Shown: in pieces, positions 1 through 64,000 of the stretch
How positions within the stretch are numbered: position 1 is the first letter of the stretch
Layout of the letters: each line of letters opens with the position of its first letter
Assembly (NCBI GenBank): GCA_027451885.1
Contig: DAIDHX010000125.1
Coordinates: 1 to 64,000 of the forward strand
Direction: 5' to 3'
DNA length: 64,000 nt
Origin: Planctomycetales bacterium
GTDB taxonomy: Bacteria; Planctomycetota; Planctomycetia; Isosphaerales; Isosphaeraceae
Position numbers and translations under genes: made by a program
The notes under the pieces: model-generated
What the model was told of the DNA's origin: nothing
Databases searched by the model: none
The model's input: only the letters and a program-made list of their open reading frames with translations

Positions 1-605
1 GTGGTCCAGCCGCGCTTGGACGCGCCTGTGACAACGAAGCGCGTGACAGCCTTGTCCGTCGACTTGCTCCATTCTTGCACCGCGTCCATGGCCCGCACAG
101 CGCTTTTGACCATGGGAAAGAGCAGCGGCCAGTTTTCGTCCTTGGTCTCGAGGAAGCGGACGAAGGTCTCGGCGATCAGGGTGTCCTCGGTCTTGCCGCC
201 CAGGAGGGGCTGGTTGGGAACCTGGTGCAGCACGGCGACGCGTGTCTTGCAGAGCCGAGCGAGGGTGAACGCCTGGCGGTGATCCCCCTGGTCGGGCTTG
301 CTGTTGTTGCCGCCGCCGGTGATGAACAGGAGCATGGCGTCGCTGGCGGGGATTTCATCGGGCGCATAGATCCAGAGCTCGTGCTTCCAGGTGATGTCTT
401 TCCAGACTTGCGAGGTGAGCTCGATGGGGGTGATCGCGCCCTTGAACTCGCTGGAGTGGGAAGAGCCGCGGATGTGGGCGTGGTAGGCGGGATCGGGTTT
501 CTTGAGATATTCGTCGAGTCCCGCGTGTGCGGCCGGGGGGCAAGCGCAGGCCGCCGCCAGGAGGGAGAGCACAAGCGCGGGTCGGATGCTTTGGGTGGTG
601 AGCAC
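1..605 (-). CDS. PhoPQ-activated pathogenicity-related (PqaA-type) hydrolase, 3' end missing
   Basis: Secreted protein of the PhoPQ-activated pathogenicity-related family (alpha/beta-hydrolase fold). Only the first 201 codons are in the window; the gene continues past position 1. The start is taken as GTG at 605-603, with GGAG about 7 nt upstream. Residues 1 to about 28 form a signal peptide ending in AHA before GLDEYL. The body shows LWIYAPDE and FITGGGNN, the latter typical of the family's oxyanion region, and the visible end is VTGASKRGWT, which matches the family's nucleophile-serine motif GASKRGWTTW. The protein is therefore probably periplasmic or surface-located. The true substrate of the family is not established. 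It is divergent from the MlaE gene downstream of its promoter. The reading frame was translated from the reverse complement; the other open frames over this stretch are shadows. Confidence 0.85.
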   Translation of the reverse strand, partial: MLTTQSIRPALVLSLLAAACACPPAAHAGLDEYLKKPDPAYHAHIRGSSHSSEFKGAITPIELTSQVWKDITWKHELWIYAPDEIPASDAMLLFITGGGNNSKPDQGDHRQAFTLARLCKTRVAVLHQVPNQPLLGGKTEDTLIAETFVRFLETKDENWPLLFPMVKSAVRAMDAVQEWSKSTDKAVTRFVVTGASKRGWT

Positions 606-801
606 GAAGATTCTCCGAATCGTCTCGAGCGGGAGGGATTTCCGCGTCCGTCTTCTTATGGGCGCGGAATTTCGAGGGTAAAAGAAGGCTAGCACGACCT
701 GTGCGCGTGAAGCAACCGGCCGGCTGGCGAATTGGGTCAAGCGAGCGGCGTGGCGCACGAAGCACAAAGTGTGCGTTAAGTTATCTGGGGGAGATCGCCC
801 G

Positions 802-1599
802 ATGAGACCTGGCGATTCAGGTGCTGTGGGGAGTGGAGTTGGGGGCCTGGCGCGGCTGGGGCTGGCGACGTGCGTGGCGGTGCCTGGCGTGTGTCTGCGG
901 CGTGCTGGGGACATTGTGCGTGAGTTCGAGTGGGTTGCGGTTCACGGCAGCGGGGTGGTGCTGGCGGCGGGGGTTTGCGTGGGCGCGGCGGCGTGGTTGC
1001 AAACGCACCGGCTGCTCGCCCAGCATGGTGCGGAATCGACCTTGCCCAGCTTTCTGGCCGTGGCCGTGCTGGTGGAGATTGGCCCCTTGCTCGCCGGCTT
1101 GATTCTGGCGGGCCGAGCGGGTGCGGGGCTTGCGGCCGAGATGGCCGCCATGGTGCAGAACGAGGAGATCGACGCCCGGCTGGCGCTTGGAACCAACGTC
1201 GCCGCCGGGCTTGTCGCCCCCAGGGCGATCGCCTGCATGTTCGCCGTCCCATTCTTGACGATCGTGCTTGATGCCGCCGCGCTCGGGGGGGGCTTTCTGG
1301 CCGAGTCCAGCTCCGGACGCGCTTCCGCCGCACTCTACTGGAGCAAGTCGCTCGTGTTTCTCGAGCCTGGGGATGTGATTCCAGCCACCCTCAAAACGGC
1401 CGTATTCGGCTGGCTGGTGGCCACGTCCGCTTGCTGGACCGGGCTCAATGCGGGACGATCAACGCAGGATGTCGGCCGGGCGGCCATACGCGGCGTCGTC
1501 CTGAGCGTGGTCGTCGTGTTCGTCTCGAACCTGATCATGATTCCGTTCATCCAGGCCTTGCCAGGGGTCCTGGGCGGACGCCACTTCCTGCCAGGCTGA
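802..1599 (+). CDS. MlaE-family ABC transporter permease
   Basis: Inner-membrane permease of the MlaE/YrbE family (265 aa), which in Gram-negative bacteria moves phospholipid between membranes with an MlaF-type ATPase and an MCE protein. The ATG at 802 is preceded by GGGGGAG at about 787-793; an upstream in-frame extension to 769 lacks such a site. Hydrophobic segments lie at about residues 45-65, 85-110, 145-175, 200-220 and 235-260. The family signature is seen in PSFLAVAVLVEIGPLLAGLILAGR-like sequence around residues 79-103 and in the AAEMAAM segment that follows, where MlaE proteins contact the ATPase. The MCE gene follows 19 nt downstream, so the two form an operon. No ATPase gene is adjacent within the window; it must be encoded elsewhere or the pair uses a shared one. 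Confidence 0.85.
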   Translation: MRPGDSGAVGSGVGGLARLGLATCVAVPGVCLRRAGDIVREFEWVAVHGSGVVLAAGVCVGAAAWLQTHRLLAQHGAESTLPSFLAVAVLVEIGPLLAGLILAGRAGAGLAAEMAAMVQNEEIDARLALGTNVAAGLVAPRAIACMFAVPFLTIVLDAAALGGGFLAESSSGRASAALYWSKSLVFLEPGDVIPATLKTAVFGWLVATSACWTGLNAGRSTQDVGRAAIRGVVLSVVVVFVSNLIMIPFIQALPGVLGGRHFLPG

Positions 1600-1618
1600 C
1601 ACCAGGAGAAGCTTCGCC

Positions 1619-2743
1619 ATGGCGCGTTCATTCCCGCTCCGGAAAAGCTTGCTGAGCCTTGTGTTTGTGTCTGTTGCGCTCGGAATGGGGGGCTTTACGC
1701 TGTCGGAGATCGGCCGCCGGCACTGGCGCACCCAGCCCACCTTCGCGCTCAAGGCGCGGTTTGCCGCGGTCGGCGGGCTCGAGGCAGGGCATCGGGTGCG
1801 GGTGCAGGGCATCGACGCCGGCGTGGTGCGGCGGATCGTCGCCCCCGGTCAGCCGGGCGCGGCGGTCGAGGTTGTGATGGATGTCGACCAGGCGCTGCGG
1901 AACCTGGTTCGGGTCGACGCCGTGGCGCGGATCGTCTCCGAAGGGCTGGTGGGCGCGCGGGTGGTGGAGATCACGCCAGGGCGCCCCGACGCACCCGCCC
2001 TCGGCGGAAACCCGGTCATCGCCGCGGAATCGATCGTCGCACCCTCCGACCTGCTCAACCAGGCGGGGCGCTCGCTGGCCCGGATCGACGAGGCGGCAAC
2101 CGCCGCTCGCAAGGCGCTCGACCAGCTTGCCACCGTCGCCCAGGCGGTCAACCGTGGCGAAGGCACGCTCGGCAAGCTGATCCACGACCAGGAGCTCTAC
2201 AACCGCTTGAACCAGGCCGCGAAGGACGGCGATCGCGCGCTTGTCGATCTCGACGACAACCTCCAGGCCCTCAAGGAAACCTGGCCCGTCTCACGCTATT
2301 TCCACCGCCGCGCGTATCTCGATCGCGAACGTCTGCTCTATCGCCCAGGGGCGGAACGCAGCAGCCGCTCGCTCCCCGCCGAGGATCTCTTCGAAACCGG
2401 CCGGGCCGTCCTCACCCCAACCGGCCGCGCCCGGCTCGACCAGGTCGCATCCTGGTTCAAGACTGTCGCCAGACGCTCCTCTGAGCTGGTTGTCGCCTCC
2501 TTCACCGAAGGCGATCCCGATCCAGACCGAGCCGAGATCCTCACCCAGGAGCAGGCGGATTCGGTTCGCGACTATCTCGTCACCAGGCATGGCGTCGGCT
2601 CGCTCGGATGGTTCAAGTCGCGCAAGGTCGCGGCAGTCGGCTTCGGCGCTCAAGCCCCCCAGGTTGCCGATTCTTCCAGCTTCGAACAGCCGCCGCGGAG
2701 GGTCGAAATCATTGTCTTCACGCCCGCCCGCGAGGTCAGGTAA
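1619..2743 (+). CDS. MCE/MlaD-domain protein with C-terminal OmpA-like domain
   Basis: Lipid-transport MCE protein (374 aa) with an unusual C-terminus. Residues about 10-30 form a single N-terminal membrane anchor (LSLVFVSVALGMGGF). The MCE domain spans about residues 40-125, with the hallmark hydrophobic substrate-entry pattern GLEAGHRVRVQGIDAGVV and the EGLVGARVVEITPG segment. Residues 130-225 look alpha-helical and contain the GEGTLGKLIHD motif often found after MCE domains. The last 120 residues (LFETGRAVLTPTGRARLDQVASW ... PPRRVEIIVF) resemble an OmpA/MotB peptidoglycan-binding domain, with the terminal RRVEI strand. This suggests that the transporter is tied to the cell wall or the outer layer. 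It is co-directional with the MlaE gene, 19 nt away. Confidence 0.82.
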   Translation: MARSFPLRKSLLSLVFVSVALGMGGFTLSEIGRRHWRTQPTFALKARFAAVGGLEAGHRVRVQGIDAGVVRRIVAPGQPGAAVEVVMDVDQALRNLVRVDAVARIVSEGLVGARVVEITPGRPDAPALGGNPVIAAESIVAPSDLLNQAGRSLARIDEAATAARKALDQLATVAQAVNRGEGTLGKLIHDQELYNRLNQAAKDGDRALVDLDDNLQALKETWPVSRYFHRRAYLDRERLLYRPGAERSSRSLPAEDLFETGRAVLTPTGRARLDQVASWFKTVARRSSELVVASFTEGDPDPDRAEILTQEQADSVRDYLVTRHGVGSLGWFKSRKVAAVGFGAQAPQVADSSSFEQPPRRVEIIVFTPAREVR

Positions 2744-2873
2744 GCGCACTGTCGGCCCTGGTCAACGTCTCGCGGTCGGGGCTTGGCCGGTGTGAAATGA
2801 TCGACTACGCTCTGGTTTGTTTGCCGCGAAAGTGGGGTTCATGACGATTCAGCCGGCCCGGGGACGAGGCGTG

Positions 2874-4376
2874 ATGAAGCGAGAGCGGTCGGCAGCCGCC
2901 GCGCCCGAAGGCGATGCGCACGCGGTTGCGCGTGCGGAGATCGCCCGGCTGTTCCAGAAGGGTCGATACAAGGACGCGCTCAAGCAGGCGAAGGGTCTCT
3001 TCAAGCAGACGCGTCTGGAGGCGGACCGGGCGCTGGTTGAGCGGGCCTATGCGTGCCGCGCCTTGCAGCTTGGGCGTGGGGGTCTGTTCGATTCCGCGTG
3101 CGAGGTTGTGGACAATCTGCTGGATTTTGGGCTGACGGCCGCGAGCTGGTCGCGGGAGCTGGCGTGGCTGCTGGTGCGAGCTGGCAAATCGGAGGATGCG
3201 GTTCGGGTGGCGCGAGGGATTGGCGGCGTGGAGGCCGCCGCGTGTGTGGAGCAGGCGGTGGCGGACTGGGAGGTGTTGCGGCCTGACGGCGGGGTCTGCG
3301 CTTTGGGTGAGTGGAGCGGGGAGGCGGCGGTGATTCGCTCGGCTCTGGAATACGCGCTTGCGGACCAGCCTGAGCGGGCGTTCCAGGCCCTGAATCCGCT
3401 GCCCTGGCGTTCGCCGCTGGCGGAGTGGAAGTACCTGGTGCGGGGGTTATGCGGGTTTCGGGCGGGCGATATGGAAACGGCGAGGAGCAACTGGTCGCGG
3501 CTGGATCCACACAGGGCCGCGGCGCGGATCGCACACAACGTGCTGCGGCTTGCGGGCGATGCCTTGCCGCCGCTGGCCGAGGAGCAGATCGCCGCGCTCG
3601 AAACCGAACTGGCCGGCGCTGCGGTCACGGCGCCGATCCGGGCGCTCGGGGCGTGCGCGGTTGCGGGGGACTGGCTGGCTTATCCATCCCGGCTGGAGGC
3701 GGTGCAGCGCACGCTCTGGGAGCTCGATCCTCGCCTCGTGGAACGCCTGACCGCGCTCGCGCTGCCGCTGCTCGTCCGGCACGCGCGGACCCTGCCGCGC
3801 GATTCCGCGCTCGCCTGCGTTGAGGCCTTCACACGCGCCGCCACACCCTTGCCCATCGATCCCGCCTGGAACCGGCTCTGGGCGATTGTCTGGGATGGCG
3901 GCCATGCCGAGCCCAGCGGGATGATCGCGCACTGGGGCCGCTATCTCGAGGACCTGCCCGCGATCACCTGCCTCGATGAGCCCGCCCGGGCGCTCGTGCG
4001 CGGTATGGTCTGGGGCCGGATCGCCAGGGCCTTCCACGAGCAGGGGACGCCGGATTCGCTCGCGGCGGCGCGCGATTGCGTGGAGCACAGCCTGCGCGAG
4101 GCGCCCGCCCATCTCCCCAGTCTGCGGCTGCGGATCCAGATCGAGGACGCCCGCGGCGACGGGGAGAGCCTCATGCACGCGGCGGCGCGCCTGCTCGAAT
4201 TCTGGCCCGACGATCTGGAAACGCTCCTGCTCCTGGTCGATCGCCTGCGCGGGCGGGGTGATCTCGAAGCCGCCCGCGCGCGGCTGGCGGAGGCCAGGCG
4301 GCTCCGCCCGCTCGACATGGAAATCGAAGCACTTGAGCACGAGATCATATCACAACGCGTGGGGGTGATGGCATGA
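2874..4376 (+). CDS. TPR-like repeat protein, first gene of chaperone cluster
   Basis: A 500-residue soluble protein rich in Ala, Leu and Arg, with helical repeats of TPR type: RLFQKGRYKDALKQAKGLF near the start, LAWLLVRAGKSEDAVRVARGI at about residues 105-125, and AARRLEFWPDDLETLLLLVDRL-like helices near the end. No catalytic motif is seen. The start is placed at ATG 2874 (GAGG about 5 nt upstream); in-frame ATG 2841 and TTG 2817 are alternatives. Its stop overlaps the start of the J-like gene (ATGA), so translation is probably coupled. Position at the head of a J-like/GrpE-like/Hsp70 cluster suggests that it is a client adaptor or co-chaperone. That role is inferred; the family is not one I recognise by name. 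Confidence 0.75.
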   Translation: MKRERSAAAAPEGDAHAVARAEIARLFQKGRYKDALKQAKGLFKQTRLEADRALVERAYACRALQLGRGGLFDSACEVVDNLLDFGLTAASWSRELAWLLVRAGKSEDAVRVARGIGGVEAAACVEQAVADWEVLRPDGGVCALGEWSGEAAVIRSALEYALADQPERAFQALNPLPWRSPLAEWKYLVRGLCGFRAGDMETARSNWSRLDPHRAAARIAHNVLRLAGDALPPLAEEQIAALETELAGAAVTAPIRALGACAVAGDWLAYPSRLEAVQRTLWELDPRLVERLTALALPLLVRHARTLPRDSALACVEAFTRAATPLPIDPAWNRLWAIVWDGGHAEPSGMIAHWGRYLEDLPAITCLDEPARALVRGMVWGRIARAFHEQGTPDSLAAARDCVEHSLREAPAHLPSLRLRIQIEDARGDGESLMHAAARLLEFWPDDLETLLLLVDRLRGRGDLEAARARLAEARRLRPLDMEIEALEHEIISQRVGVMA

Positions 4377-4669
4377 ATGACGCGCACGACGTGCTGGGTT
4401 TGCCGCGGGGCGCCGCCGCGGCCCAGGTGCGGGCGCGCTATCTGGAGCTCGTGCGCGCCAATCCGCCGGAGCGGGCGCCTGAGCGGTTCGCGCGGATTCA
4501 CGCGGCGTACCAGGCGCTCGAGGACCCCGCGCGGGCGCTCCACGACGCCGTGTTTGAGATCGACGCCCGCGACGATTCCTGGGACGCGGTCGCCGCCGCG
4601 GCGCGGGCGCGCCTGCTCTCCCGCCGCATGACGCTTCAAACCTTGCTCGCGCTGGCGGAGCTCGCATGA
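4373..4669 (+). CDS. J-domain-like protein lacking HPD
   Basis: Small 98-aa protein with the three-helix layout of a J domain: DVLGLPRGAAAAQVRARYLEL (helices I and II), then FARIHAAYQALEDP (helix III), as in DnaJ proteins. The loop between helices II and III, which in DnaJ holds the HPD tripeptide needed to stimulate Hsp70 ATPase, reads ANPPERAPERF, so H and D are replaced. Known J-like proteins of this class often have HPPE here; this copy has even lost the His. The gene overlaps its upstream neighbour by ATGA at 4373-4376 and its downstream neighbour by ATGA at 4666-4669. It most likely works with the Hsp70 at 5523, either as a docking or scaffold subunit or as a divergent stimulator. Confidence 0.78.
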   Translation: MNDAHDVLGLPRGAAAAQVRARYLELVRANPPERAPERFARIHAAYQALEDPARALHDAVFEIDARDDSWDAVAAAARARLLSRRMTLQTLLALAELA

Positions 4670-5478
4670 ACGCGGACGAGGCGGATCCCATCATCGAGCG
4701 GTTCGCCCGCTGGCTCAGAAGCGCCCGCGTTGAGACCGAAGCGCTCGGGCTGCCGGAGTCCGCGGAGGAGAGCGCGGGGGAGGGGTTTGGCCTGATCGAT
4801 CTGGTGGCCGAATTCACGGCGCTCAAGCACGAGGTCAAGCTGCACACGAAGAGCGCGCGGGGGGTGACCGATCAAATGGAACGGGCGGTTGCCGCGCTTG
4901 CGGAATCGGTGGGGGCGCTTCGGCTGCGCATGCCCGAGGGGGACGGCTCGGGCAAGCCGCTGGCGCTTGCGCTTGTGGAGCTTGACGAGGCGCTCGAGCG
5001 TGGGGCGAGCGAGCTTGCGCGCACCCGCCAGCGGATTGGCGACGAGCTTGCGCGCGACCTGGAGGCGGCCGTCCGATCCGCGCGTGCGCGGAGCTCCTGG
5101 TTCGGGCGCTGGCTCTTCGGCCTGGTGGACCAGGCGCTCCATGAGGAAGTCCGCGCCGTGGCCCGCAAGCACAGCGAGCTGTTCGACGCGGTCGCGCAGG
5201 GCTACGGGGTGATCCACAACCGCCTGCGGCGCACGCTCGCGGGCGAGCGGATCGCACCAATCCCGTGCGAGGGAAGCCGCGTCGATCCCGCGCTCATGAC
5301 TGTTCTCGACGTGGTCGATGACCCTGCCTTGCCGGCCGGGCTGGTTGTGGCCGAGCTCCGGCGCGGCTACACCTGGAACGGCCAGGTGCTGCGCTTCGCC
5401 GAGGTGCGTGCCAACCGCCCCGCGCACAGGGCGGATGCCGCGGACGAGGCGCCCACGTCGTCCCTGCGCTCATCCTGA
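4666..5478 (+). CDS. GrpE-like nucleotide exchange factor
   Basis: A 270-aa protein whose C-terminal part is GrpE-like: RVDPALMTVLDVVDDP followed by GLVVAELRRGYTWNGQVLRFAEV resembles the beta-wing that GrpE uses to contact the Hsp70 nucleotide domain (compare the GYxxxxxVLRPAxV end of GrpE). The N-terminal half (about residues 40-180) is long and helical, with LVAEFTALKHEVKLHTKSARG at the position of the GrpE coiled-coil stalk. It is longer than classical GrpE, with an insertion around residues 100-160. The start overlaps the J-like gene by ATGA. The stop TGA overlaps a possible ATG of the Hsp70 gene at 5478 (TGATG), so all members are likely translated in coupled fashion. Confidence 0.83.
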   Translation: MNADEADPIIERFARWLRSARVETEALGLPESAEESAGEGFGLIDLVAEFTALKHEVKLHTKSARGVTDQMERAVAALAESVGALRLRMPEGDGSGKPLALALVELDEALERGASELARTRQRIGDELARDLEAAVRSARARSSWFGRWLFGLVDQALHEEVRAVARKHSELFDAVAQGYGVIHNRLRRTLAGERIAPIPCEGSRVDPALMTVLDVVDDPALPAGLVVAELRRGYTWNGQVLRFAEVRANRPAHRADAADEAPTSSLRSS

Positions 5479-5522
5479 TGCCGCTTCTACCACACGCGAT
5501 CGAAGGTTTGAGGTCTCGGGCC

Positions 5523-7286
5523 ATGCAATCGGAAATCATCATTGGGATCGACCTGGGCACCACCAATAGCGAGGTCGCGATTGTGCGCGACGGCCGTCCC
5601 GAGGTGCTTGCCGAGGCGGGCGAGGCCATTCTCCCCTCGGTCGTCGGCATCGATCATCAGGGGCGTTTGCTGGTGGGCCAGCCAGCGCGGAACCAGCTCG
5701 CGCTCGCGCCTGAACGCACGATTCGCTCGATCAAGCGCAGGATGGGGCAGGAGGTGGTGATCAGCCTGGGCGAGCTCAAATTCACGCCGCAGGAAGTGTC
5801 GGCCGTGATCTTGCGGACGCTCCGCGAGCGCGCCGAGCGGGTGCTTGGGCTGCCGCTCAAGAAGGCGGTGATCACCGTGCCCGCGTTCTTCAACGACGCC
5901 CAGCGCCAGGCCACGCGCGAAGCCGGGGCGCTGGCGGGGCTCGAGGTCGTGCGCATCCTGAGCGAGCCCACCGCGGCGATCTTGACCTACGATCCGCATC
6001 CCAGGGACCAGGAACGCCTGCTGGTTTACGACCTGGGCGGGGGCACGTTCGACGTCTCGCTGGCGCGGGTCGAGGGGGGCGTGGTGGAGATCCAGTCGAG
6101 CCACGGCGACGTGCAGCTTGGCGGCGACGATTTCGACCAGCTTTTGCTCGATTTCGTCTGCGATGGATTCGCGGCCGAGCATGGCGTGGATCTGAGGCGC
6201 TCGGCCGCCGCGCGGGCGCGTGTGCTCCGCGCGGTCGAGCAGGCGAAGCGGCGGCTTTCCGACTTCGCCGTCGCCGTGGTCGAGGAGGAGTTCATCGCCG
6301 AGCGCGACGGCCGGCCGCTCAATCTGGTGATGGAAATCAAGCGGGTGGAATATGAGCAATTGATCCGCCCACTGCTGGCGCGGACGCTGGGCTGCGTCGA
6401 CCGGGCGCTCGCCGACGCCGGCATCACCGCGCGGCAGGTCGACAAGGTGATCCTGGTTGGAGGCGCGACCCGCACGCCGCTTGTGCGCAAGCTGCTCGAG
6501 GAACGCCTGGGCCGGCCGGTGCACGGCGAGATCGAGCCCGACCTGGCCGTCGCCATGGGCGCGGCGGTGCAGGGGGGCTTGCTCGCCGGCCATAATGTGG
6601 GCCCCATCCTGATCGACATCACCCCCCATTCCATCGGCATCAATGCGCTCGGCAGGCTGGGCGCGGAGGCCTCTCCCTACAGCTTCTCCCCGATCATTCC
6701 CCGCAACACTCCCTTGCCGGTCAGCCGATCCGAGATCTACACCACCACGAGCGATCAGCAAGAAGCCGCCCGGATCACCATCTTCCAGGGGGAGGATCCC
6801 GACTGCCGCAACAACACGGTCGTGGGCGACTTCCTGATCGAGGGGCTGGCGGCGCTTCCCGCGGGGAACCAGGTGCTCGTGAAGTTCGAGCTCGACGCCA
6901 GCGGGATTCTCACGGTGACGGCTGTTGAACGGGCGACGGGGCTCTCGAAGCAGGTGGTGATCTCAAGCGCGATCGAGCGCTTCCGGACGACCCAGCGCAG
7001 CGACGCGGTCGATCGCCTGGAAGCGATCTTCGCCACCATGAACGACCCCGGGACCACAGTCGCGCCCGGCGAAGACTCGGCCACGCTCAGGCAGGCGGTT
7101 GAGTCCGCGAAAGCGCTCCACGCCAGGGCCGCGACCCTGATCGCCCAGGCCAGCGCGGAGAACGCGGCCGAGCTTCGCGGGTTGTTGCTCGAGCTTGAAT
7201 CCGCCGTGCTGAACCGCCAGGAAGCCGAGATCCGCTCGATTCAAGGCGAGCTCGAGGACCTGGTCTTCTATCTCGAGGACGTGTGA
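5523..7286 (+). CDS. Hsp70/DnaK-family chaperone
   Basis: Cytoplasmic Hsp70 ATPase of 587 residues (ATG 5523), shorter than the about 640 of housekeeping DnaK. The nucleotide domain is complete by eye: phosphate-1 motif IGIDLGTTNS at residues 6-15, the VPAFFNDAQRQATREAGALAG segment near 120, phosphate-2 LVYDLGGGTFDVSLA near 170, and adenosine motif VILVGGATRTPLVRKLLEE near 310. The substrate-binding domain begins near residue 370 with DITPHSIGINALG and NTPLPVSRSEIYTT, and the lid is short, ending in LEDLVFYLEDV. The length and loose C-terminus recall HscC-type Hsp70s. An alternative start at 5478 overlaps the GrpE-like stop. Co-chaperones lie directly upstream; a zinc-ribbon protein and an FHA kinase follow. 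Confidence 0.93.
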   Translation: MQSEIIIGIDLGTTNSEVAIVRDGRPEVLAEAGEAILPSVVGIDHQGRLLVGQPARNQLALAPERTIRSIKRRMGQEVVISLGELKFTPQEVSAVILRTLRERAERVLGLPLKKAVITVPAFFNDAQRQATREAGALAGLEVVRILSEPTAAILTYDPHPRDQERLLVYDLGGGTFDVSLARVEGGVVEIQSSHGDVQLGGDDFDQLLLDFVCDGFAAEHGVDLRRSAAARARVLRAVEQAKRRLSDFAVAVVEEEFIAERDGRPLNLVMEIKRVEYEQLIRPLLARTLGCVDRALADAGITARQVDKVILVGGATRTPLVRKLLEERLGRPVHGEIEPDLAVAMGAAVQGGLLAGHNVGPILIDITPHSIGINALGRLGAEASPYSFSPIIPRNTPLPVSRSEIYTTTSDQQEAARITIFQGEDPDCRNNTVVGDFLIEGLAALPAGNQVLVKFELDASGILTVTAVERATGLSKQVVISSAIERFRTTQRSDAVDRLEAIFATMNDPGTTVAPGEDSATLRQAVESAKALHARAATLIAQASAENAAELRGLLLELESAVLNRQEAEIRSIQGELEDLVFYLEDV

Positions 7287-7318
7287 CTTTACCTCTTTAC
7301 CTGCTGGGGGGGTCTGGG

Positions 7319-7642
7319 ATGGGCGTGCGTCATCCGCCTCTGATTCGCTGTCCAACCTGCGGCGTGAGCCAGGACTGGACCAGCACGTGCCGGCGTTGCC
7401 GCTGCGATCTGAAGCTGCTCCAGGCGGCGCAGGCCGCTTATGAGCAAAACCGCCGCGAGTGCCTGCGCATGCTCTACGGCGGCTTCTGCGCCCAGGCGCT
7501 TGTGCACGCTCGCCGCTGCCAGGCGCTTCGGCCGGGCGCGGAGGCCCTCCGCCTGGTGGCGCTTTGTCACCTGATCGATGAGCGCTTCGACGCCGCGCTT
7601 GAGACCGCCCGTTCGATTGACCCCGGCCCAAGCGTGGGATAG
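7319..7642 (+). CDS. Small zinc-ribbon protein of the chaperone cluster
   Basis: A 107-residue protein starting at ATG 7319 with a G-rich ribosome site just upstream; GTG 7283, which overlaps the Hsp70 stop, is an in-frame alternative. Near the N-terminus it has RCPTCG and STCRRCRCDL, two CxxC knuckles of a zinc ribbon like those in other Hsp70-associated small proteins. The rest is two TPR-like helical hairpins (LYGGFCAQALVHARRCQAL, FDAALETARSID). Placement directly after the Hsp70 gene suggests an accessory subunit. I do not recognise the family by name. Confidence 0.7.
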   Translation: MGVRHPPLIRCPTCGVSQDWTSTCRRCRCDLKLLQAAQAAYEQNRRECLRMLYGGFCAQALVHARRCQALRPGAEALRLVALCHLIDERFDAALETARSIDPGPSVG

Positions 7643-7702
7643 GCTATCTGGGTCGACCTCGTGTCGATTGGAGGGCCGCTTTTGTGCCAGGGAGAATCTC
7701 TC

Positions 7703-9421
7703 TTGGCCTCCCTGTTCGTGATCCAGGGCGTTGACCAGGGCAAACGGTTCGAGCTCGAATCGGGTTCCATTGCGCTTGGCCGCGATAGCACCAACGCGGT
7801 CCGACTCCACGATACCGAGGTCTCGCGCAGGCACGCCGAGCTCCAGCTCGAAACCTCTTCCGCGCGCATTGTGGACCTGGGCTCGGCCAACGGCACGTTC
7901 GTCAATGGCGCGGTCGTGGAGCAGTCCGAGCTCCACTCCGGAGACAGGCTTCAGCTCGGCCAGACGGTGATGCTCTTCCATAACGAGAAGAGCAACGCCC
8001 GCGCCCGCGACCTCACCGCGCGGGTCGATCTCACCCAGGGTGCGCTCGACGATCGCTCAGCCATCCTGGGCCGAATCCCCTCGGATGAAGGCTCGCGCGT
8101 CCTCCAGTCGCCCGACGCCGCCGGCGGCTGGCTTCGTGATCGGCTCATGAACCTCTCGGTCATGTATCGGGCCACGCAGGCGATCAGCCACGTGCTCGAT
8201 ACCGACTCGCTCGCCACGCAGATTCTGGACCTGGTCTTTGAATCCATTGGCGCGGATCGCGGGGCGATTCTGCTCAAGGACAGAGAGGGCGTGCTCGCGC
8301 CCCGCGCGGTGCGCATGAGCGACGCCACCCAGCCTGATGAGCGGATGGCGATCTCGCGGACGATCGTCGACTATGTGCTCGAGAAGCAGGAGGGCGTGAT
8401 CACCACCGACGCACCCCAGGATTCGCGCTTCAACCTGGCGCAGTCGATCGTCGACTTCCAGATCCGGGAGGCGATTTGCGTGCCGATCCAGGGGCGGCAT
8501 TCCACGCTGGGCGTGCTCTACGCCGACGTGCACTCCGGGGCGGCCTCGCTCGCGGCCGCACGCGCGGGCGGGCGCGGACGCTTCAACCAGGAGCAGCTTA
8601 CCTTGATGGCCGCCATCGGGCATCAGGCAGGGCTCGCCTTCGAGAACACCGCCTTCTATCACGACAAGATCGAGGCCGAACGGCTCGCCGCCATCGGCCA
8701 GACCATCGCCACCCTCTCCCACCACATCAAGAACATCCTCCAGGGCGTGCGCGGAGGCAGCTATCTGATCGACCTTGGCCTCAAGGAGAAGGACGACGGC
8801 ATCGTGCGCAGAGGCTGGACGATCGTCGAGAAGAACCAGACGAAGATCTACAACCTGGTGATGGACATGCTCTCGTTTTCCAAGGAGCGTGAGCCGGTCC
8901 TGGAGTTAAGCGACCTGAACGAGACCGTGGGGGACGTGGTGGAGCTGATGCAGCCGCGGGCGGCCGAGATGGGCGTGCAGCTCGAGTGGACGCCTGATGC
9001 GGGCCTGCCGCGAGTGAAGATCGATCCCGAGGGCATCCATCGGGCGGTGCTGAACATCGTCACCAACGCGATCGACGCCAGTGAGGACGCCGCGGAGGCC
9101 CGGGTTCGCGTGACCACGTGCTGGGATGCGGACCGGGCCGTGGCCCAGGTGCGGGTCTCGGATAACGGCGTGGGGATCGATCCCGAGGACGTGGGCGAGA
9201 TCTTTCAGATCTTCGCCTCGACCAAGGGCTCGCGCGGGACGGGGCTGGGGCTGCCGGTCTCACAGAAGATCATTCGCGAGCACGGGGGGTCGATCAACGT
9301 GGAATCCCAGCCGGGGCAGGGGGCGACGTTCATTCTCGAGCTCCCCATGAACCGGCCGGGTGATCCGCGGTCTTCGCCAGGTCAAACCTTCGCCGAGGGG
9401 GCGGTCATTGCGGATTCGTAG
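7703..9421 (+). CDS. FHA-GAF-histidine kinase
   Basis: Signal-transduction kinase without membrane segments. From the N-terminus: an FHA domain (about residues 1-90; GRDST, SRRHAEL, DLGSANGTFVNG, the canonical phosphothreonine-binding residues), a linker, a GAF domain (about 145-300), a dimerisation/H-box region with LSHHIKNIL near 338, and a HATPase domain (about 430-555) with N-box NIVTNAIDAS, G1 DNGVGID and G2 GTGLGLPV. The start is set at TTG 7703 because the ribosome site GGGAGA is 7 nt upstream and the FHA beta-strand begins immediately; GTG 7661 is also in frame. It is co-directional with the chaperone cluster, about 60 nt downstream. No response regulator is adjacent. The stop overlaps the convergent sigma factor gene by 17 nt. 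The FHA domain implies input from a Ser/Thr kinase, which is an inference. Confidence 0.87.
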   Translation: MASLFVIQGVDQGKRFELESGSIALGRDSTNAVRLHDTEVSRRHAELQLETSSARIVDLGSANGTFVNGAVVEQSELHSGDRLQLGQTVMLFHNEKSNARARDLTARVDLTQGALDDRSAILGRIPSDEGSRVLQSPDAAGGWLRDRLMNLSVMYRATQAISHVLDTDSLATQILDLVFESIGADRGAILLKDREGVLAPRAVRMSDATQPDERMAISRTIVDYVLEKQEGVITTDAPQDSRFNLAQSIVDFQIREAICVPIQGRHSTLGVLYADVHSGAASLAAARAGGRGRFNQEQLTLMAAIGHQAGLAFENTAFYHDKIEAERLAAIGQTIATLSHHIKNILQGVRGGSYLIDLGLKEKDDGIVRRGWTIVEKNQTKIYNLVMDMLSFSKEREPVLELSDLNETVGDVVELMQPRAAEMGVQLEWTPDAGLPRVKIDPEGIHRAVLNIVTNAIDASEDAAEARVRVTTCWDADRAVAQVRVSDNGVGIDPEDVGEIFQIFASTKGSRGTGLGLPVSQKIIREHGGSINVESQPGQGATFILELPMNRPGDPRSSPGQTFAEGAVIADS

Positions 9422-11225
9422 GCTGCTTTTCCCCGGGCGCGGGGACGACTTCGGTCGGCGGGGCTTCCCCTTCGACCCGCTGCCGACCGGGCGCGGGGAC
9501 GACCTCGGTCGGCTCGGCTTCCTCTTCGACCGGCCGCCGCCGGGGCGCGGCCCCAGCACGCGGGCTCCGAGGGGACGACGAACGCGGCGAGGGCTCCTGC
9601 GCGACAGGAGTGCCTTCGTCTTCCGCGGCCTCCAGGCGGCCGTCCTCCTCCGCTCTGGCCTCGCTCAGCTCGCCCTGAACGCCCTCCATCGAGCTAATGA
9701 TCAGGATCCCGTCGCGCACGCAATAGGCCAGGTTGAGCTGCTTGAGCAAGAGCCGGAGCGTGGTCTTGAGCGGCACGCCCTCGAGATCGATCGCGACCGT
9801 CGAGTTCATGCTGACCTCGGCATCCTGGAGACCTTGCGGATCCACGTAGATCGGCAGACCGTCGGATTGCTTGGCGGTGGTCGCCTGCTTCAGATACTTG
9901 AGCACATCGCCCAGAGGGGTCTCATTGGCGAACGACATGGCGATGGGGGTATCGAGCGTCTTCCAGATGGCCCGGTCGCGCGGGTTCCTGGTCCTCGCCT
10001 CAAGATAACCAAGCTGGGTGGCGATCGAGGTCCGGAGCTGCAGTTTACGGGTTTGCGCGCGGATGCGCTCCTGTTCCGAGTTGGGACCGAAACCGCCCCC
10101 CTCCATGGCGGCCATCATGCCGCCGCCACCCATCGCCCCGGCCATGCCCCCCGGACGTTGGCCCATCATGGCGCTCATGGCCCCGGCCATGCCAGGACCT
10201 CTGCTCATCATGCCGCCGGCTGGTCCGCCGGGGGGTATCGCCTGTGCGGCGGCCTTCTGCGATTCGGCGGGGCCGTGTTTGGTAAATCCCCCCTGGGGCG
10301 CTGCACCACCAGCGCCCCCAGCCTGATACTCCGCGGCCGCGAATGCGGCTGTTCCCGCCGCGACCACGAACGGGACCGCGATCAACTTGGCCTTGCTCCA
10401 GAACATGGTTTCGAGCACTCCCTGGGCTAGAGATTTCACAGTTGGGGAAAGGATCGACGCGGACGCGGCTGTCAGACCGCCGAGCACGGCTTTCGCCGCG
10501 GCCAGCGTGGCGGCCTCGAGCTTGTGCGGCACAGCCGCCTGGGCCGGCGAAAGTGCAAGCTGGCCACCGAGCGCTGCTCCCGAGAGTGCAACGCCCCGCT
10601 GCAGCAGCCTGTGTGAGAGCAGGTCGCGGGCTCTTGAGAGCCGGCCCTTCACGGTGCCGACGGGGCAGGCCATCCGCGCGGCAGCCTGCTCGTGGGTCAT
10701 GCCCTCGAGGTAGCAGAGCACAATGGGCTTACGGTATCGCTCGGGCAGGCGGTTGACCTCGGCATGGAGCAGGTCCTGGAGCTCGGCGTCCTCGAGCGTC
10801 CGGGTGCCGGAATCACGCCCGTCCGCGGAGCTTGACGAGCCCATGATCGCATCTCCAGCGGCAACAAGCGCCGCGCGGCGGGCCGCCGCTGTGCGGGCCT
10901 TCATCGCAACCCGATACGCCACGCCATGCAGCCAGCTCGCGAGGACCTCCCTGCGCCTGAGCCCGCGTGCCTTGCGAACGAGGATCACAAAGGTCGCCTG
11001 GAACGCGTCGTCGACGTCGTTTGGATCGCGCAGCAGGCGCCTGAGCACACCCAGCACCATCGGCCCATGACGCACCAGGATCGCCTCAAAGGCGGACTCA
11101 TCGCCCGACGCCAGAAACCGCGCCAGCAGCTCGCCGTCTGGCAGACCGGCCGCGGTCCCGGTGTCGAATAACCGGCCGATCTGCGCGACCACTGTGCCTG
11201 AGATCCGACCGCCCGCGAGGCCCAT
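9405..11225 (-). CDS. Long ECF sigma factor with membrane segment and STN-like C-terminus
   Basis: A 606-aa ECF-type sigma factor of the planctomycete long kind. Sigma region 2 lies at about residues 40-105 (FEAILVRHGPMVLGVLRR, DVDDAFQATFVILVRKA, ASWLHGVAYRVA) and region 4 at about 150-210 (LPERYRKPIVLCYLEGMTHEQ, GTVKGRLSRAR). A hydrophobic helix follows near 285-305 (LIAVPFVVAAGTAAFAAA), then a Gly/Met/Pro-rich linker, then an STN/secretin-like domain near 455-550 (TPLGDVLKYLK, LPIYVDPQGL, VPLKTTLRLLLKQLNLAY). The start ATG 11225 was chosen because it aligns exactly with the start of the paralog at 12986 and has GGAGGGG upstream; ATG 11270 is possible. The C-terminal part probably sits across the membrane as a sensor or anchor. 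No separate anti-sigma factor is nearby. Confidence 0.85.
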   Translation of the reverse strand: MGLAGGRISGTVVAQIGRLFDTGTAAGLPDGELLARFLASGDESAFEAILVRHGPMVLGVLRRLLRDPNDVDDAFQATFVILVRKARGLRRREVLASWLHGVAYRVAMKARTAAARRAALVAAGDAIMGSSSSADGRDSGTRTLEDAELQDLLHAEVNRLPERYRKPIVLCYLEGMTHEQAAARMACPVGTVKGRLSRARDLLSHRLLQRGVALSGAALGGQLALSPAQAAVPHKLEAATLAAAKAVLGGLTAASASILSPTVKSLAQGVLETMFWSKAKLIAVPFVVAAGTAAFAAAEYQAGGAGGAAPQGGFTKHGPAESQKAAAQAIPPGGPAGGMMSRGPGMAGAMSAMMGQRPGGMAGAMGGGGMMAAMEGGGFGPNSEQERIRAQTRKLQLRTSIATQLGYLEARTRNPRDRAIWKTLDTPIAMSFANETPLGDVLKYLKQATTAKQSDGLPIYVDPQGLQDAEVSMNSTVAIDLEGVPLKTTLRLLLKQLNLAYCVRDGILIISSMEGVQGELSEARAEEDGRLEAAEDEGTPVAQEPSPRSSSPRSPRAGAAPRRRPVEEEAEPTEVVPAPGRQRVEGEAPPTEVVPAPGEKQPTNPQ

Positions 11226-11426
11226 GCGCCCCTCCGATCGCCGCGCGTGTGCATCTTCCAGAGACTCCATCTATTAGTCCCCGGAACTCGCCCGAGCGAT
11301 ACGCGATTCCGCAAAATCTCCGAAATCGAGAACGGAGCGGCCGGATGCACCCGGTTCACCTCCCAGTCGCAGCCGGCCGAAGTGGCTCTCAGCCGAGGCT
11401 GACCTGAACACCGCCTTGGGCTCGTG

Positions 11427-12986
11427 TCACTTGTCGCTTTCGAGCTCCAGCAGTGCCAGCTTTTGCTCATCGATGACGCTTTCCACCGAGCTGATGAAGA
11501 GGATCCCGTTGTGGACGCAGAACGCCAGGCCAATCTCGCGCAGCAGCAGGCGCAACGAGTCCTTGAGCGGGATGTCCTCGAGCTCGATCGTCACCGTCGA
11601 GCTCAGGGACTTCTCGGCTTCCGACAGACCGATGGGATCGATGTAGATGGCGAGCGGAGCCGCCTTCGAGTCCCTGGCGGCCTGTTTGATCCGCTTGAGC
11701 ACGTCCTCGAGCGGGGTTTCGGCGGCGAAGGAGAGCGTGATCGGCGTGTCGAGGAACTTCCAGACAGCCTGGCTGCGGGGACTCCTGTCGAGCTTCCGAA
11801 GCAAGGCGTCGTTTCTTGCGACCCGGATAGGCCAGTATTCACTGTCATCCTGCGCGGCGTTTGGATTCGAGCCGCCGGCGTTGTTGGAACCACCCGTCAT
11901 GGGCACGCTGGCAGCAACACCCATCGACCCGGGCGACGGGCCCTGGCCTCCCTGCTGATTGGCCGCGGGGGGCGCGTTCGCGGTTACGGGATTTGCCGCT
12001 GGGGAGCGTGGGCCGCTTCCGGCCTGGGGCGCGCCTGCGTTCCGGCCCTGGGGCGGGTTCCCCTGGAGCGGCGCGGCCGAGAAGAACTCGCCCGCGGCGG
12101 AGGCCGCCAGCATCCCTGCCGCGCAGATCACGATCGACGCCGGTGCGATCAGGAGCTTGACTCGGGTCCAGTACATGGCGGTAAGAACTCCCTGTGCGAG
12201 TGTGGTGACGGAGTACGAGAGAATGGCGGTGGAAGCCGCGTGAAAGCCGAGCGTGGCCTTGGCCGCGGCCATGGCGGCGGATTCGAGCGTTTGCGGAACG
12301 GCGGCCTGGGATGCAGGAAGCTCGAGCTGCGAGCCGATCGCGGCGGCCGTAAGCGCGATCCCTCTGCGGGTGAGCCTGCGCGAGAGGATCGCCTTGCCGC
12401 GCGCCAGTCGCCCCTTGAGCGTGCCAGGCGGGCAGCCGAGCCGCTCAGCCGCCTGGTCGTTCGTCAGCCCTTCCAGGTAGCAGAGCACGAGCGCAGCGCG
12501 ATACCTGGCGGGCAAGCGCGCGAGCTCCGCATGCAGGCTGAGCTGGCTCTCCTCGAGCTCGCTCGAGCGCTCTTGCGATACGCCCGTACTCGAGCCGAGC
12601 ACGCCTCGATCGGCCCCTTCACGCAGTTTGCGCTCGCGCAGGGCAGCGAGCCCCCGCGCCCGCAACGCAACGCGATACGCCACGCCATAAAGCCAGTTGG
12701 CCATGAGATCGCCACGCCTGAGCGAAGCCGCCTTGCGGACCAGGATCACGAACGTCGCCTGGAACGCGTCGTCGACGTCATTGGGATCGCGGAGCAAGCG
12801 CCTGAGCACACCCAGCACCATGGGCCCGTGCCGCCGCACGAGCGCCTCGAACGCTGCCTCGTCCCGGTCGGTGGTGAACCGGGCGAGAAGCGTGGCGTCA
12901 TCCAGACCGGCCGCCGTCCCGCTGCTGAACAATCGGCCGAGCGCCGTGACCGCGATGCCCGACGCCTGGCTTCTCGGCAGGCCCAT
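11427..12986 (-). CDS. Long ECF sigma factor, paralog of the neighbouring gene
   Basis: A 519-residue paralog of the gene at 9405-11225 with the same architecture: sigma region 2 (FEALVRRHGPMVLGVLRR, DVDDAFQATFVILVRKA), region 4 (LPARYRAALVLCYLEGLTNDQ, GTLKGRLARGK), a hydrophobic helix near residue 290 (LLIAPASIVICAAGMLAASAA), a long Pro/Gly/Asn/Ala-rich linker, and an STN-like end (TPLEDVLKRIKQAA, LAIYIDPIGL, IPLKDSLRLLLREIGLAFC). The start ATG 12986 has GGAGG 8 nt upstream; ATG 13001 overlaps that site and is less likely. The two genes are same-strand neighbours about 200 nt apart, so they probably arose by tandem duplication, with the linkers diverging most. They may respond to different signals. 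Confidence 0.85.
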   Translation of the reverse strand: MGLPRSQASGIAVTALGRLFSSGTAAGLDDATLLARFTTDRDEAAFEALVRRHGPMVLGVLRRLLRDPNDVDDAFQATFVILVRKAASLRRGDLMANWLYGVAYRVALRARGLAALRERKLREGADRGVLGSSTGVSQERSSELEESQLSLHAELARLPARYRAALVLCYLEGLTNDQAAERLGCPPGTLKGRLARGKAILSRRLTRRGIALTAAAIGSQLELPASQAAVPQTLESAAMAAAKATLGFHAASTAILSYSVTTLAQGVLTAMYWTRVKLLIAPASIVICAAGMLAASAAGEFFSAAPLQGNPPQGRNAGAPQAGSGPRSPAANPVTANAPPAANQQGGQGPSPGSMGVAASVPMTGGSNNAGGSNPNAAQDDSEYWPIRVARNDALLRKLDRSPRSQAVWKFLDTPITLSFAAETPLEDVLKRIKQAARDSKAAPLAIYIDPIGLSEAEKSLSSTVTIELEDIPLKDSLRLLLREIGLAFCVHNGILFISSVESVIDEQKLALLELESDK

Positions 12987-13118
12987 ACCCTGTACCTCCA
13001 TTCCGCCGCGCCCGGTGGCGTTTGCCCCTGGCTTCAGATACTCTCGCGAGCTGCCCGGGGGGATGCGCGACTTCCGGCGAAAACCGCCACGCCGGCGCAG
13101 ATTTCAGCCGTGTCTGGC

Positions 13119-13583
13119 TTACTGACGCACCTGCAGCAGCTTGCGCATGCGCACCCGAAGCGTTTCCCAGGGGCTTTCGAGGGCAGGGGGGTCGAGGTCA
13201 GGCTCGTCCTCGAGCGGCTCCGGACGACCCTCGTGATCGACCTGCACAAACTGCATGAGCCCGTCCATCCAGGGCGATCCGTGTTCGACCAGCGGTTCGC
13301 CATAGAGCGCGACGATGATCTGCGCCCGCGCCCTGTGGATTTCCCGCCCTCGGATCAGGACGACGCGCCCGACCGGCACCGGCTCATAGCAGCGCACGTC
13401 GAGAACGCGCTTCAAAACCAGATTCGCCCTGAGCCCGGCCGCACGAAACGCGGTCGCGTAACCTGCCTCAAGCGCCAGCGAGAGCAAGACCCCGGCGTAC
13501 AAGGTACCGTAATGATTGGCGTCACGCGGCAGGATCAGACGATGAGTCAGGGTCTCCAAATCGTTCGGGGGCGATTCGGCCAT
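13119..13583 (-). CDS. Hotdog-fold acyl-CoA thioesterase
   Basis: A 154-residue hotdog-fold protein resembling acyl-CoA thioesterases of the YciA/BFIT group. The signature is near the N-terminus: THRLILPRDANHYGTLYAG, matching the pattern of the family helix with the catalytic Asp/Asn and GTxxxG, followed by VLLSLALEAGYATAFRAAG. A second strand block VGRVVLIRGREIHRARAQIIVAL is typical of the beta-sheet that lines the pantetheine tunnel. The C-terminal 40 residues are Pro/Glu-rich and unlike the core. The start at ATG 13583 is preceded by GAGG at 7-8 nt; ATG 13592 is an alternative. No partner gene is close. Confidence 0.75.
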   Translation of the reverse strand: MAESPPNDLETLTHRLILPRDANHYGTLYAGVLLSLALEAGYATAFRAAGLRANLVLKRVLDVRCYEPVPVGRVVLIRGREIHRARAQIIVALYGEPLVEHGSPWMDGLMQFVQVDHEGRPEPLEDEPDLDPPALESPWETLRVRMRKLLQVRQ

Positions 13584-13687
13584 GCTCATCACCTCGCCGC
13601 GATGGACCGGGAAATGTGCCGGGAGATGAATGCGACAGGGCTAGACTATCAGCCCATTCTGCGGCAGGCAACGGACTCGCGCGCAAC

Positions 13688-13709
13688 AAAAAACCCTCCG
13701 CGAGGAGGG
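13688..13709 (-). terminator. Rho-independent terminator after initiator tRNA
   Basis: Read on the minus strand: stem CCCTCC, tetraloop TCGC, GGAGGG, then six T residues (the A run at 13688-13693 on the plus strand). It lies about 20 nt downstream of the tRNA 3' end at 13731 and fits a simple intrinsic terminator. Confidence 0.8.
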
Positions 13710-13730
13710 CATTGAAACGGACCCTTCAAA

Positions 13731-13803
13731 TTGCGCCGGTAGGGATCGAACCTACGACCTCCAGGTTATGAGCCTGGCGAGCTAACCGCTGCTCCACGGC
13801 GCA
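13731..13803 (-). tRNA. tRNA-fMet (initiator, anticodon CAU)
   Basis: A 73-nt cloverleaf on the minus strand: acceptor stem TGCGCCG/CGGCGCA, D stem GAGC/GCTC, anticodon stem CCAGG/CCTGG with loop CTCATAA (anticodon CAT), T stem GTAGG/CCTAC with TTCGATC loop, discriminator A. The initiator hallmark A11:U24 is present and the body closely resembles bacterial initiator tRNAs. Two features are atypical: the 1-72 position can form U1:A72 rather than a mismatch, and the conserved three G:C pairs are reduced to two, with A29:U41. CCA is not encoded. A -10-like TACTAT lies a few nt upstream of the 5' end. Confidence 0.88.
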
Positions 13804-14009
13804 ATCCAATAGTATCCTGACCCCCCGGCCAGGGGAAGGGGCGCGGCGAAAAAACCGCGTGAAGCGGAGCAAGTTCTTCCCCTCCGGGCGCCTCGCTTCT
13901 ATGTTTCTGAGCGATCGCAACGATCGTGCTGGCCTTGTTTTAAGAAAGAGCCGCGAGCCGGGCGAGTTGACCCGTGGGCGAGGTCGAAGATTCTCAGGGA
14001 GCGGAGCGA

Positions 14010-14924
14010 TTGTCGAAGCGCCGAGGGGGACCAGGGACCGTGCACGCGTCGATCAAGGCTTATCTCGATTCACTTACGAGCGAGCAGAACGCCTCGCCGC
14101 ATACCCTGCGGAATTACACCGAGGATCTTCGGCTTTTCCAGAGCTTCCTTGATCAAGAAGCGCATGCGGGGAGCGATCCGACGCAGGTCGATCCGAGGCA
14201 ACTGCGGCGCTACTCCGCCTGGCTTTCTGGGGAGGGCTACGCGCCCAGCACGATTGCGCGGCGGCTGGCCAGCCTGCGCTCGTTCTATCGCTTTTTGAGA
14301 CGCGGCGGCCAGTGTGTCTCCGACCCCACGGCAGCGCTTCGCAACCCCAAGCAACCCAGGCGGTTGCCTCGGCTCTTGCGGGTCGACGAGGTCATCAAGC
14401 TGCTCGACGGCATCGGCATGGAAACCGAGATCGGCCTGCGCGATCGGGCGATGTTCGAGACGCTTTACGGCGGCGGTTTGCGCGTATCTGAGCTGGTCGG
14501 CCTCGATCTGCGCGACCTCGACCTGGGAGAGGGCCTGGCGCGGGTGCGCGGCAAGGGGCGTAGGGAGCGGCTCTGCCCGCTGGGAGACATGGCCTCGCGC
14601 TGCCTCGGCTACTGGGTTGCGGCTCGCAAGCCGCGGCACGCCGACGAGCCAGCCGTCTTCCTCAATCAGCGCGGGTCCCGGCTCACCACTCGCAGCGTGG
14701 GCAGGATTCTCGAACATCGCCTGCTCGTTGCCGGGCTCGTCGATCGCGCCAGCCCCCACACCCTCAGGCACAGCTTCGCCACCCATCTTCTCGACCGCGG
14801 CGCAGACCTACGCAGCGTCCAGGAATTGCTCGGCCACCGCAAATTAACCAGCACGCAAGTCTACACCCACGTCACACGCGAGCGTTTGCTGAATATCTAT
14901 CAGGGAGCACACCCACGGGTCTAA
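14010..14924 (+). CDS. xerC: XerC/XerD-type tyrosine recombinase
   Basis: Tyrosine recombinase of about 304 residues, the normal size for Xer proteins that resolve chromosome dimers at dif. The SAM-like core-binding domain spans roughly residues 10-95 (YLDSLTSEQNASPHTLRNY, LASLRSFYRFL). The catalytic domain follows with the expected residues: Arg in GGGLRVSELVGLDL, Lys in VRGKGRRERLCPL, HxxR in SPHTLRHSFATHLL, His in LLGHRKL and Tyr in TQVYTHVTRERL. The start is taken at TTG 14010, with AGGGAGCGGAG just upstream; GTG 13974 is an in-frame alternative. It stands alone on the plus strand with no mobile-element features around it, which favours the housekeeping Xer role over an integrase. Confidence 0.9.
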   Translation: MSKRRGGPGTVHASIKAYLDSLTSEQNASPHTLRNYTEDLRLFQSFLDQEAHAGSDPTQVDPRQLRRYSAWLSGEGYAPSTIARRLASLRSFYRFLRRGGQCVSDPTAALRNPKQPRRLPRLLRVDEVIKLLDGIGMETEIGLRDRAMFETLYGGGLRVSELVGLDLRDLDLGEGLARVRGKGRRERLCPLGDMASRCLGYWVAARKPRHADEPAVFLNQRGSRLTTRSVGRILEHRLLVAGLVDRASPHTLRHSFATHLLDRGADLRSVQELLGHRKLTSTQVYTHVTRERLLNIYQGAHPRV

Positions 14925-15413
14925 TTGACTCGCGGTCGGGGCGGATTCGCCCTGCTCGTCAGAGGTGCTCAAGCTCTTGCGGTCCCCGACGGACCACGGA
15001 ACAGGCGATGTGCCCAGTTCGAGCCACGCTGGCTCGCGCCCCATGCGCCCACCTTGAAGATCCCGGCCCAACCGCGATCGAGACCGAAACGCGTGGCGCG
15101 CCTTCGTACCCACAACGACCGAGCCGTTCCCTGGTTCAGGTCGCCTCGCTGACCAAATAAAGCAACCTGGGCGCCGTTTGATTCTTTTTTTTGACGGTGT
15201 TGCATCCATGACATAGTCGTTTTGAAGGAGCAACGAAACTCTGATCCCGCTCGAGCGTATGGGCATGTCGGGGGATCCGATCCCGTTGTGAACCCACGGA
15301 ATGTAGGTGACAGGCGTATCGTATCTGGAATACGATTCTTGAATATAAACGGGGCTCAGGGAAGACGGACTTCCTGGCCGGCGCAACGGCCAAGCAGAAC
15401 GTGAGAACCTCCC
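14925..15413 (+). other. Intergenic region upstream of the pseudo-receiver regulator
   Basis: No convincing coding region. Contents: a T-rich run near 15184-15192, a TTGACG hexamer at 15191-15196 with only a poor -10 partner, and the inverted repeat at 15319-15335 described separately. The region before 15000 shows no clear hairpin terminator for the upstream recombinase gene. Confidence 0.5.
15319..15335. promoter_or_regulatory. Inverted repeat TCGTAT-N5-ATACGA, possible operator
   Basis: A perfect 6-bp inverted repeat, TCGTAT then CTGGA then ATACGA, about 80 nt upstream of the ATG at 15414 in an otherwise GC-rich context. Its size and place fit a dimeric regulator binding site, but no matching -10/-35 pair is evident next to it. 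The regulator is unknown; the downstream gene has its own HTH and could bind here. Confidence 0.4.
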
Positions 15414-16967
15414 ATGCAAAAGCTACGAATTCTGATCCTTTATCCCGATGCTGCTGGCCTTGCGCTTCTGACATCGATGCTCAAGTCCCTGGGGCATACG
15501 ATTGAGGAAGCGCTCAACGACCGAGTCGCGGTTCGTCTGATGGAGCGGAATAACATCGACCTGGTCCTGGCCGGGGTCGATCCGCTGGAGTCGGACTCGC
15601 TTGAGATTCTGACGTACGTGCGGCGCAAGCATCGGGATACGCCGATGATTTTGCTGTTTCCGCGGCATCATCCCGAGCGTGCGAAGGAGGCGCTTCGGCT
15701 GGGCGCGATGGCGGTGCTCAAGTATCCGGTGCCGGCCGCGGAGCTCCGGGCGACGGTGCTGCAGGCGCTTGAGATGTCGAGCATGCGTGCTCGGCCTGAG
15801 CCGGAAGCCGCGGCGGCGGACGCAGCGCCCCAGGCTCGAGGATCAATTCCGGCCGGTGTGAACGAGCACGATCATCCGACGCATACCGCGATGCCCAACT
15901 GGTCGCAAGCCGCCGTGCCGGTGATGAATCACACCGCGCTTCCGCCGCTAGCGGCTGGCAAGATCGAGCAAATCACCCGTGAGCTTGGCATCCTGGGGCA
16001 AGATCCGGGCTGGAGGCAGGTGATCGACCTGGCGTTCACCATTGCCTCGACGCGTAGCTCGGTACTGATCGTCGGTGAGACCGGCACGGGCAAGTCGATG
16101 CTTGCCCGGCTGATTCACGCGATTGGCAATCCCCGGAGCCCGTTTGTCACGGTCTCGTGCCCGGAGCTCGCCGATGTGCTGCCGAACGCCGGCGAGGTTG
16201 GGGAATCTCCCCTTGAAGAAACCCAGGCTGCCACGAACGAATGGCTGGCCAAGCTGACATCCGCGCACGGCGGGACGCTGTATCTCGACGAGGTTGCCGC
16301 CTTGCCGCTCGAGCTCCAGCACAACCTGCTCAGGGAGTTGCAGTTCCGCGACTACGAGGCGACGGCGGGGCATTCGCTGCACATGGGCGAGGTGCGGTTC
16401 CTGATGTCGACGCGGGAGAATCTGCCGACCATGATCGAGCAGGGCCGCTTCCGGCAGGAGCTATATCACAGGGTGAGCGTGATCAGCCTGATGCTGCCGC
16501 CGTTGCGGCATCGCGGCACGGACGTCGAGCTGCTGGCCGAGAGCTTCCGTACCCGCTATGCGCAGGAATTCCGCAAGAACGTGATTGGCTTCACCCGCGA
16601 TGCGCTCGACGTGCTCCAGCGCCATGATTGGCCGGGCAACGTGCGTGAGCTTGAGGCGGCCATTCAGCGCGCTGTGGCGCTTTGCACCGGACCGCGGATC
16701 ACCTCCAACCACCTGGCGCCGATCATCAACCACAACCGCCAGGCCCGCGCCGCCGCCGGAGCGCCCAAGCCCCATCTCAAGATGGGTGTGCGACCCCTCA
16801 AGGAAGCGCTCGAGGAGCCCGAAAAGCGGATCATCATCCAGGCGCTCCAGGCCTTCAACTGGAATCGCCAGGAGACCGCACGCGTCCTCGATATCAACCG
16901 TACGACGCTGTACAAGAAGATGAAGAAGTACGGCCTCTTGATCGACGAGCCGATCTGGGTCAACTGA
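15414..16967 (+). CDS. NtrC-like AAA+ regulator with degenerate receiver and no GAFTGA
   Basis: A 517-aa protein built like an NtrC response regulator. Residues 1-120 have a CheY fold (RILILYPDAAGLALLTSMLKSLG, IDLVLAGVDPLESDSLEIL), but the phospho-acceptor Asp is Gly in the LVLAGV segment and only one acidic residue remains at the N-terminal DD site. The AAA+ domain spans about 185-410, with Walker A GETGTGKS, Walker B GGTLYLDEV and arginine-rich GRFRQELYHRV. The GAFTGA loop that binds sigma-54 is absent; the stretch is GESPLEETQAATNEW instead. The C-terminal Fis-type HTH is intact (WNRQETARVLDINRTTLYKKMKKYG). It probably acts as an unphosphorylated DNA-binding ATPase, perhaps independent of sigma-54. 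Confidence 0.87.
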   Translation: MQKLRILILYPDAAGLALLTSMLKSLGHTIEEALNDRVAVRLMERNNIDLVLAGVDPLESDSLEILTYVRRKHRDTPMILLFPRHHPERAKEALRLGAMAVLKYPVPAAELRATVLQALEMSSMRARPEPEAAAADAAPQARGSIPAGVNEHDHPTHTAMPNWSQAAVPVMNHTALPPLAAGKIEQITRELGILGQDPGWRQVIDLAFTIASTRSSVLIVGETGTGKSMLARLIHAIGNPRSPFVTVSCPELADVLPNAGEVGESPLEETQAATNEWLAKLTSAHGGTLYLDEVAALPLELQHNLLRELQFRDYEATAGHSLHMGEVRFLMSTRENLPTMIEQGRFRQELYHRVSVISLMLPPLRHRGTDVELLAESFRTRYAQEFRKNVIGFTRDALDVLQRHDWPGNVRELEAAIQRAVALCTGPRITSNHLAPIINHNRQARAAAGAPKPHLKMGVRPLKEALEEPEKRIIIQALQAFNWNRQETARVLDINRTTLYKKMKKYGLLIDEPIWVN

Positions 16968-17046
16968 CCGCGAGCCCGGGATCGAGACCCGGGATCCAGG
17001 TCCTTGCAGGCGCGTGCTTCCGAGCCCCGCGCGTTCTCAGGCTGCC

Positions 17047-17067
17047 GCGAACGCGGATCGCGTTCGC
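17047..17067. terminator. Perfect 9-bp hairpin between convergent genes
   Basis: GCGAACGCG, loop GAT, CGCGTTCGC lies between the stop of the regulator (16967) and the stop of the minus-strand acetolactate synthase (17088). It is symmetrical and could end transcription from both sides, but neither strand has a following T run, so it is at best a weak or factor-assisted terminator. A direct repeat of CCCGGGATC sits just upstream near 16977-16994. Confidence 0.4.
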
Positions 17068-17087
17068 AGCCCCCCTGAGCTGGCTGG

Positions 17088-18863
17088 TCAGCTCTTGATG
17101 ATGTCCCGTACCGTCATCCCGGCGGGGATCATGGGCAGCACGTGTTCCTGGTAGGGAACCAGGATGTCGAGGACGTACGGCCCGGGCGCGGCGATCATCT
17201 CCTCGAGCGCGCCACGCACTTCGGCCTTGTTGCGAATCTGCCGGGCCGCGATGCCGAATCCCTTGGCGATCGTGACAAAGTCCGGATACAGCGAGGCGGG
17301 CAGCTCGCCTTCACCCTGGCCGGTGGCCTCGGGATTGGTGATCGGGCCCAGGTAGGTATGCGCCCGGTTGCTCTTGTAGAACCGGTCTTCCCACTGCACC
17401 ACCATTCCCAGGTGCTGGTTGTTGAGGATGATCACCTTCACGGGCAGGTTTTCGCAGTGGAGGGTGGCGAGCTCCTGGATGTTCATGACGAAGCTGCCGT
17501 CGCCGTCGATGTCGACCACGAGCTTGCCAGGCGCCGCTGCCTGGGCGCCCATCGCGGCGGGCAGGCCGTAGCCCATCGAGCCCAGGCCGCCGGAGGTGAA
17601 CCACGACCGCGGATGCTTGAACTTCGACCACTGGGCGGCCCACATCTGATGCTGGCCCACGCCGGTCGTCATGATGAACTCGCCATGGGTGAGGCGGGAG
17701 AACTCCTCGAGCACATATTGTGGCATGATCACATCATCACGCTGGTCATACGTCATGGGATCGGCGGCGCGCCAGTCGTCGATTTGCCGCAGCCAGTCGC
17801 GGTAATCGCCGGGAGTGACGACGGGGTTGACGGCGTCGAGGAAGCTCTTGACGTCGCTGTTGATAGCGATGTGGGCATATTTATTTTTGTTGATTTCGGA
17901 GGCGTCGATATCGACGTGGACGATGCGGCCGTGCTTGGCGAATTCGCTGAGCTTGCCTGTGACGCGGTCGTCGAACCGCACGCCCAGGGCGAGGAGCAGG
18001 TCGGCCTCGTTGACGGCGTAGTTGGCGTAGACGGTGCCGTGCATGCCGAGCATGTCGAGCGAGAGGTAATGATCGTTGGGGATGGCGCCCAGGCCGTGGA
18101 CGGTCATGGCGACGGGGATGCCGGTTTTGGTGGCGAATTCGCGGAGAGCGAGTCCGGCGTTGGCGGAGATCACGCCGCCGCCGCAGTAGATGACCGGGCG
18201 TGAGGCCTGGGAGATGGCGGCGGCGACCTCCTGGATTTTTTCGGCGGCGGGCGGGGGTGGCAGCCGGTAGCCTGGCAGGTCCATCGCCACGTCGAAATCC
18301 GGGTTGGGGACCAGGGTGTTCTGGATGTCCTTGGGCAGGTCGATGAGCACGGGTCCTGGCCGGCCGGTGCTGGCGAGATGGAACGCCTCCTTGACGACGC
18401 GGGCGATGTCGCGCGCATTTTGCACCAGGTAGTGGTGCTTGGTGATGGCGCGGCAGACCTCGACCATGGGTGTTTCCTGGAAGGCGTCGGTGCCGATCAC
18501 GTGCGTGGCCACCTGACCGGTGATCGCAACGATGGGGACCGAATCGAGCTTGGCATCGGCCAGGCCGGTCACCAGATTGAGCGCGCCTGGGCCGGAGGTT
18601 GCCATCACGACCCCCGTCTTGCCGGAGGCGCGCGCGTAGCCCTCGGCGGCGAAGACGCCGCCTTGCTCGTGCCGTGGCAGGATCGTGCGAATCCTGTCCT
18701 TGACCCGCGTCAAAGCCTGGTGCATGGGCATGCTGGCGCCGCCGGGGTAGGCGAAGACCACCTCAACCCCGTGCCGTACAAGCGACTGGACCACCACGTC
18801 CGCCCCCGTGGTCGGCAAGGTTGCGGCCTGGGTCATCGTCCCCGCGTTTTCTTTGACAGCCAC
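17088..18863 (-). CDS. ilvB: Acetolactate synthase large (catalytic) subunit
   Basis: ThDP-dependent acetohydroxyacid synthase (591 aa) catalysing the first common step of Val/Leu/Ile synthesis. The N-terminal PYR domain has [16 protein letters not shown] and [18 protein letters not shown], which includes the catalytic Glu. The central domain carries the FAD-binding region of the family. The C-terminal domain has the ThDP/Mg motif starting DIDGDGSF and ending VIILNN. It is of full length and ends in [13 protein letters not shown]. The start is GTG 18863; the later ATG (MTQAATLP) is also plausible. No small regulatory subunit (ilvN) or ilvC is adjacent, so feedback control must be provided from elsewhere or be absent. 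Confidence 0.95.
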
Positions 18864-19196
18864 TAGAACGCCCCTCTGTATCGTGCTCTCGATCCAAACA
18901 AATGGGATCTCTGCCTATCCCACCGTGCAATGAGATTTTAACCCGCGGAACCGCGATTCAACAATCCAACCCACGGCTGGGACCAATTCATCCCCAGCTT
19001 AGAGCGCATCGGCCCGGACTCGGTTCGCGCGGGAGTCCGGCCGGTGGAATCCCGCGGCCAGGGCCGTTTCCCCGTCTGCCCCAGATACGCGGGCACGACC
19101 TCCTTGCGTTGCCCGGTGGAAGGATCGACGATCATGAGAAGCGCAAAGGTGCGCTTTTGCAACGTTTCGCGGGATGAGTGAACGAGGAGAACCAGG
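18864..19196. other. Divergent intergenic region, no gene assigned
   Basis: Separates acetolactate synthase (minus) from a membrane protein (plus). A short hairpin AAGCGCA/TGCGCTT sits at 19139-19156, and a 15-codon open frame starts at ATG 19135 (MRSAKVRFCNVSRDE) just before the ribosome site of the next gene. A 65-codon minus-strand frame across the region lacks a ribosome site. I see no convincing leader-peptide attenuator for the branched-chain gene. Confidence 0.4.
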
Positions 19197-19772
19197 ATGG
19201 GCTGCATGAATCTTGCTGCCCGGGCGGCGGGGGCGCACGTGAAGCGGACCAGGGCCGCGCACCCCTCCGAATCGCGCACGCCCGCGGCCGTGGAAACGCC
19301 CACCGAATCCGCACCCGTGGCGGATACCATCAAGGAGCTCGTCGAGTTCATTCCCACCGAGGCGATCACCCTCTTCTGGCTGGGAGTTCCCGCGACCAGG
19401 ACGCTCTCGAGTCTCATCTGGAGCAAGCCCGTTCAGCCCAACTTCCTCGATTATGCCGTGCTTTTGGGGCTTGTCGGCTTCACTCCCGCGCTTGTCATCC
19501 TCAGCTTCCTGAGCTCACTCTCGCGTCAGCATGTCGACTGGCCCGAGTGGCGGCGCTGGCCCTGGTGGAAGGCACTGGCCGCCTGCATCGCGTTTGGTGT
19601 GTGGGCCTTTGCCGTTCCTGGCAATCCGTTTATCACCAATCCTGCGATTCTGGTCGTGATCTGGCCGGGCGCGGCCTTCGTCTCGACCTTGCTGGGATTG
19701 CTCGACCCCATCGTTGTCGATCGCGCCAATCGAAAGGCGCTGGGTGCGCCCGGCGGCGGACCAACATCTTGA
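19197..19772 (+). CDS. Four-helix integral membrane protein, unknown function
   Basis: A 191-aa protein with a 40-residue polar, Arg/Ala/Pro-rich N-terminus and then four hydrophobic segments: about 50-70 (FIPTEAITLFWLGVPA), 85-108 (YAVLLGLVGFTPALVILSFL), 128-145 (ALAACIAFGVWAFAV) and 150-172 (AILVVIWPGAAFVSTLLGLL). The VEFIPTEAITLFW segment is reminiscent of small membrane proteins of unknown function in planctomycetes and cyanobacteria. GAGGAGAA lies about 6 nt upstream of the ATG. Its end overlaps the -35 of the next gene's promoter candidate. The function is not recognised. Confidence 0.7.
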   Translation: MGCMNLAARAAGAHVKRTRAAHPSESRTPAAVETPTESAPVADTIKELVEFIPTEAITLFWLGVPATRTLSSLIWSKPVQPNFLDYAVLLGLVGFTPALVILSFLSSLSRQHVDWPEWRRWPWWKALAACIAFGVWAFAVPGNPFITNPAILVVIWPGAAFVSTLLGLLDPIVVDRANRKALGAPGGGPTS

Positions 19773-19797
19773 ATTCCAGGAAGGATTAGTTTACTAT
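19769..19797 (+). promoter_or_regulatory. Sigma-70-type promoter for the SQR-like gene
   Basis: TTGAAT at 19769-19774, 17-nt spacer, TACTAT at 19792-19797, in a locally AT-rich stretch. A start about 7 nt later would leave a leader of about 40 nt before the ATG at 19845, which has GGAGG 7-8 nt upstream. The -35 overlaps the stop of the preceding gene. Confidence 0.5.
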
Positions 19798-19844
19798 TTA
19801 GTTATATAGGTGAGGCGAGGCCCGGATCAAACTGGAGGTGTGTC

Positions 19845-21131
19845 ATGGAATCGCGAGATGGCAAGCACATCGTGATTCTGGGTGGCAGTTTTGCGGGTTT
19901 GTCGGCGGCGTACGAGCTCAAGCGGGAGCTTGGGGATCGGCACAAGGTGACCGTGATCGACAAGAACGGTCGGTTTGTGTTTATTCCGTCGCTGATCTGG
20001 GTGCCGTTTGGGTGGCGGACGCCGGAGCAGATTTCGTTTGCGCTGGAGCCGTCGCTGTCGAGGAAGGGGATCGACTTTGTGCAGGCGGCGGCGGAGCGGA
20101 TCGATCCCGAGCGCAGGGTGGTGGTGCTTGATGAGCCTGGGCAGCCGGGCAAGACGCGGGAGGTGGCGTACGACTACCTGATGGTGGCGACGGGGCCGCA
20201 CGTGGATTTTGCGTCGGTGCCGGGGCTGGGCCCGCATGGCGGCTACACCCAGAGCATTTGCACGGCGGAGCACGCAATGGCGGCGGGCGCGGCGTGGCGT
20301 GAGTTTTTGCGTGATCCTGGTCCGATCCTGGTGGGTGCGTCGCAGGGCGCGGCCTGCTTTGGCGCGGCGTATGAATTTGTGTTCAATCTGGAATATGCGC
20401 TGCGCAAGGCGGGAGTGCGTGAGAAGGCTCAGGTGACTTACGTGACGGCGGAGCCGTTCGCGGGGCATTTCGGGATCGGCGGGCTGACGCATGCACAGAA
20501 GTTGACCGAGTGGTTCTTCCGCCATGTGCGGATCGACTGGGTGACCGACTCGGTGATGGAGCAGGTCACGCCCGGGACGCTTCATTTGAAGCAAGGGACG
20601 CTGCACCGGGCGAGCGGCGGCGCGGAGGAGAGCCTCGCCGGCAAGACGTTGCCGTTCAAGTATGCGATGATCATTCCCTCGTTTCTGGGCGTCGAGGCCG
20701 TGCGCAAGTCGGGCCTGGGCAACGAGCGCGGGTTCGTCAAGGTGGACGACTACTTCCGCCATGAGACGTACGAGAACATCTACGCGGCCGGCGTGAGCGT
20801 GGCCGTTGCTCCCCCTGCGCCTTGCCCGGCCGGCTGTGCGGTGCCGAAGACCGGCTACATCAGCGAGGTGATGGCCAGGTACGCGGCGAAGAACATCGCG
20901 GCGAGCATTGAGGGCAAGCCTCTCACGGCCAAGCCGACCACCGACATCGACGCCAAGTGCTTGCTCGACGCGGGCAACCAGGGAATCATCATGTACACGG
21001 ACAGGATTTACGCGCCCAAGGAGCGGAAGTGGCAGCTCATGATTCCGGGTCCCTGGGGCCACTGGTCGAAGATCGCCTTTGAGAAGTACTTCATCTGGAA
21101 GATGCGCACGGGCCGGGTGCAGTTGCCATAA
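19845..21131 (+). CDS. Sulfide:quinone reductase-like FAD oxidoreductase
   Basis: A 428-aa two-dinucleotide-binding-domain flavoprotein. The FAD-binding Rossmann motif is at residues 9-20 (VILGGSFAGLSAA), the ATG motif is VATGPHVDF near 114-122, and a late IYAAGVSVAVAP segment near 312-322 binds the flavin. The C-terminus has the SQR-typical amphipathic end (KIAFEKYFIWKMRTG), which anchors these enzymes on the membrane at the quinone. Cysteines stand at about 139, 171, 327, 331 and 372. C171 in GAACFGAA and C327/C331 in CPAGC are placed like the redox pair of sulfide:quinone reductases, so sulfide or polysulfide oxidation is the best guess. Related NDH-2-type NADH dehydrogenases lack these cysteines. 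The SDR gene follows 42 nt later. Confidence 0.8.
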   Translation: MESRDGKHIVILGGSFAGLSAAYELKRELGDRHKVTVIDKNGRFVFIPSLIWVPFGWRTPEQISFALEPSLSRKGIDFVQAAAERIDPERRVVVLDEPGQPGKTREVAYDYLMVATGPHVDFASVPGLGPHGGYTQSICTAEHAMAAGAAWREFLRDPGPILVGASQGAACFGAAYEFVFNLEYALRKAGVREKAQVTYVTAEPFAGHFGIGGLTHAQKLTEWFFRHVRIDWVTDSVMEQVTPGTLHLKQGTLHRASGGAEESLAGKTLPFKYAMIIPSFLGVEAVRKSGLGNERGFVKVDDYFRHETYENIYAAGVSVAVAPPAPCPAGCAVPKTGYISEVMARYAAKNIAASIEGKPLTAKPTTDIDAKCLLDAGNQGIIMYTDRIYAPKERKWQLMIPGPWGHWSKIAFEKYFIWKMRTGRVQLP

Positions 21132-21173
21132 CGCAAGGGCGGGCCGGGCGCTCTCGCGGAGGGCGCCTGGGTC

Positions 21174-21992
21174 ATGAACATGCTCCGGACGGCTGTTGTC
21201 ACGGGTGCCTCGGCCGGTATCGGCCGCGAGCTGGTGCGGATTCTCGTCCGTGAGCGGGGCATGACCGTGCTCGCCACGGCGAGGCGGGAGGATCGCTTAA
21301 CTTCGCTTGCGGCGGAGCTCCCCGCGGGGCGCGTGCAAGTGCTGGCGGGAGACATCGCCTGCCCCTTGTTTCGCGACCGGCTCTGGAATCACGCCGAGCG
21401 CGTGCTCGGCGGGGTTGACTGCCTGTTCAATAACGCCGGCGTGGGCGATTACGGTGTGCTGGTGGATCAGGATCCGGCGGTCATCGACCAGGAAATCGCG
21501 GTCAATTTGACCGCGGTTGTGGATCTCACGCGCAGGGCGGTGGGGCACATGCGGCTGCGAGGCGGCGGGCAGGTGGTTCAGGTGTCGTCGGTGCTGGGGT
21601 TCATGGGCATCCCGGGCGCGGCGGTTTACGCCGCGACCAAGCACGCTGTCAACGGTCTGACGAGCAGCTTGCAATACGAGCTGCACGGCACGGGCGTGCG
21701 GGTGTGGGCCGCGTGCCCGGGCCGCACGGAGAGCGAGTTTCGCGCCTCCGCGCTCGGGAGCAAGGGGAATCCGGCGGACCTGCCGCGCGGGGAGCCGGCC
21801 GAGCGCGTGGCCCGCGCCATCGTGCGCCAGCTCGACGGCCGCAAGGTGCTTTTCATGCCCACCGCGAAGGCCTGGCTGACGGTGGTCCTCGCGCGCAGGT
21901 TCCCTGAGCTGCTGGACTGGATCATGGCGCGGTGGGCGCCAGGCTCGCACCTGCATGTTATTGTTCAAACGAAGCAGAACACGAACATGTGA
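21174..21992 (+). CDS. Short-chain dehydrogenase/reductase
   Basis: Classical SDR of 272 residues. NAD(P)-binding TGASAGIG is at residues 10-17, CLFNNAGVG near 83-91, catalytic Ser in VVQVSSVLG near 140, and the Tyr-Lys pair in YAATKHAV near 155-159. An Arg-rich stretch (TARREDRL) follows the second beta-strand and favours NADP(H). The C-terminus is longer than the core fold, with a hydrophobic segment (LLDWIMARWAPGSHLHVIV) that could touch the membrane. The substrate cannot be read from the sequence. The stop lies within a 28-nt tandem repeat, so the final residues are encoded by the first repeat copy. Confidence 0.87.
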   Translation: MNMLRTAVVTGASAGIGRELVRILVRERGMTVLATARREDRLTSLAAELPAGRVQVLAGDIACPLFRDRLWNHAERVLGGVDCLFNNAGVGDYGVLVDQDPAVIDQEIAVNLTAVVDLTRRAVGHMRLRGGGQVVQVSSVLGFMGIPGAAVYAATKHAVNGLTSSLQYELHGTGVRVWAACPGRTESEFRASALGSKGNPADLPRGEPAERVARAIVRQLDGRKVLFMPTAKAWLTVVLARRFPELLDWIMARWAPGSHLHVIVQTKQNTNM

Positions 21993-22040
21993 AGGTTTTA
22001 AGAAGCGTGCCGGCATGTGAAGGTTTTGCGAAGCGTGCCG
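21986..22040 (+). repeat. Two tandem 28-nt repeats at the SDR stop codon
   Basis: CATGTGAAGGTTTT followed by AAGAAGCGTGCCGG or GCGAAGCGTGCCGA occurs twice head to tail (from 21986 and from 22014). The two copies differ at a few positions. The first copy holds the TGA stop of the SDR gene. The origin is probably local slippage or duplication; no array beyond two units. Confidence 0.8.
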
Positions 22041-22059
22041 AATAAAACGGTCGAGGCAA

Positions 22060-22098
22060 TGACAACCCCTTGTCAGGCGATTCGAAGGGGAGTATGAT
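22060..22098 (+). promoter_or_regulatory. Sigma-70-type promoter with palindrome over the -35
   Basis: TTGTCA at 22070-22075, 17-nt spacer, TATGAT at 22093-22098: close to consensus. The -35 is the right arm of a perfect palindrome TGACAA-CCCC-TTGTCA (22060-22075), so a repressor bound there would block polymerase. It is about 370 nt upstream of the ATG of the giant secreted protein, the only gene it can serve on this strand. Confidence 0.65.
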
Positions 22099-22104
22099 AA
22101 AACA

Positions 22105-22467
22105 AGCCTGGGATGGCGACTGAATCATCACCTGAGTTCCGCACACACTGGACGAGTGCGGCCCTTCGGCTCGAGTGCTTGCCTGCGTCGCGACTGGCGT
22201 GGAAGCAAGCACCTTCACACGGCAACGAATGCCGATTCTTTGTGGGTATGGTGCCCCGGACGTTCTGATCCATAAGCACCCGAGTAAGACCCCACGCAAG
22301 AACATCTGGTGTAACCTCCTGCCGCTCCTGCGAGTGGTGATGGGAGGGTCGTGCATTCAGGGCAGCGATCGATCCCTGAACGGGCATTGAGCCTGTTGCG
22401 AGGGAGGATCGGGGTCCGCGCATCGCACCCAGACGCGCGAAGTGTGCGTGGCCAAGGAGTTCGAGCC
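22105..22467 (+). other. Long 5' leader of the giant secreted protein, with hairpin
   Basis: About 360 nt between the promoter and the ATG at 22468, with no convincing gene. It contains a perfect 8-bp stem GTGCTTGC (22175-22182) / GCAAGCAC (22205-22212) with a 22-nt loop, and ends in the ribosome site AAGGAG at 22454-22459. The length and structure suggest post-transcriptional control; I recognise no known riboswitch class. Confidence 0.4.
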
Positions 22468-25400
22468 ATGTCAACGATTACAACAACGCACCCGCGGTTC
22501 CATGCAGCCGATCGCCGGGCGTCTCGGAGGCGGTCGCCGCGGCCCGCCACGCTGGAGATGCTGGAAGTTCGCAGTCTTTTATCCTCGATCGTGGGCCAGG
22601 TGATCAACGATCTCAATGGCAATGCGGTTCGGGATCTCGGTGAGTCGGGAATCCCGGGAGTCACGGTCGCGCTTTCCTCGTTTGACGCCAGTACCGGCGT
22701 CTCGACGCAGATCGCCACGACAACCACGGATTCGGGCGGAGTTTACGACTTCAACAACCTGGGGGCGGGCACATACCTTGTCAGCGAGCCGACGTCGTCG
22801 GGCGTGATGCAGACGTTCCCGGCGTCGGAGCACGCTGCGCAGTCTTACCTGGTTCAGCTTGGCGCGGGGAATCAGGTGGCGGGGGGAACGTTGTCCGCGC
22901 CTTTGACAACTCCCGCGGATAACTGGCTCGCCTCGCTGCCGGCTTCGACGTACAGCTTCCCGCTGGCGGGGGACTTCATGTTCCAGTTTGGCCCCAGCGG
23001 CGTGGCGCCCTCGCGCGTCTTCTTCACCGGTGAGGCCCAGGTGCAGACCCAGGCTCCCGTCGTCACGACCACGACCAAGGGGGATGGCGGCACCAGCACT
23101 GCCATCAGCGTCAATGCCACGATGACGAGCTTGCAGCTTGTGGGCACGATCCAGAGCGACCAGCACGGCCAGGGCTATCTGGGGCTCATCACCATGACGC
23201 TCACGGCGCCATCGCCCGGTCTCTTGACCAGCCGTAGCGATAGCACAACGCTGGTTGACAGCAGCTTCGACGTGAGCGCGACCATCCAGATTCCGGACGC
23301 GTTCGGCACGCCCACGGTGCTGCATACATCGGTTCCGATGGATTTTCTTGCCAAGGAGATCAGCCAGTTCCCGGCCTTCGGCGGGACCTACGCCCAGAAT
23401 GGAACCCAGCCGCCGATTCCGCTGGTTGATGCGAACAACCAGCAGCAGGGGCAGCTCTATTTTGGGTCTCTGTGGCCAATGCCCGGTTACGACTTTGGGA
23501 ACTTCACGGCCGCCACGATCCAGGGGCAGGCCTTCATTCAGAATTCGGACGGCAGCATCACGCCGCTTGTGAATCAGCCGATCGTCATTCAGCAGACTGC
23601 CGAGACGGCGGGCCCGACCAGTGAGGGGAGCGGCCAAGGGGGCGGCAATGGAGCGAGCGGACCTCCGGCGGGATTCGGCCCCGCGCCCACGCAGCCGGTG
23701 ACCTACTACACCGATGCGAATGGGAATTACACGATCAAGGGTCTTGGACCCGGAACGTACACGCTCGAGCAGCCGGTCGGCTCGCCGCTCACGCTTGTCA
23801 ACCCGAGCGGCTCCGGCATCCAGGGCTATACCATCACGACGCTGGACAGCGGCGCGGTTCTGACGGAAAACTTCACGAACACGTTCACGGCGGGGCTGGT
23901 CAACCAGAGCACCGCGCAGAACTATCCCACGGCCTCGCAGACCATTGTGCCGAATCTGCACATTGGGGCCACGGAGTTCGCGAACGCGCCCGGCCAGGCT
24001 TACCTCAACGACGGCGTGACCTTCGGCGCAGCACTTGTGCCGGGAACGACCGTCCCGTTGACGATCACGACCGTGGTTCCCCAGGGTGAAACCGCGTACC
24101 TGAGCGGCTGGCTTGATGGAAACGGCAACGGTACGTTCACTCCGGCGGACGCGATCCAGATCACGGGCAATCCCAGCGCGACGTCGCTCCAGGACTACGC
24201 CGTGAGCGGCGGCCTGCAGACGCTGACCTTCAACATGGTCGTGCCGGCGGGGCTCACGCTGCCGCCGAGCGGCACGCTGGCAACCTTTGCCCGCTTCCGG
24301 CTCACAACCGAGACTGGCGTGGGCCCCGCCGATGCCCCAGGGCAATCCCCGCCCTACGACGGCGAAGTTCAAGATATGCCGGTCACCATCTATGCCCCGT
24401 CGCAGTTGGGGATCATCAACGGGCAAACGTTCGTGGATGTGAACGGCAACGGCGCGATGGATCCTGGCGAGCCCGGGCAGGACGGCTGGAGCGTGGCGCT
24501 TGTCAACCTGAACAACGGCCAGACCGTGGCCACGCAGACCTCTGGGGCGGTGAGCGTCGACCTGGGCGGCGGGAATGTCGTGACCGAGCATGGGATCTAC
24601 CAGTTCACGAACGTGATCCCAGGGAATTACGAGGTCGTGGCAACGCCGCCGGCAGCCTTGCCGGCCGGAGCAACGTCCGTGATCGTGACGGCGCCTGGCA
24701 CCGAAACCCCAGGTCAGTCGATCTACCAGATCAACGTCGCGCCCGGTGAGGTGGTTGGCCAGATGCCTTACGGAACCACCCCCGTGATCCCGGGATCGCT
24801 TGGCGGCGTCACCCCCGGAACGGATTCGGTCTTCACGCTCGGCCAGTTCCTGATCACCCAGGGAGGCGGCGGCCATGCCGGCAGCTCGGGCGGTTCCAGC
24901 GGGTCGGGAACACAGGGCGGGTCCGGCGGCAATCAGCCGATCCAGCTCTCCGTGGTGGGCTATACCAGCATCTACCATGGCACGATCACGCAGGGAGGCG
25001 TGTTGCCCGCCGAGATCACCGGGCTCCAGCTCAAGGGGCTCGCGGTCTCGGAGAGCACCGAGGGAGGTCCGGCGACGGTCCAGGGACCGGTCACGGTGAC
25101 GCTCGGGTTGTTCCCGTCGACAGGGACGATCGGCCCATCCGGCCAGTCGTCGGGCGAGACGGCGAGCACGACCGCCAATTTCTCGCTTTACATGAGCTTC
25201 GATCTCACCGCGCTTGGCGACGGCGTGGTGATCAACACCCGGCCGGTCAACGTGAGCGGCTCGGTGCTGCAGATTCCGATGGTCGAGACGCTGCTCAATC
25301 GCAGCGGCGGCGGTTCCCCCGTGCCACTCCGCGATGCCTCGACCGGCCTCGAACCCCTGAGCCTGGTCACGGCCTCGCTGACGACCATGTTCGGCCTCGG

Positions 25401-27384
25401 CCAGGGCGACTTTTACACGGGCAGCGTCGCCGGCACGGCCTATCAGGACATGAACAACAACAACGTCCGCGATCCAGGCGAGGCAGGGCTCGCGGGCGCA
25501 ACGGTGATGGTTCAGCAGATCTCCACCGAAGGCTCGTCCGGTGAGGAGGGCGGCGGCGAGGGCAACGGCAATGGCGGCTCCGGCGGCTCCGGCGGCGCTG
25601 GGCAGGGTGAATCCACCACGCCGCCGATCTATCTCACCCAGACCAATGCCCAGGGGCAGTGGTCGATCACGGATCTTGGCCCGGGCTCCTACCAGATCAC
25701 GGAGCTCCCGCCCGCGACCTACGGCGTCAGCGGCAATCCGCCGACGACCTACCCAGTGACGATCGTCAGCCAGAGCCAGTTCACGGGGCTCGACTTTGGC
25801 AATTACCCGATCAACCAGCCCCCCGTGATCGCCGCGCCCTCGTCCGCCACGACCCTCGAGGACGGATCGCTCGTCTTCTCGACCAGCACGGCGAACGCGG
25901 TCACGGTTTCTGATAGCGACGCCGGTACCAATCCGGTCCAGGTGACCCTCGCGACCCCGAACGGGACGATCTCGCTGGCGCAAACCACGGGTCTCACCTT
26001 CGTCCAGGGGAGCGGGTCCAACAGCAGCCAGATCGTGGCGACGGGGACCATTGCCGACATCAACGCCGCGCTCAACGGCGCCTCGTTCAATCCCACGCCG
26101 TACACGAATGGAGTCGGCAATCTTACCGTCTCGGTCAACGATCTGGGCAACTCCGGCTTCGGCGGCCCGCAGACGGCCACGACCACGATTCCGATCGACG
26201 TCACCCCGCTGGCGCACGCTCCCGACCTCACGGTGACGGCGGCCTCGGGATTCGACGGCACTCCGATCTCGCTTGGAATCGCGGTTACACCTTCGGTTCC
26301 GTCTCCGACGGAAGTGCTCTCGGTTGTCGTCAGCGGCGTTCCCGCGAATGCCTCGCTCTCAGTGGGCGCCGACCTGGGCAACGGCCTCTGGCAGCTCACC
26401 CCGCAGCAATTGACCGGGCTGACCCTGGTTACACCCTACAGCGGAGTTTATCCGCTCACCGTCACCGCAACGGCCACCGAGCCAGCCAATGGCAATACCG
26501 CATCCACGGTCAAGCCGCTGGTGCTCACCGTGAACAACATCGTGCCGCAGCTCTATTCGGCGGGGGACCAGACCGCGAAGGTGGGCGCAGCGTCGACCAT
26601 CAATCTCGGCAGCTTCTGGGATACCCCAACCGATGGCGCGTGGAACGTAAACGTGAACTGGGGCGACGCTACATCGACCTCGTTTATCGATGGGGCGACA
26701 GGCTCGCTTGGTGCCGTGCCCCACGCCTACGCGAGAAGCGGGCGATTCGTGGTCACGGTGACCGTTCAGGATAGGGACGGCGGCACGTCGTCGGATCAGT
26801 TCCAGGTCACCGTTGGTCCGACCGAGGTGGCCCAGGTCACCATCGGAGACGGCACGGCCGAGCGCTCGATGATCAAGAGCCTCACCGTGACCTTCACGGG
26901 GCCGGTGATTGTTCTTCCCGGGGCGTTCACCCTGCGTGACCTGCGCGGCCGAACCGTGAACCTGAACGTGGCCACGACTCTGGTCAACGGCCAGACCGTT
27001 GCCACGATCACCTTCCGCGGGCCACGGATCGTGGGCGGCTCGCTCTGGGACGCGCGCTACAAGTTCACCATCAACGGCGCCCGGGTCATCGACGCGACGA
27101 CCGGCGCAGCGGTCGATGCCGCTGTGAACGGCCTGGTGGGCAGCAGCCAGGTGGTGCAGTTCCGCCGGCTCTTCGGCGACCTGAACGGCGACGGCATGGT
27201 GACCCCGGCGGATTACCAGCAGTTCCGCAAGGACTACGGCAGCCGGGCCGGGCAGGCGAACTATCAGTCTGCCTTCGATTACAACAGCAACAACCTGATC
27301 GCGGCCGGAGATCGGACTCAGATTCAGATCAGGCTCCAGCAGTGGATCCGGCAGCAATTGGTGGCGAGCGCAAGGAAACGCTAG
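22468..27384 (+). CDS. Giant secreted multi-domain protein with SdrD-B-like, GEVED-like, PKD-like and dockerin-like domains
   Basis: A 1638-residue exported protein. The start at ATG 22468 has AAGGAG 8 nt upstream; a longer frame to 22351 lacks a site. Residues 20-40 carry an Arg-rich stretch and the planctomycete extracellular motif LEMLEVRSLLS. Three SdrD-B-like modules with DxNGNxxxDxGE calcium loops begin near 42 (NDLNGNAVRDLGESG), 646 (VDVNGNGAMDPGEPG) and 984 (QDMNNNNVRDPGEAG); a fourth, looser B-like module is at 350-430. A GEVED-like stretch lies at about 470-640, a cadherin-like repeat at 1118-1245 and a PKD-like unit near 1390-1445 (NVNWGDA). The end has dockerin-type EF hands (DLNGDGMVTPADY, DYNSNNLIAAGD) near 1568-1630. 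Gly/Ser-rich linkers separate modules. It is a likely adhesin or surface scaffold. Confidence 0.9.
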   Translation: MSTITTTHPRFHAADRRASRRRSPRPATLEMLEVRSLLSSIVGQVINDLNGNAVRDLGESGIPGVTVALSSFDASTGVSTQIATTTTDSGGVYDFNNLGAGTYLVSEPTSSGVMQTFPASEHAAQSYLVQLGAGNQVAGGTLSAPLTTPADNWLASLPASTYSFPLAGDFMFQFGPSGVAPSRVFFTGEAQVQTQAPVVTTTTKGDGGTSTAISVNATMTSLQLVGTIQSDQHGQGYLGLITMTLTAPSPGLLTSRSDSTTLVDSSFDVSATIQIPDAFGTPTVLHTSVPMDFLAKEISQFPAFGGTYAQNGTQPPIPLVDANNQQQGQLYFGSLWPMPGYDFGNFTAATIQGQAFIQNSDGSITPLVNQPIVIQQTAETAGPTSEGSGQGGGNGASGPPAGFGPAPTQPVTYYTDANGNYTIKGLGPGTYTLEQPVGSPLTLVNPSGSGIQGYTITTLDSGAVLTENFTNTFTAGLVNQSTAQNYPTASQTIVPNLHIGATEFANAPGQAYLNDGVTFGAALVPGTTVPLTITTVVPQGETAYLSGWLDGNGNGTFTPADAIQITGNPSATSLQDYAVSGGLQTLTFNMVVPAGLTLPPSGTLATFARFRLTTETGVGPADAPGQSPPYDGEVQDMPVTIYAPSQLGIINGQTFVDVNGNGAMDPGEPGQDGWSVALVNLNNGQTVATQTSGAVSVDLGGGNVVTEHGIYQFTNVIPGNYEVVATPPAALPAGATSVIVTAPGTETPGQSIYQINVAPGEVVGQMPYGTTPVIPGSLGGVTPGTDSVFTLGQFLITQGGGGHAGSSGGSSGSGTQGGSGGNQPIQLSVVGYTSIYHGTITQGGVLPAEITGLQLKGLAVSESTEGGPATVQGPVTVTLGLFPSTGTIGPSGQSSGETASTTANFSLYMSFDLTALGDGVVINTRPVNVSGSVLQIPMVETLLNRSGGGSPVPLRDASTGLEPLSLVTASLTTMFGLGQGDFYTGSVAGTAYQDMNNNNVRDPGEAGLAGATVMVQQISTEGSSGEEGGGEGNGNGGSGGSGGAGQGESTTPPIYLTQTNAQGQWSITDLGPGSYQITELPPATYGVSGNPPTTYPVTIVSQSQFTGLDFGNYPINQPPVIAAPSSATTLEDGSLVFSTSTANAVTVSDSDAGTNPVQVTLATPNGTISLAQTTGLTFVQGSGSNSSQIVATGTIADINAALNGASFNPTPYTNGVGNLTVSVNDLGNSGFGGPQTATTTIPIDVTPLAHAPDLTVTAASGFDGTPISLGIAVTPSVPSPTEVLSVVVSGVPANASLSVGADLGNGLWQLTPQQLTGLTLVTPYSGVYPLTVTATATEPANGNTASTVKPLVLTVNNIVPQLYSAGDQTAKVGAASTINLGSFWDTPTDGAWNVNVNWGDATSTSFIDGATGSLGAVPHAYARSGRFVVTVTVQDRDGGTSSDQFQVTVGPTEVAQVTIGDGTAERSMIKSLTVTFTGPVIVLPGAFTLRDLRGRTVNLNVATTLVNGQTVATITFRGPRIVGGSLWDARYKFTINGARVIDATTGAAVDAAVNGLVGSSQVVQFRRLFGDLNGDGMVTPADYQQFRKDYGSRAGQANYQSAFDYNSNNLIAAGDRTQIQIRLQQWIRQQLVASARKR

Positions 27385-27492
27385 GACGATTGTCCGCTGG
27401 TTCGGCCCGGTTTTCCTGGCCGAGCCAGCCCCTTGCCTGAGCCGAGCAATCCGCTGCCAGGCACACGTTGCAGTCCGCCGATCCAGCCGAGG

Positions 27493-27807
27493 TCAATCCT
27501 CCGGCTGGATCGGTTGCTTGATGGACCGAACGAAGTGGTTGCCCTTGCCGCGAGCCTTGAGGTCGAGCGCGAGCGCATCGGCATCGGCCCTGGCGGTGTA
27601 GTCGAAGGTGGCGACGGTGCGGTCGCCCATGTCGCAGACGGCCCAGACCACGCGCATTCGAGGGGTGGCCTGGGGCCGAGTTTTGCGGGCCGGCTCGAAG
27701 CGCGGGCGGGATGGCGAAGCAGGGCTGGAGCTGTTCGAACGCCCCATGGCCTCGGCGGCCTCGGCCTGGGCTCTGAGCTCATGTCGATTGATCACGCGTC
27801 TGCCCAT
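27493..27807 (-). CDS. Conserved-looking small protein, unknown function
   Basis: A 104-aa protein starting at ATG 27807 with GGAG about 9 nt upstream. The first 45 residues are polar and Ser/Pro/Arg-rich, probably disordered. The second half is compact: RMRVVWAVCDMGDRTVATFDYTARADADALALDLKARGKGNHFVRSIKQPI. This looks like a small beta-alpha domain in which a dsRNA-like or ferredoxin-like fold would fit, but I cannot name the family. It sits alone between the giant protein (convergent) and the GNAT gene. Confidence 0.6.
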   Translation of the reverse strand: MGRRVINRHELRAQAEAAEAMGRSNSSSPASPSRPRFEPARKTRPQATPRMRVVWAVCDMGDRTVATFDYTARADADALALDLKARGKGNHFVRSIKQPIQPED

Positions 27808-27921
27808 GGAACACGGCTCCCGTGTCAGTGCGGTTTCGATCCCCCAATCCGCAACGGCTTCCCTGAGAATGATGGCGAATGGTTGCGGCGTGGCAAGACA
27901 GATTCGCGGAATCGCGGCAAA

Positions 27922-28923
27922 TCATTGCGCAGGTTGATCGGTCCGGTCCAGGCGGTCGGCCGGCAAGCGGTAGAGGGTCGACTGATCGATCACGTCGAAT
28001 CCGAGCGAGCGATAAAGCGCGAGCGCGGCTTCGTTGGACGAGGACGTTTGGGCCGAGAGGATGGTGACTCCGCTGGCCTGGAGGCGGTGGATGATCTCGC
28101 GTACAAGGTGCCGGCCGTAGCCCTTTTTGCGCTCGGCGGGGATGACCTCGAGCTTCATGAGCCCGGCCCGCGCCCGGCCATCCGCGCGGCCGAAGAGCCC
28201 CATGTCCCAGACCTCGGCCCGGGCGACGACCAGCCCGGAAGTCTTGAGCGCGAGCTCCGCGCGGATGAGCTGGAGCTCGTCGAGCGCAAGCCCGTCCCAC
28301 CAGGAGCTTGGCATGGCGTCCTCGGTGAATTCCACCTGGGTCATCCGCTTGAGGATCACGGCCCTGGGGTCGCGCGGCTCCGGCTGGAGCAGGTCCGCTT
28401 CCATGAGGAATGTCGTGGAAACGGGGTCGTAGCCCAGGTGCGCGAGCGTCTCGTGGAAAAGCTGCTCGCTGCTGGTGACGCCCGAGCCTTCACTGCCGCC
28501 GGCAAGCCCCCAGTAAAACGGGTTGAGCGGGTAAAGCGCGCCGGCGTAAATCACCCGCGCGCCACGCTTCCGCAGGTAGACTTCGGCCTGGCGGACGAGC
28601 TGTTCCGCAATCTCACGCGCCTGGGAGCCCGGAGCGACGATCAGTTGCGTGATCGTGCCCAGCTCCCGGTTCAGCTCCAGCGGCAGAGGCTCGGCGATGG
28701 GATCCTCGGGCCCGAATCCCGCGTGCACAAAGCCGACAATCTTGCCCTCGATCTCCGCGACAATCAGCCCCCTGGGATCGAAGGTCACGCCGCTCCAGGC
28801 ATGGCCGTCGAGCTCGTGCACGCGCGCAGGGCAGATCACCCCAGGCGCGGCCGGACGCTGGTTCCAGAGCCGCGCGAGCGCAGGCGGATCGCTATTGCGA
28901 AAAGGGCGAAATGTGAGCGGCAC
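27922..28923 (-). CDS. Tandem GNAT N-acetyltransferase
   Basis: A 333-aa protein with two GNAT folds. The first half has FRPFRNSDPPALARLWN and ITQLIVAPGSQAREIAEQLVRQAEVYLRKRGA; the second has LEVIPAERKKGYGRHLVREIIHRL, containing the acetyl-CoA pyrophosphate loop pattern RxxGxG/A, and ends in NEAALALYRSLGFDVI, the hallmark alpha4/beta7 end. Only the second copy has a fully typical loop, so the first may be structural. It starts with GTG 28923, 8 nt after the stop of the Rieske gene, so the two are co-transcribed. The acetyl acceptor is unknown. Confidence 0.85.
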   Translation of the reverse strand: MPLTFRPFRNSDPPALARLWNQRPAAPGVICPARVHELDGHAWSGVTFDPRGLIVAEIEGKIVGFVHAGFGPEDPIAEPLPLELNRELGTITQLIVAPGSQAREIAEQLVRQAEVYLRKRGARVIYAGALYPLNPFYWGLAGGSEGSGVTSSEQLFHETLAHLGYDPVSTTFLMEADLLQPEPRDPRAVILKRMTQVEFTEDAMPSSWWDGLALDELQLIRAELALKTSGLVVARAEVWDMGLFGRADGRARAGLMKLEVIPAERKKGYGRHLVREIIHRLQASGVTILSAQTSSSNEAALALYRSLGFDVIDQSTLYRLPADRLDRTDQPAQ

Positions 28924-28931
28924 GACTATGT

Positions 28932-29240
28932 CTAAGGTACCTCGACCAGAATGTCGTCGTTCTCAATCTTGACCGCAAAAACCGGGTGCTTGATCTTGGG
29001 TCCAAACGGTGACGCCCCGGTGCGCACGTCGAACCGCCAGCCATGCCAGGGGCAAAGAACCGTCGTCCCCTCGAGCGCGCCGTCGGCAAGCGGACCCCCC
29101 TGGTGCGGGCAGATGCCGTCGATCGCCGAAATCACGCCCCCCACATTGAACAGGGCGTAGATCCGCCCCTCAAACTCCACTTCCTTCGCGCTCCCGATCG
29201 GCAGTTCGCTGACCGTCGCAAGCTTCACGAATCGCCCCAT
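28932..29240 (-). CDS. Small Rieske [2Fe-2S] ferredoxin
   Basis: A 102-residue Rieske protein (ATG 29240, preceded by AAGGGGAAG). Both cluster-binding motifs are intact: CPHQGG near residues 43-48 and CPWHGW near 62-67, giving two Cys and two His ligands. There is no signal peptide or oxygenase catalytic domain, so it is of the NirD or biphenyl-dioxygenase ferredoxin type and probably passes electrons to a soluble oxidoreductase. The divergent carotenoid-type desaturase at 29476 is an FAD enzyme, but a functional link is only suggested by position. Confidence 0.9.
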   Translation of the reverse strand: MGRFVKLATVSELPIGSAKEVEFEGRIYALFNVGGVISAIDGICPHQGGPLADGALEGTTVLCPWHGWRFDVRTGASPFGPKIKHPVFAVKIENDDILVEVP

Positions 29241-29475
29241 GCCTCTGGCTTCCCCTTGAGAGCGCAAACCCCGTCCGCAAATCGTGAATCAACCACAAAT
29301 GAATCCTCGGCGTCCCAACCGAGAATGCATTCTTGATCTTAACATGACCAATCGGCGTCACTCAAACGCGTCCAGCGCCCTCGACTCCGGGCAATCTTCG
29401 CCTAAAACCTTCTTGCGGGGATTCCGCGCCTGCATTTTGAGCCCCAGGATCAGACCTGGCAGGAATGGATCGCAA

Positions 29476-31092
29476 ATGCCGGAATTCGATGTGATTGTCG
29501 TCGGCGGCGGAGTGGGCGGACTGGTCGCCGCTGGGCTCGCCCAGCGCCTGGGTTTATCTGTTCTCCTGCTCGAGTCGCACGCGTCGGTCGGAGGCTGCGC
29601 TGGCTATTTTGAGCGCGGACCCTTCGCATTTGACGCAGGCGCCACGGCGCTCATGGGCATCGAACCCGGCGAACCGCTCGGCGATGTGTTTGCCATGCTG
29701 GGGCTCGAGCTCAAATCCACCCAGGCCGGCTACCGCGTTCATCTCCCCGATCAGTCGTTCGACCTGCCAACTGACGCGTCCCGATTTGAGCACGACGTCA
29801 TTCCTCGGCTGGTTCAGGCACGCTCCAACCAGCAACGCGCGCGTTTATTTTGGCGTCTTCAGGAGCAGGTGGGTCGAACGCTCTTCGAGTGTGCGGGGGC
29901 GATCCCGCGTTTGCCCCTGGGTTCGGCGTCCGACGTGATGACCAATCTGGCTGCGCTTGGGTTGGGGGGTTCGCTGGCGGCGGCCACCGCGGCGGTGACG
30001 GTTCAAAACGTGCTCGGAGCGCTGGGGCTCGGGGAGGAGACGAAGCTGGCGGCGTTGCTTGCGATGTTGCTGGAGGACACGGCGCAGGCGGGTCCGGACG
30101 TGGTGCCGTTTGCGAATGCCTCGGCCTGTTTGCATGCCTATCGGCGTGGTATGCGGCGGCCGCGGGGGGGAATGAAGGCGTTTGTGGAGGCGCTTGCCGA
30201 TGGCTTTCACGCCGCTGGCGGGGCGATCCGCCTGGCCGACCCGGTGAGTCGCGTGCGGGCGATCGCCCGCGGCCCGGGCGAGGCAGAACGTTCGTTCGCG
30301 GTGCACACCCGGCGCGGGGGGATATACCAGGGTCGACAGGTGGTCTTTAACTTGCCGCTCGACCTCGCGGCGAAGCTGCTCGACCGCCCGCTCACGCACG
30401 GTCTGGGGTCAAGCGAACGGCGATCGCGGGCAACCTGGGGTGCGTTCACCGGGTATCTGGCGATTGATCGTGCCGCCGTGCCGGATGACACACCGTTGTT
30501 CCATCACGTGCTGAGGTCGTACGCGCCGCCGCTTCACGACGGCAATAATGTCCTGATCTCGCTTTCGCCGCTTGAGGATCGTGGCTACGGGCCGCCGGGT
30601 GTGCGCGTCGCCACGCTCTCCACGCATACGTTCCCGCACGAATGGCAAGGGCTCGACGCCGCCGGTTATCGGGAGCGCAAGAACGCGTTCGCGGAGCGAA
30701 TGCTGTCCGCGCTTGGCCAGGCGCTGCCGGAGGCGCCTGGGGCAATCGTTCACGCCGAATTCGGGACCCCGCGCACCTTCGCTCGTTATACAAGACGGCG
30801 CGCGGGCGCGGTGGGCGGGCCCCCCGCCACGCGCTGGAATACCAACGCCTTCGCCGTCGGCCCAAACGTGCTTGGCCCGGGAATCTTCGTCACGGGAGAT
30901 TCGGTATTCCCAGGGCAGGGGACCATGGCGGTTGCGATCTCGGCGATTCGCGTGGTCGAGCAGCTTGTCGGCGTGCGCTGGGGCGACCTGCGGAAAGCAC
31001 CGCCAGCGGTTCTCGCGACGGCTCGTGCGCATGCGCCCGCCCTCACGCCCGCGCATGAGTCCGGGCTTGCGGCCACCGGCCAGAAACCCTAG
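29476..31092 (+). CDS. Carotenoid/retinoid desaturase-type FAD oxidoreductase (CrtI/CrtO family)
   Basis: A 538-residue flavoprotein of the phytoene desaturase superfamily. The N-terminal FAD motif starts at residue 5 (DVIVVGGGVGGLVAAGLAQRLG), with LLLESHASVGGCAGYF as the second strand and GGxxG loop. The C-terminal flavin motif is GPGIFVTGDSVFPGQGTMAVAISAIRV, as in CrtI, CrtD and CrtISO. The middle has PRGGMKAFVEALADGFHAAGG, the family's conserved substrate-side segment. The start is ATG 29476; longer in-frame starts to 29284 add a non-homologous leader. The exact reaction (desaturase, isomerase or oxygenase) cannot be decided without alignment. BshB1 follows 45 nt later on the same strand. 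Confidence 0.88.
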   Translation: MPEFDVIVVGGGVGGLVAAGLAQRLGLSVLLLESHASVGGCAGYFERGPFAFDAGATALMGIEPGEPLGDVFAMLGLELKSTQAGYRVHLPDQSFDLPTDASRFEHDVIPRLVQARSNQQRARLFWRLQEQVGRTLFECAGAIPRLPLGSASDVMTNLAALGLGGSLAAATAAVTVQNVLGALGLGEETKLAALLAMLLEDTAQAGPDVVPFANASACLHAYRRGMRRPRGGMKAFVEALADGFHAAGGAIRLADPVSRVRAIARGPGEAERSFAVHTRRGGIYQGRQVVFNLPLDLAAKLLDRPLTHGLGSSERRSRATWGAFTGYLAIDRAAVPDDTPLFHHVLRSYAPPLHDGNNVLISLSPLEDRGYGPPGVRVATLSTHTFPHEWQGLDAAGYRERKNAFAERMLSALGQALPEAPGAIVHAEFGTPRTFARYTRRRAGAVGGPPATRWNTNAFAVGPNVLGPGIFVTGDSVFPGQGTMAVAISAIRVVEQLVGVRWGDLRKAPPAVLATARAHAPALTPAHESGLAATGQKP

Positions 31093-31137
31093 CCTCGAGC
31101 GGTCGTTCTGGATCACGACCTTTGAGGGCACGCTGCG

Positions 31138-31830
31138 ATGCTCGACGCGCTTGTGGTGGCTCCGCATCCGGACGACGCCGAGCTTGGCATGGGCGGGACG
31201 ATCATCAAGCTGCTGCGCGCGGGCTGGTCGGTCGGCATCCTCGACCTGACGAGCGGAGAGCCCACGCCGCTTGGCACCCCCGCGCTCCGCAAGGCGGAAA
31301 CGGCAGCCGCGAACGCCTGTCTGGGGAACCCCTGGCGCGAGAATCTCGGTCTGCCGAACCGGCAGCTCGAGCCCACGCTCCTGCACCGCCGGGCGCTCGC
31401 AGGGGTCTTTCGCCGCACACGCCCGCGGCTGCTCTTCGCCCCTTACTGGGAAGACGCGCACCCCGACCATCTCGCCGCGACGAAGCTCGTCGAGGATGCA
31501 CGCTTCTGGAGCAAGCTGTCGAAGTCCGACATCCCGGGCACGCCCCATCATCCCGAGCGCATTCTCTACTATTTCAGCGTGCACCTGCGGATTCCCGAGC
31601 GCCCCAGCCTGGTGCTCGACATCTCCGATGCGCTCGACGCCAAGCTCGATGCACTTCGCGCGTATGGCTCGCAGCTTGTCGACAACCAGCCGGCGGACCG
31701 CATCGGCGTGATCGACGCGGTGCGCGACCGCACCCGGTACTGGGGTCATTTCGCGGGCGTTGCGCACGCGGAGCCGTTCGCAAGCCGGGAGCCGATTGGA
31801 CTCAGGGGCCTGGGCGATCTCTTGCTCTGA
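31138..31830 (+). CDS. bshB1: PIG-L family deacetylase, BshB1 type
   Basis: Zinc-dependent N-acetyl deacetylase (230 aa). Metal-binding PHPDDAELG is at residues 9-17, and the second motif AHPDHLAA, with the third His ligand, lies near 108. The length and the sequence DLTSGEPTPLGTPALRKAE fit BshB1, which removes the acetyl group of GlcNAc-malate during bacillithiol synthesis. Bacillithiol is known mostly from Firmicutes, but BshB1-type proteins are widespread and the same fold handles other GlcNAc conjugates. There are no bshA or bshC genes in the window. Confidence 0.85.
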   Translation: MLDALVVAPHPDDAELGMGGTIIKLLRAGWSVGILDLTSGEPTPLGTPALRKAETAAANACLGNPWRENLGLPNRQLEPTLLHRRALAGVFRRTRPRLLFAPYWEDAHPDHLAATKLVEDARFWSKLSKSDIPGTPHHPERILYYFSVHLRIPERPSLVLDISDALDAKLDALRAYGSQLVDNQPADRIGVIDAVRDRTRYWGHFAGVAHAEPFASREPIGLRGLGDLLL

Positions 31831-31860
31831 GCCTGGGACCGCGTGTGAGCGTGCGAGCGC

Positions 31861-32517
31861 TCAGCGGCCAGGCTCGATCCGCACCCGGCGGCCGACGATC
31901 TGGAGCTTCCCCTGGGCGTAGAGCGTGATCGTCTCCGCGAGCGCCTGGCATTCTTCCTTGAACACGCGGGCGGCGAGCGTTTCCGGTTGATCGTCATCGC
32001 GCACCTCGACAGGGCGCTGAAGAATGATCGGCCCGGAGTCGTACACGTCGTCCACAAAGTGAATGGTGCAGCCGGAGAGCTTCACGCCGGATTCGATCAC
32101 GGCCTCGTGCACCCGGGCGCCATAGTATCCCTGGCCGCAGAACGACGGGATGAGCGAGGGGTGGACGTTGATGACCCGGCCACGGTACTCGGGCGGAATC
32201 TTGAGCAGCGAGAGAAATCCCGCGAGCACCACCAGATCCGCCCGCGCGTTGCGAATTGGCTCGAAGACGGACTCCGAGAACTCTGCGCGGGATTTCGCCG
32301 CGCGATCGGCGAGCGCGAGCGGGATGTTCGCAGCCTGCGCCCGCGCGATCGCGCCGATGCGCGGCCGGCTGGCCACAACCACGCTGATCTCAGCCCGCAG
32401 CCTGCGCGCGGCGATCCGGTCGATCAGGCTCTGGAGCGTCGTCCCGCCCCCCGAAACGCACACCGCGAGTCGAATCGGCGGATCGGCAATCGGCGGGTTA
32501 CGCGGTATGAATGTCAT
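31861..32517 (-). CDS. purN: Phosphoribosylglycinamide formyltransferase
   Basis: GART transformylase of 218 residues, which formylates GAR using 10-formyl-THF in purine synthesis. The N-terminus has the phosphate-binding loop VCVSGGGTTLQSLIDRI near 18-34. The catalytic set is seen as INVHPSLIPSF (Asn and His) and SGCTIHFVDDVYDSGPII with the Asp. The GQGYYGARVHEAVIESG segment matches known PurN sequences. A C-terminal helix ends in QIVGRRVRIEPGR. The N-terminal 16 residues (MTFIPRNPPIADPPIR) are an extension. It is located downstream of the helicase on the same strand and is not obviously in an operon. Confidence 0.94.
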   Translation of the reverse strand: MTFIPRNPPIADPPIRLAVCVSGGGTTLQSLIDRIAARRLRAEISVVVASRPRIGAIARAQAANIPLALADRAAKSRAEFSESVFEPIRNARADLVVLAGFLSLLKIPPEYRGRVINVHPSLIPSFCGQGYYGARVHEAVIESGVKLSGCTIHFVDDVYDSGPIILQRPVEVRDDDQPETLAARVFKEECQALAETITLYAQGKLQIVGRRVRIEPGR

Positions 32518-32643
32518 GGATCCACCCGGGCGAGCAGGGAGCGCAAAACAGGAAGCGCTTTCCTAATCGTGCCCCACGGTTGGCCCGCTGGCAAGCGAGC
32601 GCGGGCAATCCCGGGGCGAAAAAGCGCCACGAGCCAGCGCGGC

Positions 32644-35600
32644 TTACACCACGGCCTGCGTGGCCATTGTTCGGAACAAACGCGCTGGAACGTGATGCCG
32701 CAGCTTCCAGACGATGCTCATCGGTCGATTTCCCTGGTGATAGAGGTAATCACACGCACCAAGGAATACATACGGCGAGGTGAGGCCGCCTGGGAGCTCC
32801 TCGGTCTCGCGAACGAAGAGCAGGGGCACGTAGCCTTGCTCGCGATGCCGGATATAGCGCCGGCCGGTCTCGGAATCGGCGGAGGTCCGGCTCTGGGACT
32901 GCCAGTGGAACCGATCGGGCGAGATCAGGTAATCCTCGTACAGAGTCGTGGGTGAGTAGTATTTCTCGGTTTTGCGGAGCGTCACAAAGAAGACGTCGAG
33001 CCTGAGCTCGTTGAGGTGCAAGACGCCTTCGCGGAGATCAGGAGCGCGATTGCGGTTCCAGTGTCCCAGGGCAACCAGGACTTCGTCTCGGGAGTACTGG
33101 GCATGGATGGCCAGCGGGATCGCCGGATCGAGCGCGTGATCGCGCTCGCAAATCGGCGCGTGAGCGAGCCGAAGCTGGAGGATCTCTCGCAGGTCTGAGC
33201 AGGCCGCGGGATTGCGTCTTAAGCGGGTGCTCGCTTCCTGGAGCGGCCAGGCCAGGCTCTCCTTGCCCCAGAGAACGACATGGAGCATGCTGAGCACGCG
33301 GCGATCCGCCTCGAGATCCGGAACGGCCGGTTCTGCGCGGCTGATTTCATCCAGGATCTGCCTGATGCGGGCGGAATCGTCGATCAGAGAGAGCCGCGCC
33401 AGCCCCTTTGCCAGTCGTTCGCCGTCTGGATCCTGCGCCTGGGATTCGCGCAGCCCAGCCTCCGCCAGCAATGCGGACCAGCTTCCGCGCCTCAAGAGCT
33501 CGGGGAGGGTGATGCCAAGCACATCGAGCGCCTCGTTCAAGGTGGGCGCACGGCCCAGGTACTGGCCGAGCTCACGAAGTGTCGGCGCGAGCTTTTTACC
33601 GACCAGGCGAAGCGACTCGCGTATGTTCTTGAGCACGCGATCCTGCGCGATTCGCTCGAGCCGTATGGAACATCCGCCGGGCAGGTTAGGGCAACCGTTT
33701 TCGATCTCGTGGTCGATGCGGCCGAGCGGGTCAGTCCCAAGCGCCCGGAACCGCGCGGCGAAGCGGAACTCACGGCGATGAGCCCCGATGAAGTCGAGGA
33801 CCGTGAGGCACTCCTTGTCTGGATGCGTGCGCAGGCCGCGGCCCAGTTGCTGGAGGAAGACGGTCAGACTCTCGGTGGGGCGCAGGAAGAGCACCGTGTC
33901 GATCTCAGGGATATCCACGCCCTCGTTGTAAAGATCGACGACGAAGAGGAAATTGACCTCGCGGTTGCGTAACTGCGCCTGGGCGCGATTGCGATCCTCA
34001 GGCGGCGATTCGCTCGAAAGCGCGCGCGCGGGAATGCCGCGCTCGTTGAAGAATCGCGCCATGTATTCGGCATGGGCAATGCTAACGCAGAATCCCAGCC
34101 CGCGCGCCCTGCGCGGATTCAGCACGATATTGTGCACCTTCTCCACGACCAGGTGGGCGCGAACGTCGTTTCCGGTATAGAGCCCGTCGAGATCCTCGAC
34201 GCGATAACCTCCGCGTTGCCAGGTGAGCTGGTCGAGATCGACGGAGTCACTGACGCCGAAATACTGGAACGGGCAGAGCAGCCGGCGATTGATGGCGTCG
34301 GGCAGGCGGATCTCGGCCGTGGCACGCCCATCAAACCACTGGAGCACATCGAGCTGGTCGGAGCGTTCGGGCGTGGCGGTGAGGCCGAGCAGGATCGTGG
34401 GCTGAACATGATCCAGCAGCCGTCGATAGCTCGGCGCGGCCGCGTGGTGGAACTCGTCCACCACGACGTATTCGAATGCCGCGGGATCCGCGTTCCAAAG
34501 CGCGCGGGAGTTGTAGCTTTGAATGGAGCAAAAAAGATGGCGGGACTGGGCTTCGTCGTGCTCTCCGACCAGTAGGTCGCCAAAGTTCTGATCCCGCAAA
34601 ACGCCGCGGAATGATCCGAGCGCTTGCTTGAGAATCTCCTCGCGGTGGGCCACGAAAAGCAACGACGGTCTGCGCTCAAGCGCGCGGCATCGACGCTCGT
34701 AGTCGAAGGCGGCGATCATGGTCTTGCCGGTTCCCGTCGCCGCGACGACCAGGTGGCGAAACTTGCTCTGAACCCTGCGTTCGGCCTCCATCGCATCCAG
34801 GATTTCGTCCTGGAACGGATAAGGGTGAACATCAAACAGAACCCCTGGGACGTTCTCGACCCCATGGTCGCGCTCGCGTGCGATCGCCTCGCGCAGCCGC
34901 GCTGGCGACTGGGACGAATAGGGCTCGAATTCCGCATCCTGCCAGTACGTCTCGAACGTTCCCGTTACCTGGTCCCAGAGATAGGGGAGTTCGTACTGGC
35001 TCATCTTGGTGGTCCACTCGAGTCCCTCGGAAAGGGCAGCGCTCGAGAGGTTGGCGGAGCCGACGTAGGCGCTCCCGAACCCCGTGTCGCGGTGGAAGAT
35101 GTAGGCCTTGGCGTGCAGGCGGGTCCGCTTTGAGTCGTAGCTCACGCGGATCTCGGTCCGTGGCAATTGTTCGAGAATCTCGACGGCGCGCGGGTCGGTC
35201 GCGCCCATGTAGCTCGTGGTGATGACGCGGATTCGGGGCGACGGACCGCCCTCTGACTCCGCGAGCGTTCGTAGCTCGTCGAGAATCACCCGCAGCCCGC
35301 TCCACTTGATGAACGAGCAAAGGACATCGACTCGATCCGCGGTGGCGATCTCCTTGCGAAGCTGGCTGCCGAGGCCTGGCTCGTGCCGGGTGCCGGTCAA
35401 AAGGGCAGAGCGTGAAAGCGGGGTATCGGGCCGCGCCGGCTGTGTGTCAGCGGCGGACCCAATCGGGCGAACCGCCAGAAGTCTCCTGAATGGCGTGAGG
35501 ACCTCGAGCTCCGCGGCCTCCTTGTCGCCGATCTCCTCGGCGAGCGTTGCCACGACGCGGCGGACCAATCGTGCCCTCGCATCCGCACCGTCCTTGCCAC

Positions 35601-35769
35601 GATGCGCGGCAAGGCATTGCACAAGGGCATGCTCCAGGAACTGGGCCAGCGCCGTGTGTTCGTCGCCTGGATCGATCTCCCCTGCCTGGAAAAGGCGCGG
35701 GTCCGGGAGCTGATCCAGCTTGTGCTGAAGGGCGAGCGTGATCAGATGCTCGTATAACCCGGTCTTCAA
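32644..35769 (-). CDS. PLD nuclease-like + SF2 helicase + DUF3427 protein
   Basis: A large, about 1041-aa multidomain protein. N-terminal phospholipase-D-like region: LHAKAYIF and GSANLSSAALSEG around residues 220-250 give one HxK/N motif. SF2 helicase core from about 320: Walker A ATGTGKTMIAAFDYERRC, DEFHH, TATPERS, and the second RecA lobe with LVVDLYNEGVDIPEIDTV and QQLGRGLRTH. The rest to the C-terminus resembles DUF3427, with Trp/Tyr-rich ends. The start is set at TTG 35769 with GAGAAG upstream, 40 nt after the ileS stop; a longer frame would run into ileS. Related PLD-helicase proteins occur with defence and DNA repair genes, but no other defence genes are adjacent. Confidence 0.85.
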   Translation of the reverse strand: MKTGLYEHLITLALQHKLDQLPDPRLFQAGEIDPGDEHTALAQFLEHALVQCLAAHRGKDGADARARLVRRVVATLAEEIGDKEAAELEVLTPFRRLLAVRPIGSAADTQPARPDTPLSRSALLTGTRHEPGLGSQLRKEIATADRVDVLCSFIKWSGLRVILDELRTLAESEGGPSPRIRVITTSYMGATDPRAVEILEQLPRTEIRVSYDSKRTRLHAKAYIFHRDTGFGSAYVGSANLSSAALSEGLEWTTKMSQYELPYLWDQVTGTFETYWQDAEFEPYSSQSPARLREAIARERDHGVENVPGVLFDVHPYPFQDEILDAMEAERRVQSKFRHLVVAATGTGKTMIAAFDYERRCRALERRPSLLFVAHREEILKQALGSFRGVLRDQNFGDLLVGEHDEAQSRHLFCSIQSYNSRALWNADPAAFEYVVVDEFHHAAAPSYRRLLDHVQPTILLGLTATPERSDQLDVLQWFDGRATAEIRLPDAINRRLLCPFQYFGVSDSVDLDQLTWQRGGYRVEDLDGLYTGNDVRAHLVVEKVHNIVLNPRRARGLGFCVSIAHAEYMARFFNERGIPARALSSESPPEDRNRAQAQLRNREVNFLFVVDLYNEGVDIPEIDTVLFLRPTESLTVFLQQLGRGLRTHPDKECLTVLDFIGAHRREFRFAARFRALGTDPLGRIDHEIENGCPNLPGGCSIRLERIAQDRVLKNIRESLRLVGKKLAPTLRELGQYLGRAPTLNEALDVLGITLPELLRRGSWSALLAEAGLRESQAQDPDGERLAKGLARLSLIDDSARIRQILDEISRAEPAVPDLEADRRVLSMLHVVLWGKESLAWPLQEASTRLRRNPAACSDLREILQLRLAHAPICERDHALDPAIPLAIHAQYSRDEVLVALGHWNRNRAPDLREGVLHLNELRLDVFFVTLRKTEKYYSPTTLYEDYLISPDRFHWQSQSRTSADSETGRRYIRHREQGYVPLLFVRETEELPGGLTSPYVFLGACDYLYHQGNRPMSIVWKLRHHVPARLFRTMATQAVV

Positions 35770-35809
35770 GAGCGGCTTCTCGCGGCGGATCGATTGTCGC
35801 GCGCCCGGC

Positions 35810-38590
35810 CTAGCCCACGAGCACCCCCACGCATCTGCCGCAGAGCGTGGGATGCTCGGCGGACTGGCCGACGTCGGCGCGGTGGTTCCAGCAGCGCTCG
35901 CATTTGGCGTGGGCTGAGCGTTCGGCCGCAATCCGCGGCTCCGCGCCGGCGTGGCCCGCCTGGATCTCGACCTCCGAGACGATGCAGATTTCCGTCAGCA
36001 GCCCGGCGAGATCCGTGGCGGCCAGACGATCGGAATGGATCGTCACCTTCGCCTCCTGGGCGCTGCCGATTTGCTTCGATTTGCGCAGCGCCTCGAGCTC
36101 GACCAGAATCTTGTCGCGGAGCTCGAGAAGCTGAGCCCAGCGCTGGTTGCGAGCGGCGTCGTCGAAGCGCGGGTCGGCCTCGGGAAAGAGCTCGAGATGC
36201 ACGCTCGCGCCGCCGCCCGGCTTGTTGTAATCCCAGACCTCCTCGGCCGTGTGCGGGATGATCGGCGCCAGCATTCGGGCAAGCGCGTCGTGCAGCCGCG
36301 CGAGCACGAACTGAGCAGCCCTGCGCTTCTCACCTGTCCGCGCCTCGGCGTAGAGCCGATCCTTGAGCACGTCGAGATAGAAGCTCGAAAGATCGACCGA
36401 GCAGAACTGATAGATCCGCTGGTAGACCTTGTAAAACTCGAAGCGCTCATAGGCAGCGCGGACGTCGCGCACGAGCTCGTTGAGCTTGCCGAGCATGTAC
36501 AGGTCGATCGCGCGGAGCGTGAGCGGATCGACGGTTGCCGGGTCGAAGTCGCGATAGTCCTCGAGGTTCCCGAGCAAATAGCGGAACGTGTTGCGGATCT
36601 TGCGATAGCTTTCCGACGCTTCCTTCACGCCGCGCTCGCTCATGCCCACGTCGTCGGAGTAGTCCATGCTGGAGACGTAGAGCCGCAGCACGTCGGCGCC
36701 ATATTTCGCGGTGGCCTGCTCGGCGGCGATGTAGTTGCCGAGCGACTTGGACATCTTCCGCCCCTGGTCGTCGACCACGAAACCGTGGGTGAGCACGGTC
36801 TCAAACGGCGCACGGCCGGTTGAGCCCACGGCGGTCAGAATCGACGACTGGAACCAGCCGCGATGCTGGTCGGAGCCTTCCAGATACATGAACGCGGGGT
36901 AACCCAGGTTGAACTCGCTGGCGAGCACGCCGCGATGGCTTGCGCCTGATTCGAACCAGACGTCGAGAATATCGCCTTCTTTTTCGAACTCGGTCTTGCC
37001 GCATCGGGGGCAGGCGAGCCCGTCTGGAACGATCTCCGCGGCCGGTCTGTTGAACCAGGAGTCGGAGCCTTCCTTGCGGAACAGGTCGCGGAAATGGCGG
37101 AGCGTTTCGGCCGTGAGCACCTGTTCGCCGCAGCCGGTGCACTTCAGCGCGGGGATGGGCACGCCCCAGGCGCGCTGGCGGCTGATGCACCAGTCGGGCC
37201 GGAGCGAGACCATCGACTCGATGCGCGTGCGGCCCCATTCTGGGATCCAGCGCACCTGGGCGATCGCCTCGAGCGTGCGCTCGCGGAGCCGGTTATGGTC
37301 GACCCGGATGAACCACTGCTCGGTGGCGCGGAAGATGACGGGCTTCTTGCAGCGCCAGCAATGCGGGTAGCTATGCGAGAGCGGCGCCTCGAGCACCAGA
37401 TGGCCCGAGGCCCTGATGTGCTCGACGATCGGCTTGTTCGCGGCGAAGACCTGCTGGCCCTGGATCCACTCCGGCGCCTCGGCCGTGAATCGGCCGGACT
37501 CATCGACCGGGCTCAAGACCGGAAGCTGGTACGCCATGCCGGTCTGGAAGTCCTCCGAACCGTGTCCAGGCGCTGTGTGCACGAGCCCCGTGCCGTCCTC
37601 GACCGAGACGTAATTCGCCAGCACGAAGCGGCCTTCACGCTCGAGGAACGGATGGGAATAAACGGCATGCTCAAGCGCCCGACCGCGGCAGCGGCCAAGC
37701 TCCACGATGTCGGTCGCACCCGCACGCGCGAGCACCTTCGCCGCCAGGTCCACAGCCAGAATCGTTTGCACCGGCTCGCCACCCCCCGCGGGAGTATAGC
37801 GCACCGCGGCGTACTCGATGTCGGGATGGGCCGCAATCGCCACATTCGCAGGCAAGGTCCAGGGCGTCGTCGTCCAGATCATGGCGTGGACCGCGCCGTC
37901 AACCCCCAGCGATTCCGGCAGGCCACGCTTCACAAGCATGTTCACAAAGATGCTCGGCGTGGTCGACTCCTGATATTCGAGCTCAGCCTCGGCGAGCGCA
38001 GTGCGGTCGCTCAAACACCAGTGGATCGGCTTGAGCTGGCGCTCGACGTATCCCTCCGCAACCAGTTGCGCCAGCACGTCGATGATGCCGGCCTCATAAC
38101 GCGGGTCGAGCGTGAGATAGGGATTGAACCAGTCCCCCAGCACGCCCAGCCGCATGAACTGACTGCGCTGAACGTCCACCCATTTCATCGCCTCGACCCG
38201 GCACAGCGAGCGAATATCGGCATGGCTCGTGTGCGCGGCCCGGGCGCCGAGATCCTTCACAACCTTGTGCTCGATCGGCAAGCCGTGGCAGTCCCAACCG
38301 GGAACATACGGACTGTCATGGCCGAACATGCTGAGCGAGCGGGCGACCATGTCCTTGAGCACCTTGTTGAGCAGGGTGCCCATGTGAATCTCGCCGTTGG
38401 CGTAAGGCGGTCCATCGTGCAGGACCTTGCGCGATTGCCCCGCGCGCGCAGCCCGAAGCTGCTTGTAAAGGTCCTGTTCCCGCCAGCGCTCCTGCATGCG
38501 CGGCTCGCGCTCCGTCAGGTTCGCCTTCATCTCGAAACGGGTGACAGGGAGATTCAGCGTCTCCTTGTACGGCTTGGTTTCGCTCTTCAT
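35810..38590 (-). CDS. ileS: Isoleucyl-tRNA synthetase
   Basis: Class I aminoacyl-tRNA synthetase, 926 aa. The HIGH motif appears as HMGT in DGPPYANGEIHMGTLLNK, followed by PYVPGWDCHGLPIE, and KMSKS as GRKMSKSLGNYI. The CP1 editing domain has TTTPWTLPANVAIAAHP. The C-terminal zinc finger is CERCWNHRADVG with CGRCVGVL, present in bacterial type-1 IleRS. The order of domains and length are normal. Start ATG 38590, upstream PNP stop at 38627. The gene shares its strand with PNP and the TPR gene and is probably co-transcribed with them. Confidence 0.97.
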   Translation of the reverse strand: MKSETKPYKETLNLPVTRFEMKANLTEREPRMQERWREQDLYKQLRAARAGQSRKVLHDGPPYANGEIHMGTLLNKVLKDMVARSLSMFGHDSPYVPGWDCHGLPIEHKVVKDLGARAAHTSHADIRSLCRVEAMKWVDVQRSQFMRLGVLGDWFNPYLTLDPRYEAGIIDVLAQLVAEGYVERQLKPIHWCLSDRTALAEAELEYQESTTPSIFVNMLVKRGLPESLGVDGAVHAMIWTTTPWTLPANVAIAAHPDIEYAAVRYTPAGGGEPVQTILAVDLAAKVLARAGATDIVELGRCRGRALEHAVYSHPFLEREGRFVLANYVSVEDGTGLVHTAPGHGSEDFQTGMAYQLPVLSPVDESGRFTAEAPEWIQGQQVFAANKPIVEHIRASGHLVLEAPLSHSYPHCWRCKKPVIFRATEQWFIRVDHNRLRERTLEAIAQVRWIPEWGRTRIESMVSLRPDWCISRQRAWGVPIPALKCTGCGEQVLTAETLRHFRDLFRKEGSDSWFNRPAAEIVPDGLACPRCGKTEFEKEGDILDVWFESGASHRGVLASEFNLGYPAFMYLEGSDQHRGWFQSSILTAVGSTGRAPFETVLTHGFVVDDQGRKMSKSLGNYIAAEQATAKYGADVLRLYVSSMDYSDDVGMSERGVKEASESYRKIRNTFRYLLGNLEDYRDFDPATVDPLTLRAIDLYMLGKLNELVRDVRAAYERFEFYKVYQRIYQFCSVDLSSFYLDVLKDRLYAEARTGEKRRAAQFVLARLHDALARMLAPIIPHTAEEVWDYNKPGGGASVHLELFPEADPRFDDAARNQRWAQLLELRDKILVELEALRKSKQIGSAQEAKVTIHSDRLAATDLAGLLTEICIVSEVEIQAGHAGAEPRIAAERSAHAKCERCWNHRADVGQSAEHPTLCGRCVGVLVG

Positions 38591-38626
38591 GGAAGGTCGC
38601 CAGGGTTCGCGGAAAAGAGCCCGCGC

Positions 38627-39457
38627 CTAGGCGGCATGGCGCTCGAGGACTCCGTGGACGATTTTACTCAGCTTTTCCTCGGCCGCATTCGCGACCGCGA
38701 TGATTTCCTCGAACCTGAGCGGCTCGAGTGCGTCCGGCAGGCACATGTCGGTGACGATCGAGAAGCCAAGCACCTTCATTCCAGCGTGCACAGCCACCAG
38801 AACCTCGGGCACGGTCGACATGCCGACAGTGTCCGCGCCGATGCCGCGCAGGAACCGATATTCCGCACGCGTCTCAAGATTAGGTCCCGTCACCGCCACG
38901 TAGACCCCGCGATGGGCGATGATGTTCGCCTCGAGCGCGACCCGCAAGGCGAGATCCTGCAAGCGGCGGTCGTAAGGCTCAATCATGTCGGGAAAGCGCG
39001 GGCCGAGCCGGTCGTCGTTCGGACCCACGAGCGGGTTCACGCCCATGAGATTGATGTGGTCCTCAATGACCACCAGGTCCCCGCGCTCAAATTGCGGATT
39101 CAGCCCGCCGGCGGCGTTGGAGACGATCAGGAGCTTGCAGCCGAGCTCCTTCATCACCCGGATGGGCATCGTCACCTGAGCGGGAGTGTAGCCCTCGTAA
39201 AGATGAAAGCGGCCTTCCATCGCCATCACGCTTCGACCCGCCAGCCGGCCGCAGACGAGCTGGCCCTTGTGGCTATCGACCGTCGAGCGGGGAAAGGCGG
39301 GGATCTCGGCGTAAGGGATCACCGCCTCGGCCTCGATCTCACGCGCAAGTGCGCCAAGACCCGTGCCGAGCACGATCCCGACCTCAGGTTTTCCCGTCCA
39401 GGATCGTGCAACGGCCGCCGTGGCGGCCTGAACTTGCTCCCAGTCGTGATGCGTCAT
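38627..39457 (-). CDS. Purine nucleoside phosphorylase
   Basis: A 276-residue trimeric-type PNP (family PNP_UDP_1, PunA/DeoD2-like), cleaving purine nucleosides with phosphate. Seen: GTGLG at about 31-35 in the phosphate-binding loop, [42 protein letters not shown] near 115-138, [13 protein letters not shown] near 190-202 and [16 protein letters not shown] near 206-221; EITR-type Glu/Asn residues are kept. It lies 36 nt upstream of ileS and is likely co-transcribed. It serves purine salvage. Confidence 0.92.
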
Positions 39458-39563
39458 TCACACTCTCTCCAGGAAGCGAGAACGGAACTCGCCACCGAGA
39501 GGGCGAGAACGATCTTCGTCGCCCCAGCCAGCCAGGCGCGGACGGCGGATTGGCCGCGGCTGT

Positions 39564-40004
39564 TCACGCACGCCCCTCAAACTGCTCGAGCAGGCGGGCA
39601 AAACGCTCGTCACGCCGAATCGACTTGAGATCGGGATCCTTGCGGACCCATCTGAGCCAGGAATAGCCAAGCACAAACGCCCGCTCGAGGGCGTCAAGAG
39701 CCGGGTCGGCCATGCCCATCAGGGCGTAACTGCAGGCCAGGTTGTACCAATCGATGGCGTTTTCTGGCACGAGACGAACCAACCGGCGGTCGAGCTGAAG
39801 CGCCCGCGCATATTGCCCCTTTGAGGCGAGATTGCCCGCATGAGCCCGAAGCGCGTCGACAAAATACGGGTCACGCTCAAGCACCCGACCCAGAAAATCC
39901 AGCTCGAAGTCGAGCTGGCTCTGCTCGCGAAGCTTCTTCGTGGAGATCTCGGGAGCGGGGCGATCGTGCTGCGATTCACCCGGACGGTCGTGTGGTGTTG
40001 CCAT
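39564..40004 (-). CDS. Small TPR-like protein
   Basis: A 146-aa soluble protein. After a polar N-terminus of about 30 residues (DRPGESQHDRPAPE), helices with TPR spacing follow: LDFELDFLGRVLERDPYFVDALRAHAGNLASKGQYARALQLDRRLV and NAIDWYNLACSYALMGMADPALDALERAF. The last 30 residues have SWLRWVRKDPDLKSIRRDERFARLLEQF, a motif common at the end of TPR proteins. The start at ATG 40004 follows GGAG by about 9 nt; an in-frame extension to 40064 is possible. PNP and ileS follow on the same strand after 106 nt. It is a likely protein-interaction module without an assignable partner. Confidence 0.68.
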   Translation of the reverse strand: MATPHDRPGESQHDRPAPEISTKKLREQSQLDFELDFLGRVLERDPYFVDALRAHAGNLASKGQYARALQLDRRLVRLVPENAIDWYNLACSYALMGMADPALDALERAFVLGYSWLRWVRKDPDLKSIRRDERFARLLEQFEGRA

Positions 40005-40469
40005 CGGAGCGTGCTCCCTTCCCTTGAATCCTCGATGCCACTTTCGAAGCTTGACGGATCGCAAGCCCCGGCTGACGCGGACCTCTCATCCTCGACGTCG
40101 CGGCTCCGAGACGGATACGAGCATCCTACTCTAAGTCGTTTTCCTCGAAAAGATTGTGAAAAGACAGAAGTCCCTTCGGCAACCTTCAGGCGATGCCCCT
40201 GGCCCGCCTTGCCGACCGGTCCGTCAGGATAGCCGAAACACAATCTTCACGACAAGCCTTGAACCTCGTCTCACGTTCAAAAACAGAACCGGTCAATCCG
40301 ATTCTATCAGCCATGGTGAGAACGAGGATCTTAGGTCCGGGCGGCGGCGCCTCGCTGTCGACTCAGGTCCGGAGTGAGGAAACGAAGGGCCGGGCGGTTG
40401 CCGCCCGGCCGCGGGTGTTCGTTTCCCTTCAAGAACAACCAGTTGGATCGAGCCGGCCCCCAGGGTCGC
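40005..40469. other. Intergenic region, no gene
   Basis: No supported gene on either strand. It holds the perfect hairpin at 40388-40410 (separate entry) and otherwise shows no repeat or promoter that I can defend. Short plus-strand open frames here lack ribosome sites and coding-like composition. Confidence 0.5.
40388..40410 (-). terminator. Strong GC hairpin after the acidic-protein gene
   Basis: Perfect 10-bp stem GGCCGGGCGG / CCGCCCGGCC with a 3-nt loop, about 60 nt downstream of the minus-strand stop at 40470. On that strand it is followed by CTTCGTTTCC, a modest T-rich tail, so it fits an intrinsic terminator. Confidence 0.65.
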
Positions 40470-40871
40470 TCAGGGCTCGTCGAGATCGTCCTCTTCTTCC
40501 TCATCGAGATCGTCGAGGTCCTCATCGTCGTCGTCGAATTCGTCCTCGTCTTCATCGACGTCGATGTCATCGATTTCTTCGTCGAGCTCTTCGTCAATCT
40601 CTTCTTCGTCGTCGCCGTCGAAGTCCTCGTCGAAGTCCTCGTCCTCTTCCTCGTCGTCGAAGTCGTCTTCGAGATCCTCTTCGTCGCCGACGTCTTCGTC
40701 GTCCTCTTCTTCCTCGAATTCGTCCTCGTCATCGGGATGGCGGCCCTCGATGAACGGCGCGACTTCGAGCCAGATGTCCCACACCGCGGCACCCTGCCTC
40801 GAGTCTGCGGGCACAGTCAACGTTTCCTGGCACTCCAGCATGGAATCAGTCCTCAGACCGAGGGAGTTCAT
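40470..40871 (-). CDS. Highly acidic Asp/Glu-rich protein
   Basis: A 133-residue protein with an ordinary N-terminal part (MNSLGLRTDSMLECQETL ... WDIWLEVAPFIEGRHPD) and then almost 90 residues made mostly of Asp and Glu (for example DEDEFEEEEDDED, DDFDDEEEDEDFDED). It starts at ATG 40871 with GAGGAGAA 7-8 nt upstream. Such tails bind basic proteins, calcium or ribosomal proteins, or act as chaperone-like polyanions. The opposite strand of the tail reads as a long hydrophobic frame, which is a shadow. I know no named family. A terminator candidate follows. Confidence 0.75.
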   Translation of the reverse strand: MNSLGLRTDSMLECQETLTVPADSRQGAAVWDIWLEVAPFIEGRHPDDEDEFEEEEDDEDVGDEEDLEDDFDDEEEDEDFDEDFDGDDEEEIDEELDEEIDDIDVDEDEDEFDDDDEDLDDLDEEEEDDLDEP

Positions 40872-41240
40872 CGGGCGTTCTCCTCACCGACGCGTCGGGG
40901 ACGGCGGCTCCGCTCCCCCGGGGCAAACCGGTTCGATTCGCGGATTGAACCACTGTGGTAATGAGCGGAACGGATCATTGTCAAGTATCGAAATCAACGA
41001 GTTTTAGCGAGCCGCTCGAAGGGCCTTCCTGGCGAGGCTGTTTCCGGTCCTAAAAGCGGCGCGAGCGGTTCTCGCGGGACGATCATCGGACTAGTCGGCA
41101 AGCCGCGCTCCGATCCTTGAAATTCTCTGGACCGGCCTGGAATCAAATGCCCCTGACTGCATCGGCTCAGATCGAGCAAGTGCTGGGATCGCAGGCCAAA
41201 GAAACGCTGCGACAGCGGAGACTTGCGGAGCCGCTCGGGT
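40872..41240. other. Intergenic region with a -35-like element
   Basis: No gene seen. On the minus strand, a perfect TTGACA lies at 40984-40979, but the hexamer 17 nt downstream (TTACCA) is a poor -10, so the promoter of the acidic-protein gene is only tentatively here. An imperfect inverted repeat (GGTTC ... GAACC) occupies 40930-40951. 41000-41240 holds nothing I can name. Confidence 0.4.
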
Positions 41241-42251
41241 CTAAAAGATTTTGACGACCTGGCTCGTGGAAGCGGAGCGGGCGATTGCCTCAAGCAGCCG
41301 CACGGTGTCGATCGCCTGGTCGGCGGGGCAGCAGAGGGCCTCTCCGCTGGTAATCGCCGCCACGAAATTGCCGTCGATGGTTTGCTCCGCTTCGGGGAGC
41401 GAAATCACGGCAACCTCGCCGTCGAGTCGTTCGTGCTCGAGGGTCGTCTCGGTCACGGCGAGTCGGCCGAGTTCGCCGAAATATTCGATTGAGAAGAGTG
41501 CGCGGGGGGAGATGCCCGAGATCGCCATGGTCACGGGCGTCCCGTCGGCCAGTCGGATCGCGGCCGCCGTCACGAGGTCGATGCCCGGATCCCATTCGCT
41601 CTGGAACGCAGCCACTTCCCGCGCGGGCTGGCTGGTCGTCCAGAGAAGCGCGTCGACAAGATGATCCCCGGCGTCAGCGAGAATCCCGCCGCCGGCGACC
41701 TTGGGATCGAACCGCCAGGTGCTTTCTTCCTGAGCGAGCGTGGTCAGCCAGGGGCGAGAGAGCGTCGCCGTGACAAGACGCAACGGCCCGATCTCACCGG
41801 CGGTAAGCCTGCGCTTGACCTCTTTGAGGCTGGTGCAGAGACGGAACTGATGCCCCACGCCGACCTTGCGGTTTCGGCCGCGGGCGAGCCCCACGATATC
41901 GGCTGCTTCCTGCACATTCGTGGACAGGGGCTTTTCAATGAAGACGTGGCAGCCGGCCTGGAGCGCGTCCATCGCGAGCCGGTAGTGCGAAAGGTGGGGG
42001 GTGAATACGGCAAGTGCGTCGGGCTCGAGCTCCGCAAGCAAGTCGCGGTGGTTGTCAAAGGCCGCAACCTGGGCCGTATTGTTGCCGCGCTGGCGGGTCG
42101 CAACCCGGGAGGCAAACGCGAGCGCGGCATCCAGGTGTGCGTCCGCGCAGCCGACGACCTGCACTTCCTCGCGTGCGACCAGCCGGTCGAGATGAATTTG
42201 CGCGGCGTTGCCGCAACCGACAATTCCGATCCGCACCCGGGAGGAAGTCAT
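41241..42251 (-). CDS. Gfo/Idh/MocA-family NAD(P)-dependent oxidoreductase
   Basis: A 336-aa sugar-type dehydrogenase. N-terminal Rossmann motif IGIVGCGNAAQIHLDRL near residues 9-25, and the diagnostic EKP motif in GCHVFIEKPLSTNVQEA near 100. The C-terminal alpha/beta domain has GGGILADAGDHLVDALLW near 200-217, with the catalytic-site Asp and His of the GGGxxxDxGxHxxD pattern. The start is ATG 42251 (MTSSRVRIG); an extension to 42317 is out of keeping with the fold. The substrate is unknown; family members act on inositols and amino sugars. The tRNA-His lies on the opposite strand upstream. Confidence 0.9.
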   Translation of the reverse strand: MTSSRVRIGIVGCGNAAQIHLDRLVAREEVQVVGCADAHLDAALAFASRVATRQRGNNTAQVAAFDNHRDLLAELEPDALAVFTPHLSHYRLAMDALQAGCHVFIEKPLSTNVQEAADIVGLARGRNRKVGVGHQFRLCTSLKEVKRRLTAGEIGPLRLVTATLSRPWLTTLAQEESTWRFDPKVAGGGILADAGDHLVDALLWTTSQPAREVAAFQSEWDPGIDLVTAAAIRLADGTPVTMAISGISPRALFSIEYFGELGRLAVTETTLEHERLDGEVAVISLPEAEQTIDGNFVAAITSGEALCCPADQAIDTVRLLEAIARSASTSQVVKIF

Positions 42252-42582
42252 AGTTCGGCGTACTCTCACGGCGCGTTGCCGAACCTCTCGACAGATCGTC
42301 AGCGAACGCCGCAACAAGGTTTCGGGGTGGCTTCGAATTCTCCGAAATATCCCAGCCTTGCGCTTGCCCCGTCAAGGGCCTACATCCCGCCCGCTGACTT
42401 TCCCATCCGAAGATTCGTCATGATCGGCCCGTTTCCGCCGCTGGCTCGACTTGACGCTCGAACCGTGCCGGGAATATGGTGTCTATTGCTTTGGATCGGC
42501 TCTCGGACGCTCAGACGAGTCAAACGGTCGAGGCCAGCCTCGCGCCGTTCTCGCCCTGACGAGACAGGCGGTTCATTGTGAT
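42252..42582. other. Intergenic region between the dehydrogenase and tRNA-His
   Basis: No gene assigned. The only defensible signal is the tRNA promoter candidate at 42451-42480. Short frames across the region lack ribosome sites. Confidence 0.5.
42451..42480 (+). promoter_or_regulatory. Promoter candidate for tRNA-His
   Basis: TTGACG at 42451-42456 and TATGGT at 42475-42480 with an 18-nt spacer, about 100 nt upstream of the tRNA 5' end. Both hexamers are one or two bases from consensus. Confidence 0.55.
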
Positions 42583-42656
42583 GGTGGGTGTGGCCTAGCG
42601 GTTAAGGCACCAGATTGTGGATCTGGATATCGCGGGTTCGAATCCCGTCACCCACC
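42583..42656 (+). tRNA. tRNA-His (anticodon GUG)
   Basis: Cloverleaf: G-1 at 42583 pairs with discriminator C at 42656 (the histidine identity pair), acceptor GTGGGTG/CACCCAC, D stem GCCT/AGGC, anticodon stem CCAGA/TCTGG with loop TTGTGGA (anticodon GTG), T stem GCGGG/CCCGT with TTCGAAT. No CCA is encoded. The 3' half from 42610 is part of a 48-bp repeat, so this tRNA is the integration site of the adjacent element, which restored its 3' end. Confidence 0.95.
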
Positions 42657-42657
42657 C
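42610..42657 (+). repeat. Left 48-bp direct repeat (attL-type)
   Basis: Starts inside the tRNA-His anticodon stem and runs one base past the discriminator; identical to 45362-45409. It is the copy that completes the functional tRNA. Confidence 0.92.
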
Positions 42658-42734
42658 TTCCGCCAGATCTCGACATGCTCCGACTTGATGCGGCAAACCC
42701 CCTGGCAACACGGGGTTTTGCGTTTCCAGATCCG

Positions 42735-43217
42735 TCACCCCCCGATTGCGCTATCACGCCAGCATGCGACGGGTTCCGACCAGAAACGTCCTCTGCGCAT
42801 GGAGGTGACGTCTGCTGCAATCGTTCGTGCAGCAAATTGCCTCGACTTGAGAATGGCCACGGCCTCGGCGACGCGCTCGTTCGTCAACTCGGTCAGCCGC
42901 TTAACCTGGCCAAGCTCGCAGACGGTCCCGATGTACTTTCGTGTCTGGGCGACGTGCTGGGGACTGGAAGCCGCGACTTCCAACCGAGCGATAAAGGCCT
43001 CGATGTGCTCACGGATCGGCCTGGCGGCCTGTTTCTGGCGCTCAAGCGCGGCTGGGTCCAGAACGCCTTCCCGGATCTTGGCGACCCGCTCGTCGGCGGC
43101 ATTGGCCAGGCGTTCCGTCTCCCGTTTGTCGGTGCAACCCTTCCGAGAGACACGGCGGCCGTTCTCGTCGGTGAAGGCGAAATACCATTTCCTTCCTCGG
43201 CGGAAGACGCTGGCCAT
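42735..43217 (-). pseudogene. Integrase N-terminal fragment (tyrosine recombinase, catalytic domain missing)
   Basis: A 160-residue frame that begins like a phage/ICE integrase (MASVFRRGRKWYFAFTDENGRRVS: the N-terminal arm-binding strand) and continues with a SAM-like core-binding helix bundle (IREHIEAFIARLEVA, VAQTRKYIGTVCEL, LTNERVAEAVAILKSRQFAARTI). After AARTI the typical sequence ends and about 20 unrelated residues lead to the stop, 78 nt before the left repeat. The catalytic R...HxxR...Y domain is absent. The TAA of the XRE gene shares its last A with this ATG, so the pair is translationally coupled. It is inactive as an integrase, though an auxiliary DNA-binding role is conceivable. 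Confidence 0.78.
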
Positions 43218-43600
43218 TACTTCTTCCCCTTTGGCAAGGATTCCACGTTCACGGAGACGCGTGCTTCGAGCGCTTCAGCCACACGCCACAACGTTGAGAT
43301 TGTGGGGTTCAGGATCTTTCCGTTCTCCAGCCGAGAAAGCATCCCCCGATCCATCCCCGACCGCTCGGAAACATCGGTCAGGCTCAAACCCCGTTCTTCT
43401 CGAATCCGCTTCAATTCCCCGAGGCTAGTCAGAAGCGCCAGGATGTTGGCCTGAGCGTAGGGGCCTTCGTACTCTCCCGATTCGACCAGCTCGTCGAGGC
43501 TCGGACGTTCCTTCGAGAATCGCGCCCGTTCCGCGCGTAGCTCGTCCCGCTCGTCGGGCGTTCGCTGGACCCGAGGCTTGACGGGGCCTTGGCGACTCAT
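43217..43600 (-). CDS. XRE-family antitoxin/transcriptional regulator
   Basis: A 127-aa protein with a helix-turn-helix at residues 62-112: LKRIREERGLSLTDVSERSGMDRGMLSRLENGKILNPTISTLWRVAEALEARV. The first 55 residues are charged and Pro/Arg-rich. HigA-like XRE antitoxins have this size and sit downstream of, or overlap, their toxin. The ATG overlaps the stop of the toxin-like gene (ATGA at 43597-43600), and its stop overlaps the integrase fragment start. It probably represses its own operon, but no operator was identified. Confidence 0.82.
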   Translation of the reverse strand: MSRQGPVKPRVQRTPDERDELRAERARFSKERPSLDELVESGEYEGPYAQANILALLTSLGELKRIREERGLSLTDVSERSGMDRGMLSRLENGKILNPTISTLWRVAEALEARVSVNVESLPKGKK

Positions 43601-43875
43601 GATCTCCCCTTTCTCGGTTCGACTTCGTAAGCGGTGCGGACGCGGATCATCCTTGGGTTGTCGTTCACCGTTTCCCAGATCACCCCGATGTGACGCTCTG
43701 TGAATGTCCAGCCGAACGTGATGGGTCGACCGCTCGATCGGCTGACCAGCGTGCTGTTCTCGGGATTGAGCAGCACACTTTCAACTTCATCGACGGTCAG
43801 GTCGTGTTCCGCGATGTGCTGGATGTTGCCATCGGGGTCGTCCTCCGCATCCCAGACGACTTGAATGTCATCCAT
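43597..43875 (-). CDS. BrnT-like toxin
   Basis: A 92-aa protein starting at ATG 43875 with GAGAGG 5-6 nt upstream; an in-frame TTG-type extension to 43920 exists. It reads as the BrnT/RelE-like ribonuclease toxin fold: an N-terminal VVWDAEDDPDGNIQHIAEHDLTVDEVESVL, where BrnT has WDxxKxxxNxxKHGxxFEEA, then GRPITFGWTFTERHIGVIWE and an end with MIRVRTAYEV. Several basic residues of BrnT are acidic here, so activity is uncertain. BrnT is usually followed by BrnA; here the partner is an XRE protein. Confidence 0.68.
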   Translation of the reverse strand: MDDIQVVWDAEDDPDGNIQHIAEHDLTVDEVESVLLNPENSTLVSRSSGRPITFGWTFTERHIGVIWETVNDNPRMIRVRTAYEVEPRKGRS

Positions 43876-43892
43876 CACGGCCTCTCTGGGTG

Positions 43893-44939
43893 TCAAACCC
43901 ACTGTTGTATTATACGGCACGCTTGATGATTGATCAACGGAGACTCGGCCTTCGCGGCGTTCTCAATGCCAGCCAATCGATCAGCTTCTTCTCGTCCCAG
44001 GTTCCCACAAAACTCGAAGATGGCGGCTCGTTCCTCTCGGTCGAAGGCGTCGACCAGTTCGTTCTCAATCCACCATCGACGGAGGTTGATGCCGGCCTGG
44101 CGGGCGTCGGTCCAATCCTTCCCCACCGGCGGCCGAACACGAACAGCGCGGCCTGGCCACCCCCCGGCGGCTCGGTCCCCGGCGGGGTCGCGGTCATGCG
44201 CGACAAACCATTTTGGGGCGGCCAGCATCGCCAGGAACGTTGCACCCTCGGGCCGGCTCGACGCTGAACCCAGCGAGACAACGGACGCCAGACCGGCCAG
44301 TTCCTGGCCAAGCAAAGCGGCGTCAAGCTCGCCCTCACAAACAACCAGCGGCAAACCGGGCTCGATGATATTCGGGTCGGGATAGAGACTCGGGCTGTCC
44401 GAGAAGACTTGCACATACTTGGGCTTCCTGTCCCCGTCCTGGCGAATCTTGAGCATTGCCAGGCGGCCACTGTTGAACCACGGAATCGTGATGCCGGCGA
44501 CGGTCCAGGCCGTTCCGTTCTCTCGGATGATGTTGACTCGGGGCGTCCATCCGATTCGGTGGCGGCGGACCGTCTCGTCACTCAAGCCTCGGTCTCTGAG
44601 GTACTCGAGCGCCTGGCGTCCCTCGGGCTCAAGGATTCGCTCGGCGGCCTCGGCAACGATTCTCTCGGCTTCCTGACGGTCGAGTCCCGATGGCGGCTCA
44701 GCGGGCAGCTTGGCGGGCTTGCTCGCGGCTGGCCTCGGGCTGGTCGAGGTCGAGGGGCTCAAGCCGGCCAGTTCGGCGACGATCTGGGCGTCCTCCCGGA
44801 ATTCGATCCCCTTGATTCGCTTCACAAGCTCGATGGCGTCCCCCTCGGCACCACAGGGCCAGCACTTCCATCGGCCTCGGGCTGGGTCGACCTGGAAGCT
44901 CGGGTTGCGGTCGGGATGGAACGGACAAGCCCACACCAA
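43893..44939 (-). CDS. CHC2/Toprim primase-like protein with disrupted start
   Basis: A 348-codon frame with a DnaG-like zinc motif at the very start: CPFH at 5-8, then KCWPCG with Cys at 26 and 29, in NPSFQVDP / GRWKCWPCG. A Toprim domain follows (VVCEGELDAALLGQEL near 203, FVAHDRDPAGDRAA near 240, acidic DxD). The first usable start is TTG 44939 or GTG 44936, with no ribosome site. Upstream, a strong GGGGGAG plus ATG at 45021 begins MSAGQDEHGRFLPGN, but in another frame; the frame of the primase continues upstream as PATLLGPAAKRSGRRL, typical of such primases, until a TGA at 45020. This suggests a frameshift or fusion at the 5' end. The stop is 17 nt before the toxin gene. Confidence 0.75.
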   Translation of the reverse strand: MVWACPFHPDRNPSFQVDPARGRWKCWPCGAEGDAIELVKRIKGIEFREDAQIVAELAGLSPSTSTSPRPAASKPAKLPAEPPSGLDRQEAERIVAEAAERILEPEGRQALEYLRDRGLSDETVRRHRIGWTPRVNIIRENGTAWTVAGITIPWFNSGRLAMLKIRQDGDRKPKYVQVFSDSPSLYPDPNIIEPGLPLVVCEGELDAALLGQELAGLASVVSLGSASSRPEGATFLAMLAAPKWFVAHDRDPAGDRAAGGWPGRAVRVRPPVGKDWTDARQAGINLRRWWIENELVDAFDREERAAIFEFCGNLGREEADRLAGIENAAKAESPLINHQACRIIQQWV

Positions 44940-45158
44940 CCGGCGGCCGGACCGTTTCGCGGCCGGACCGAGAAGCGTTGCCGGGCAGGAAGCGCCCGTG
45001 TTCGTCCTGTCCTGCGCTCATAGCTCCCCCCCGTTACTCACGGTCTTGACGGCTGAATGCTCGCGGGATTTCCTGTGTCAAAAAAAGGGCGGAAAAAACT
45101 GCGCGGGGTTGGATGCGATGCCAGGGTCGGCCGCGCAACAAACAAATCCCCCTTTGGG

Positions 45159-45361
45159 TCAAGCACCCCCTCGGGCGGCCGTGACCATGGCCACGATGCT
45201 GGCCCGGATGGCCTCGGGCAAGCTCGGCCAGGCGGCCACAAGGTCAGCCAGGGCGGGGTCGTTTGGGCGGTCGGAATCGTCGGCGCGCTGCACAGGCGCT
45301 GCAGGCGAGACTTGAAAGTGACGCAACGCCTTACTATCATCGGCCTTGTGGGATTCCAGCG
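45159..45361 (-). pseudogene. Short C-terminal remnant inside the right repeat
   Basis: Reading leftward from the right repeat, the frame gives DSKALRHFQVSPA and then DPALADLVAAWPSLPEAIR, continuing to a stop at 45159. I take this as the tail of a longer lost gene, possibly the integrase of the element, since it sits at the opposite edge and begins within the repeat, but this is inferred from position and style only. The start-like codons within the repeat are an artefact of the antisense tRNA. Confidence 0.3.
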
Positions 45362-45409
45362 CCAGATTGTGGATCTGGATATCGCGGGTTCGAATCCCGT
45401 CACCCACCC
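45362..45409 (+). repeat. Right 48-bp direct repeat (attR-type)
   Basis: Exact copy of 42610-42657. It lacks the tRNA 5' half, so it is the displaced original 3' end of tRNA-His. It lies 100 nt upstream of htpG. Confidence 0.92.
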
Positions 45410-45508
45410 CTGAGGCAGGCCTCGTCTTTCTGGCTCGCCTGATCTGAAAACTGGATTTGCGACCAGCTCGCCCGCGGGGCTGAGGCGGTCGCTTTGTCGG
45501 GGCTTCCC

Positions 45509-47392
45509 ATGTCGACCGAAACGGATCGCCGTGAATACGTCTTTCAAGCCGAGATCAAGCAGCTCCTGCACCTGCTATCGCACTCGCTTTATCAGAGCCG
45601 CGAAATCGCGCTCCGCGAGCTGATCTCAAACGCGTCTGACGCGCTCGACAAGATGCGGTACCTCGTGCTGACGTCGGGATCGGAGCCGGAGCCGCTCGAG
45701 ATCACGCTCATCGCCAACGAGGGGGAGAAAACGCTCGTCATCCGCGATAACGGCGTCGGCATGAATCGCGCTGAGCTCGAGCGCAATCTCGGCTCGATCG
45801 CGCATAGCGGGACGGGCGAGTTCATGCGCAAGCTCGCGGAAAGCCCAGGCACAAGCGGTGTGTCGCTGATCGGCCAGTTCGGCGTGGGATTTTACTCAGC
45901 GTTCATGATCGCGGATCGCGTGCAGGTGCAGTCGCGCCGGCATGACGAGTCCGACGGTTGGGAGTGGGAATCGACCGGCGAAGGAGCTTACACCATTGCC
46001 GCGGCGTCCGAGCCACTCGAACGCGGCACGCGCGTGATCCTGCACCTGAAGGCGGATTCGCTCGATCTGGTGAAGGACTGGAAGATCCGCGACGTTGTCA
46101 GGCGCTATTCGAGCTTCGTGCCGCACCCGATCCGCCTGGGCAACGGGGGCGAGGTGCTCAATAGCCAGAAGCCGATCTGGGTCGAGCCCAGGAACCAGGT
46201 CACGGCGGAGGAACACACGCAGTTTTACCAGCATCTTACGCACCGGGTTGATGAGACGCCGCTGTGGTACACACATCTGGCCGCGGATTCGCCGATCCAG
46301 TTCCGTGCGGTGCTCTACTGCCCGAAGACCAATCTCGAGCTGCTCGGATTCACTCGGCAGGAGCATGGACTGCATCTTTGCGCCCGGCGGATCCTGGTGC
46401 AGTCGGACTGCCGTGAGCTCTTGCCTGAGTATTTGCGGTTTGTTGAGGGGCTGGTGGACTCGGAGGACTTACCGCTCAATGTCTCGCGTGAGACGTTGCA
46501 AGACAACGGCGTGATCCGCAAGATTCGCGCAGCGCTTCTCAAGGGGGTGTTTGATCGGCTCGACCGCCTTGCGGAAGACGAGCCCGAGACGTTCGCGAAA
46601 TGGCACGCCGAGTTCGGCCGCGCGATCAAGGAAGGCGTGATCACCGATCTGATTCATCGCGAGCGGCTGGCGAAGTTGCTACGGTTCGGCTCGAGTCGCG
46701 AGGAAGATCCGGCCGCGCTTGTGTCGCTGGATCAATACCTGGGCCGAATGGTTGAGGGGCAGGAGCGGATCTACTATCTCGCGGGGGGGGATGCATCAAC
46801 CTTGAAGCGCAGCCCGCACCTGGAGCTTTTCCGCAAGCGAGGAATCGAGGTGTTGCTGCTGGCCGAGGCGATCGACTCGTTCGCAGTCTCCGCGCTTGAG
46901 ACGTATCAAGGCAAGCGGCTCACCGCGATCGATTCAAGCGACCTTGGCCTGCCGGGCGGCTCAGCGATCGAGCCAGAGTCGGCGGAGATGGAAAGCGGCT
47001 TTTCGAAGGTGGTCAACCTGTTTCGCGATGCGCTCGGCGATCGCGTGGCCGATGTGCGCAAATCGGAGCGGTTGGTCGAGAATCCGTGCTGTCTCGTGAG
47101 CGCTGAGGGGGCGATGACCGCGCACATGGAGCGGATCATGAAGCTCGCGAATCAGAGCTTTCGCGAATCCCGGCGGATCCTTGAGCTCAATCCGCGTTCG
47201 CCGCTCATCAAGCGGCTGGGCCAGTTAAGCGCCAACGCCGAGCACGAGGGGTTCATCCGGGATTGTGCGCTCCAGCTCTGGTCGAATGCGCTTCTGCTGG
47301 AGGGGGTTACGCCGGAGCCTGAGATGCTGGTGGCGCGGGTTTCGAGCTTCATCGAGGAGCTGGCCGACAAGCGGTCGCCGCTGATCCTGTAA
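45509..47392 (+). CDS. htpG: Chaperone Hsp90 (HtpG)
   Basis: Bacterial Hsp90, 627 aa from ATG 45509 (TTG 45494 is another in-frame option). The N-terminal GHKL ATPase has ELISNASDALDKMR near 35, DNGVGMNRAEL near 78, GQFGVGFYSAFMIAD near 115. The middle domain holds the catalytic Arg region in LPLNVSRETLQDN. The C-terminal dimerisation domain ends in HPRSPLIKRL-type helices (RRILELNPRSPLIKRLGQL). It is of normal length. The element's right repeat lies immediately upstream, so its native promoter may have been displaced. Confidence 0.97.
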   Translation: MSTETDRREYVFQAEIKQLLHLLSHSLYQSREIALRELISNASDALDKMRYLVLTSGSEPEPLEITLIANEGEKTLVIRDNGVGMNRAELERNLGSIAHSGTGEFMRKLAESPGTSGVSLIGQFGVGFYSAFMIADRVQVQSRRHDESDGWEWESTGEGAYTIAAASEPLERGTRVILHLKADSLDLVKDWKIRDVVRRYSSFVPHPIRLGNGGEVLNSQKPIWVEPRNQVTAEEHTQFYQHLTHRVDETPLWYTHLAADSPIQFRAVLYCPKTNLELLGFTRQEHGLHLCARRILVQSDCRELLPEYLRFVEGLVDSEDLPLNVSRETLQDNGVIRKIRAALLKGVFDRLDRLAEDEPETFAKWHAEFGRAIKEGVITDLIHRERLAKLLRFGSSREEDPAALVSLDQYLGRMVEGQERIYYLAGGDASTLKRSPHLELFRKRGIEVLLLAEAIDSFAVSALETYQGKRLTAIDSSDLGLPGGSAIEPESAEMESGFSKVVNLFRDALGDRVADVRKSERLVENPCCLVSAEGAMTAHMERIMKLANQSFRESRRILELNPRSPLIKRLGQLSANAEHEGFIRDCALQLWSNALLLEGVTPEPEMLVARVSSFIEELADKRSPLIL

Positions 47393-47428
47393 GGAGCGGC
47401 GGACCGCTTGCGAGCGCACCGTTGCTGA

Positions 47429-47995
47429 TCAACCGCCACGGGCCCAGTTGAAATAGAACGGATAGGGGTAAGGACCGGGGCCGGGCACAAGCGGATCGAG
47501 GTCATAGATCGGCACGTAGCTGCCCATCTGGTAATACATTCCGACCGGCCGGAAGGGATGAGCGAACGACTGCACGATCCGAGCGGGACGCCACCAGGGG
47601 AGACTCGACCGATCGATGGAGCTCTGGCCGGGCATGCCGTAGAAGTAAGGATAGACGCTCTTGGTCGAGGGGGTTTTCCAGCCGAAGCCGTAAAGCCCCT
47701 GGGTAAGCAGATTGTTCTGGTACTTGACGGGCCCCTTGTCGGCGTAGCGCGTGTTGTAGAAGCTGTCGCGTCTGGGGTCTGGCGGCAGGTACTGGGGCGC
47801 GGCGGCGAATCGCATCACGAGCCCGCTCCGCTCCGAGAGGTCAGGCACATAAGGGACCGGCGCCTGCGCACGCGCCGAGGAACCAGCGCAGAGCGCTGGG
47901 CCTAGCACGCCGAGGCCGATCATGATTCGGGTCACCGAGCGGGCCTTTGCGCGCAAGCCGCGAATGAGCCCGGTCCCACGGCTGGCGTGGATCAT
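47429..47995 (-). CDS. Secreted protein, unknown function
   Basis: A 188-aa exported protein. ATG 47995 is preceded by GAGGAGAA at 7 nt. Residues 1-45 form a signal sequence with Arg-rich n-region and a hydrophobic core (IMIGLGVLGPALCAGSSARAQA). The mature part is rich in Tyr, Pro, Gly and Phe: FYNTRYADKG, YGFGWKTPSTKSVYPYFYG and ending GPGPYPYPFYFNWARG. No domain recognised. It is divergent in composition from cytoplasmic genes and resembles planctomycete envelope proteins. Confidence 0.68.
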   Translation of the reverse strand: MIHASRGTGLIRGLRAKARSVTRIMIGLGVLGPALCAGSSARAQAPVPYVPDLSERSGLVMRFAAAPQYLPPDPRRDSFYNTRYADKGPVKYQNNLLTQGLYGFGWKTPSTKSVYPYFYGMPGQSSIDRSSLPWWRPARIVQSFAHPFRPVGMYYQMGSYVPIYDLDPLVPGPGPYPYPFYFNWARGG

Positions 47996-48152
47996 GGCTT
48001 TCTCCTCGATTTGAGGTCGCCGTTCCGCGGCGACCAGGATTCCTGGGGCTCTCTCGCCGGCAGCGAGGGATTTCCCACGCCTGGATGGCAAACCAGGCCA
48101 GGGGCCGCGTGAGGCGAGCCCTGGCCTGGAATAGAGATCGTCCAGATGTAAG

Positions 48153-48179
48153 GCTTCGATCGAGAGAATTGATCGAAGC
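48153..48179 (-). terminator. 9-bp hairpin after the Cys-rich protein gene
   Basis: GCTTCGATC / GATCGAAGC with a 9-nt loop, about 14 nt beyond the minus-strand stop at 48193. No T run follows, so termination is uncertain; a protein- or RNase-related role is possible. Confidence 0.4.
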
Positions 48180-48192
48180 GTGACTGAATCGA

Positions 48193-49008
48193 TCAGGGGA
48201 CGTTGGGGTTCATGGGCGGGAAGGCGAAGAATTCCCTCGGAGAACGGGTTGTGACGATGTAAGGAACATATCCGGGTGTCAGCGGCACGGGTCCGCCAGC
48301 GCCCAGGAAGTACTTGACCTTGTTGTGGTGGAGCAGGCCGGCGAGCTTACCTTTGAGGCCGCCCATCATGTTGGAGAGGCAAGCACCACAGCCGCGGCCG
48401 CCGCAGAGCCCGCAACCGGTGCCGGGCATGCCCCCGCAATCATTGCAACCCATGCCGCCGCACTTGCCGCAGAGCCCGTTGAAGAGGCCGCCGTGCCCAT
48501 GCTTGCCCATGATCTTGCAACCAGGAGCGCCACAGGCTGACTGGGCCGATGGATGCGCCGCCTGCGGCGTGGGAGCCTGGGCCGATGCACAGGTCGGGCC
48601 GCAGAGCCTGGCATGCTTGCCGAACAGGGAGCAACCCTTGCCGCCAGGGCAATTCAGGCCGTAGTTCTTACCGAACCACTTGTGGCCGCTGCCATCGTCG
48701 CAAGTGTCGCAACCCGATCCATTGCCCATGCCATTGCCATTGTGGAAAAGGCCGTTGCCTCCTCCCAGGCCGCAGCCAATGCAGCCAAACTTGCCGCTCA
48801 GACTGCCAAGGGGATCCTTGGCATAGTGGCCATAAGGAATGGGAAGCGCACGGTATTGCTGCCCGGTTGTGTAGTCGTACGCCGCGACGCTCCGGGGAAT
48901 CGTGTGGAGGCCCAGGTCGTCCGCCCGAGCCGTAATTGCCGCAGCCAGCCCAATGGCGGTTGTCAGCGCGAGTGCCAGCGGCGTCCCTCGCCAGAATCCA
49001 AAACGCAT
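48193..49008 (-). CDS. Secreted Cys/Gly-rich protein
   Basis: A 271-aa exported protein. The signal peptide (about 1-29) is RGTPLALALTTAIGLAAAITARA before DDLG. After a Tyr-rich short segment, residues 70-225 are Cys- and Gly-rich in knots: GCIGCGLGG, GCDTCDDGSG, CPGGKGCSLFGK, GLCGKCGGMGCNDCGG, GCGLCGGRGCGACL. Many CxxC pairs suggest metal binding or extensive disulfide cross-linking, consistent with the cystine-rich protein walls known from planctomycetes. The tail ends VPYIVTTRSPREFFAFPPMNP. The ATG has AAGGGATAG upstream. The local order GLFHNGNGMGNGSG shows low-complexity repeats. Confidence 0.72.
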   Translation of the reverse strand: MRFGFWRGTPLALALTTAIGLAAAITARADDLGLHTIPRSVAAYDYTTGQQYRALPIPYGHYAKDPLGSLSGKFGCIGCGLGGGNGLFHNGNGMGNGSGCDTCDDGSGHKWFGKNYGLNCPGGKGCSLFGKHARLCGPTCASAQAPTPQAAHPSAQSACGAPGCKIMGKHGHGGLFNGLCGKCGGMGCNDCGGMPGTGCGLCGGRGCGACLSNMMGGLKGKLAGLLHHNKVKYFLGAGGPVPLTPGYVPYIVTTRSPREFFAFPPMNPNVP

Positions 49009-49203
49009 GGTCTATCCCTTGATCTTCTTCGCGAGACCCTCCTGGAGTTGTCTGGAATCATGCGCGCTTCGGACCCGCCCGAGCCTTCCTACGCACGGAC
49101 GATGCGAAGAGCCTAGATGCCGTCGCCAGGTGCGCGACAGCGCTGTCCTCACACGATCGGATCGCGGCGGTTGCCCGCTCGATGGAAAGCCGCCTGGTTC
49201 CGC

Positions 49204-49243
49204 GCAAAAACGAACGATCCCCCGCTACAGGCCGAGGGATCGT
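49204..49243 (-). terminator. Intrinsic terminator after the His/Pro-rich secreted protein
   Basis: Perfect 10-bp stem GAACGATCCC (49210-49219) / GGGATCGTTC (49234-49243); on the minus strand it is followed by a G and then five T residues. It lies 40 nt after the stop at 49284. Confidence 0.82.
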
Positions 49244-49283
49244 TCCAGTTGTTCCACAAGGCGAGGTCGTTGCGGAGGGTGGA

Positions 49284-49958
49284 TCAGTGCGCACCCTTGC
49301 CGTAGACGACCGAGGCCGGGAGCTCGGTGACAGGCAGATTGTTCGAGCCGTAGGCGATGGCCGCGTGCTTCTGGCGTTCGGCATCAGCCCGCTTGCGTGA
49401 GAGCGTGCCTGGCGAACGGAGGCCGAACACATGGGCGATGATGTGCGGCCGCTCGTGGCCGGGTGTGCCAAGAGCGGTCTGCGCGGGGGGCATTGCCGAG
49501 GGCATCACGGCAGGGTCGAGCGGTCCACCTGGCCGAGATCTACCAACCATCATGGGTGTGCCATGGGGGTGGACGGTGGCCATGCCGACGGGCTCTGGCT
49601 CAGCGCCTGGCATCATGTCGCCGACGACGGCGATCCCAGGGGCATTGGGGTCGGCCGCGGCCATCTGGTGCTGATGTGCACTCTGCTGGCAGGCTGGGCA
49701 GTCGCCCTGGACGACCGAGCCTCCGTGCACCACGCCGGGGTCGAGCGGAGGCGGCGGCGGCATATCCACGCCGTCACGCGCCTTCACCCGCGCCCGCTGG
49801 CACTCAACGCAGTGATGGCGGCCAAACAGGCCCTTGTGTGTATGTTTCGACGCGGTGGCAGGCGGGCTGACCGGTTCATCCGGCCCCGCGGCCATGCTCG
49901 CGGGTGCAACCACCGCCAATCCCCACAGACCCAGCACGAATCGTCCGCGAATCCCCAT
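49284..49958 (-). CDS. Secreted His/Pro/Met-rich protein, unknown function
   Basis: A 224-aa exported protein with ATG 49958 following GGAAAGGAG by 5-6 nt. Signal peptide near residues 1-22 (GRFVLGLWGLAVVAPASMAAG). The mature part has a CxxC pair (HHCVECQRARVK), GDCPACQQSAHQHQM, and repeated Met/Pro/His (VGDMMPGAEPEPVG, HPHGTPMMVG). Three or more His-rich motifs could bind copper or other metals, but this is only suggested. The final 60 residues are polar and end in VVYGKGAH. An unrelated longer in-frame extension upstream to 50126 has no ribosome site. Confidence 0.65.
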   Translation of the reverse strand: MGIRGRFVLGLWGLAVVAPASMAAGPDEPVSPPATASKHTHKGLFGRHHCVECQRARVKARDGVDMPPPPPLDPGVVHGGSVVQGDCPACQQSAHQHQMAAADPNAPGIAVVGDMMPGAEPEPVGMATVHPHGTPMMVGRSRPGGPLDPAVMPSAMPPAQTALGTPGHERPHIIAHVFGLRSPGTLSRKRADAERQKHAAIAYGSNNLPVTELPASVVYGKGAH

Positions 49959-50236
49959 CGGGAACTCCTTTCCCCGTCTCCTCGAGCGGCCCCTCGCTCC
50001 GGCGGCCATCTCGTGTCGCAAGCGTAATTCTGACTTGACGTTGTTCACTCGCCGTACGAGGCGGAGCACTCCTCGCGGCCGTCTCCCGGGCCTGGTTCTT
50101 GCCGCGGCGATCGCGGTTGGGACCATCCCCGGGAACTCCGATATTCCCTATGATCGGCACAAGCCGGCTGGGTCTTGCGACCTTTCCGCGGGAAACCAGG
50201 GCGGCGGCCGTGCTCGGGGACGGGTCGGCCGCGGGA

Positions 50237-51289
50237 CTAGTAGGCGTCCGAGCTCACGATCTCGCCCCCGTTGCGGCTGCCAAGTCCCTGCCAGACCATG
50301 ACGTTGATCGTGTTCTTGACGAACTGGGCGTGGCCGTCGCAAAAGACGACGTTTACCCCGCCGGGGTGCCTGCTGCGGGCGGTGATGTTCTGGGACAACC
50401 AGCTCCAGAGCGGATCCATGCGGATGCTATGCGGCAGGCCGCCGCGGCAGTCGGACCGGGGATCATTGGGCGGCCGGCGGTGGTTGTACATGCTGTGCCC
50501 TGGTGCGCCATAATGCCAGCGCACGCCGCGCGTATCCTGGTATTGCTGGGTCGTGGACGGCAGCGTCAGGCAAAGGTTCTGGTAATCGGCGTCGGATGTG
50601 AGCGGCGGGCCCGTGGTCGCGTTGTTCCCCGTGATGAGAAAGACCTCCGCGGGGTTGTTGGCGAAGGTCGCGCCCGGGATCGAGCGGATCGTCTCGCCGA
50701 TCACCACGGTTTGCGACAGCCCGTCCACAATGGACGCCGGCCGAGTGCTGGAGTTTTCGTAAAGCACGCCGTTGGGCAGGTCATAAAGCGGCGGCGCGGG
50801 AGTTTTCACCACCGAATAGCCGGATCCAGTATTGAGCGGATAATTGTGGGTCGCGTACAGCCCGTTGCCCACCGGGACCAGCACGGGATACGAATCAGAC
50901 GGGCAGAGCAACACGTTCAGAAACGTCTCAAACCCCGTCACGTTCGCGGCGGAAGGCGTGGTGGTAGGGTCGCTGTCGGGCGCGATGTTGAAGTTGAACG
51001 AGTTGAAGATCGCGGTCTGGTCAAGCTGGGGCAGAAGCTCAGCATAGGCCCCCCAGCAATTGCCCTGGCCGGCGATATGCGAATTCACGCGTCCAGGCGG
51101 AAAGACATCGTAGCTCGAAAGATAGGTGTTGAGTGCGAGCCCGATTTGCTTGAGATTATTGACGCACTGGGCTCGCCTGGCAGCCTCGCGCGCTGCCTGC
51201 ACCGCGGGCAAGAGCAGCGCGACCAGCACCGCGATGATGGCGATCACGACCAGAAGCTCGATCAGGGTGAATCCACGCTTCCGAACCAT
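50237..51289 (-). CDS. DUF1559 prepilin-like protein
   Basis: A 350-aa type-II-secretion-style pseudopilin of the DUF1559 family, which is greatly expanded in planctomycetes. The start at ATG 51289 puts the prepilin cleavage motif at residues 1-20: VRKRGFTLIELLVVIAIIAV, with Gly before the methylated Phe and Glu at mature position 5. The signal anchor continues to about residue 35 (LLPAVQAAREAARRAQC), and the family-specific NNLKQIGLAL follows. The C-terminal VNVVFCDGHAQFV is the H-X-DG end of the domain. The protein is likely assembled at the cell surface by a type II/IV pilin machinery. A divergent regulator follows upstream. Confidence 0.93.
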   Translation of the reverse strand: MVRKRGFTLIELLVVIAIIAVLVALLLPAVQAAREAARRAQCVNNLKQIGLALNTYLSSYDVFPPGRVNSHIAGQGNCWGAYAELLPQLDQTAIFNSFNFNIAPDSDPTTTPSAANVTGFETFLNVLLCPSDSYPVLVPVGNGLYATHNYPLNTGSGYSVVKTPAPPLYDLPNGVLYENSSTRPASIVDGLSQTVVIGETIRSIPGATFANNPAEVFLITGNNATTGPPLTSDADYQNLCLTLPSTTQQYQDTRGVRWHYGAPGHSMYNHRRPPNDPRSDCRGGLPHSIRMDPLWSWLSQNITARSRHPGGVNVVFCDGHAQFVKNTINVMVWQGLGSRNGGEIVSSDAY

Positions 51290-51392
51290 AACGACTCCGC
51301 AGGATGACCTTGGCCTTGCTCGCACAAATCCAGGCTCAAGATCGTAGTGGAAACGCCGTCGTGATACAATCATGGCGCCAGAGGACAGGAAC

Positions 51393-52514
51393 ATGACGGA
51401 CTCGCCCCGGTTCACGAATGGGATTCGCAGTGCCCGCCAGTCCAGGGGTTGGACGCAGGATGAGCTGGCGCGCAGAACGGGGCTTTCGCGGGCGGGCGTG
51501 AGCGCGATTGAGTCGGGCCGGTTGGTGCCGTCCACGGCCGCGGCGCTGGTGCTGGCGCGTGAGCTTGGGACGACGGTCGAGACCTTGTTTCAGGTGGGGA
51601 GCGAGGCTCAGTCCGGCACGGTCTGGGCGTATGCGCCGGTGGGTAAACTGCGTACGGCCTGGCAGGTCGAGGTCGAGGGTAGGGTGCGTCTCTATCCGGT
51701 CGAGCCCTCTCCGCTCGGGCTGCTTGCGCATGATGGGGTTGTGACCGAATCAGGGTTTCAGCCCAGGCGCCCGCTGGAGCCGGGCAAGACGCTGATTCTG
51801 GCGACGTGCGATCCTGCGGTTTCGCTGCTGGCGGATGAGCTCTTGCGGCGGGCGGGCGTGCGGCTGGTTGTGTTGCCGCGATCGAGCGGTGCAGCGCTCG
51901 ATTTGCTGGCGCGTGGGCTCGTGCACGCCGCTGGGGTGCATCTGGCTGCCCTGGAAACCGCGGACGGCAACGAAGCCGAGGCGCGCAAACGTCTCGCTCA
52001 GGCGCACAATCGCCGGTTTCGATTGATCCGCGCAGCCAACTGGAACGCGGGAGTTGCCCACGATCCCGGTCGCAGCTACCGATCGATCCGTGCGCTCATC
52101 TCCAGTGGGGTGCGCTGGGTCGCCCGCGAACCGGGATCAGGCGCCCGGCAGTGCCTTGACACCATCTTCGCGGGGGGCAGACGCACGCAAGCGGAGCACT
52201 GGCTCCAGGCCCGCGACCACCAGGGCGTGGCTGAGGCCATTCGCAACCACTGGGCCGATGCCGGCGTCTGTCTCGAACTGGCCAGTATGCAGGCCGGGCT
52301 GGGGTTCCTCAGCGTGCGGACCGAGGCTTACGAGCTTTGCATGGCCGATGCCTTCGCCGACGATCCCCGAGGCCAGGCGCTCCTGGACGCGGTCGAATCG
52401 AGCCGGTATCGCAGCGCACTGGACGACCTTCCCGGCTGTGACGCGACTCACGCCGGCGAGTGGAGACGCTTCCAGCTCACCGACTCAGACCCGGCTTCCG
52501 GTGCGTCGAATTGA
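51393..52514 (+). CDS. XRE HTH regulator fused to periplasmic-binding-like domain
   Basis: A 373-aa DNA-binding protein with an N-terminal XRE helix-turn-helix at about residues 10-62 (IRSARQSRGWTQDELARRTGLSRAGVSAIESGR) and a C-terminal PBP-like domain (residues 115-350; LLADELLRRAGVRLVVL, GSGARQCLDTIFAG, EAIRNHWADAGVCLELASMQAGLGF), a domain known from molybdate and other ligand-binding regulators. The ATG 51393 has AGGACAGG upstream; ATG 51372 has none. It probably binds a small ligand and regulates a transporter. No transporter gene is adjacent, and the neighbour DUF1559 gene is divergent. Confidence 0.82.
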   Translation: MTDSPRFTNGIRSARQSRGWTQDELARRTGLSRAGVSAIESGRLVPSTAAALVLARELGTTVETLFQVGSEAQSGTVWAYAPVGKLRTAWQVEVEGRVRLYPVEPSPLGLLAHDGVVTESGFQPRRPLEPGKTLILATCDPAVSLLADELLRRAGVRLVVLPRSSGAALDLLARGLVHAAGVHLAALETADGNEAEARKRLAQAHNRRFRLIRAANWNAGVAHDPGRSYRSIRALISSGVRWVAREPGSGARQCLDTIFAGGRRTQAEHWLQARDHQGVAEAIRNHWADAGVCLELASMQAGLGFLSVRTEAYELCMADAFADDPRGQALLDAVESSRYRSALDDLPGCDATHAGEWRRFQLTDSDPASGASN

Positions 52515-52611
52515 GGCGCGGAAGCCACGCCTTGCGCGATACAATCCCCAGCTCGATTGAGCGGGCGCTTTCCCCCGCGGTTTGTTTGGCCTTCCCAAGA
52601 GCAGCCGTTCC

Positions 52612-53775
52612 ATGCAGTTTCCCCGTCTTTCGACCCGGGCGTCGCGGTTCACCGAGAGCGTGATCCGCGGCATGTCGATCGAGGCACGCAAGCACGCCGC
52701 GGTCAACCTGGCCCAGGGAATGCCAGACTTCGCCGCTCCCGCGGAAGTCAAGGCGGCCGCCCAGGCGGCCATCGCCGCTGATCACAACCAGTACGCGATC
52801 ACCTGGGGCGCACGCAGCCTGCGCGAGGCCATCGCTTACCACTACGACTGGCACCAGGGCCTGGCGATCGATCCCGAGACCGAGATTACAGTCACCTGTG
52901 GCGCGACCGAGGCCATGCTGGTCGTGCTCACAGCGCTTGTGAATCCTGGCGACGAGGTGATCCTCACTCAGCCGTTTTATGAGAATTACTGGCCGGACTG
53001 CGTGCTCACGGGGGCGACGCCTCGGTTCGTGACGATCCGGCCGCCGGATTGGCGATTTGATCCGGCCGAGCTCGCCGCGGCCTTCAATGATCGCACCAAG
53101 GCCATCATTCTCTGTAACCCCAACAATCCCACCGGGACCGTGTTCTCGCGGGCCGATCTGGAAGCCGTGGCCGCGCTTTGCCGCAAGTGGGACGTGATTG
53201 GCATCACCGACGAGATCTACGAGCACATCGTCTACGACGGCCGGGCCCACCTGAGCCTGGCCGCACTTGCGGGCATGCGCGATCGCACCGTGACGATCAG
53301 CGGCATGTCGAAGACCTACGCGGTCACGGGCTGGCGTGTGGGCACGATAGTGGCGCAGCCGGAGCTCACGCGGGTGTTTCGCCAGGTGCACGACTTTGTG
53401 ACCATCGGCGCGGCGGCTCCCTTGCAAGAAGCAGGCGCAGTGGCATACCGCCTGCCGCGGGCGTATTACCAGCGGCTCGCGGCCGATTACCAGGCCCGCC
53501 GCGATCGCTTCGCCGCCGCGCTCTGGGACATCGGCTTCCAGTTCCAACCACCCGCGGGTGCTTATTACATCATGGCTGGAATCGAAGGGATCACCTCGGG
53601 CGATGACGCCGCCTTTGCCACCCGGCTGGTGCGGGAGCTCGGCGTCGCGGTCGTGCCCGGGTCCAGCTTCTTTGAAAACAAGGCCGAGGGCCGCGGCTAC
53701 GTGCGGTTCTGCTTCTGCAAGCGAGACGAAACGCTCGACGAGGCGGCCCGGCGGCTGCGGGCCGGCCTGGCCTAG
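52612..53775 (+). CDS. Class I/II PLP-dependent aminotransferase
   Basis: A 387-residue fold-type I aminotransferase. Seen: INLAQGMPDF-like NLAQGMPDF near 30-38, TCGATEAM near 100, CNPNNPTGTVF near 172 and, near 230-240, SGMSKTYAVTGWRVG with the PLP-binding Lys. The Arg of GYVRFCFCKRDETLDEAARRL near 365 contacts the substrate carboxylate. The sequence looks close to KAT/methionine aminotransferases (YbdL type), although the substrate cannot be settled by eye. It starts at ATG 52612; longer in-frame starts give no ribosome site. The next gene is convergent, with a gap of 10 nt. Confidence 0.93.
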   Translation: MQFPRLSTRASRFTESVIRGMSIEARKHAAVNLAQGMPDFAAPAEVKAAAQAAIAADHNQYAITWGARSLREAIAYHYDWHQGLAIDPETEITVTCGATEAMLVVLTALVNPGDEVILTQPFYENYWPDCVLTGATPRFVTIRPPDWRFDPAELAAAFNDRTKAIILCNPNNPTGTVFSRADLEAVAALCRKWDVIGITDEIYEHIVYDGRAHLSLAALAGMRDRTVTISGMSKTYAVTGWRVGTIVAQPELTRVFRQVHDFVTIGAAAPLQEAGAVAYRLPRAYYQRLAADYQARRDRFAAALWDIGFQFQPPAGAYYIMAGIEGITSGDDAAFATRLVRELGVAVVPGSSFFENKAEGRGYVRFCFCKRDETLDEAARRLRAGLA

Positions 53776-53785
53776 CGCGCTTGCC

Positions 53786-56644
53786 TTACGGTTTCGAGCC
53801 CGCGGCGATCGGGTTGCCGTCGAGATCGAGACGCTTTACCACCCGGCCGAAGGGCAGCTCCGCCAGCGGCTTCTCGATCGCCGCCCGGTCGCCGATCACC
53901 AGGATCGTCATCGACTCGGGTGCAAGATAGCTCTTCGCCACGCGATTGACATCGTCCTGGGTGACGGCCTCGATCTTCGACACGTAAGTTTCGAACTCGT
54001 CGTCCGGGAGCTCGTCCTCGACCAGGACGGCGATCTGGCCGGCGACGCCGAACGTGGTTTCAAAACGGCTGGGAAAGCCCTGTACCAGGCGTTCGCGGGC
54101 GTATTCGAGCTCGGACTTTTCAACGGGCCTGGGGCCCGCGATTTCACCGAGCTCCTTCATGATCTCAAGGATCGACTCGCGGGTCACGGCCGACTGAACT
54201 CCGCCGCCGGCCTCAAACGGCCCCGGCGAGCGCAGGAAGCTAAAGATCGACTGGATGCCGTAGCTATAGCCCTTTTCTTCGCGCAAGTTCATGTTCAATC
54301 GACTGATAAACTGGCCGCCGAGCACGGAGTTTAAAAGCCCCAGGGCATGGAAATCCGGCGAGCGCCTGGCCGCGGCGACTCTTCCGATGGTGATAACCGA
54401 TTGCGCCGCCCCTGGCTTGTCGACGAGAAAGATCGCCGGCTCGCGGGTTTCGGGCGCGGGGGGCTCTCCCTGGGGCGCACGCAGCGCGGCTCCGCCGCGC
54501 CAGTTGCCAAACCGCTTCTCGAGCCGCGCGGTGATGTCATCCACCGAGACGTCGCCCACGACCACCAGGGTTGCGTTCTCGGGCGTGACGACTGCGCGGA
54601 AAAAGCCCGCGACGTCATCGCGGGTGATGGCCTCGATCGAGGCGGGCGTGCCCAGGTCGGGTCTGCCGTAGGGGTGCTTTGGCCCGTAGATCAGCCGGGG
54701 GAAGATCGTGGCCGCGAGCCGCTCGGGATCATCGCGGCGGGCCTTGAGCCGAGCCAGCCGCTGGAGCTTGAGCCGATCAAGCTCCTTCACGGGGAAACCT
54801 GGCGCCAGGATCGCGGCGGCGAAGAGATCCATCGCTCTGTCAACGTGGCGAGTGAGCGTGGTGAGCCCGATGGTGGTCGATTCGGTGTCGCTCACGGCGG
54901 CGAAGGACGCACCCAGGTCGGCGAGGGCGCCCGCGAAGGCGAGCGAATCGTGCGTCGCCGTGCCTTCCTCGAGCATCGCGGCGGCAAGCGAGGCCATGCC
55001 CTCCTTGCCGGCCGGCGTGGAAGATTCGCCCGCTTTCGCGACCAGGTCGAAGGTGACGATGGGCAGATCCTTGCGCTCGACCACGCGAAGCTCGAGCCCG
55101 TTGGAAAGCCGCCTGCGGGCGAATCGCGGGGGAGTGAACCGCGGCCTCGATCCGAGCCTGGGCGCGACGCCGCGGTCGAACGAATCCTTGATCGCAACCC
55201 GCGGAGCAGGCCGGGGCGCAGGGCCCACCGGCTTTACGATCGGGTCGGGTGCTCGCTCCGGGTGCGGGCCTGGGAGCACATCCACCCGCACCCTGGTCTT
55301 GCCCAGATACCTGGCGGCAACCCGCTTCACGTCCGCCGCCGTCACCGCGAAGATGCGCTCGAGCTCGCGGCGAAAACCGAGCGGATCGCCCTCAAGCGCG
55401 AGATACTGGTTGAGCACGCTCGCCTTGTAAGCAACGGATTGCAGCTCCATCACAATCGCGCTTTCGCGCTGATTGCGCGCGCGGCCCAGCTCCGCTTCGG
55501 TCGGGCCGTCGCGGGTGATCCGGGCGATCTCAGCATCAGCCAGGGCCACCAGCTCGTCGAGCTGAGTCCGCGGATTCGCGGCTGTCGGCCGGGCATAAAG
55601 GTCGATCTCAAACGTCCCCGCGAGCAGCCGCGTGGGATGCTCCGCCGCCACCTGCGAAGCGAGCTGGCGCTCGTACTGAAGCGCCTTGTAGAGACGGTTC
55701 TCCTTGGGCAGTCCACCGAGGATCGCCGCCAGAACGTCAAGCGCGGGCTCGTCGGCATCGCCGATCGCCACGGTCGGCCACACAAGCTGCGCCCGCGGCA
55801 GGCTGATCCTGTCAAACAGCTCCACCCGCCTGGGACCCTCAAGCGTCACCGGGCGCGGCCGGCTGGGCTCAAGCTCCTTGCCCCGCGGAATCGGGCCGAA
55901 GTACTTTTCGATCCACCCTTTGACCGTGGCCGGGTCGAAGTCGCCGGCCACGCAAAGAATCGCCCGATTGGGGGCGTAATGCTTCTGAAAAAACGCCCGC
56001 ACATCGTCGATCCCCGCGGCCGAGAGATCGGCCATCGAACCGATCACACTGTGGTGATAGGGATGATCCGGCGGGTAAAGCGCCTCGAGCAGCTTTTCCT
56101 CGGCAAGGCCATAGGGAACATTGTCAACCGTCTCGCGGCGCTCGTTCTTGACCACGTCACGCTGATTGTCGAGCCGTTCCTGGGTCATCGCCTCGAGCAA
56201 AAAACCCATGCGGTCCGCCTCAAGCCAAAGCGCGCGCTCAAGCGCGTGGCTTGGGACCGTCTCGTAATAGATGGTCTCATCCTCGGCGGTCGAACCGTTG
56301 ACATCAGCGCCCAGCCGCTCGAGCGGGGCGAAGTAGTCCTGGTTATGATGCTGCGACCCCTGGAACATCATATGTTCAAATAGGTGTGCAAAGCCGGTGC
56401 GCCCCGCCCGCTCGTCCTTGGAGCCCACGCGATACCAGAGGTTGACGGCGGCGACCGGCGTCTTGTGATCCTCGTGGAGGATCACGGTGAGGCCGTTCTG
56501 GAGCTCGTATTTCTCGATCTTCAGCACGGGGATCTCGGGGTGGCTGGAGGCATGTGGGACGTTTTTCGCGGGATCGTCGCCGCGGGCGCCGGGCTCAAAG
56601 AGCGCCAGGCACGCGGCCGTTGCGTAGCCGAGGAATCGACCCAT
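53786..56644 (-). CDS. M16 metalloprotease, two-domain secreted
   Basis: A 952-aa zinc peptidase of the insulinase family with a signal peptide (MGRFLGYATAACLALFEPGARG). The first catalytic half has the inverted zinc motif HLFEH in GFAHLFEHMMFQG near residues 85-97, and the glutamate about 75 residues later in ERRETVDNVPYGLAEEKLLE. The second half (from about 520) has the same fold without the motif (GKEGMASLAAAMLEEGTATH), as usual for the regulatory half. The start ATG 56644 has GGAG about 9 nt upstream; GTG 56668 is an alternative. Related PqqL/YmxG-type proteins degrade peptides outside the cytoplasm. It follows the small protein gene on the same strand after 98 nt. Confidence 0.94.
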   Translation of the reverse strand: MGRFLGYATAACLALFEPGARGDDPAKNVPHASSHPEIPVLKIEKYELQNGLTVILHEDHKTPVAAVNLWYRVGSKDERAGRTGFAHLFEHMMFQGSQHHNQDYFAPLERLGADVNGSTAEDETIYYETVPSHALERALWLEADRMGFLLEAMTQERLDNQRDVVKNERRETVDNVPYGLAEEKLLEALYPPDHPYHHSVIGSMADLSAAGIDDVRAFFQKHYAPNRAILCVAGDFDPATVKGWIEKYFGPIPRGKELEPSRPRPVTLEGPRRVELFDRISLPRAQLVWPTVAIGDADEPALDVLAAILGGLPKENRLYKALQYERQLASQVAAEHPTRLLAGTFEIDLYARPTAANPRTQLDELVALADAEIARITRDGPTEAELGRARNQRESAIVMELQSVAYKASVLNQYLALEGDPLGFRRELERIFAVTAADVKRVAARYLGKTRVRVDVLPGPHPERAPDPIVKPVGPAPRPAPRVAIKDSFDRGVAPRLGSRPRFTPPRFARRRLSNGLELRVVERKDLPIVTFDLVAKAGESSTPAGKEGMASLAAAMLEEGTATHDSLAFAGALADLGASFAAVSDTESTTIGLTTLTRHVDRAMDLFAAAILAPGFPVKELDRLKLQRLARLKARRDDPERLAATIFPRLIYGPKHPYGRPDLGTPASIEAITRDDVAGFFRAVVTPENATLVVVGDVSVDDITARLEKRFGNWRGGAALRAPQGEPPAPETREPAIFLVDKPGAAQSVITIGRVAAARRSPDFHALGLLNSVLGGQFISRLNMNLREEKGYSYGIQSIFSFLRSPGPFEAGGGVQSAVTRESILEIMKELGEIAGPRPVEKSELEYARERLVQGFPSRFETTFGVAGQIAVLVEDELPDDEFETYVSKIEAVTQDDVNRVAKSYLAPESMTILVIGDRAAIEKPLAELPFGRVVKRLDLDGNPIAAGSKP

Positions 56645-56742
56645 GCGTGCGCACTCCATGCGAAACACAGGCGGCCTGCGGTCCCGCGACCGGGGAAAGG
56701 CCGGGATCGGCCGCCCTGGCGATCCCGGCTGGTTGCCGTGAG

Positions 56743-57084
56743 CTAGTGCACTTCGAGCGGCAGGCGGTCTTCACCCTCGGGGAGCAGCACAAACTGTTCC
56801 TTGAGCTGTTTGGGCTCCGAGGCGAGCAGCCCGCGCCTGGCTGCGCACGCCATGCACAGTTTTTCAACGTCCCGTTGCAGGTAGACCTCGCCATCCTGCA
56901 GGCGATGGTAGTAATTCTGCCCGGGCGCCATCTGGTAGCAAAACTCGCGATGGCTGTCGGTTTTGAGGCCGATCGTCCAGCCCTTTTCAAAGAGAAACAT
57001 CCGCCGCGCGGGGAGCGCCACGGGAAGAGCATCGGCGGAATTCTCGAGCGAATCCCGGGTCGGAAATTCTCCGGAGTCAATCAT
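56743..57084 (-). CDS. Small conserved-looking protein between HTTM and protease genes
   Basis: A 113-aa soluble protein. The ATG 57084 overlaps the HTTM stop codon (ATGATTGA), so translation is coupled. It is rich in charged residues and has CMACAARRGLL and a mid-region RMFLFEKGWTIGLKTDSHREFCYQMAPGQNYYHRLQDGEVYLQRDVEKLC. The pattern FCYQMAPGQNYYHRL is distinctive but I cannot place it. The context (HTTM-DCC and M16 protease) suggests a partner of either. Confidence 0.65.
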   Translation of the reverse strand: MIDSGEFPTRDSLENSADALPVALPARRMFLFEKGWTIGLKTDSHREFCYQMAPGQNYYHRLQDGEVYLQRDVEKLCMACAARRGLLASEPKQLKEQFVLLPEGEDRLPLEVH

Positions 57085-58564
57085 CGGCGGCACGCCTCCT
57101 CAAGGGGTCTTCCTGGGTCGAGCTCGTGCTTTTTGGTGGATGTGGCCCGCCCCGGTCTCGGAGCGGCTTGGGCGACGGTCGAGAGTGGATCCCGCAGACA
57201 TCATCGTTGCAGGCGACGTCGCGCGGCCGACTGGCCGCAATACGATTGTATCCGATCCGGCCCACAACGGCGACCCCGGGCACGTGGCCGAATGCGGCAA
57301 ACGGCCAGTACAAGGGGAGCCAGCCGGCGATCGTGCGAAACGCATCAAACCCGGATGCCACACGCCCTTGCGTGTCCACCACGTGCATTGCTTCCATGCA
57401 CGCTTCGGGAGTGAGCGTGGGATGGATCTTGCGGACATCCACCGCGGTGAGATCGACCGGTTCCAGGATCTGATCTGGATCCGACGCCGCGAGCAGGGCC
57501 ATCCAGCCGCGGCAGCGTGGGCACGCGCCGTCGAAGAGCACGCGCAACGCTGGCTGTTCCGAGGCGGTTGCGAGACTGCGCAAATAACGACCGGAAACAA
57601 ACGCAAGATTGGCCCCAAGCATGGCCACGCCGAATTCCGCGAGCCCAGGGTTTACGATTCCAATGCCCGCGTGCAGCGCGACGACGCCCAGCAGCACGAA
57701 CGGCCGCGTGCGCCAGGGCCAGATGAGCACGGGATAGAGCAGCTCGAGTGCGAGGCTCAGATGGGTGAGAGCGGCGAGCAGGTTCGGCCAGCGCGCCAGC
57801 GCGGTGAGGTTGAACCCAACGAATTCTCCGGCGGCGATGATCCGCCATGTCGCCTCGCCATTCCACCATGAGACGCCCTGGAGCTTTGCCAGCCCGGCGG
57901 TGGCGTAGATGAGGGCGAGATGGAGCTGAATCAGCCGGATGGTGAGATTGGCGGAGATCGAGGGCCGCGGCTTGCCGGGGATGGTTGGCTCAACCTGCCG
58001 CCCGAGCCCATCCGGCCGGTAACGCGGCGGGCGCGCGAGGGTGATCGCGCGTGCCTGCCGCCAGCGCTTCCAGAAACGATCGAATGAGACGCTCTGGCCG
58101 CTCGCGCCCGTGACGGCGAGATAGAAAAGCAGCATCGAGAGGACCTGGTCGAACCCAAAGACCGACGCGGGCGACCTGCGCACCGTGGAGACGATGATCA
58201 CCCAGGCAAGCACGGCCGTCACACGGCTGAAGGCGCCCGCCGCGAAAAGCGCGAGCACGCCCAGGCACGCGACCCAGGCGGGACGGAGCAGGGCGTCGGG
58301 CACAAGGAACCAGATCGACCATTGCAGCGGGCGCTGCGCGTGCCAGACAAGATCCGCACTCGCCCAGCTTCCCCGGCCAAGATAAGCCTCGAGATCCAGC
58401 CCCAGGACGAACAGGCTCCAGAAGGCGAGCAGGCCGGTGATGATCCGAATCAGCCCCAGCGCGGTGGGATCGGCAGGCGCGAAGAAAAACCCATCGAGAC
58501 CGCTTTTCAGGTCATGCCAGACTCGCGTTGTGTGGAGAACCGCGTCCCCTAGGAGCCTGCGCAC
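57077..58564 (-). CDS. HTTM-domain membrane protein with C-terminal DCC (DUF393) domain
   Basis: A 495-aa membrane protein. Starting from GTG 58564, which overlaps the upstream stop by 16 nt and has GGAG about 7 nt before it, the first 350 residues hold six or more transmembrane helices of the HTTM/gamma-carboxylase-like domain: LIRIITGLLAFWSLFVLGL, WVACLGVLALFAAGAF, LAWVIIVST, VLSMLLFYLAVTGASG, LIQLHLALIYATAGLAKLQG with WWNGEATW nearby, LTHLSLALELLYPVLIW. The C-terminal 130 residues are a DCC thiol-disulfide domain, VLFDGACPRCRGWMALL, with its xxDGxCxxC motif. HTTM is known from gamma-glutamyl carboxylase relatives; fusions with DCC suggest a redox-linked quinone or peptide modification. Confidence 0.85.
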   Translation of the reverse strand: MRRLLGDAVLHTTRVWHDLKSGLDGFFFAPADPTALGLIRIITGLLAFWSLFVLGLDLEAYLGRGSWASADLVWHAQRPLQWSIWFLVPDALLRPAWVACLGVLALFAAGAFSRVTAVLAWVIIVSTVRRSPASVFGFDQVLSMLLFYLAVTGASGQSVSFDRFWKRWRQARAITLARPPRYRPDGLGRQVEPTIPGKPRPSISANLTIRLIQLHLALIYATAGLAKLQGVSWWNGEATWRIIAAGEFVGFNLTALARWPNLLAALTHLSLALELLYPVLIWPWRTRPFVLLGVVALHAGIGIVNPGLAEFGVAMLGANLAFVSGRYLRSLATASEQPALRVLFDGACPRCRGWMALLAASDPDQILEPVDLTAVDVRKIHPTLTPEACMEAMHVVDTQGRVASGFDAFRTIAGWLPLYWPFAAFGHVPGVAVVGRIGYNRIAASRPRDVACNDDVCGIHSRPSPKPLRDRGGPHPPKSTSSTQEDPLRRRAADD

Positions 58565-59196
58565 GGGAAATCTCCAACCCACTCGGGGGTGGTAAAGAGA
58601 CTTTCGTCGAACAGGTCGAAACGTCCCACGGAGGGAGTGTCGAGCGCCTCGATCACATCCCCGCGATCGGGAATCTGATGGAGCGTGATTTGCCAGGTCA
58701 CCTGGCCGCATCCCGGATACAGGCGGCAGAGCCGATCGGCAAAAGAGCGGGCGAGCCGGCTCTGGGAGGATCGGCCGGTTGTGGTTCGGGCGTCCTGCGC
58801 ATCCAGCAAGAGGGCGTGCGCCAGGGCAAGCTGCCGCTGCCGCCGAAGCGGCGGACCCGCAACCACGCGCTCGGGGATCCGGATCTTTTGCTCGGGCCGG
58901 CCATCCTCAAAATGGAGCGTGGCGATCGCGATGGGCGTCGCCGGCGGTTCCACGTAGAACCGGTACGAATAACCCAGGTCGGCCAGGTCAAAATAGGGCG
59001 TGAAGAAGCGCGCCAGACGCTGTTCCAGTGGCGACGACGGTTCCGACCCGATCGCACCCGCGAACAGGGCGGCAAGATGAAACGCCAGCGCTGCTCCTAC
59101 CAGCCGCTTTTGCCAGGCCGGCCAGACGCCCGATCCGGCGGCGGGGTCAGCGCCTCGACCATCACTCGGCTTCGTTCTCGCCAAACCGCGTCCCAT
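58549..59196 (-). CDS. Single-pass membrane partner of HTTM protein
   Basis: A 215-aa protein with one N-terminal hydrophobic segment near residues 30-48 (LVGAALAFHLAALFAGAIG) and a soluble C-terminal domain rich in beta structure (YFDLADLGYSYRFYVEPPATPIAIATLHF). A stretch of PERVVAGPPLRRQRQLALAHALLLDAQ follows, and it ends in TTPEWVGDFPCAGS. Its stop lies inside the start of the HTTM gene. Proteins of this length are often found beside HTTM genes, so it is likely an accessory subunit. Start ATG 59196; no ribosome site stands out. Confidence 0.7.
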   Translation of the reverse strand: MGRGLARTKPSDGRGADPAAGSGVWPAWQKRLVGAALAFHLAALFAGAIGSEPSSPLEQRLARFFTPYFDLADLGYSYRFYVEPPATPIAIATLHFEDGRPEQKIRIPERVVAGPPLRRQRQLALAHALLLDAQDARTTTGRSSQSRLARSFADRLCRLYPGCGQVTWQITLHQIPDRGDVIEALDTPSVGRFDLFDESLFTTPEWVGDFPCAGS

Positions 59197-59415
59197 CCCG
59201 CTCCCCCAAATTCACCACACGCTCGTGCTGTGCGCCAGATTCCGCGCTGCTGCTCCTGGTTCTACGTCTTACGGATGCTCGTGGTCATCATTGGCGCTCA
59301 CGCGAGACCTGGCAACCGCGGTCTCGGTGCCAACCCTCAACCGTGACGTCCAGGCAGTCGGAATTTCCGGCCGGCCAGTCACCATATTTTAGCTAGTCGC
59401 ATTATCTTTTCTATT
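59197..59415. other. Divergent intergenic region, no gene
   Basis: Lies between the divergent 215-aa gene and the Cys-rich protein unit. No coding potential or repeat seen; the plus-strand promoter sits at its end (59416). Confidence 0.5.
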
Positions 59416-59445
59416 TTGACTGCGCTGTTGAAAATGGGGTATGAT
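59416..59445 (+). promoter_or_regulatory. Strong sigma-70-type promoter for the Cys-rich protein gene
   Basis: TTGACT at 59416-59421 and TATGAT at 59440-59445 with an 18-nt spacer, in a 60-nt AT-rich island unusual for this genome. A start around 59452 gives a leader of about 180 nt before the ATG at 59635. Confidence 0.72.
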
Positions 59446-59546
59446 GGTTGTTAGATTATGGGCTGGTTAGGTCGAGAATGGCGATTGGCTCGATTTAACG
59501 TCTTTTTGAGGGATCAGGCCCGGAGTGGTCAGGGAATCGACTGAGG

Positions 59547-59637
59547 GGCAACTGGCGGAATCACATGGTCGAGTGGGTCCTTCCGCAAGCGATTATTTCG
59601 GAAGGACTTCAGGTTAGGCAACTGGGAGAATCACATG
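59547..59637 (+). promoter_or_regulatory. Leader with direct repeats and a perfect hairpin
   Basis: A 21-nt element (GGCAACTGG, two variable bases, GAATCACATG) occurs at 59547-59567 and again at 59617-59637, where its last ATG is the start codon of the gene at 59635. Between them is a perfect 9-bp stem GTCCTTCCG (59577-59585) / CGGAAGGAC (59599-59607) with a 13-nt loop. Both signals fit translational control, with a decoy or duplicated initiation region; the first copy's ATG is followed by a different reading frame. Confidence 0.6.
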
Positions 59638-60300
59638 CAGGGTACCGTCGTGATGTTGATCGCCCTGAGCAATCTGGGCTGTCACAACAAGTGCTACAAC
59701 ACGGTTTACAGTCCTCCATCGTACGCGTACAGCGGCTGCTATAGCGGCGGTTGCTACGCGAACGTTCAGCCGCATTTTATGCCGGACTGCTACGTGGCGC
59801 CTTCGTGCTATTCGTCGTGCTATGCGACTGTGTACAGCGGTTGCTATGCGTCGGCGCAGGCGACGGGCTTCGGCGGCGGCTGTTATGGCGGCGGGTACAA
59901 CTCGTGCTACTCCGCGAGCCACTGTGGCTGGGGTAGGAAGAGCGGTGGTTGCGGGCTCTTCAAGGGTTGTGGTCTGTTCAGCAAGCTGGGCTCGTGCTTC
60001 CAGCCGAAGTGCCTGTTCCCGACCAACTACTGCGATGATTTTGGCGGTCCGTATGCTTATGGGGCGCCTTATGATCCGCCGGTGTTCGGGTACGCTCTTG
60101 AGTACAACTACGGGATGAACGGCTCGGGTGGTGCGATGACACCCGCGCAGCCTGTTTCGCCCGCGGCGGAGGCAGCGCCCCCCGCGCCTGCCGCACCCGC
60201 ACCGATGGCGCCACCGGCCCCAAGCTCGGTGACTCCTCCGCCTCCTCCCGCTCCTGCCGCGCCTGCCGCGGCGCCTCCCGCGCCCAAGCCGAACGCCTGA
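59635..60300 (+). CDS. Cys/Tyr/Gly-rich surface protein with Pro/Ala tail
   Basis: A 221-aa protein. A short hydrophobic N-terminus VVMLIALSNLGCHNKC could be a signal or weak lipobox, though residue -3 is not typical. Residues 15-125 are dominated by Cys, Tyr, Gly and Ser: CYNTVYS, GCYSGGCYANV, CYVAPSCYSSCYATVYSGCY, GGGCYGGGYNSCYSASHCGWG, GCGLFKGCGLFSKLGSCFQPKC. A hydrophilic middle (YGAPYDPPVFGYALEYNYG) precedes a final 75 residues of Ala-Pro repeats. Such composition fits a disulfide- or tyrosine-cross-linked wall protein. GGGAGAATC precedes the ATG. It has its own promoter and terminator, so it is likely highly expressed. Confidence 0.72.
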   Translation: MQGTVVMLIALSNLGCHNKCYNTVYSPPSYAYSGCYSGGCYANVQPHFMPDCYVAPSCYSSCYATVYSGCYASAQATGFGGGCYGGGYNSCYSASHCGWGRKSGGCGLFKGCGLFSKLGSCFQPKCLFPTNYCDDFGGPYAYGAPYDPPVFGYALEYNYGMNGSGGAMTPAQPVSPAAEAAPPAPAAPAPMAPPAPSSVTPPPPPAPAAPAAAPPAPKPNA

Positions 60301-60336
60301 TCCTTTCCTGGCTTTCGGTGCGCTGGAATTCCCTGC

Positions 60337-60377
60337 CAGGCTGGCGAACCCTCCGGTTTGCCAGCCTGTTTTCGTTT
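60337..60377 (+). terminator. Intrinsic terminator after the Cys-rich protein gene
   Basis: Stem CAGGCTGGCGAACC / GGTTTGCCAGCCTG with one G:U pair and loop CTCC, followed directly by TTTTCGTTT. It begins 37 nt after the stop codon and is the strongest terminator seen on the plus strand. Confidence 0.88.
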
Positions 60378-60561
60378 CCGCAAAATCCGCCACAAACCAC
60401 CACCGCTTGATCCGGCTTCCGTTCCCAGCCTCCGTTTCATATCCTAGGTTCGTGGTTCGGCACAGGGATGGCGACCCTCAGGGATGCCCGATGGATGAGG
60501 CTTCTCCGCGCGTCCCTCGCCGTCGCGCTGACTGGATTCGTCACCCGAGGGCAGACTGCTC

Positions 60562-61449
60562 ATGAACGCGGATCTTGAGAATCACGGCCACCCTCAGACC
60601 GGCCTCATGCACCCCGCCACAATGCCTATCCCCGAATTTACAAATGAGGACGAACGCAGGGAGTGGCTGCTCCAGGTCCTCGGTGAAGCGGCCTGCCGCA
60701 GGCTGGGGCTGATCCGAATCCCAGAGGACTTCGTGCTCTCGGTCGTCATCCCGGTCTACAACGAACGCCATACAATCCACGAAATCCTCAAACGCGTGCG
60801 GGGCGTGCCAATCCCCAAGCAGATCATCGTGGTCGATGATTACTCACGCGACGGCACCCGCGAAATCCTCCGCGAGCTCGCCGAACGCGAGCCAGACCTG
60901 GTCGTTGTCTTCCACGAACGCAACCAGGGCAAGGGCGCTGCCCTGCGAACCGGGTTCAGGCATGCGACCGGACAGGTCGTCATCGTGCAGGACGCCGACC
61001 TCGAGTACGATCCCGACCAGTATCCCGAGCTGATCCAGCCGATCCTCGAAGGCAAGGCGGATGTCGTCTTCGGCTCTCGATTCATTGGTGAGACCCATCG
61101 CGTGCTCTATTTCTGGCACGCGATCGCCAACAAGGGGCTCACCCTGCTTTCGAACATGTTTACAAACTTGAATCTCACCGACATGGAAGTCTGTTACAAG
61201 GTCTTCCGCCGCGAGATTATTCAGGGGATCAGCCTCAAGAGCGACCGGTTCGGCTTCGAGCCCGAAGTCACGGCCAAGGTGGCTCGTTTTCGCCTGCCGG
61301 GGCAACCGGGCGAGCCGTCACGCTCCTGCCGGATTTACGAGATCCCGGTTTCTTACCACGGGCGGACCTATCGCGAGGGCAAGAAGATTGGCCTCAAGGA
61401 TGGCTTCCAGGCCCTCTGGTGCATCGTTCGATTTGCTTTTGCCGACTGA
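60562..61449 (+). CDS. GT2 glycosyltransferase, dolichyl-phosphate mannose synthase-like
   Basis: A 295-aa family-2 glycosyltransferase. The GT-A fold is visible: [13 protein letters not shown] near residue 59, [12 protein letters not shown] near 91, and the DxD-type [15 protein letters not shown] near 140. [21 protein letters not shown] near 210 and the [19 protein letters not shown] end match DPM1/undecaprenyl-phosphate sugar synthases. There is no membrane helix of the GtrB type at the C-terminus. It opens a three-gene run with the methyltransferase (24 nt gap) and the membrane protein. Confidence 0.9.
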
Positions 61450-61473
61450 AGCGGGTCTTCCCTGAGGTACGCC

Positions 61474-62364
61474 ATGACGAAGCCAGCCGCCGGGTTGTTC
61501 ATCCTGATTGGGGGATGCTTATTCCTCGGTTGGCCTGCAGGCGGGCTGGCGCAGTCTGAGCCCGCCGCGCAGGATCGCCAGGCGACTCAGAAGGAGGACG
61601 CCACGGCCCGCGCGAAATCCGCCGGATCAAAGTCCAGGAGCCGCGTCGCGCGGAGCCGCGTTCGGACCCAGAAGCGCGATCCCAACGGTTTTTTCATGGG
61701 TCGGCGCATCGCTGAGGTCATGTCCTGGGAAGGGGCGGACTGGCTCGTGCGGGAGTCGCGCATTCGCGAGGAACAACCTGAGCTCATGCTCGACGCGCTC
61801 AAGCTTCCGCCTGGCGGCACTGTGGCCGACGTGGGCGCGGGGGTGGGCTACCACAGCATCCGCATGGCGCGCAGGGTCGGACCCAAGGGCACTGTGCTGG
61901 CCACGGACTTGCAACCCGAGATGCTGCGGATGCTCCAGGAAAACGCACGCGCGGCGGGTGTGAAGAACATCAAGCCCATCCGATCAAGCCAGCGCGATCC
62001 GCGACTGCCGGAAGCCGCGGTGGATTTGATCCTGATGGTCGACGTTTACCACGAATGCACCGACCCCGAGTCGCTCCTCGCCGCGTTCAAGAAGGCCCTC
62101 AAGCCGGGCGGCCGGCTCGTGCTGGTCGAATTCCGCGGCGAGGATCCCGAGGTGCCCATCAAGCCCGAACACAAGATGACGCTCGAGCAGGTCCGCAAGG
62201 AGGTCGAGCCGCAGGGGCTCGAGTTCCAGGAATCGCTCGAGTTCCTGCCGTGGCAGCACGTGATCATCTTCAAGAAGCCGGTACCCAAAACACCCGCCCC
62301 AAAAGGCCAGGATAAGCCCGCCGAAGCATCACCAAAACCCGCCTCCCCCGCCGTGCCTCGTTGA
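61474..62364 (+). CDS. Exported SAM-dependent methyltransferase
   Basis: A 296-aa protein with an N-terminal signal peptide (LFILIGGCLFLGWPAGGLAQS, cleaved near residue 27), then an Arg/Lys/Ala-rich linker, and a class I methyltransferase from about residue 95 (motif I VADVGAGVGYHS near 116, TVLATDLQPEMLRML near 140, motif IV region LILMVDVYHECTDP near 188, KPGGRLVLVEFRG near 210). It ends in a Lys/Pro-rich tail. GAGG lies about 7 nt upstream of the ATG. The presence of both a signal sequence and a SAM-binding fold is unusual because SAM is cytoplasmic; related planctomycete proteins with this arrangement exist. The acceptor is not known. Confidence 0.8.
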   Translation: MTKPAAGLFILIGGCLFLGWPAGGLAQSEPAAQDRQATQKEDATARAKSAGSKSRSRVARSRVRTQKRDPNGFFMGRRIAEVMSWEGADWLVRESRIREEQPELMLDALKLPPGGTVADVGAGVGYHSIRMARRVGPKGTVLATDLQPEMLRMLQENARAAGVKNIKPIRSSQRDPRLPEAAVDLILMVDVYHECTDPESLLAAFKKALKPGGRLVLVEFRGEDPEVPIKPEHKMTLEQVRKEVEPQGLEFQESLEFLPWQHVIIFKKPVPKTPAPKGQDKPAEASPKPASPAVPR

Positions 62365-62391
62365 TCCCTCCGCTCAGTATCTGGACGCCCC

Positions 62392-64000
62392 ATGACGAAT
62401 ACCGCTGAATCGGCCCTGCGCCCCCGTGTCGACCTGACTCTCGACCTCCTGCTTCCCACCTTGCTCATGATGGCCTTTGGCGGCATGACCTGGGCCGTGC
62501 GTGGTTGTTCCGGCTATGGCACGGTCGCGGGCTGTACCTTCGCTGGGATGATGTGGGGCGTGGGGTGGTGGTATCTGGGTAAGACAAGTCCCACTCGGCC
62601 TTATGCCTCGGGCTGGCTGGTGCTGGCCGTGGTCCTGGGCGTGGGGCTGGCTGGCGACGCAGGCTGGATGCAGTGGCCGGAATTCTTTCTGGGCAAGATG
62701 CTCACGAACGCAGGCAAGGGCGAGTCGGTTCCGATCTCGCGTACCTATGGCTTCGTCTGGATGTTCCTGGCGGGCATGCCCTGGGCGGGCATCGGCGCGT
62801 GCTTGCTGGCCTTCACCGGCGGGCGCAAGCCTTCGACAGCGCGTACCTGGGCGCTCCGCATCGCTTGCGGGGCAGCAGGCTACATCGCGTTTACGCTGCT
62901 CAATAACCTGCATCCCGAGCTCGTGCTGCCGCTCTATCGCGAGCATCAGGCGAAATACGCCGACCTGGTCGCCAACCCCAACCTCAGACGCGTGACGATC
63001 GACACGCGCGAAACGCTCCAGCACCTGGGCATCTACCTGGGCTTCCTGGCCTTTGAGCTGGGGCGGCTCGAATTGCGGAACGTCGTCCTGATCGCCACGG
63101 TGGGCATTCTCAATGGTCTGGGCTGGGCGCTTTGCCAGGCCTGGAAATGGGCGCCTGGGCTCTGGCCGACGGGGCGATTCAATTACTGGCGCTGCTGGGA
63201 ATCGTCGGGCGGACTTAGCATTGGGCTGGCCTATGGCGTTGCGTTCTTCCTGGCCAATCGACGCATCGCCGCGAAGCCGAGCGACCCGGAGACGCAGCCA
63301 GGCGCCCTCGACGTCGCCAGCGGCGATCGCCTGCTCGTCTTTGCCGCGCTCGCCAATCTGACCTCGATGTTTCTCGGCGAGTGGCTCGGCGGCTGGGGTG
63401 AGACCTACTTCGCCGTGGCGATCGCAGGCGCTGTGATCGCCGACCTTTTCCAGACGAGGGCCGCGACCTCAGCCCAGGCCGATTCCTCCCCGCCGCGCGG
63501 CTCCGGCCGAATCTGGGGCGCAGGCGTCGGCGCTGCCATGATCGCGGGCCTGTTCCTCCCCGAGACCGGGCCAACCCTCCTCAAGTTCGGCTATCTGGTC
63601 GCCGCCTCAGGCATTGCCTACGCGCTTCGACCCGCCTTTCGCCAGGGAGTCGAGCTCGCTGTGCCCGCCGCGACCCTCGACCGCGAATGGGAACGGTTCG
63701 GCCTGGGGCTCGGCCTGCTCATCGGCCTGGGCATCTCGATTCGCGCGGGGGTGAAGGGCTGGTGCAACATCTACCTTGGCAACGAGCGCTACTGGAGCGA
63801 CCAGCTCTGGAAGTGGCTCGGCCCCGTGTTCTTGCTCTTGCTTGTTCTTTTATTTGTCCGGCTGGCACGGGCCGGCGCGCGGGACCGCAGCGCGGTCGGT
63901 CGGTATGCTTACGGCGTCCTCTGGCTCGTGATCCTGGTGCAAAATACGCTGGCGCAGCTTATTACAGGCCCGCCCACCGAGTGGACCGAAGTGGCGTTCA
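62392..64000 (+). CDS. Polytopic membrane protein, cut by window end
   Basis: Open frame from ATG 62392 to the window end without a stop (536 codons seen), starting MTNTAESALRPRVDLTLDL. About twelve hydrophobic segments can be counted: FGGMTWAVRG and CTFAGMMWGVGWWYLG early, SGWLVLAVVLGVGLAG, FVWMFLAGMPWAGIGACLLAF, IYLGFLAFELG, VVLIATVGILNGLGWAL, LSIGLAYGVAFFLANR, TYFAVAIAGAVIADLF, GAGVGAAMIAGLFL, LGLGLLIGLGISI, GPVFLLLLVLLFVRLA and a last YAYGVLWLVILVQNTLAQL. There are conserved-looking Trp and Gly residues. No transporter family is recognised. It is 27 nt after the methyltransferase gene and probably in the same operon. Confidence 0.72.
   Translation, partial: MTNTAESALRPRVDLTLDLLLPTLLMMAFGGMTWAVRGCSGYGTVAGCTFAGMMWGVGWWYLGKTSPTRPYASGWLVLAVVLGVGLAGDAGWMQWPEFFLGKMLTNAGKGESVPISRTYGFVWMFLAGMPWAGIGACLLAFTGGRKPSTARTWALRIACGAAGYIAFTLLNNLHPELVLPLYREHQAKYADLVANPNLRRVTIDTRETLQHLGIYLGFLAFELGRLELRNVVLIATVGILNGLGWALCQAWKWAPGLWPTGRFNYWRCWESSGGLSIGLAYGVAFFLANRRIAAKPSDPETQPGALDVASGDRLLVFAALANLTSMFLGEWLGGWGETYFAVAIAGAVIADLFQTRAATSAQADSSPPRGSGRIWGAGVGAAMIAGLFLPETGPTLLKFGYLVAASGIAYALRPAFRQGVELAVPAATLDREWERFGLGLGLLIGLGISIRAGVKGWCNIYLGNERYWSDQLWKWLGPVFLLLLVLLFVRLARAGARDRSAVGRYAYGVLWLVILVQNTLAQLITGPPTEWTEVAF

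Follow-up and report, generated by a model that had tools for sequence, protein, structure and literature searches.

The window analysed here is a stretch of 64,000 nucleotides from contig C125 in the 6.18-Mb draft genome of a Planctomycetales bacterium of the family Isosphaeraceae, whose named loci include Singulisphaera acidiphila, Aquisphaera and Paludisphaera, and it carries the gene of a putative regulator, which has a gene for an XerC/XerD-type tyrosine recombinase as its upstream neighbour (Table 1). When the predicted protein was compared with Pfam, it matched Response_reg at 31.9 bits (cut-off 30.2), Sigma54_activat (PF00158) at 115.7 bits (cut-off 20.2), AAA_lid_14 at 82.1 bits and HTH_8 at 62.2 bits. 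As a first-pass annotation of this gene had stated, Walker A (GETGTGKS), Walker B (LDE) and the Fis-type helix-turn-helix (HTH) are all present in the window protein, as are both arginine-finger positions. An AlphaFold2 (AF2) model built with 22 family sequences reached a mean pLDDT of 80.5 and a pTM of 0.52. In this model the receiver and most of the AAA+ domain are confident, the HTH is moderately so (pLDDT 74-79), the loop-1 region is weak, and the linker and residues 443-466 are disordered. The neighbours of the model in a Foldseek comparison were NtrX, NtrC1, NtrC4, LuxO, VpsR and FleQ, and PspF was also matched.

Table 1. Positions in the window of the regulator gene, its parts and the features upstream of it
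Feature	Position	Strand	Evidence
XerC/XerD-type tyrosine recombinase, upstream neighbour of the regulator	13974..14924	+	XerC model 327.2 bits, cut-off 335.15
Upstream block CTCAGGGAAGACGGAC	15355..15370	+	Core TCANGGANGA 58 bases before the ATG
Regulator ORF, 517 aa; pseudo-receiver, AAA+ and Fis-type HTH	15414..16967	+	ATG start, TGA stop; orthologues in 43/45 Isosphaeraceae genomes
Pseudo-receiver, aa 1-121; replaced pocket residues Y10 P11, G54, F82, Y104	15414..15776	+	AF2 pLDDT 91-96 in blocks 1-120
Codon of the acceptor residue, aa 54 (Gly)	15573..15575	+	43-orthologue alignment
Low-complexity linker, aa 122-190	15777..15983	+	22-51% identity in five pairs of relatives; pLDDT <50 at aa 128-160 and 162-175
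AAA+ core and lid, aa 191-435	15984..16718	+	Pfam profiles, AF2 model, Foldseek
Walker A GETGTGKS, aa 221-228	16074..16097	+	Lys227 in 42/43 orthologues, Arg in one
Degenerate loop-1 region, aa 256-280, where ELFGHxxGAFTGA would stand; variable, often acidic	16179..16253	+	pLDDT of 69 (block 251-260) and 56 (block 261-270)
Walker B TLYLDE, aa 288-293, unaltered in the window protein	16275..16292	+	Asp292 in 27/43 orthologues
Arginine-finger segment RQELYHR, aa 347-353	16452..16472	+	R347 in 41/43 and R353 in 39/43 orthologues
Fis-type HTH and preceding helix, aa 459-508, ...WNRQETARVLDINRTTLYKKMKKYGL	16788..16937	+	dN/dS 0-0.03
Short C-terminal tail LIDEPIWVN	16938..16964	+	Mostly conserved among 22 aligned family members

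Loss of the receiver pocket and of loop 1

The acceptor aspartate of the receiver, reported as missing in the first-pass annotation, is absent from the window protein, where residue 54 is Gly, and from all 43 Isosphaeraceae orthologues (one per genome), which carry G (25), S (9), L (3), C (2), W (2) or A (2) at this position. The remainder of the pocket has been replaced as well: position 11 is Asp in 0/43 orthologues (one has a gap), position 82 is Phe in 38 and Thr in none, and at position 104, where Lys never occurs, 39 have Tyr or Phe. The combination expected of a phosphorylatable receiver (an acidic pair, an acceptor Asp, Thr or Ser, and Lys, at positions 11, 54, 82 and 104) was found in 0/43 family members. 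An Asp that lies two residues past the acceptor position in 36 of the 43 was considered as a shifted phosphorylation site and set aside, because Thr82 and Lys104 are gone too.

For comparison we assembled 42 kin rows from outside Isosphaeraceae, 38 of them loci from a search that included the peptide YKKMKKYG and four from a whole-protein search; L056 was swapped for the fuller L115, and 19 duplicate loci were dropped before counting. At the acceptor position these rows have Asp in 35, Glu in two, Thr in one and a gap in four, and the rest of the pocket is similarly kept (Asp11 in 35, Thr82 in 37 and Lys104 in 37, with four to five gaps per position). Sixteen more distant loci (L096-L111, from Gemmatales, other planctomycetes and Bacteroidales) were kept out of this set. 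Eleven Gemmatales-like or other planctomycete rows among them (L096, L099, L102-L107, L109-L111) display the reverse partial loss, with no Asp at the acceptor position and a loop that reads GAFTGA in ten and GAFAGA in L110; the five Bacteroidales rows have Asp at the acceptor position and the loop GSFTDA. In L117 (genome G041) and L095 the loop is intact and the acceptor position is Glu; G041 also has XerC adjacent and is a possible intermediate.

The GAFTGA loop of the AAA+ domain, also described as absent in the first-pass annotation, is missing from loop 1 of the window protein, where it is replaced by ...AGEVGESPLEETQAATNEW..., and was found in 0/43 orthologues. All 42 kin rows have a loop that fits the form GxF[TS][GDAS]A. 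Relocation of the loop within the window protein was ruled out, as a search of the whole protein for this form returned no match; the sole such string in the family, GAFSSA in G004, stands in the linker at residue 260, ahead of Walker A at 303. The stretch around GESPLEET, which had been put forward as the replacement, does stand where loop 1 was, but it has not been conserved as a motif in its own right. Five pairs of relatives share 24-51% identity in the loop-1 region against 64-97% in the flanking AAA+ parts, and no part of the protein changes faster than loop 1 and the linker, which rules out a conserved replacement and argues that no new contact motif has arisen there. Several family members outside the window's subclade (e.g. 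L048, L050) retain ELFG or something close to it where the old loop began and point to what looks like a stepwise loss, the order of which we infer from the sequences.

Within the source genome, PF00158 has 17 matches, and the nine others that score at least 211 bits all carry GAFTGA or GSFTGA. Our survey of loops covered these nine strong proteins and one weaker one; the six weakest matches score 20.7-34.9 bits. A second NtrC-like protein without GAFTGA, with a degenerate Walker B (FLIQEV), is encoded in the same genome at L121:2048-3589 (G000:C146) and scores 64.9 bits.

The phospho-pocket and the sigma-54 loop are thus both gone in the family. Their loss in 43/43 orthologues rules out a local mutation or a sequencing error, Asp-bearing relatives having been found only outside Isosphaeraceae, and what had been noticed in one gene holds for the family as sampled. 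Since both losses are fixed, it follows from established domain knowledge, as had been proposed for the single protein, that the regulator should be neither phosphorylated at the usual site nor able to remodel the sigma-54 holoenzyme in the known way.

Relationship to intact planctomycete activators

A whole-protein search (E <= 1e-60) yielded a single match in each of the Isosphaeraceae genomes with an orthologue, the two match rows of G061 being pieces of one frame. The two genomes without an orthologue are 68% and 77% complete, and the gene was found in all 26 genomes with at least 90% completeness and at most 5% contamination. When the intact protein L119 was used as query, 56 of 118 genomes of the class gave one match each at 53-100% identity, while the 62 without one, among the matches listed, include Isosphaeraceae. 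The best 30 of these 56 matches all carry GAFTGA, GSFTGA or GAFTSA. None of the best 25 NCBIfam models reached its cut-off against L119. A close intact orthologue was sought with L119 in the 45 Isosphaeraceae genomes as well, and the matches obtained reached 39-45% identity only (best E 7e-115), the best four of them having a different HTH; a recent duplicate beside an intact copy is unsupported by this result.

We then turned to a midpoint-rooted tree of 48 chosen rows, 17 of which were comparison rows drawn from the genome's own paralogues, other Isosphaeraceae activators, Gemmatales and Bacteroidales. With loop 1 removed, the family and its intact kin formed one clade with support of 99/99.6 and the family alone one with 100/100, in a tree with long branches within the set of own paralogues and also separating Gemmatales from Bacteroidales. 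With the HTH removed, the joint clade retained an SH-aLRT of 98.1 and the intact kin alone were poorly supported (25). Because the family shares a clade with its intact kin and the 45 Isosphaeraceae genomes gave no close intact match, we conclude from these comparisons that the gene represents an orthologous conversion and not a degenerate duplicate.

Nucleotide-binding residues, selection and genomic context

The residues of Walker A, Walker B, sensor I, the arginine finger and the receiver pocket are considered here in their catalytic roles. Walker B has eroded in the family, its Asp being missing in 16 of the 43 orthologues and its Glu kept in 30 and replaced by Asp in 11 and Asn in two, and the sensor-I Asn is found in 0/43; intact kin keep Walker B in 42/42 and the sensor-I Asn in 41/42. 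Because the Walker A Lys and the arginines are kept where Walker B and sensor I are eroded, the alignment suggests a larger role across the family for nucleotide binding and oligomer contacts than for hydrolysis; the window protein itself keeps LDE and may still hydrolyse ATP. The same counts render doubtful the idea in the first-pass annotation that the regulator uses ATP hydrolysis with another form of polymerase. Stated in full, the AAA+ ring would still be a motor that engages a sigma-70-type holoenzyme or another partner via a different surface. Such a motor is compatible with the intact Walker A, Walker B and arginine positions of the window protein, and PMC10274813 reports evidence that ATP binding and hydrolysis are both needed by the GAFTGA-less NtrC of Caulobacter; for the NtrC of R. 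capsulatus the same text reports a need for ATP binding rather than hydrolysis. The erosion of Walker B and sensor I in the family stands against a motor, as does the unconserved loop 1, which would provide no new conserved contact loop at that place. We regard ATP-driven remodelling as unlikely, and as a weaker option than a regulator that binds ATP and is not a motor.

Selection was estimated in five pairs of relatives by simple Nei-Gojobori counts, in which synonymous sites were often near saturation, and dN/dS was 0-0.03 for the HTH, 0.03-0.09 for the receiver, 0.03-0.25 for the AAA+ parts, 0.01-0.32 for the pre-HTH stretch, 0.3-1.7 for loop 1 and 0.29-0.74 for the linker (one linker value was not computable). 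This pattern indicates that the protein is functional, that loop 1 holds no conserved contact motif and that the DNA-binding end is held most tightly. The recognition helix NRTTLYK is identical in 42/42 family members that reach it, and INRTTLYKKMK is present in all of the best 30 of 56 intact kin; L117, which came from a whole-protein search, has the variant NRATLYKKMRK. Part of the HTH conservation seen in other families reflects how the loci of one search were chosen, because YKKMKKYG was among its queries, and the three whole-protein searches are free of this effect. Since the HTH is the most conserved part and both the motor loop and the signal input have been lost, the protein might be imagined as a passive competitor that occupies old enhancer or promoter sites and mainly represses, its AAA+ domain and receiver being only structural. 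A comparable role, competition with CtrA at repressed genes, is suggested for Caulobacter NtrC in PMC10274813. Bare occupancy, however, would need neither the receiver nor the AAA+ domain, both of which are under clear purifying selection, nor the Walker A Lys, which is almost invariant, and we find a purely passive role quite improbable.

In 25 of 27 distinct family loci the neighbour upstream, on the same strand as the regulator, is XerC-like, and the two loci without it (L042, L054) have less than 500 bases of upstream contig. About 224-552 bases separate the two genes in 18 family loci and about 175 bases in the two g6 loci (L112, L113). The source genome has one other member of the XerC/XerD family, with 42% identity. 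Beside intact orthologues, XerC was found in only one of 20 genomes searched (of 56), G041, where the two genes are convergent. So constant a neighbour, and the narrow gap in the g6 loci, could mean that the regulator is a DNA-binding AAA+ protein, derived from an activator, that acts together with, or regulates, the adjacent Xer recombinase, but the near absence of XerC from the surroundings of intact orthologues searched and the wider gaps in 18 loci speak against it, synteny alone is no proof of function, and we give this reading little credence. That the gene is a functionless pseudogene in progress, as the loss of several catalytic residues and a G005 member without the HTH might hint, can be dismissed almost entirely, since that member lies at a contig end, no internal stop occurs in 44 family match rows, dN/dS is far below 1 in the folded domains with no near-1 value over the HTH, and the gene persists in every one of the 26 good genomes.

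Downstream of the regulator, acetolactate synthase is encoded in 14 of the 27 distinct loci, a set in which short contigs are common. No histidine kinase was detected among the 20 neighbour proteins scanned (four from the window; three matched no family), a set that included a LuxR-type response regulator near the intact gene in L120. An ECF-type sigma factor of 524 aa with a long C-terminal extension is encoded at 11427-13001 on the minus strand of the window.

In 14 of 18 family loci, as well as in five of ten further ones, the core of the upstream block recurs 58-65 bases ahead of the start codon; it was found in 0/30 intact orthologues, for which starts are approximate. Its CANGGANG core is one that we take to resemble a CsrA site, and the source genome has eight CsrA-family genes. 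A stricter form of the block had one match in the genome, no commoner than reversed controls, and no inverted repeat was found in 581 bases around the regulator start, so that neither an autoregulatory site nor a regulon was seen. Sigma-54 promoters follow a -24/-12 consensus, and a crude, weak scan for it that demanded GG and GC returned no such promoter upstream of the window gene. The sigma-54 gene itself is present in the source genome and in 42 of 45 Isosphaeraceae genomes, the three without a match being 89%, 68% and 64% complete. Since sigma-54 persists, the loss concerns this particular regulator and has left the sigma factor in place.

Mode of action and comparison with known systems

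On this evidence we consider it probable that the protein is an orphan regulator with a pseudo-receiver, which binds DNA, probably ATP as well, and works at promoters that do not depend on sigma-54, with no sigma-54 remodelling. In an ancestor of Isosphaeraceae, a widespread planctomycete NtrC/AtoC-like sigma-54 activator would have ceased two-component, sigma-54-dependent activation, and the converted protein would have been retained as a DNA-binding regulator at promoters read by a sigma-70-type polymerase, the use of sigma-70 promoters being suggested by analogy with relatives described below. Its nearly frozen HTH would bind the ancestral sites, and the AAA+ domain would bind ATP, with the arginine-finger interface serving as an oligomerisation scaffold rather than as part of a motor. 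The pseudo-receiver, which the model shows as folded and which purifying selection maintains, would take no phosphate and could offer a surface for dimerisation or for a partner or ligand. The output may be activation or repression, through contact or occupancy, and would proceed without ATP-driven sigma-54 remodelling.

A bolder and more tentative version extends this regulator of non-sigma-54 promoters to the family as a whole, which would have turned a sigma-54 motor switched on by phosphorylation into a regulator that takes no phosphate, is bound to ATP, probably without hydrolysing it, and has the same DNA target, passed the old regulon to sigma-70 polymerase and left intermediates among living genera. 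Partial states do occur among family members, in which ELFG is kept with GAFTGA lost and Walker B is kept or lost. Together with the intact orthologues elsewhere, these states form a natural series in which to follow how a sigma-54 activator changes its role and whether its regulon moved to sigma-70. Because both switches are lost yet the DNA-binding end is almost unchanged in the family, the regulator has probably come to control genes by a different route, and an annotation as 'sigma-54-dependent regulator', tempting in view of the domain matches, is probably incorrect for the gene in 43 of 45 Isosphaeraceae genomes.

The planctomycete NtrC/AtoC-like regulator with a CDVN-type receiver, the intact orthologue (e.g. 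L119, L064), has the same domain order as the window protein, falls in the same clade and shares its recognition helix, but it is found outside Isosphaeraceae and keeps the loop (42/42), Walker B (42/42) and Asp54 (35/38). In other NtrC-related proteins the domains differ further: TyrR and DhaR have no receiver, the receiver of HupR is phosphorylatable, and FleQ has its own loop variant. FleQ, and likewise HupR, TyrR and DhaR (PMC3162934), are NtrC relatives, as is the window protein, and the latter three are given as sigma-70 dependent with a defective GAFTGA in that paper. The one paper found that mentions both GAFTGA and Planctomycetes (PMC12316311) keeps only GAFTGA sequences and so excludes proteins of the present kind. 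Our literature search, which covered open-access papers with subscription papers mostly outside it, returned no work on this protein group by title or abstract start among the matches listed.

GAFTGA-less relatives of NtrC are already known. The NtrC proteins of Rhodobacter capsulatus and Caulobacter crescentus have the NtrC architecture with loop 1 lost, as in the window protein, and are reported to act at sigma-70 promoters; they keep the receiver Asp, which contributes to activation, and have the kinase NtrB (PMC10274813). The window family differs in having lost the phospho-pocket entirely, and a kinase was not seen among the neighbours scanned. VpsR of Vibrio cholerae likewise combines a receiver and an AAA+ domain without GAFTGA (PMC3162934, PMC10274813), and its structure (PDB 7v2b) ranked 12-13 in the Foldseek comparison with the window-protein model. 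Its sigma-54 dependence is doubted in PMC3162934, and for a V. cholerae protein printed as 'VspR', which we take to be VpsR, phosphorylation is described as not needed in PMC10274813. VpsR differs from the window protein in that it keeps the aspartyl site (PMC10274813) and binds c-di-GMP, according to the title of entry 7v2b. The NtrC and VpsR cases described in PMC10274813 thus retain the phosphorylation site, and what is new here is the joint loss of input switch and output loop, a state that is fixed in one family as sampled. The window protein resembles its GAFTGA-less relatives in output and, because its whole phospho-pocket is missing, goes further than they do in the loss of input.
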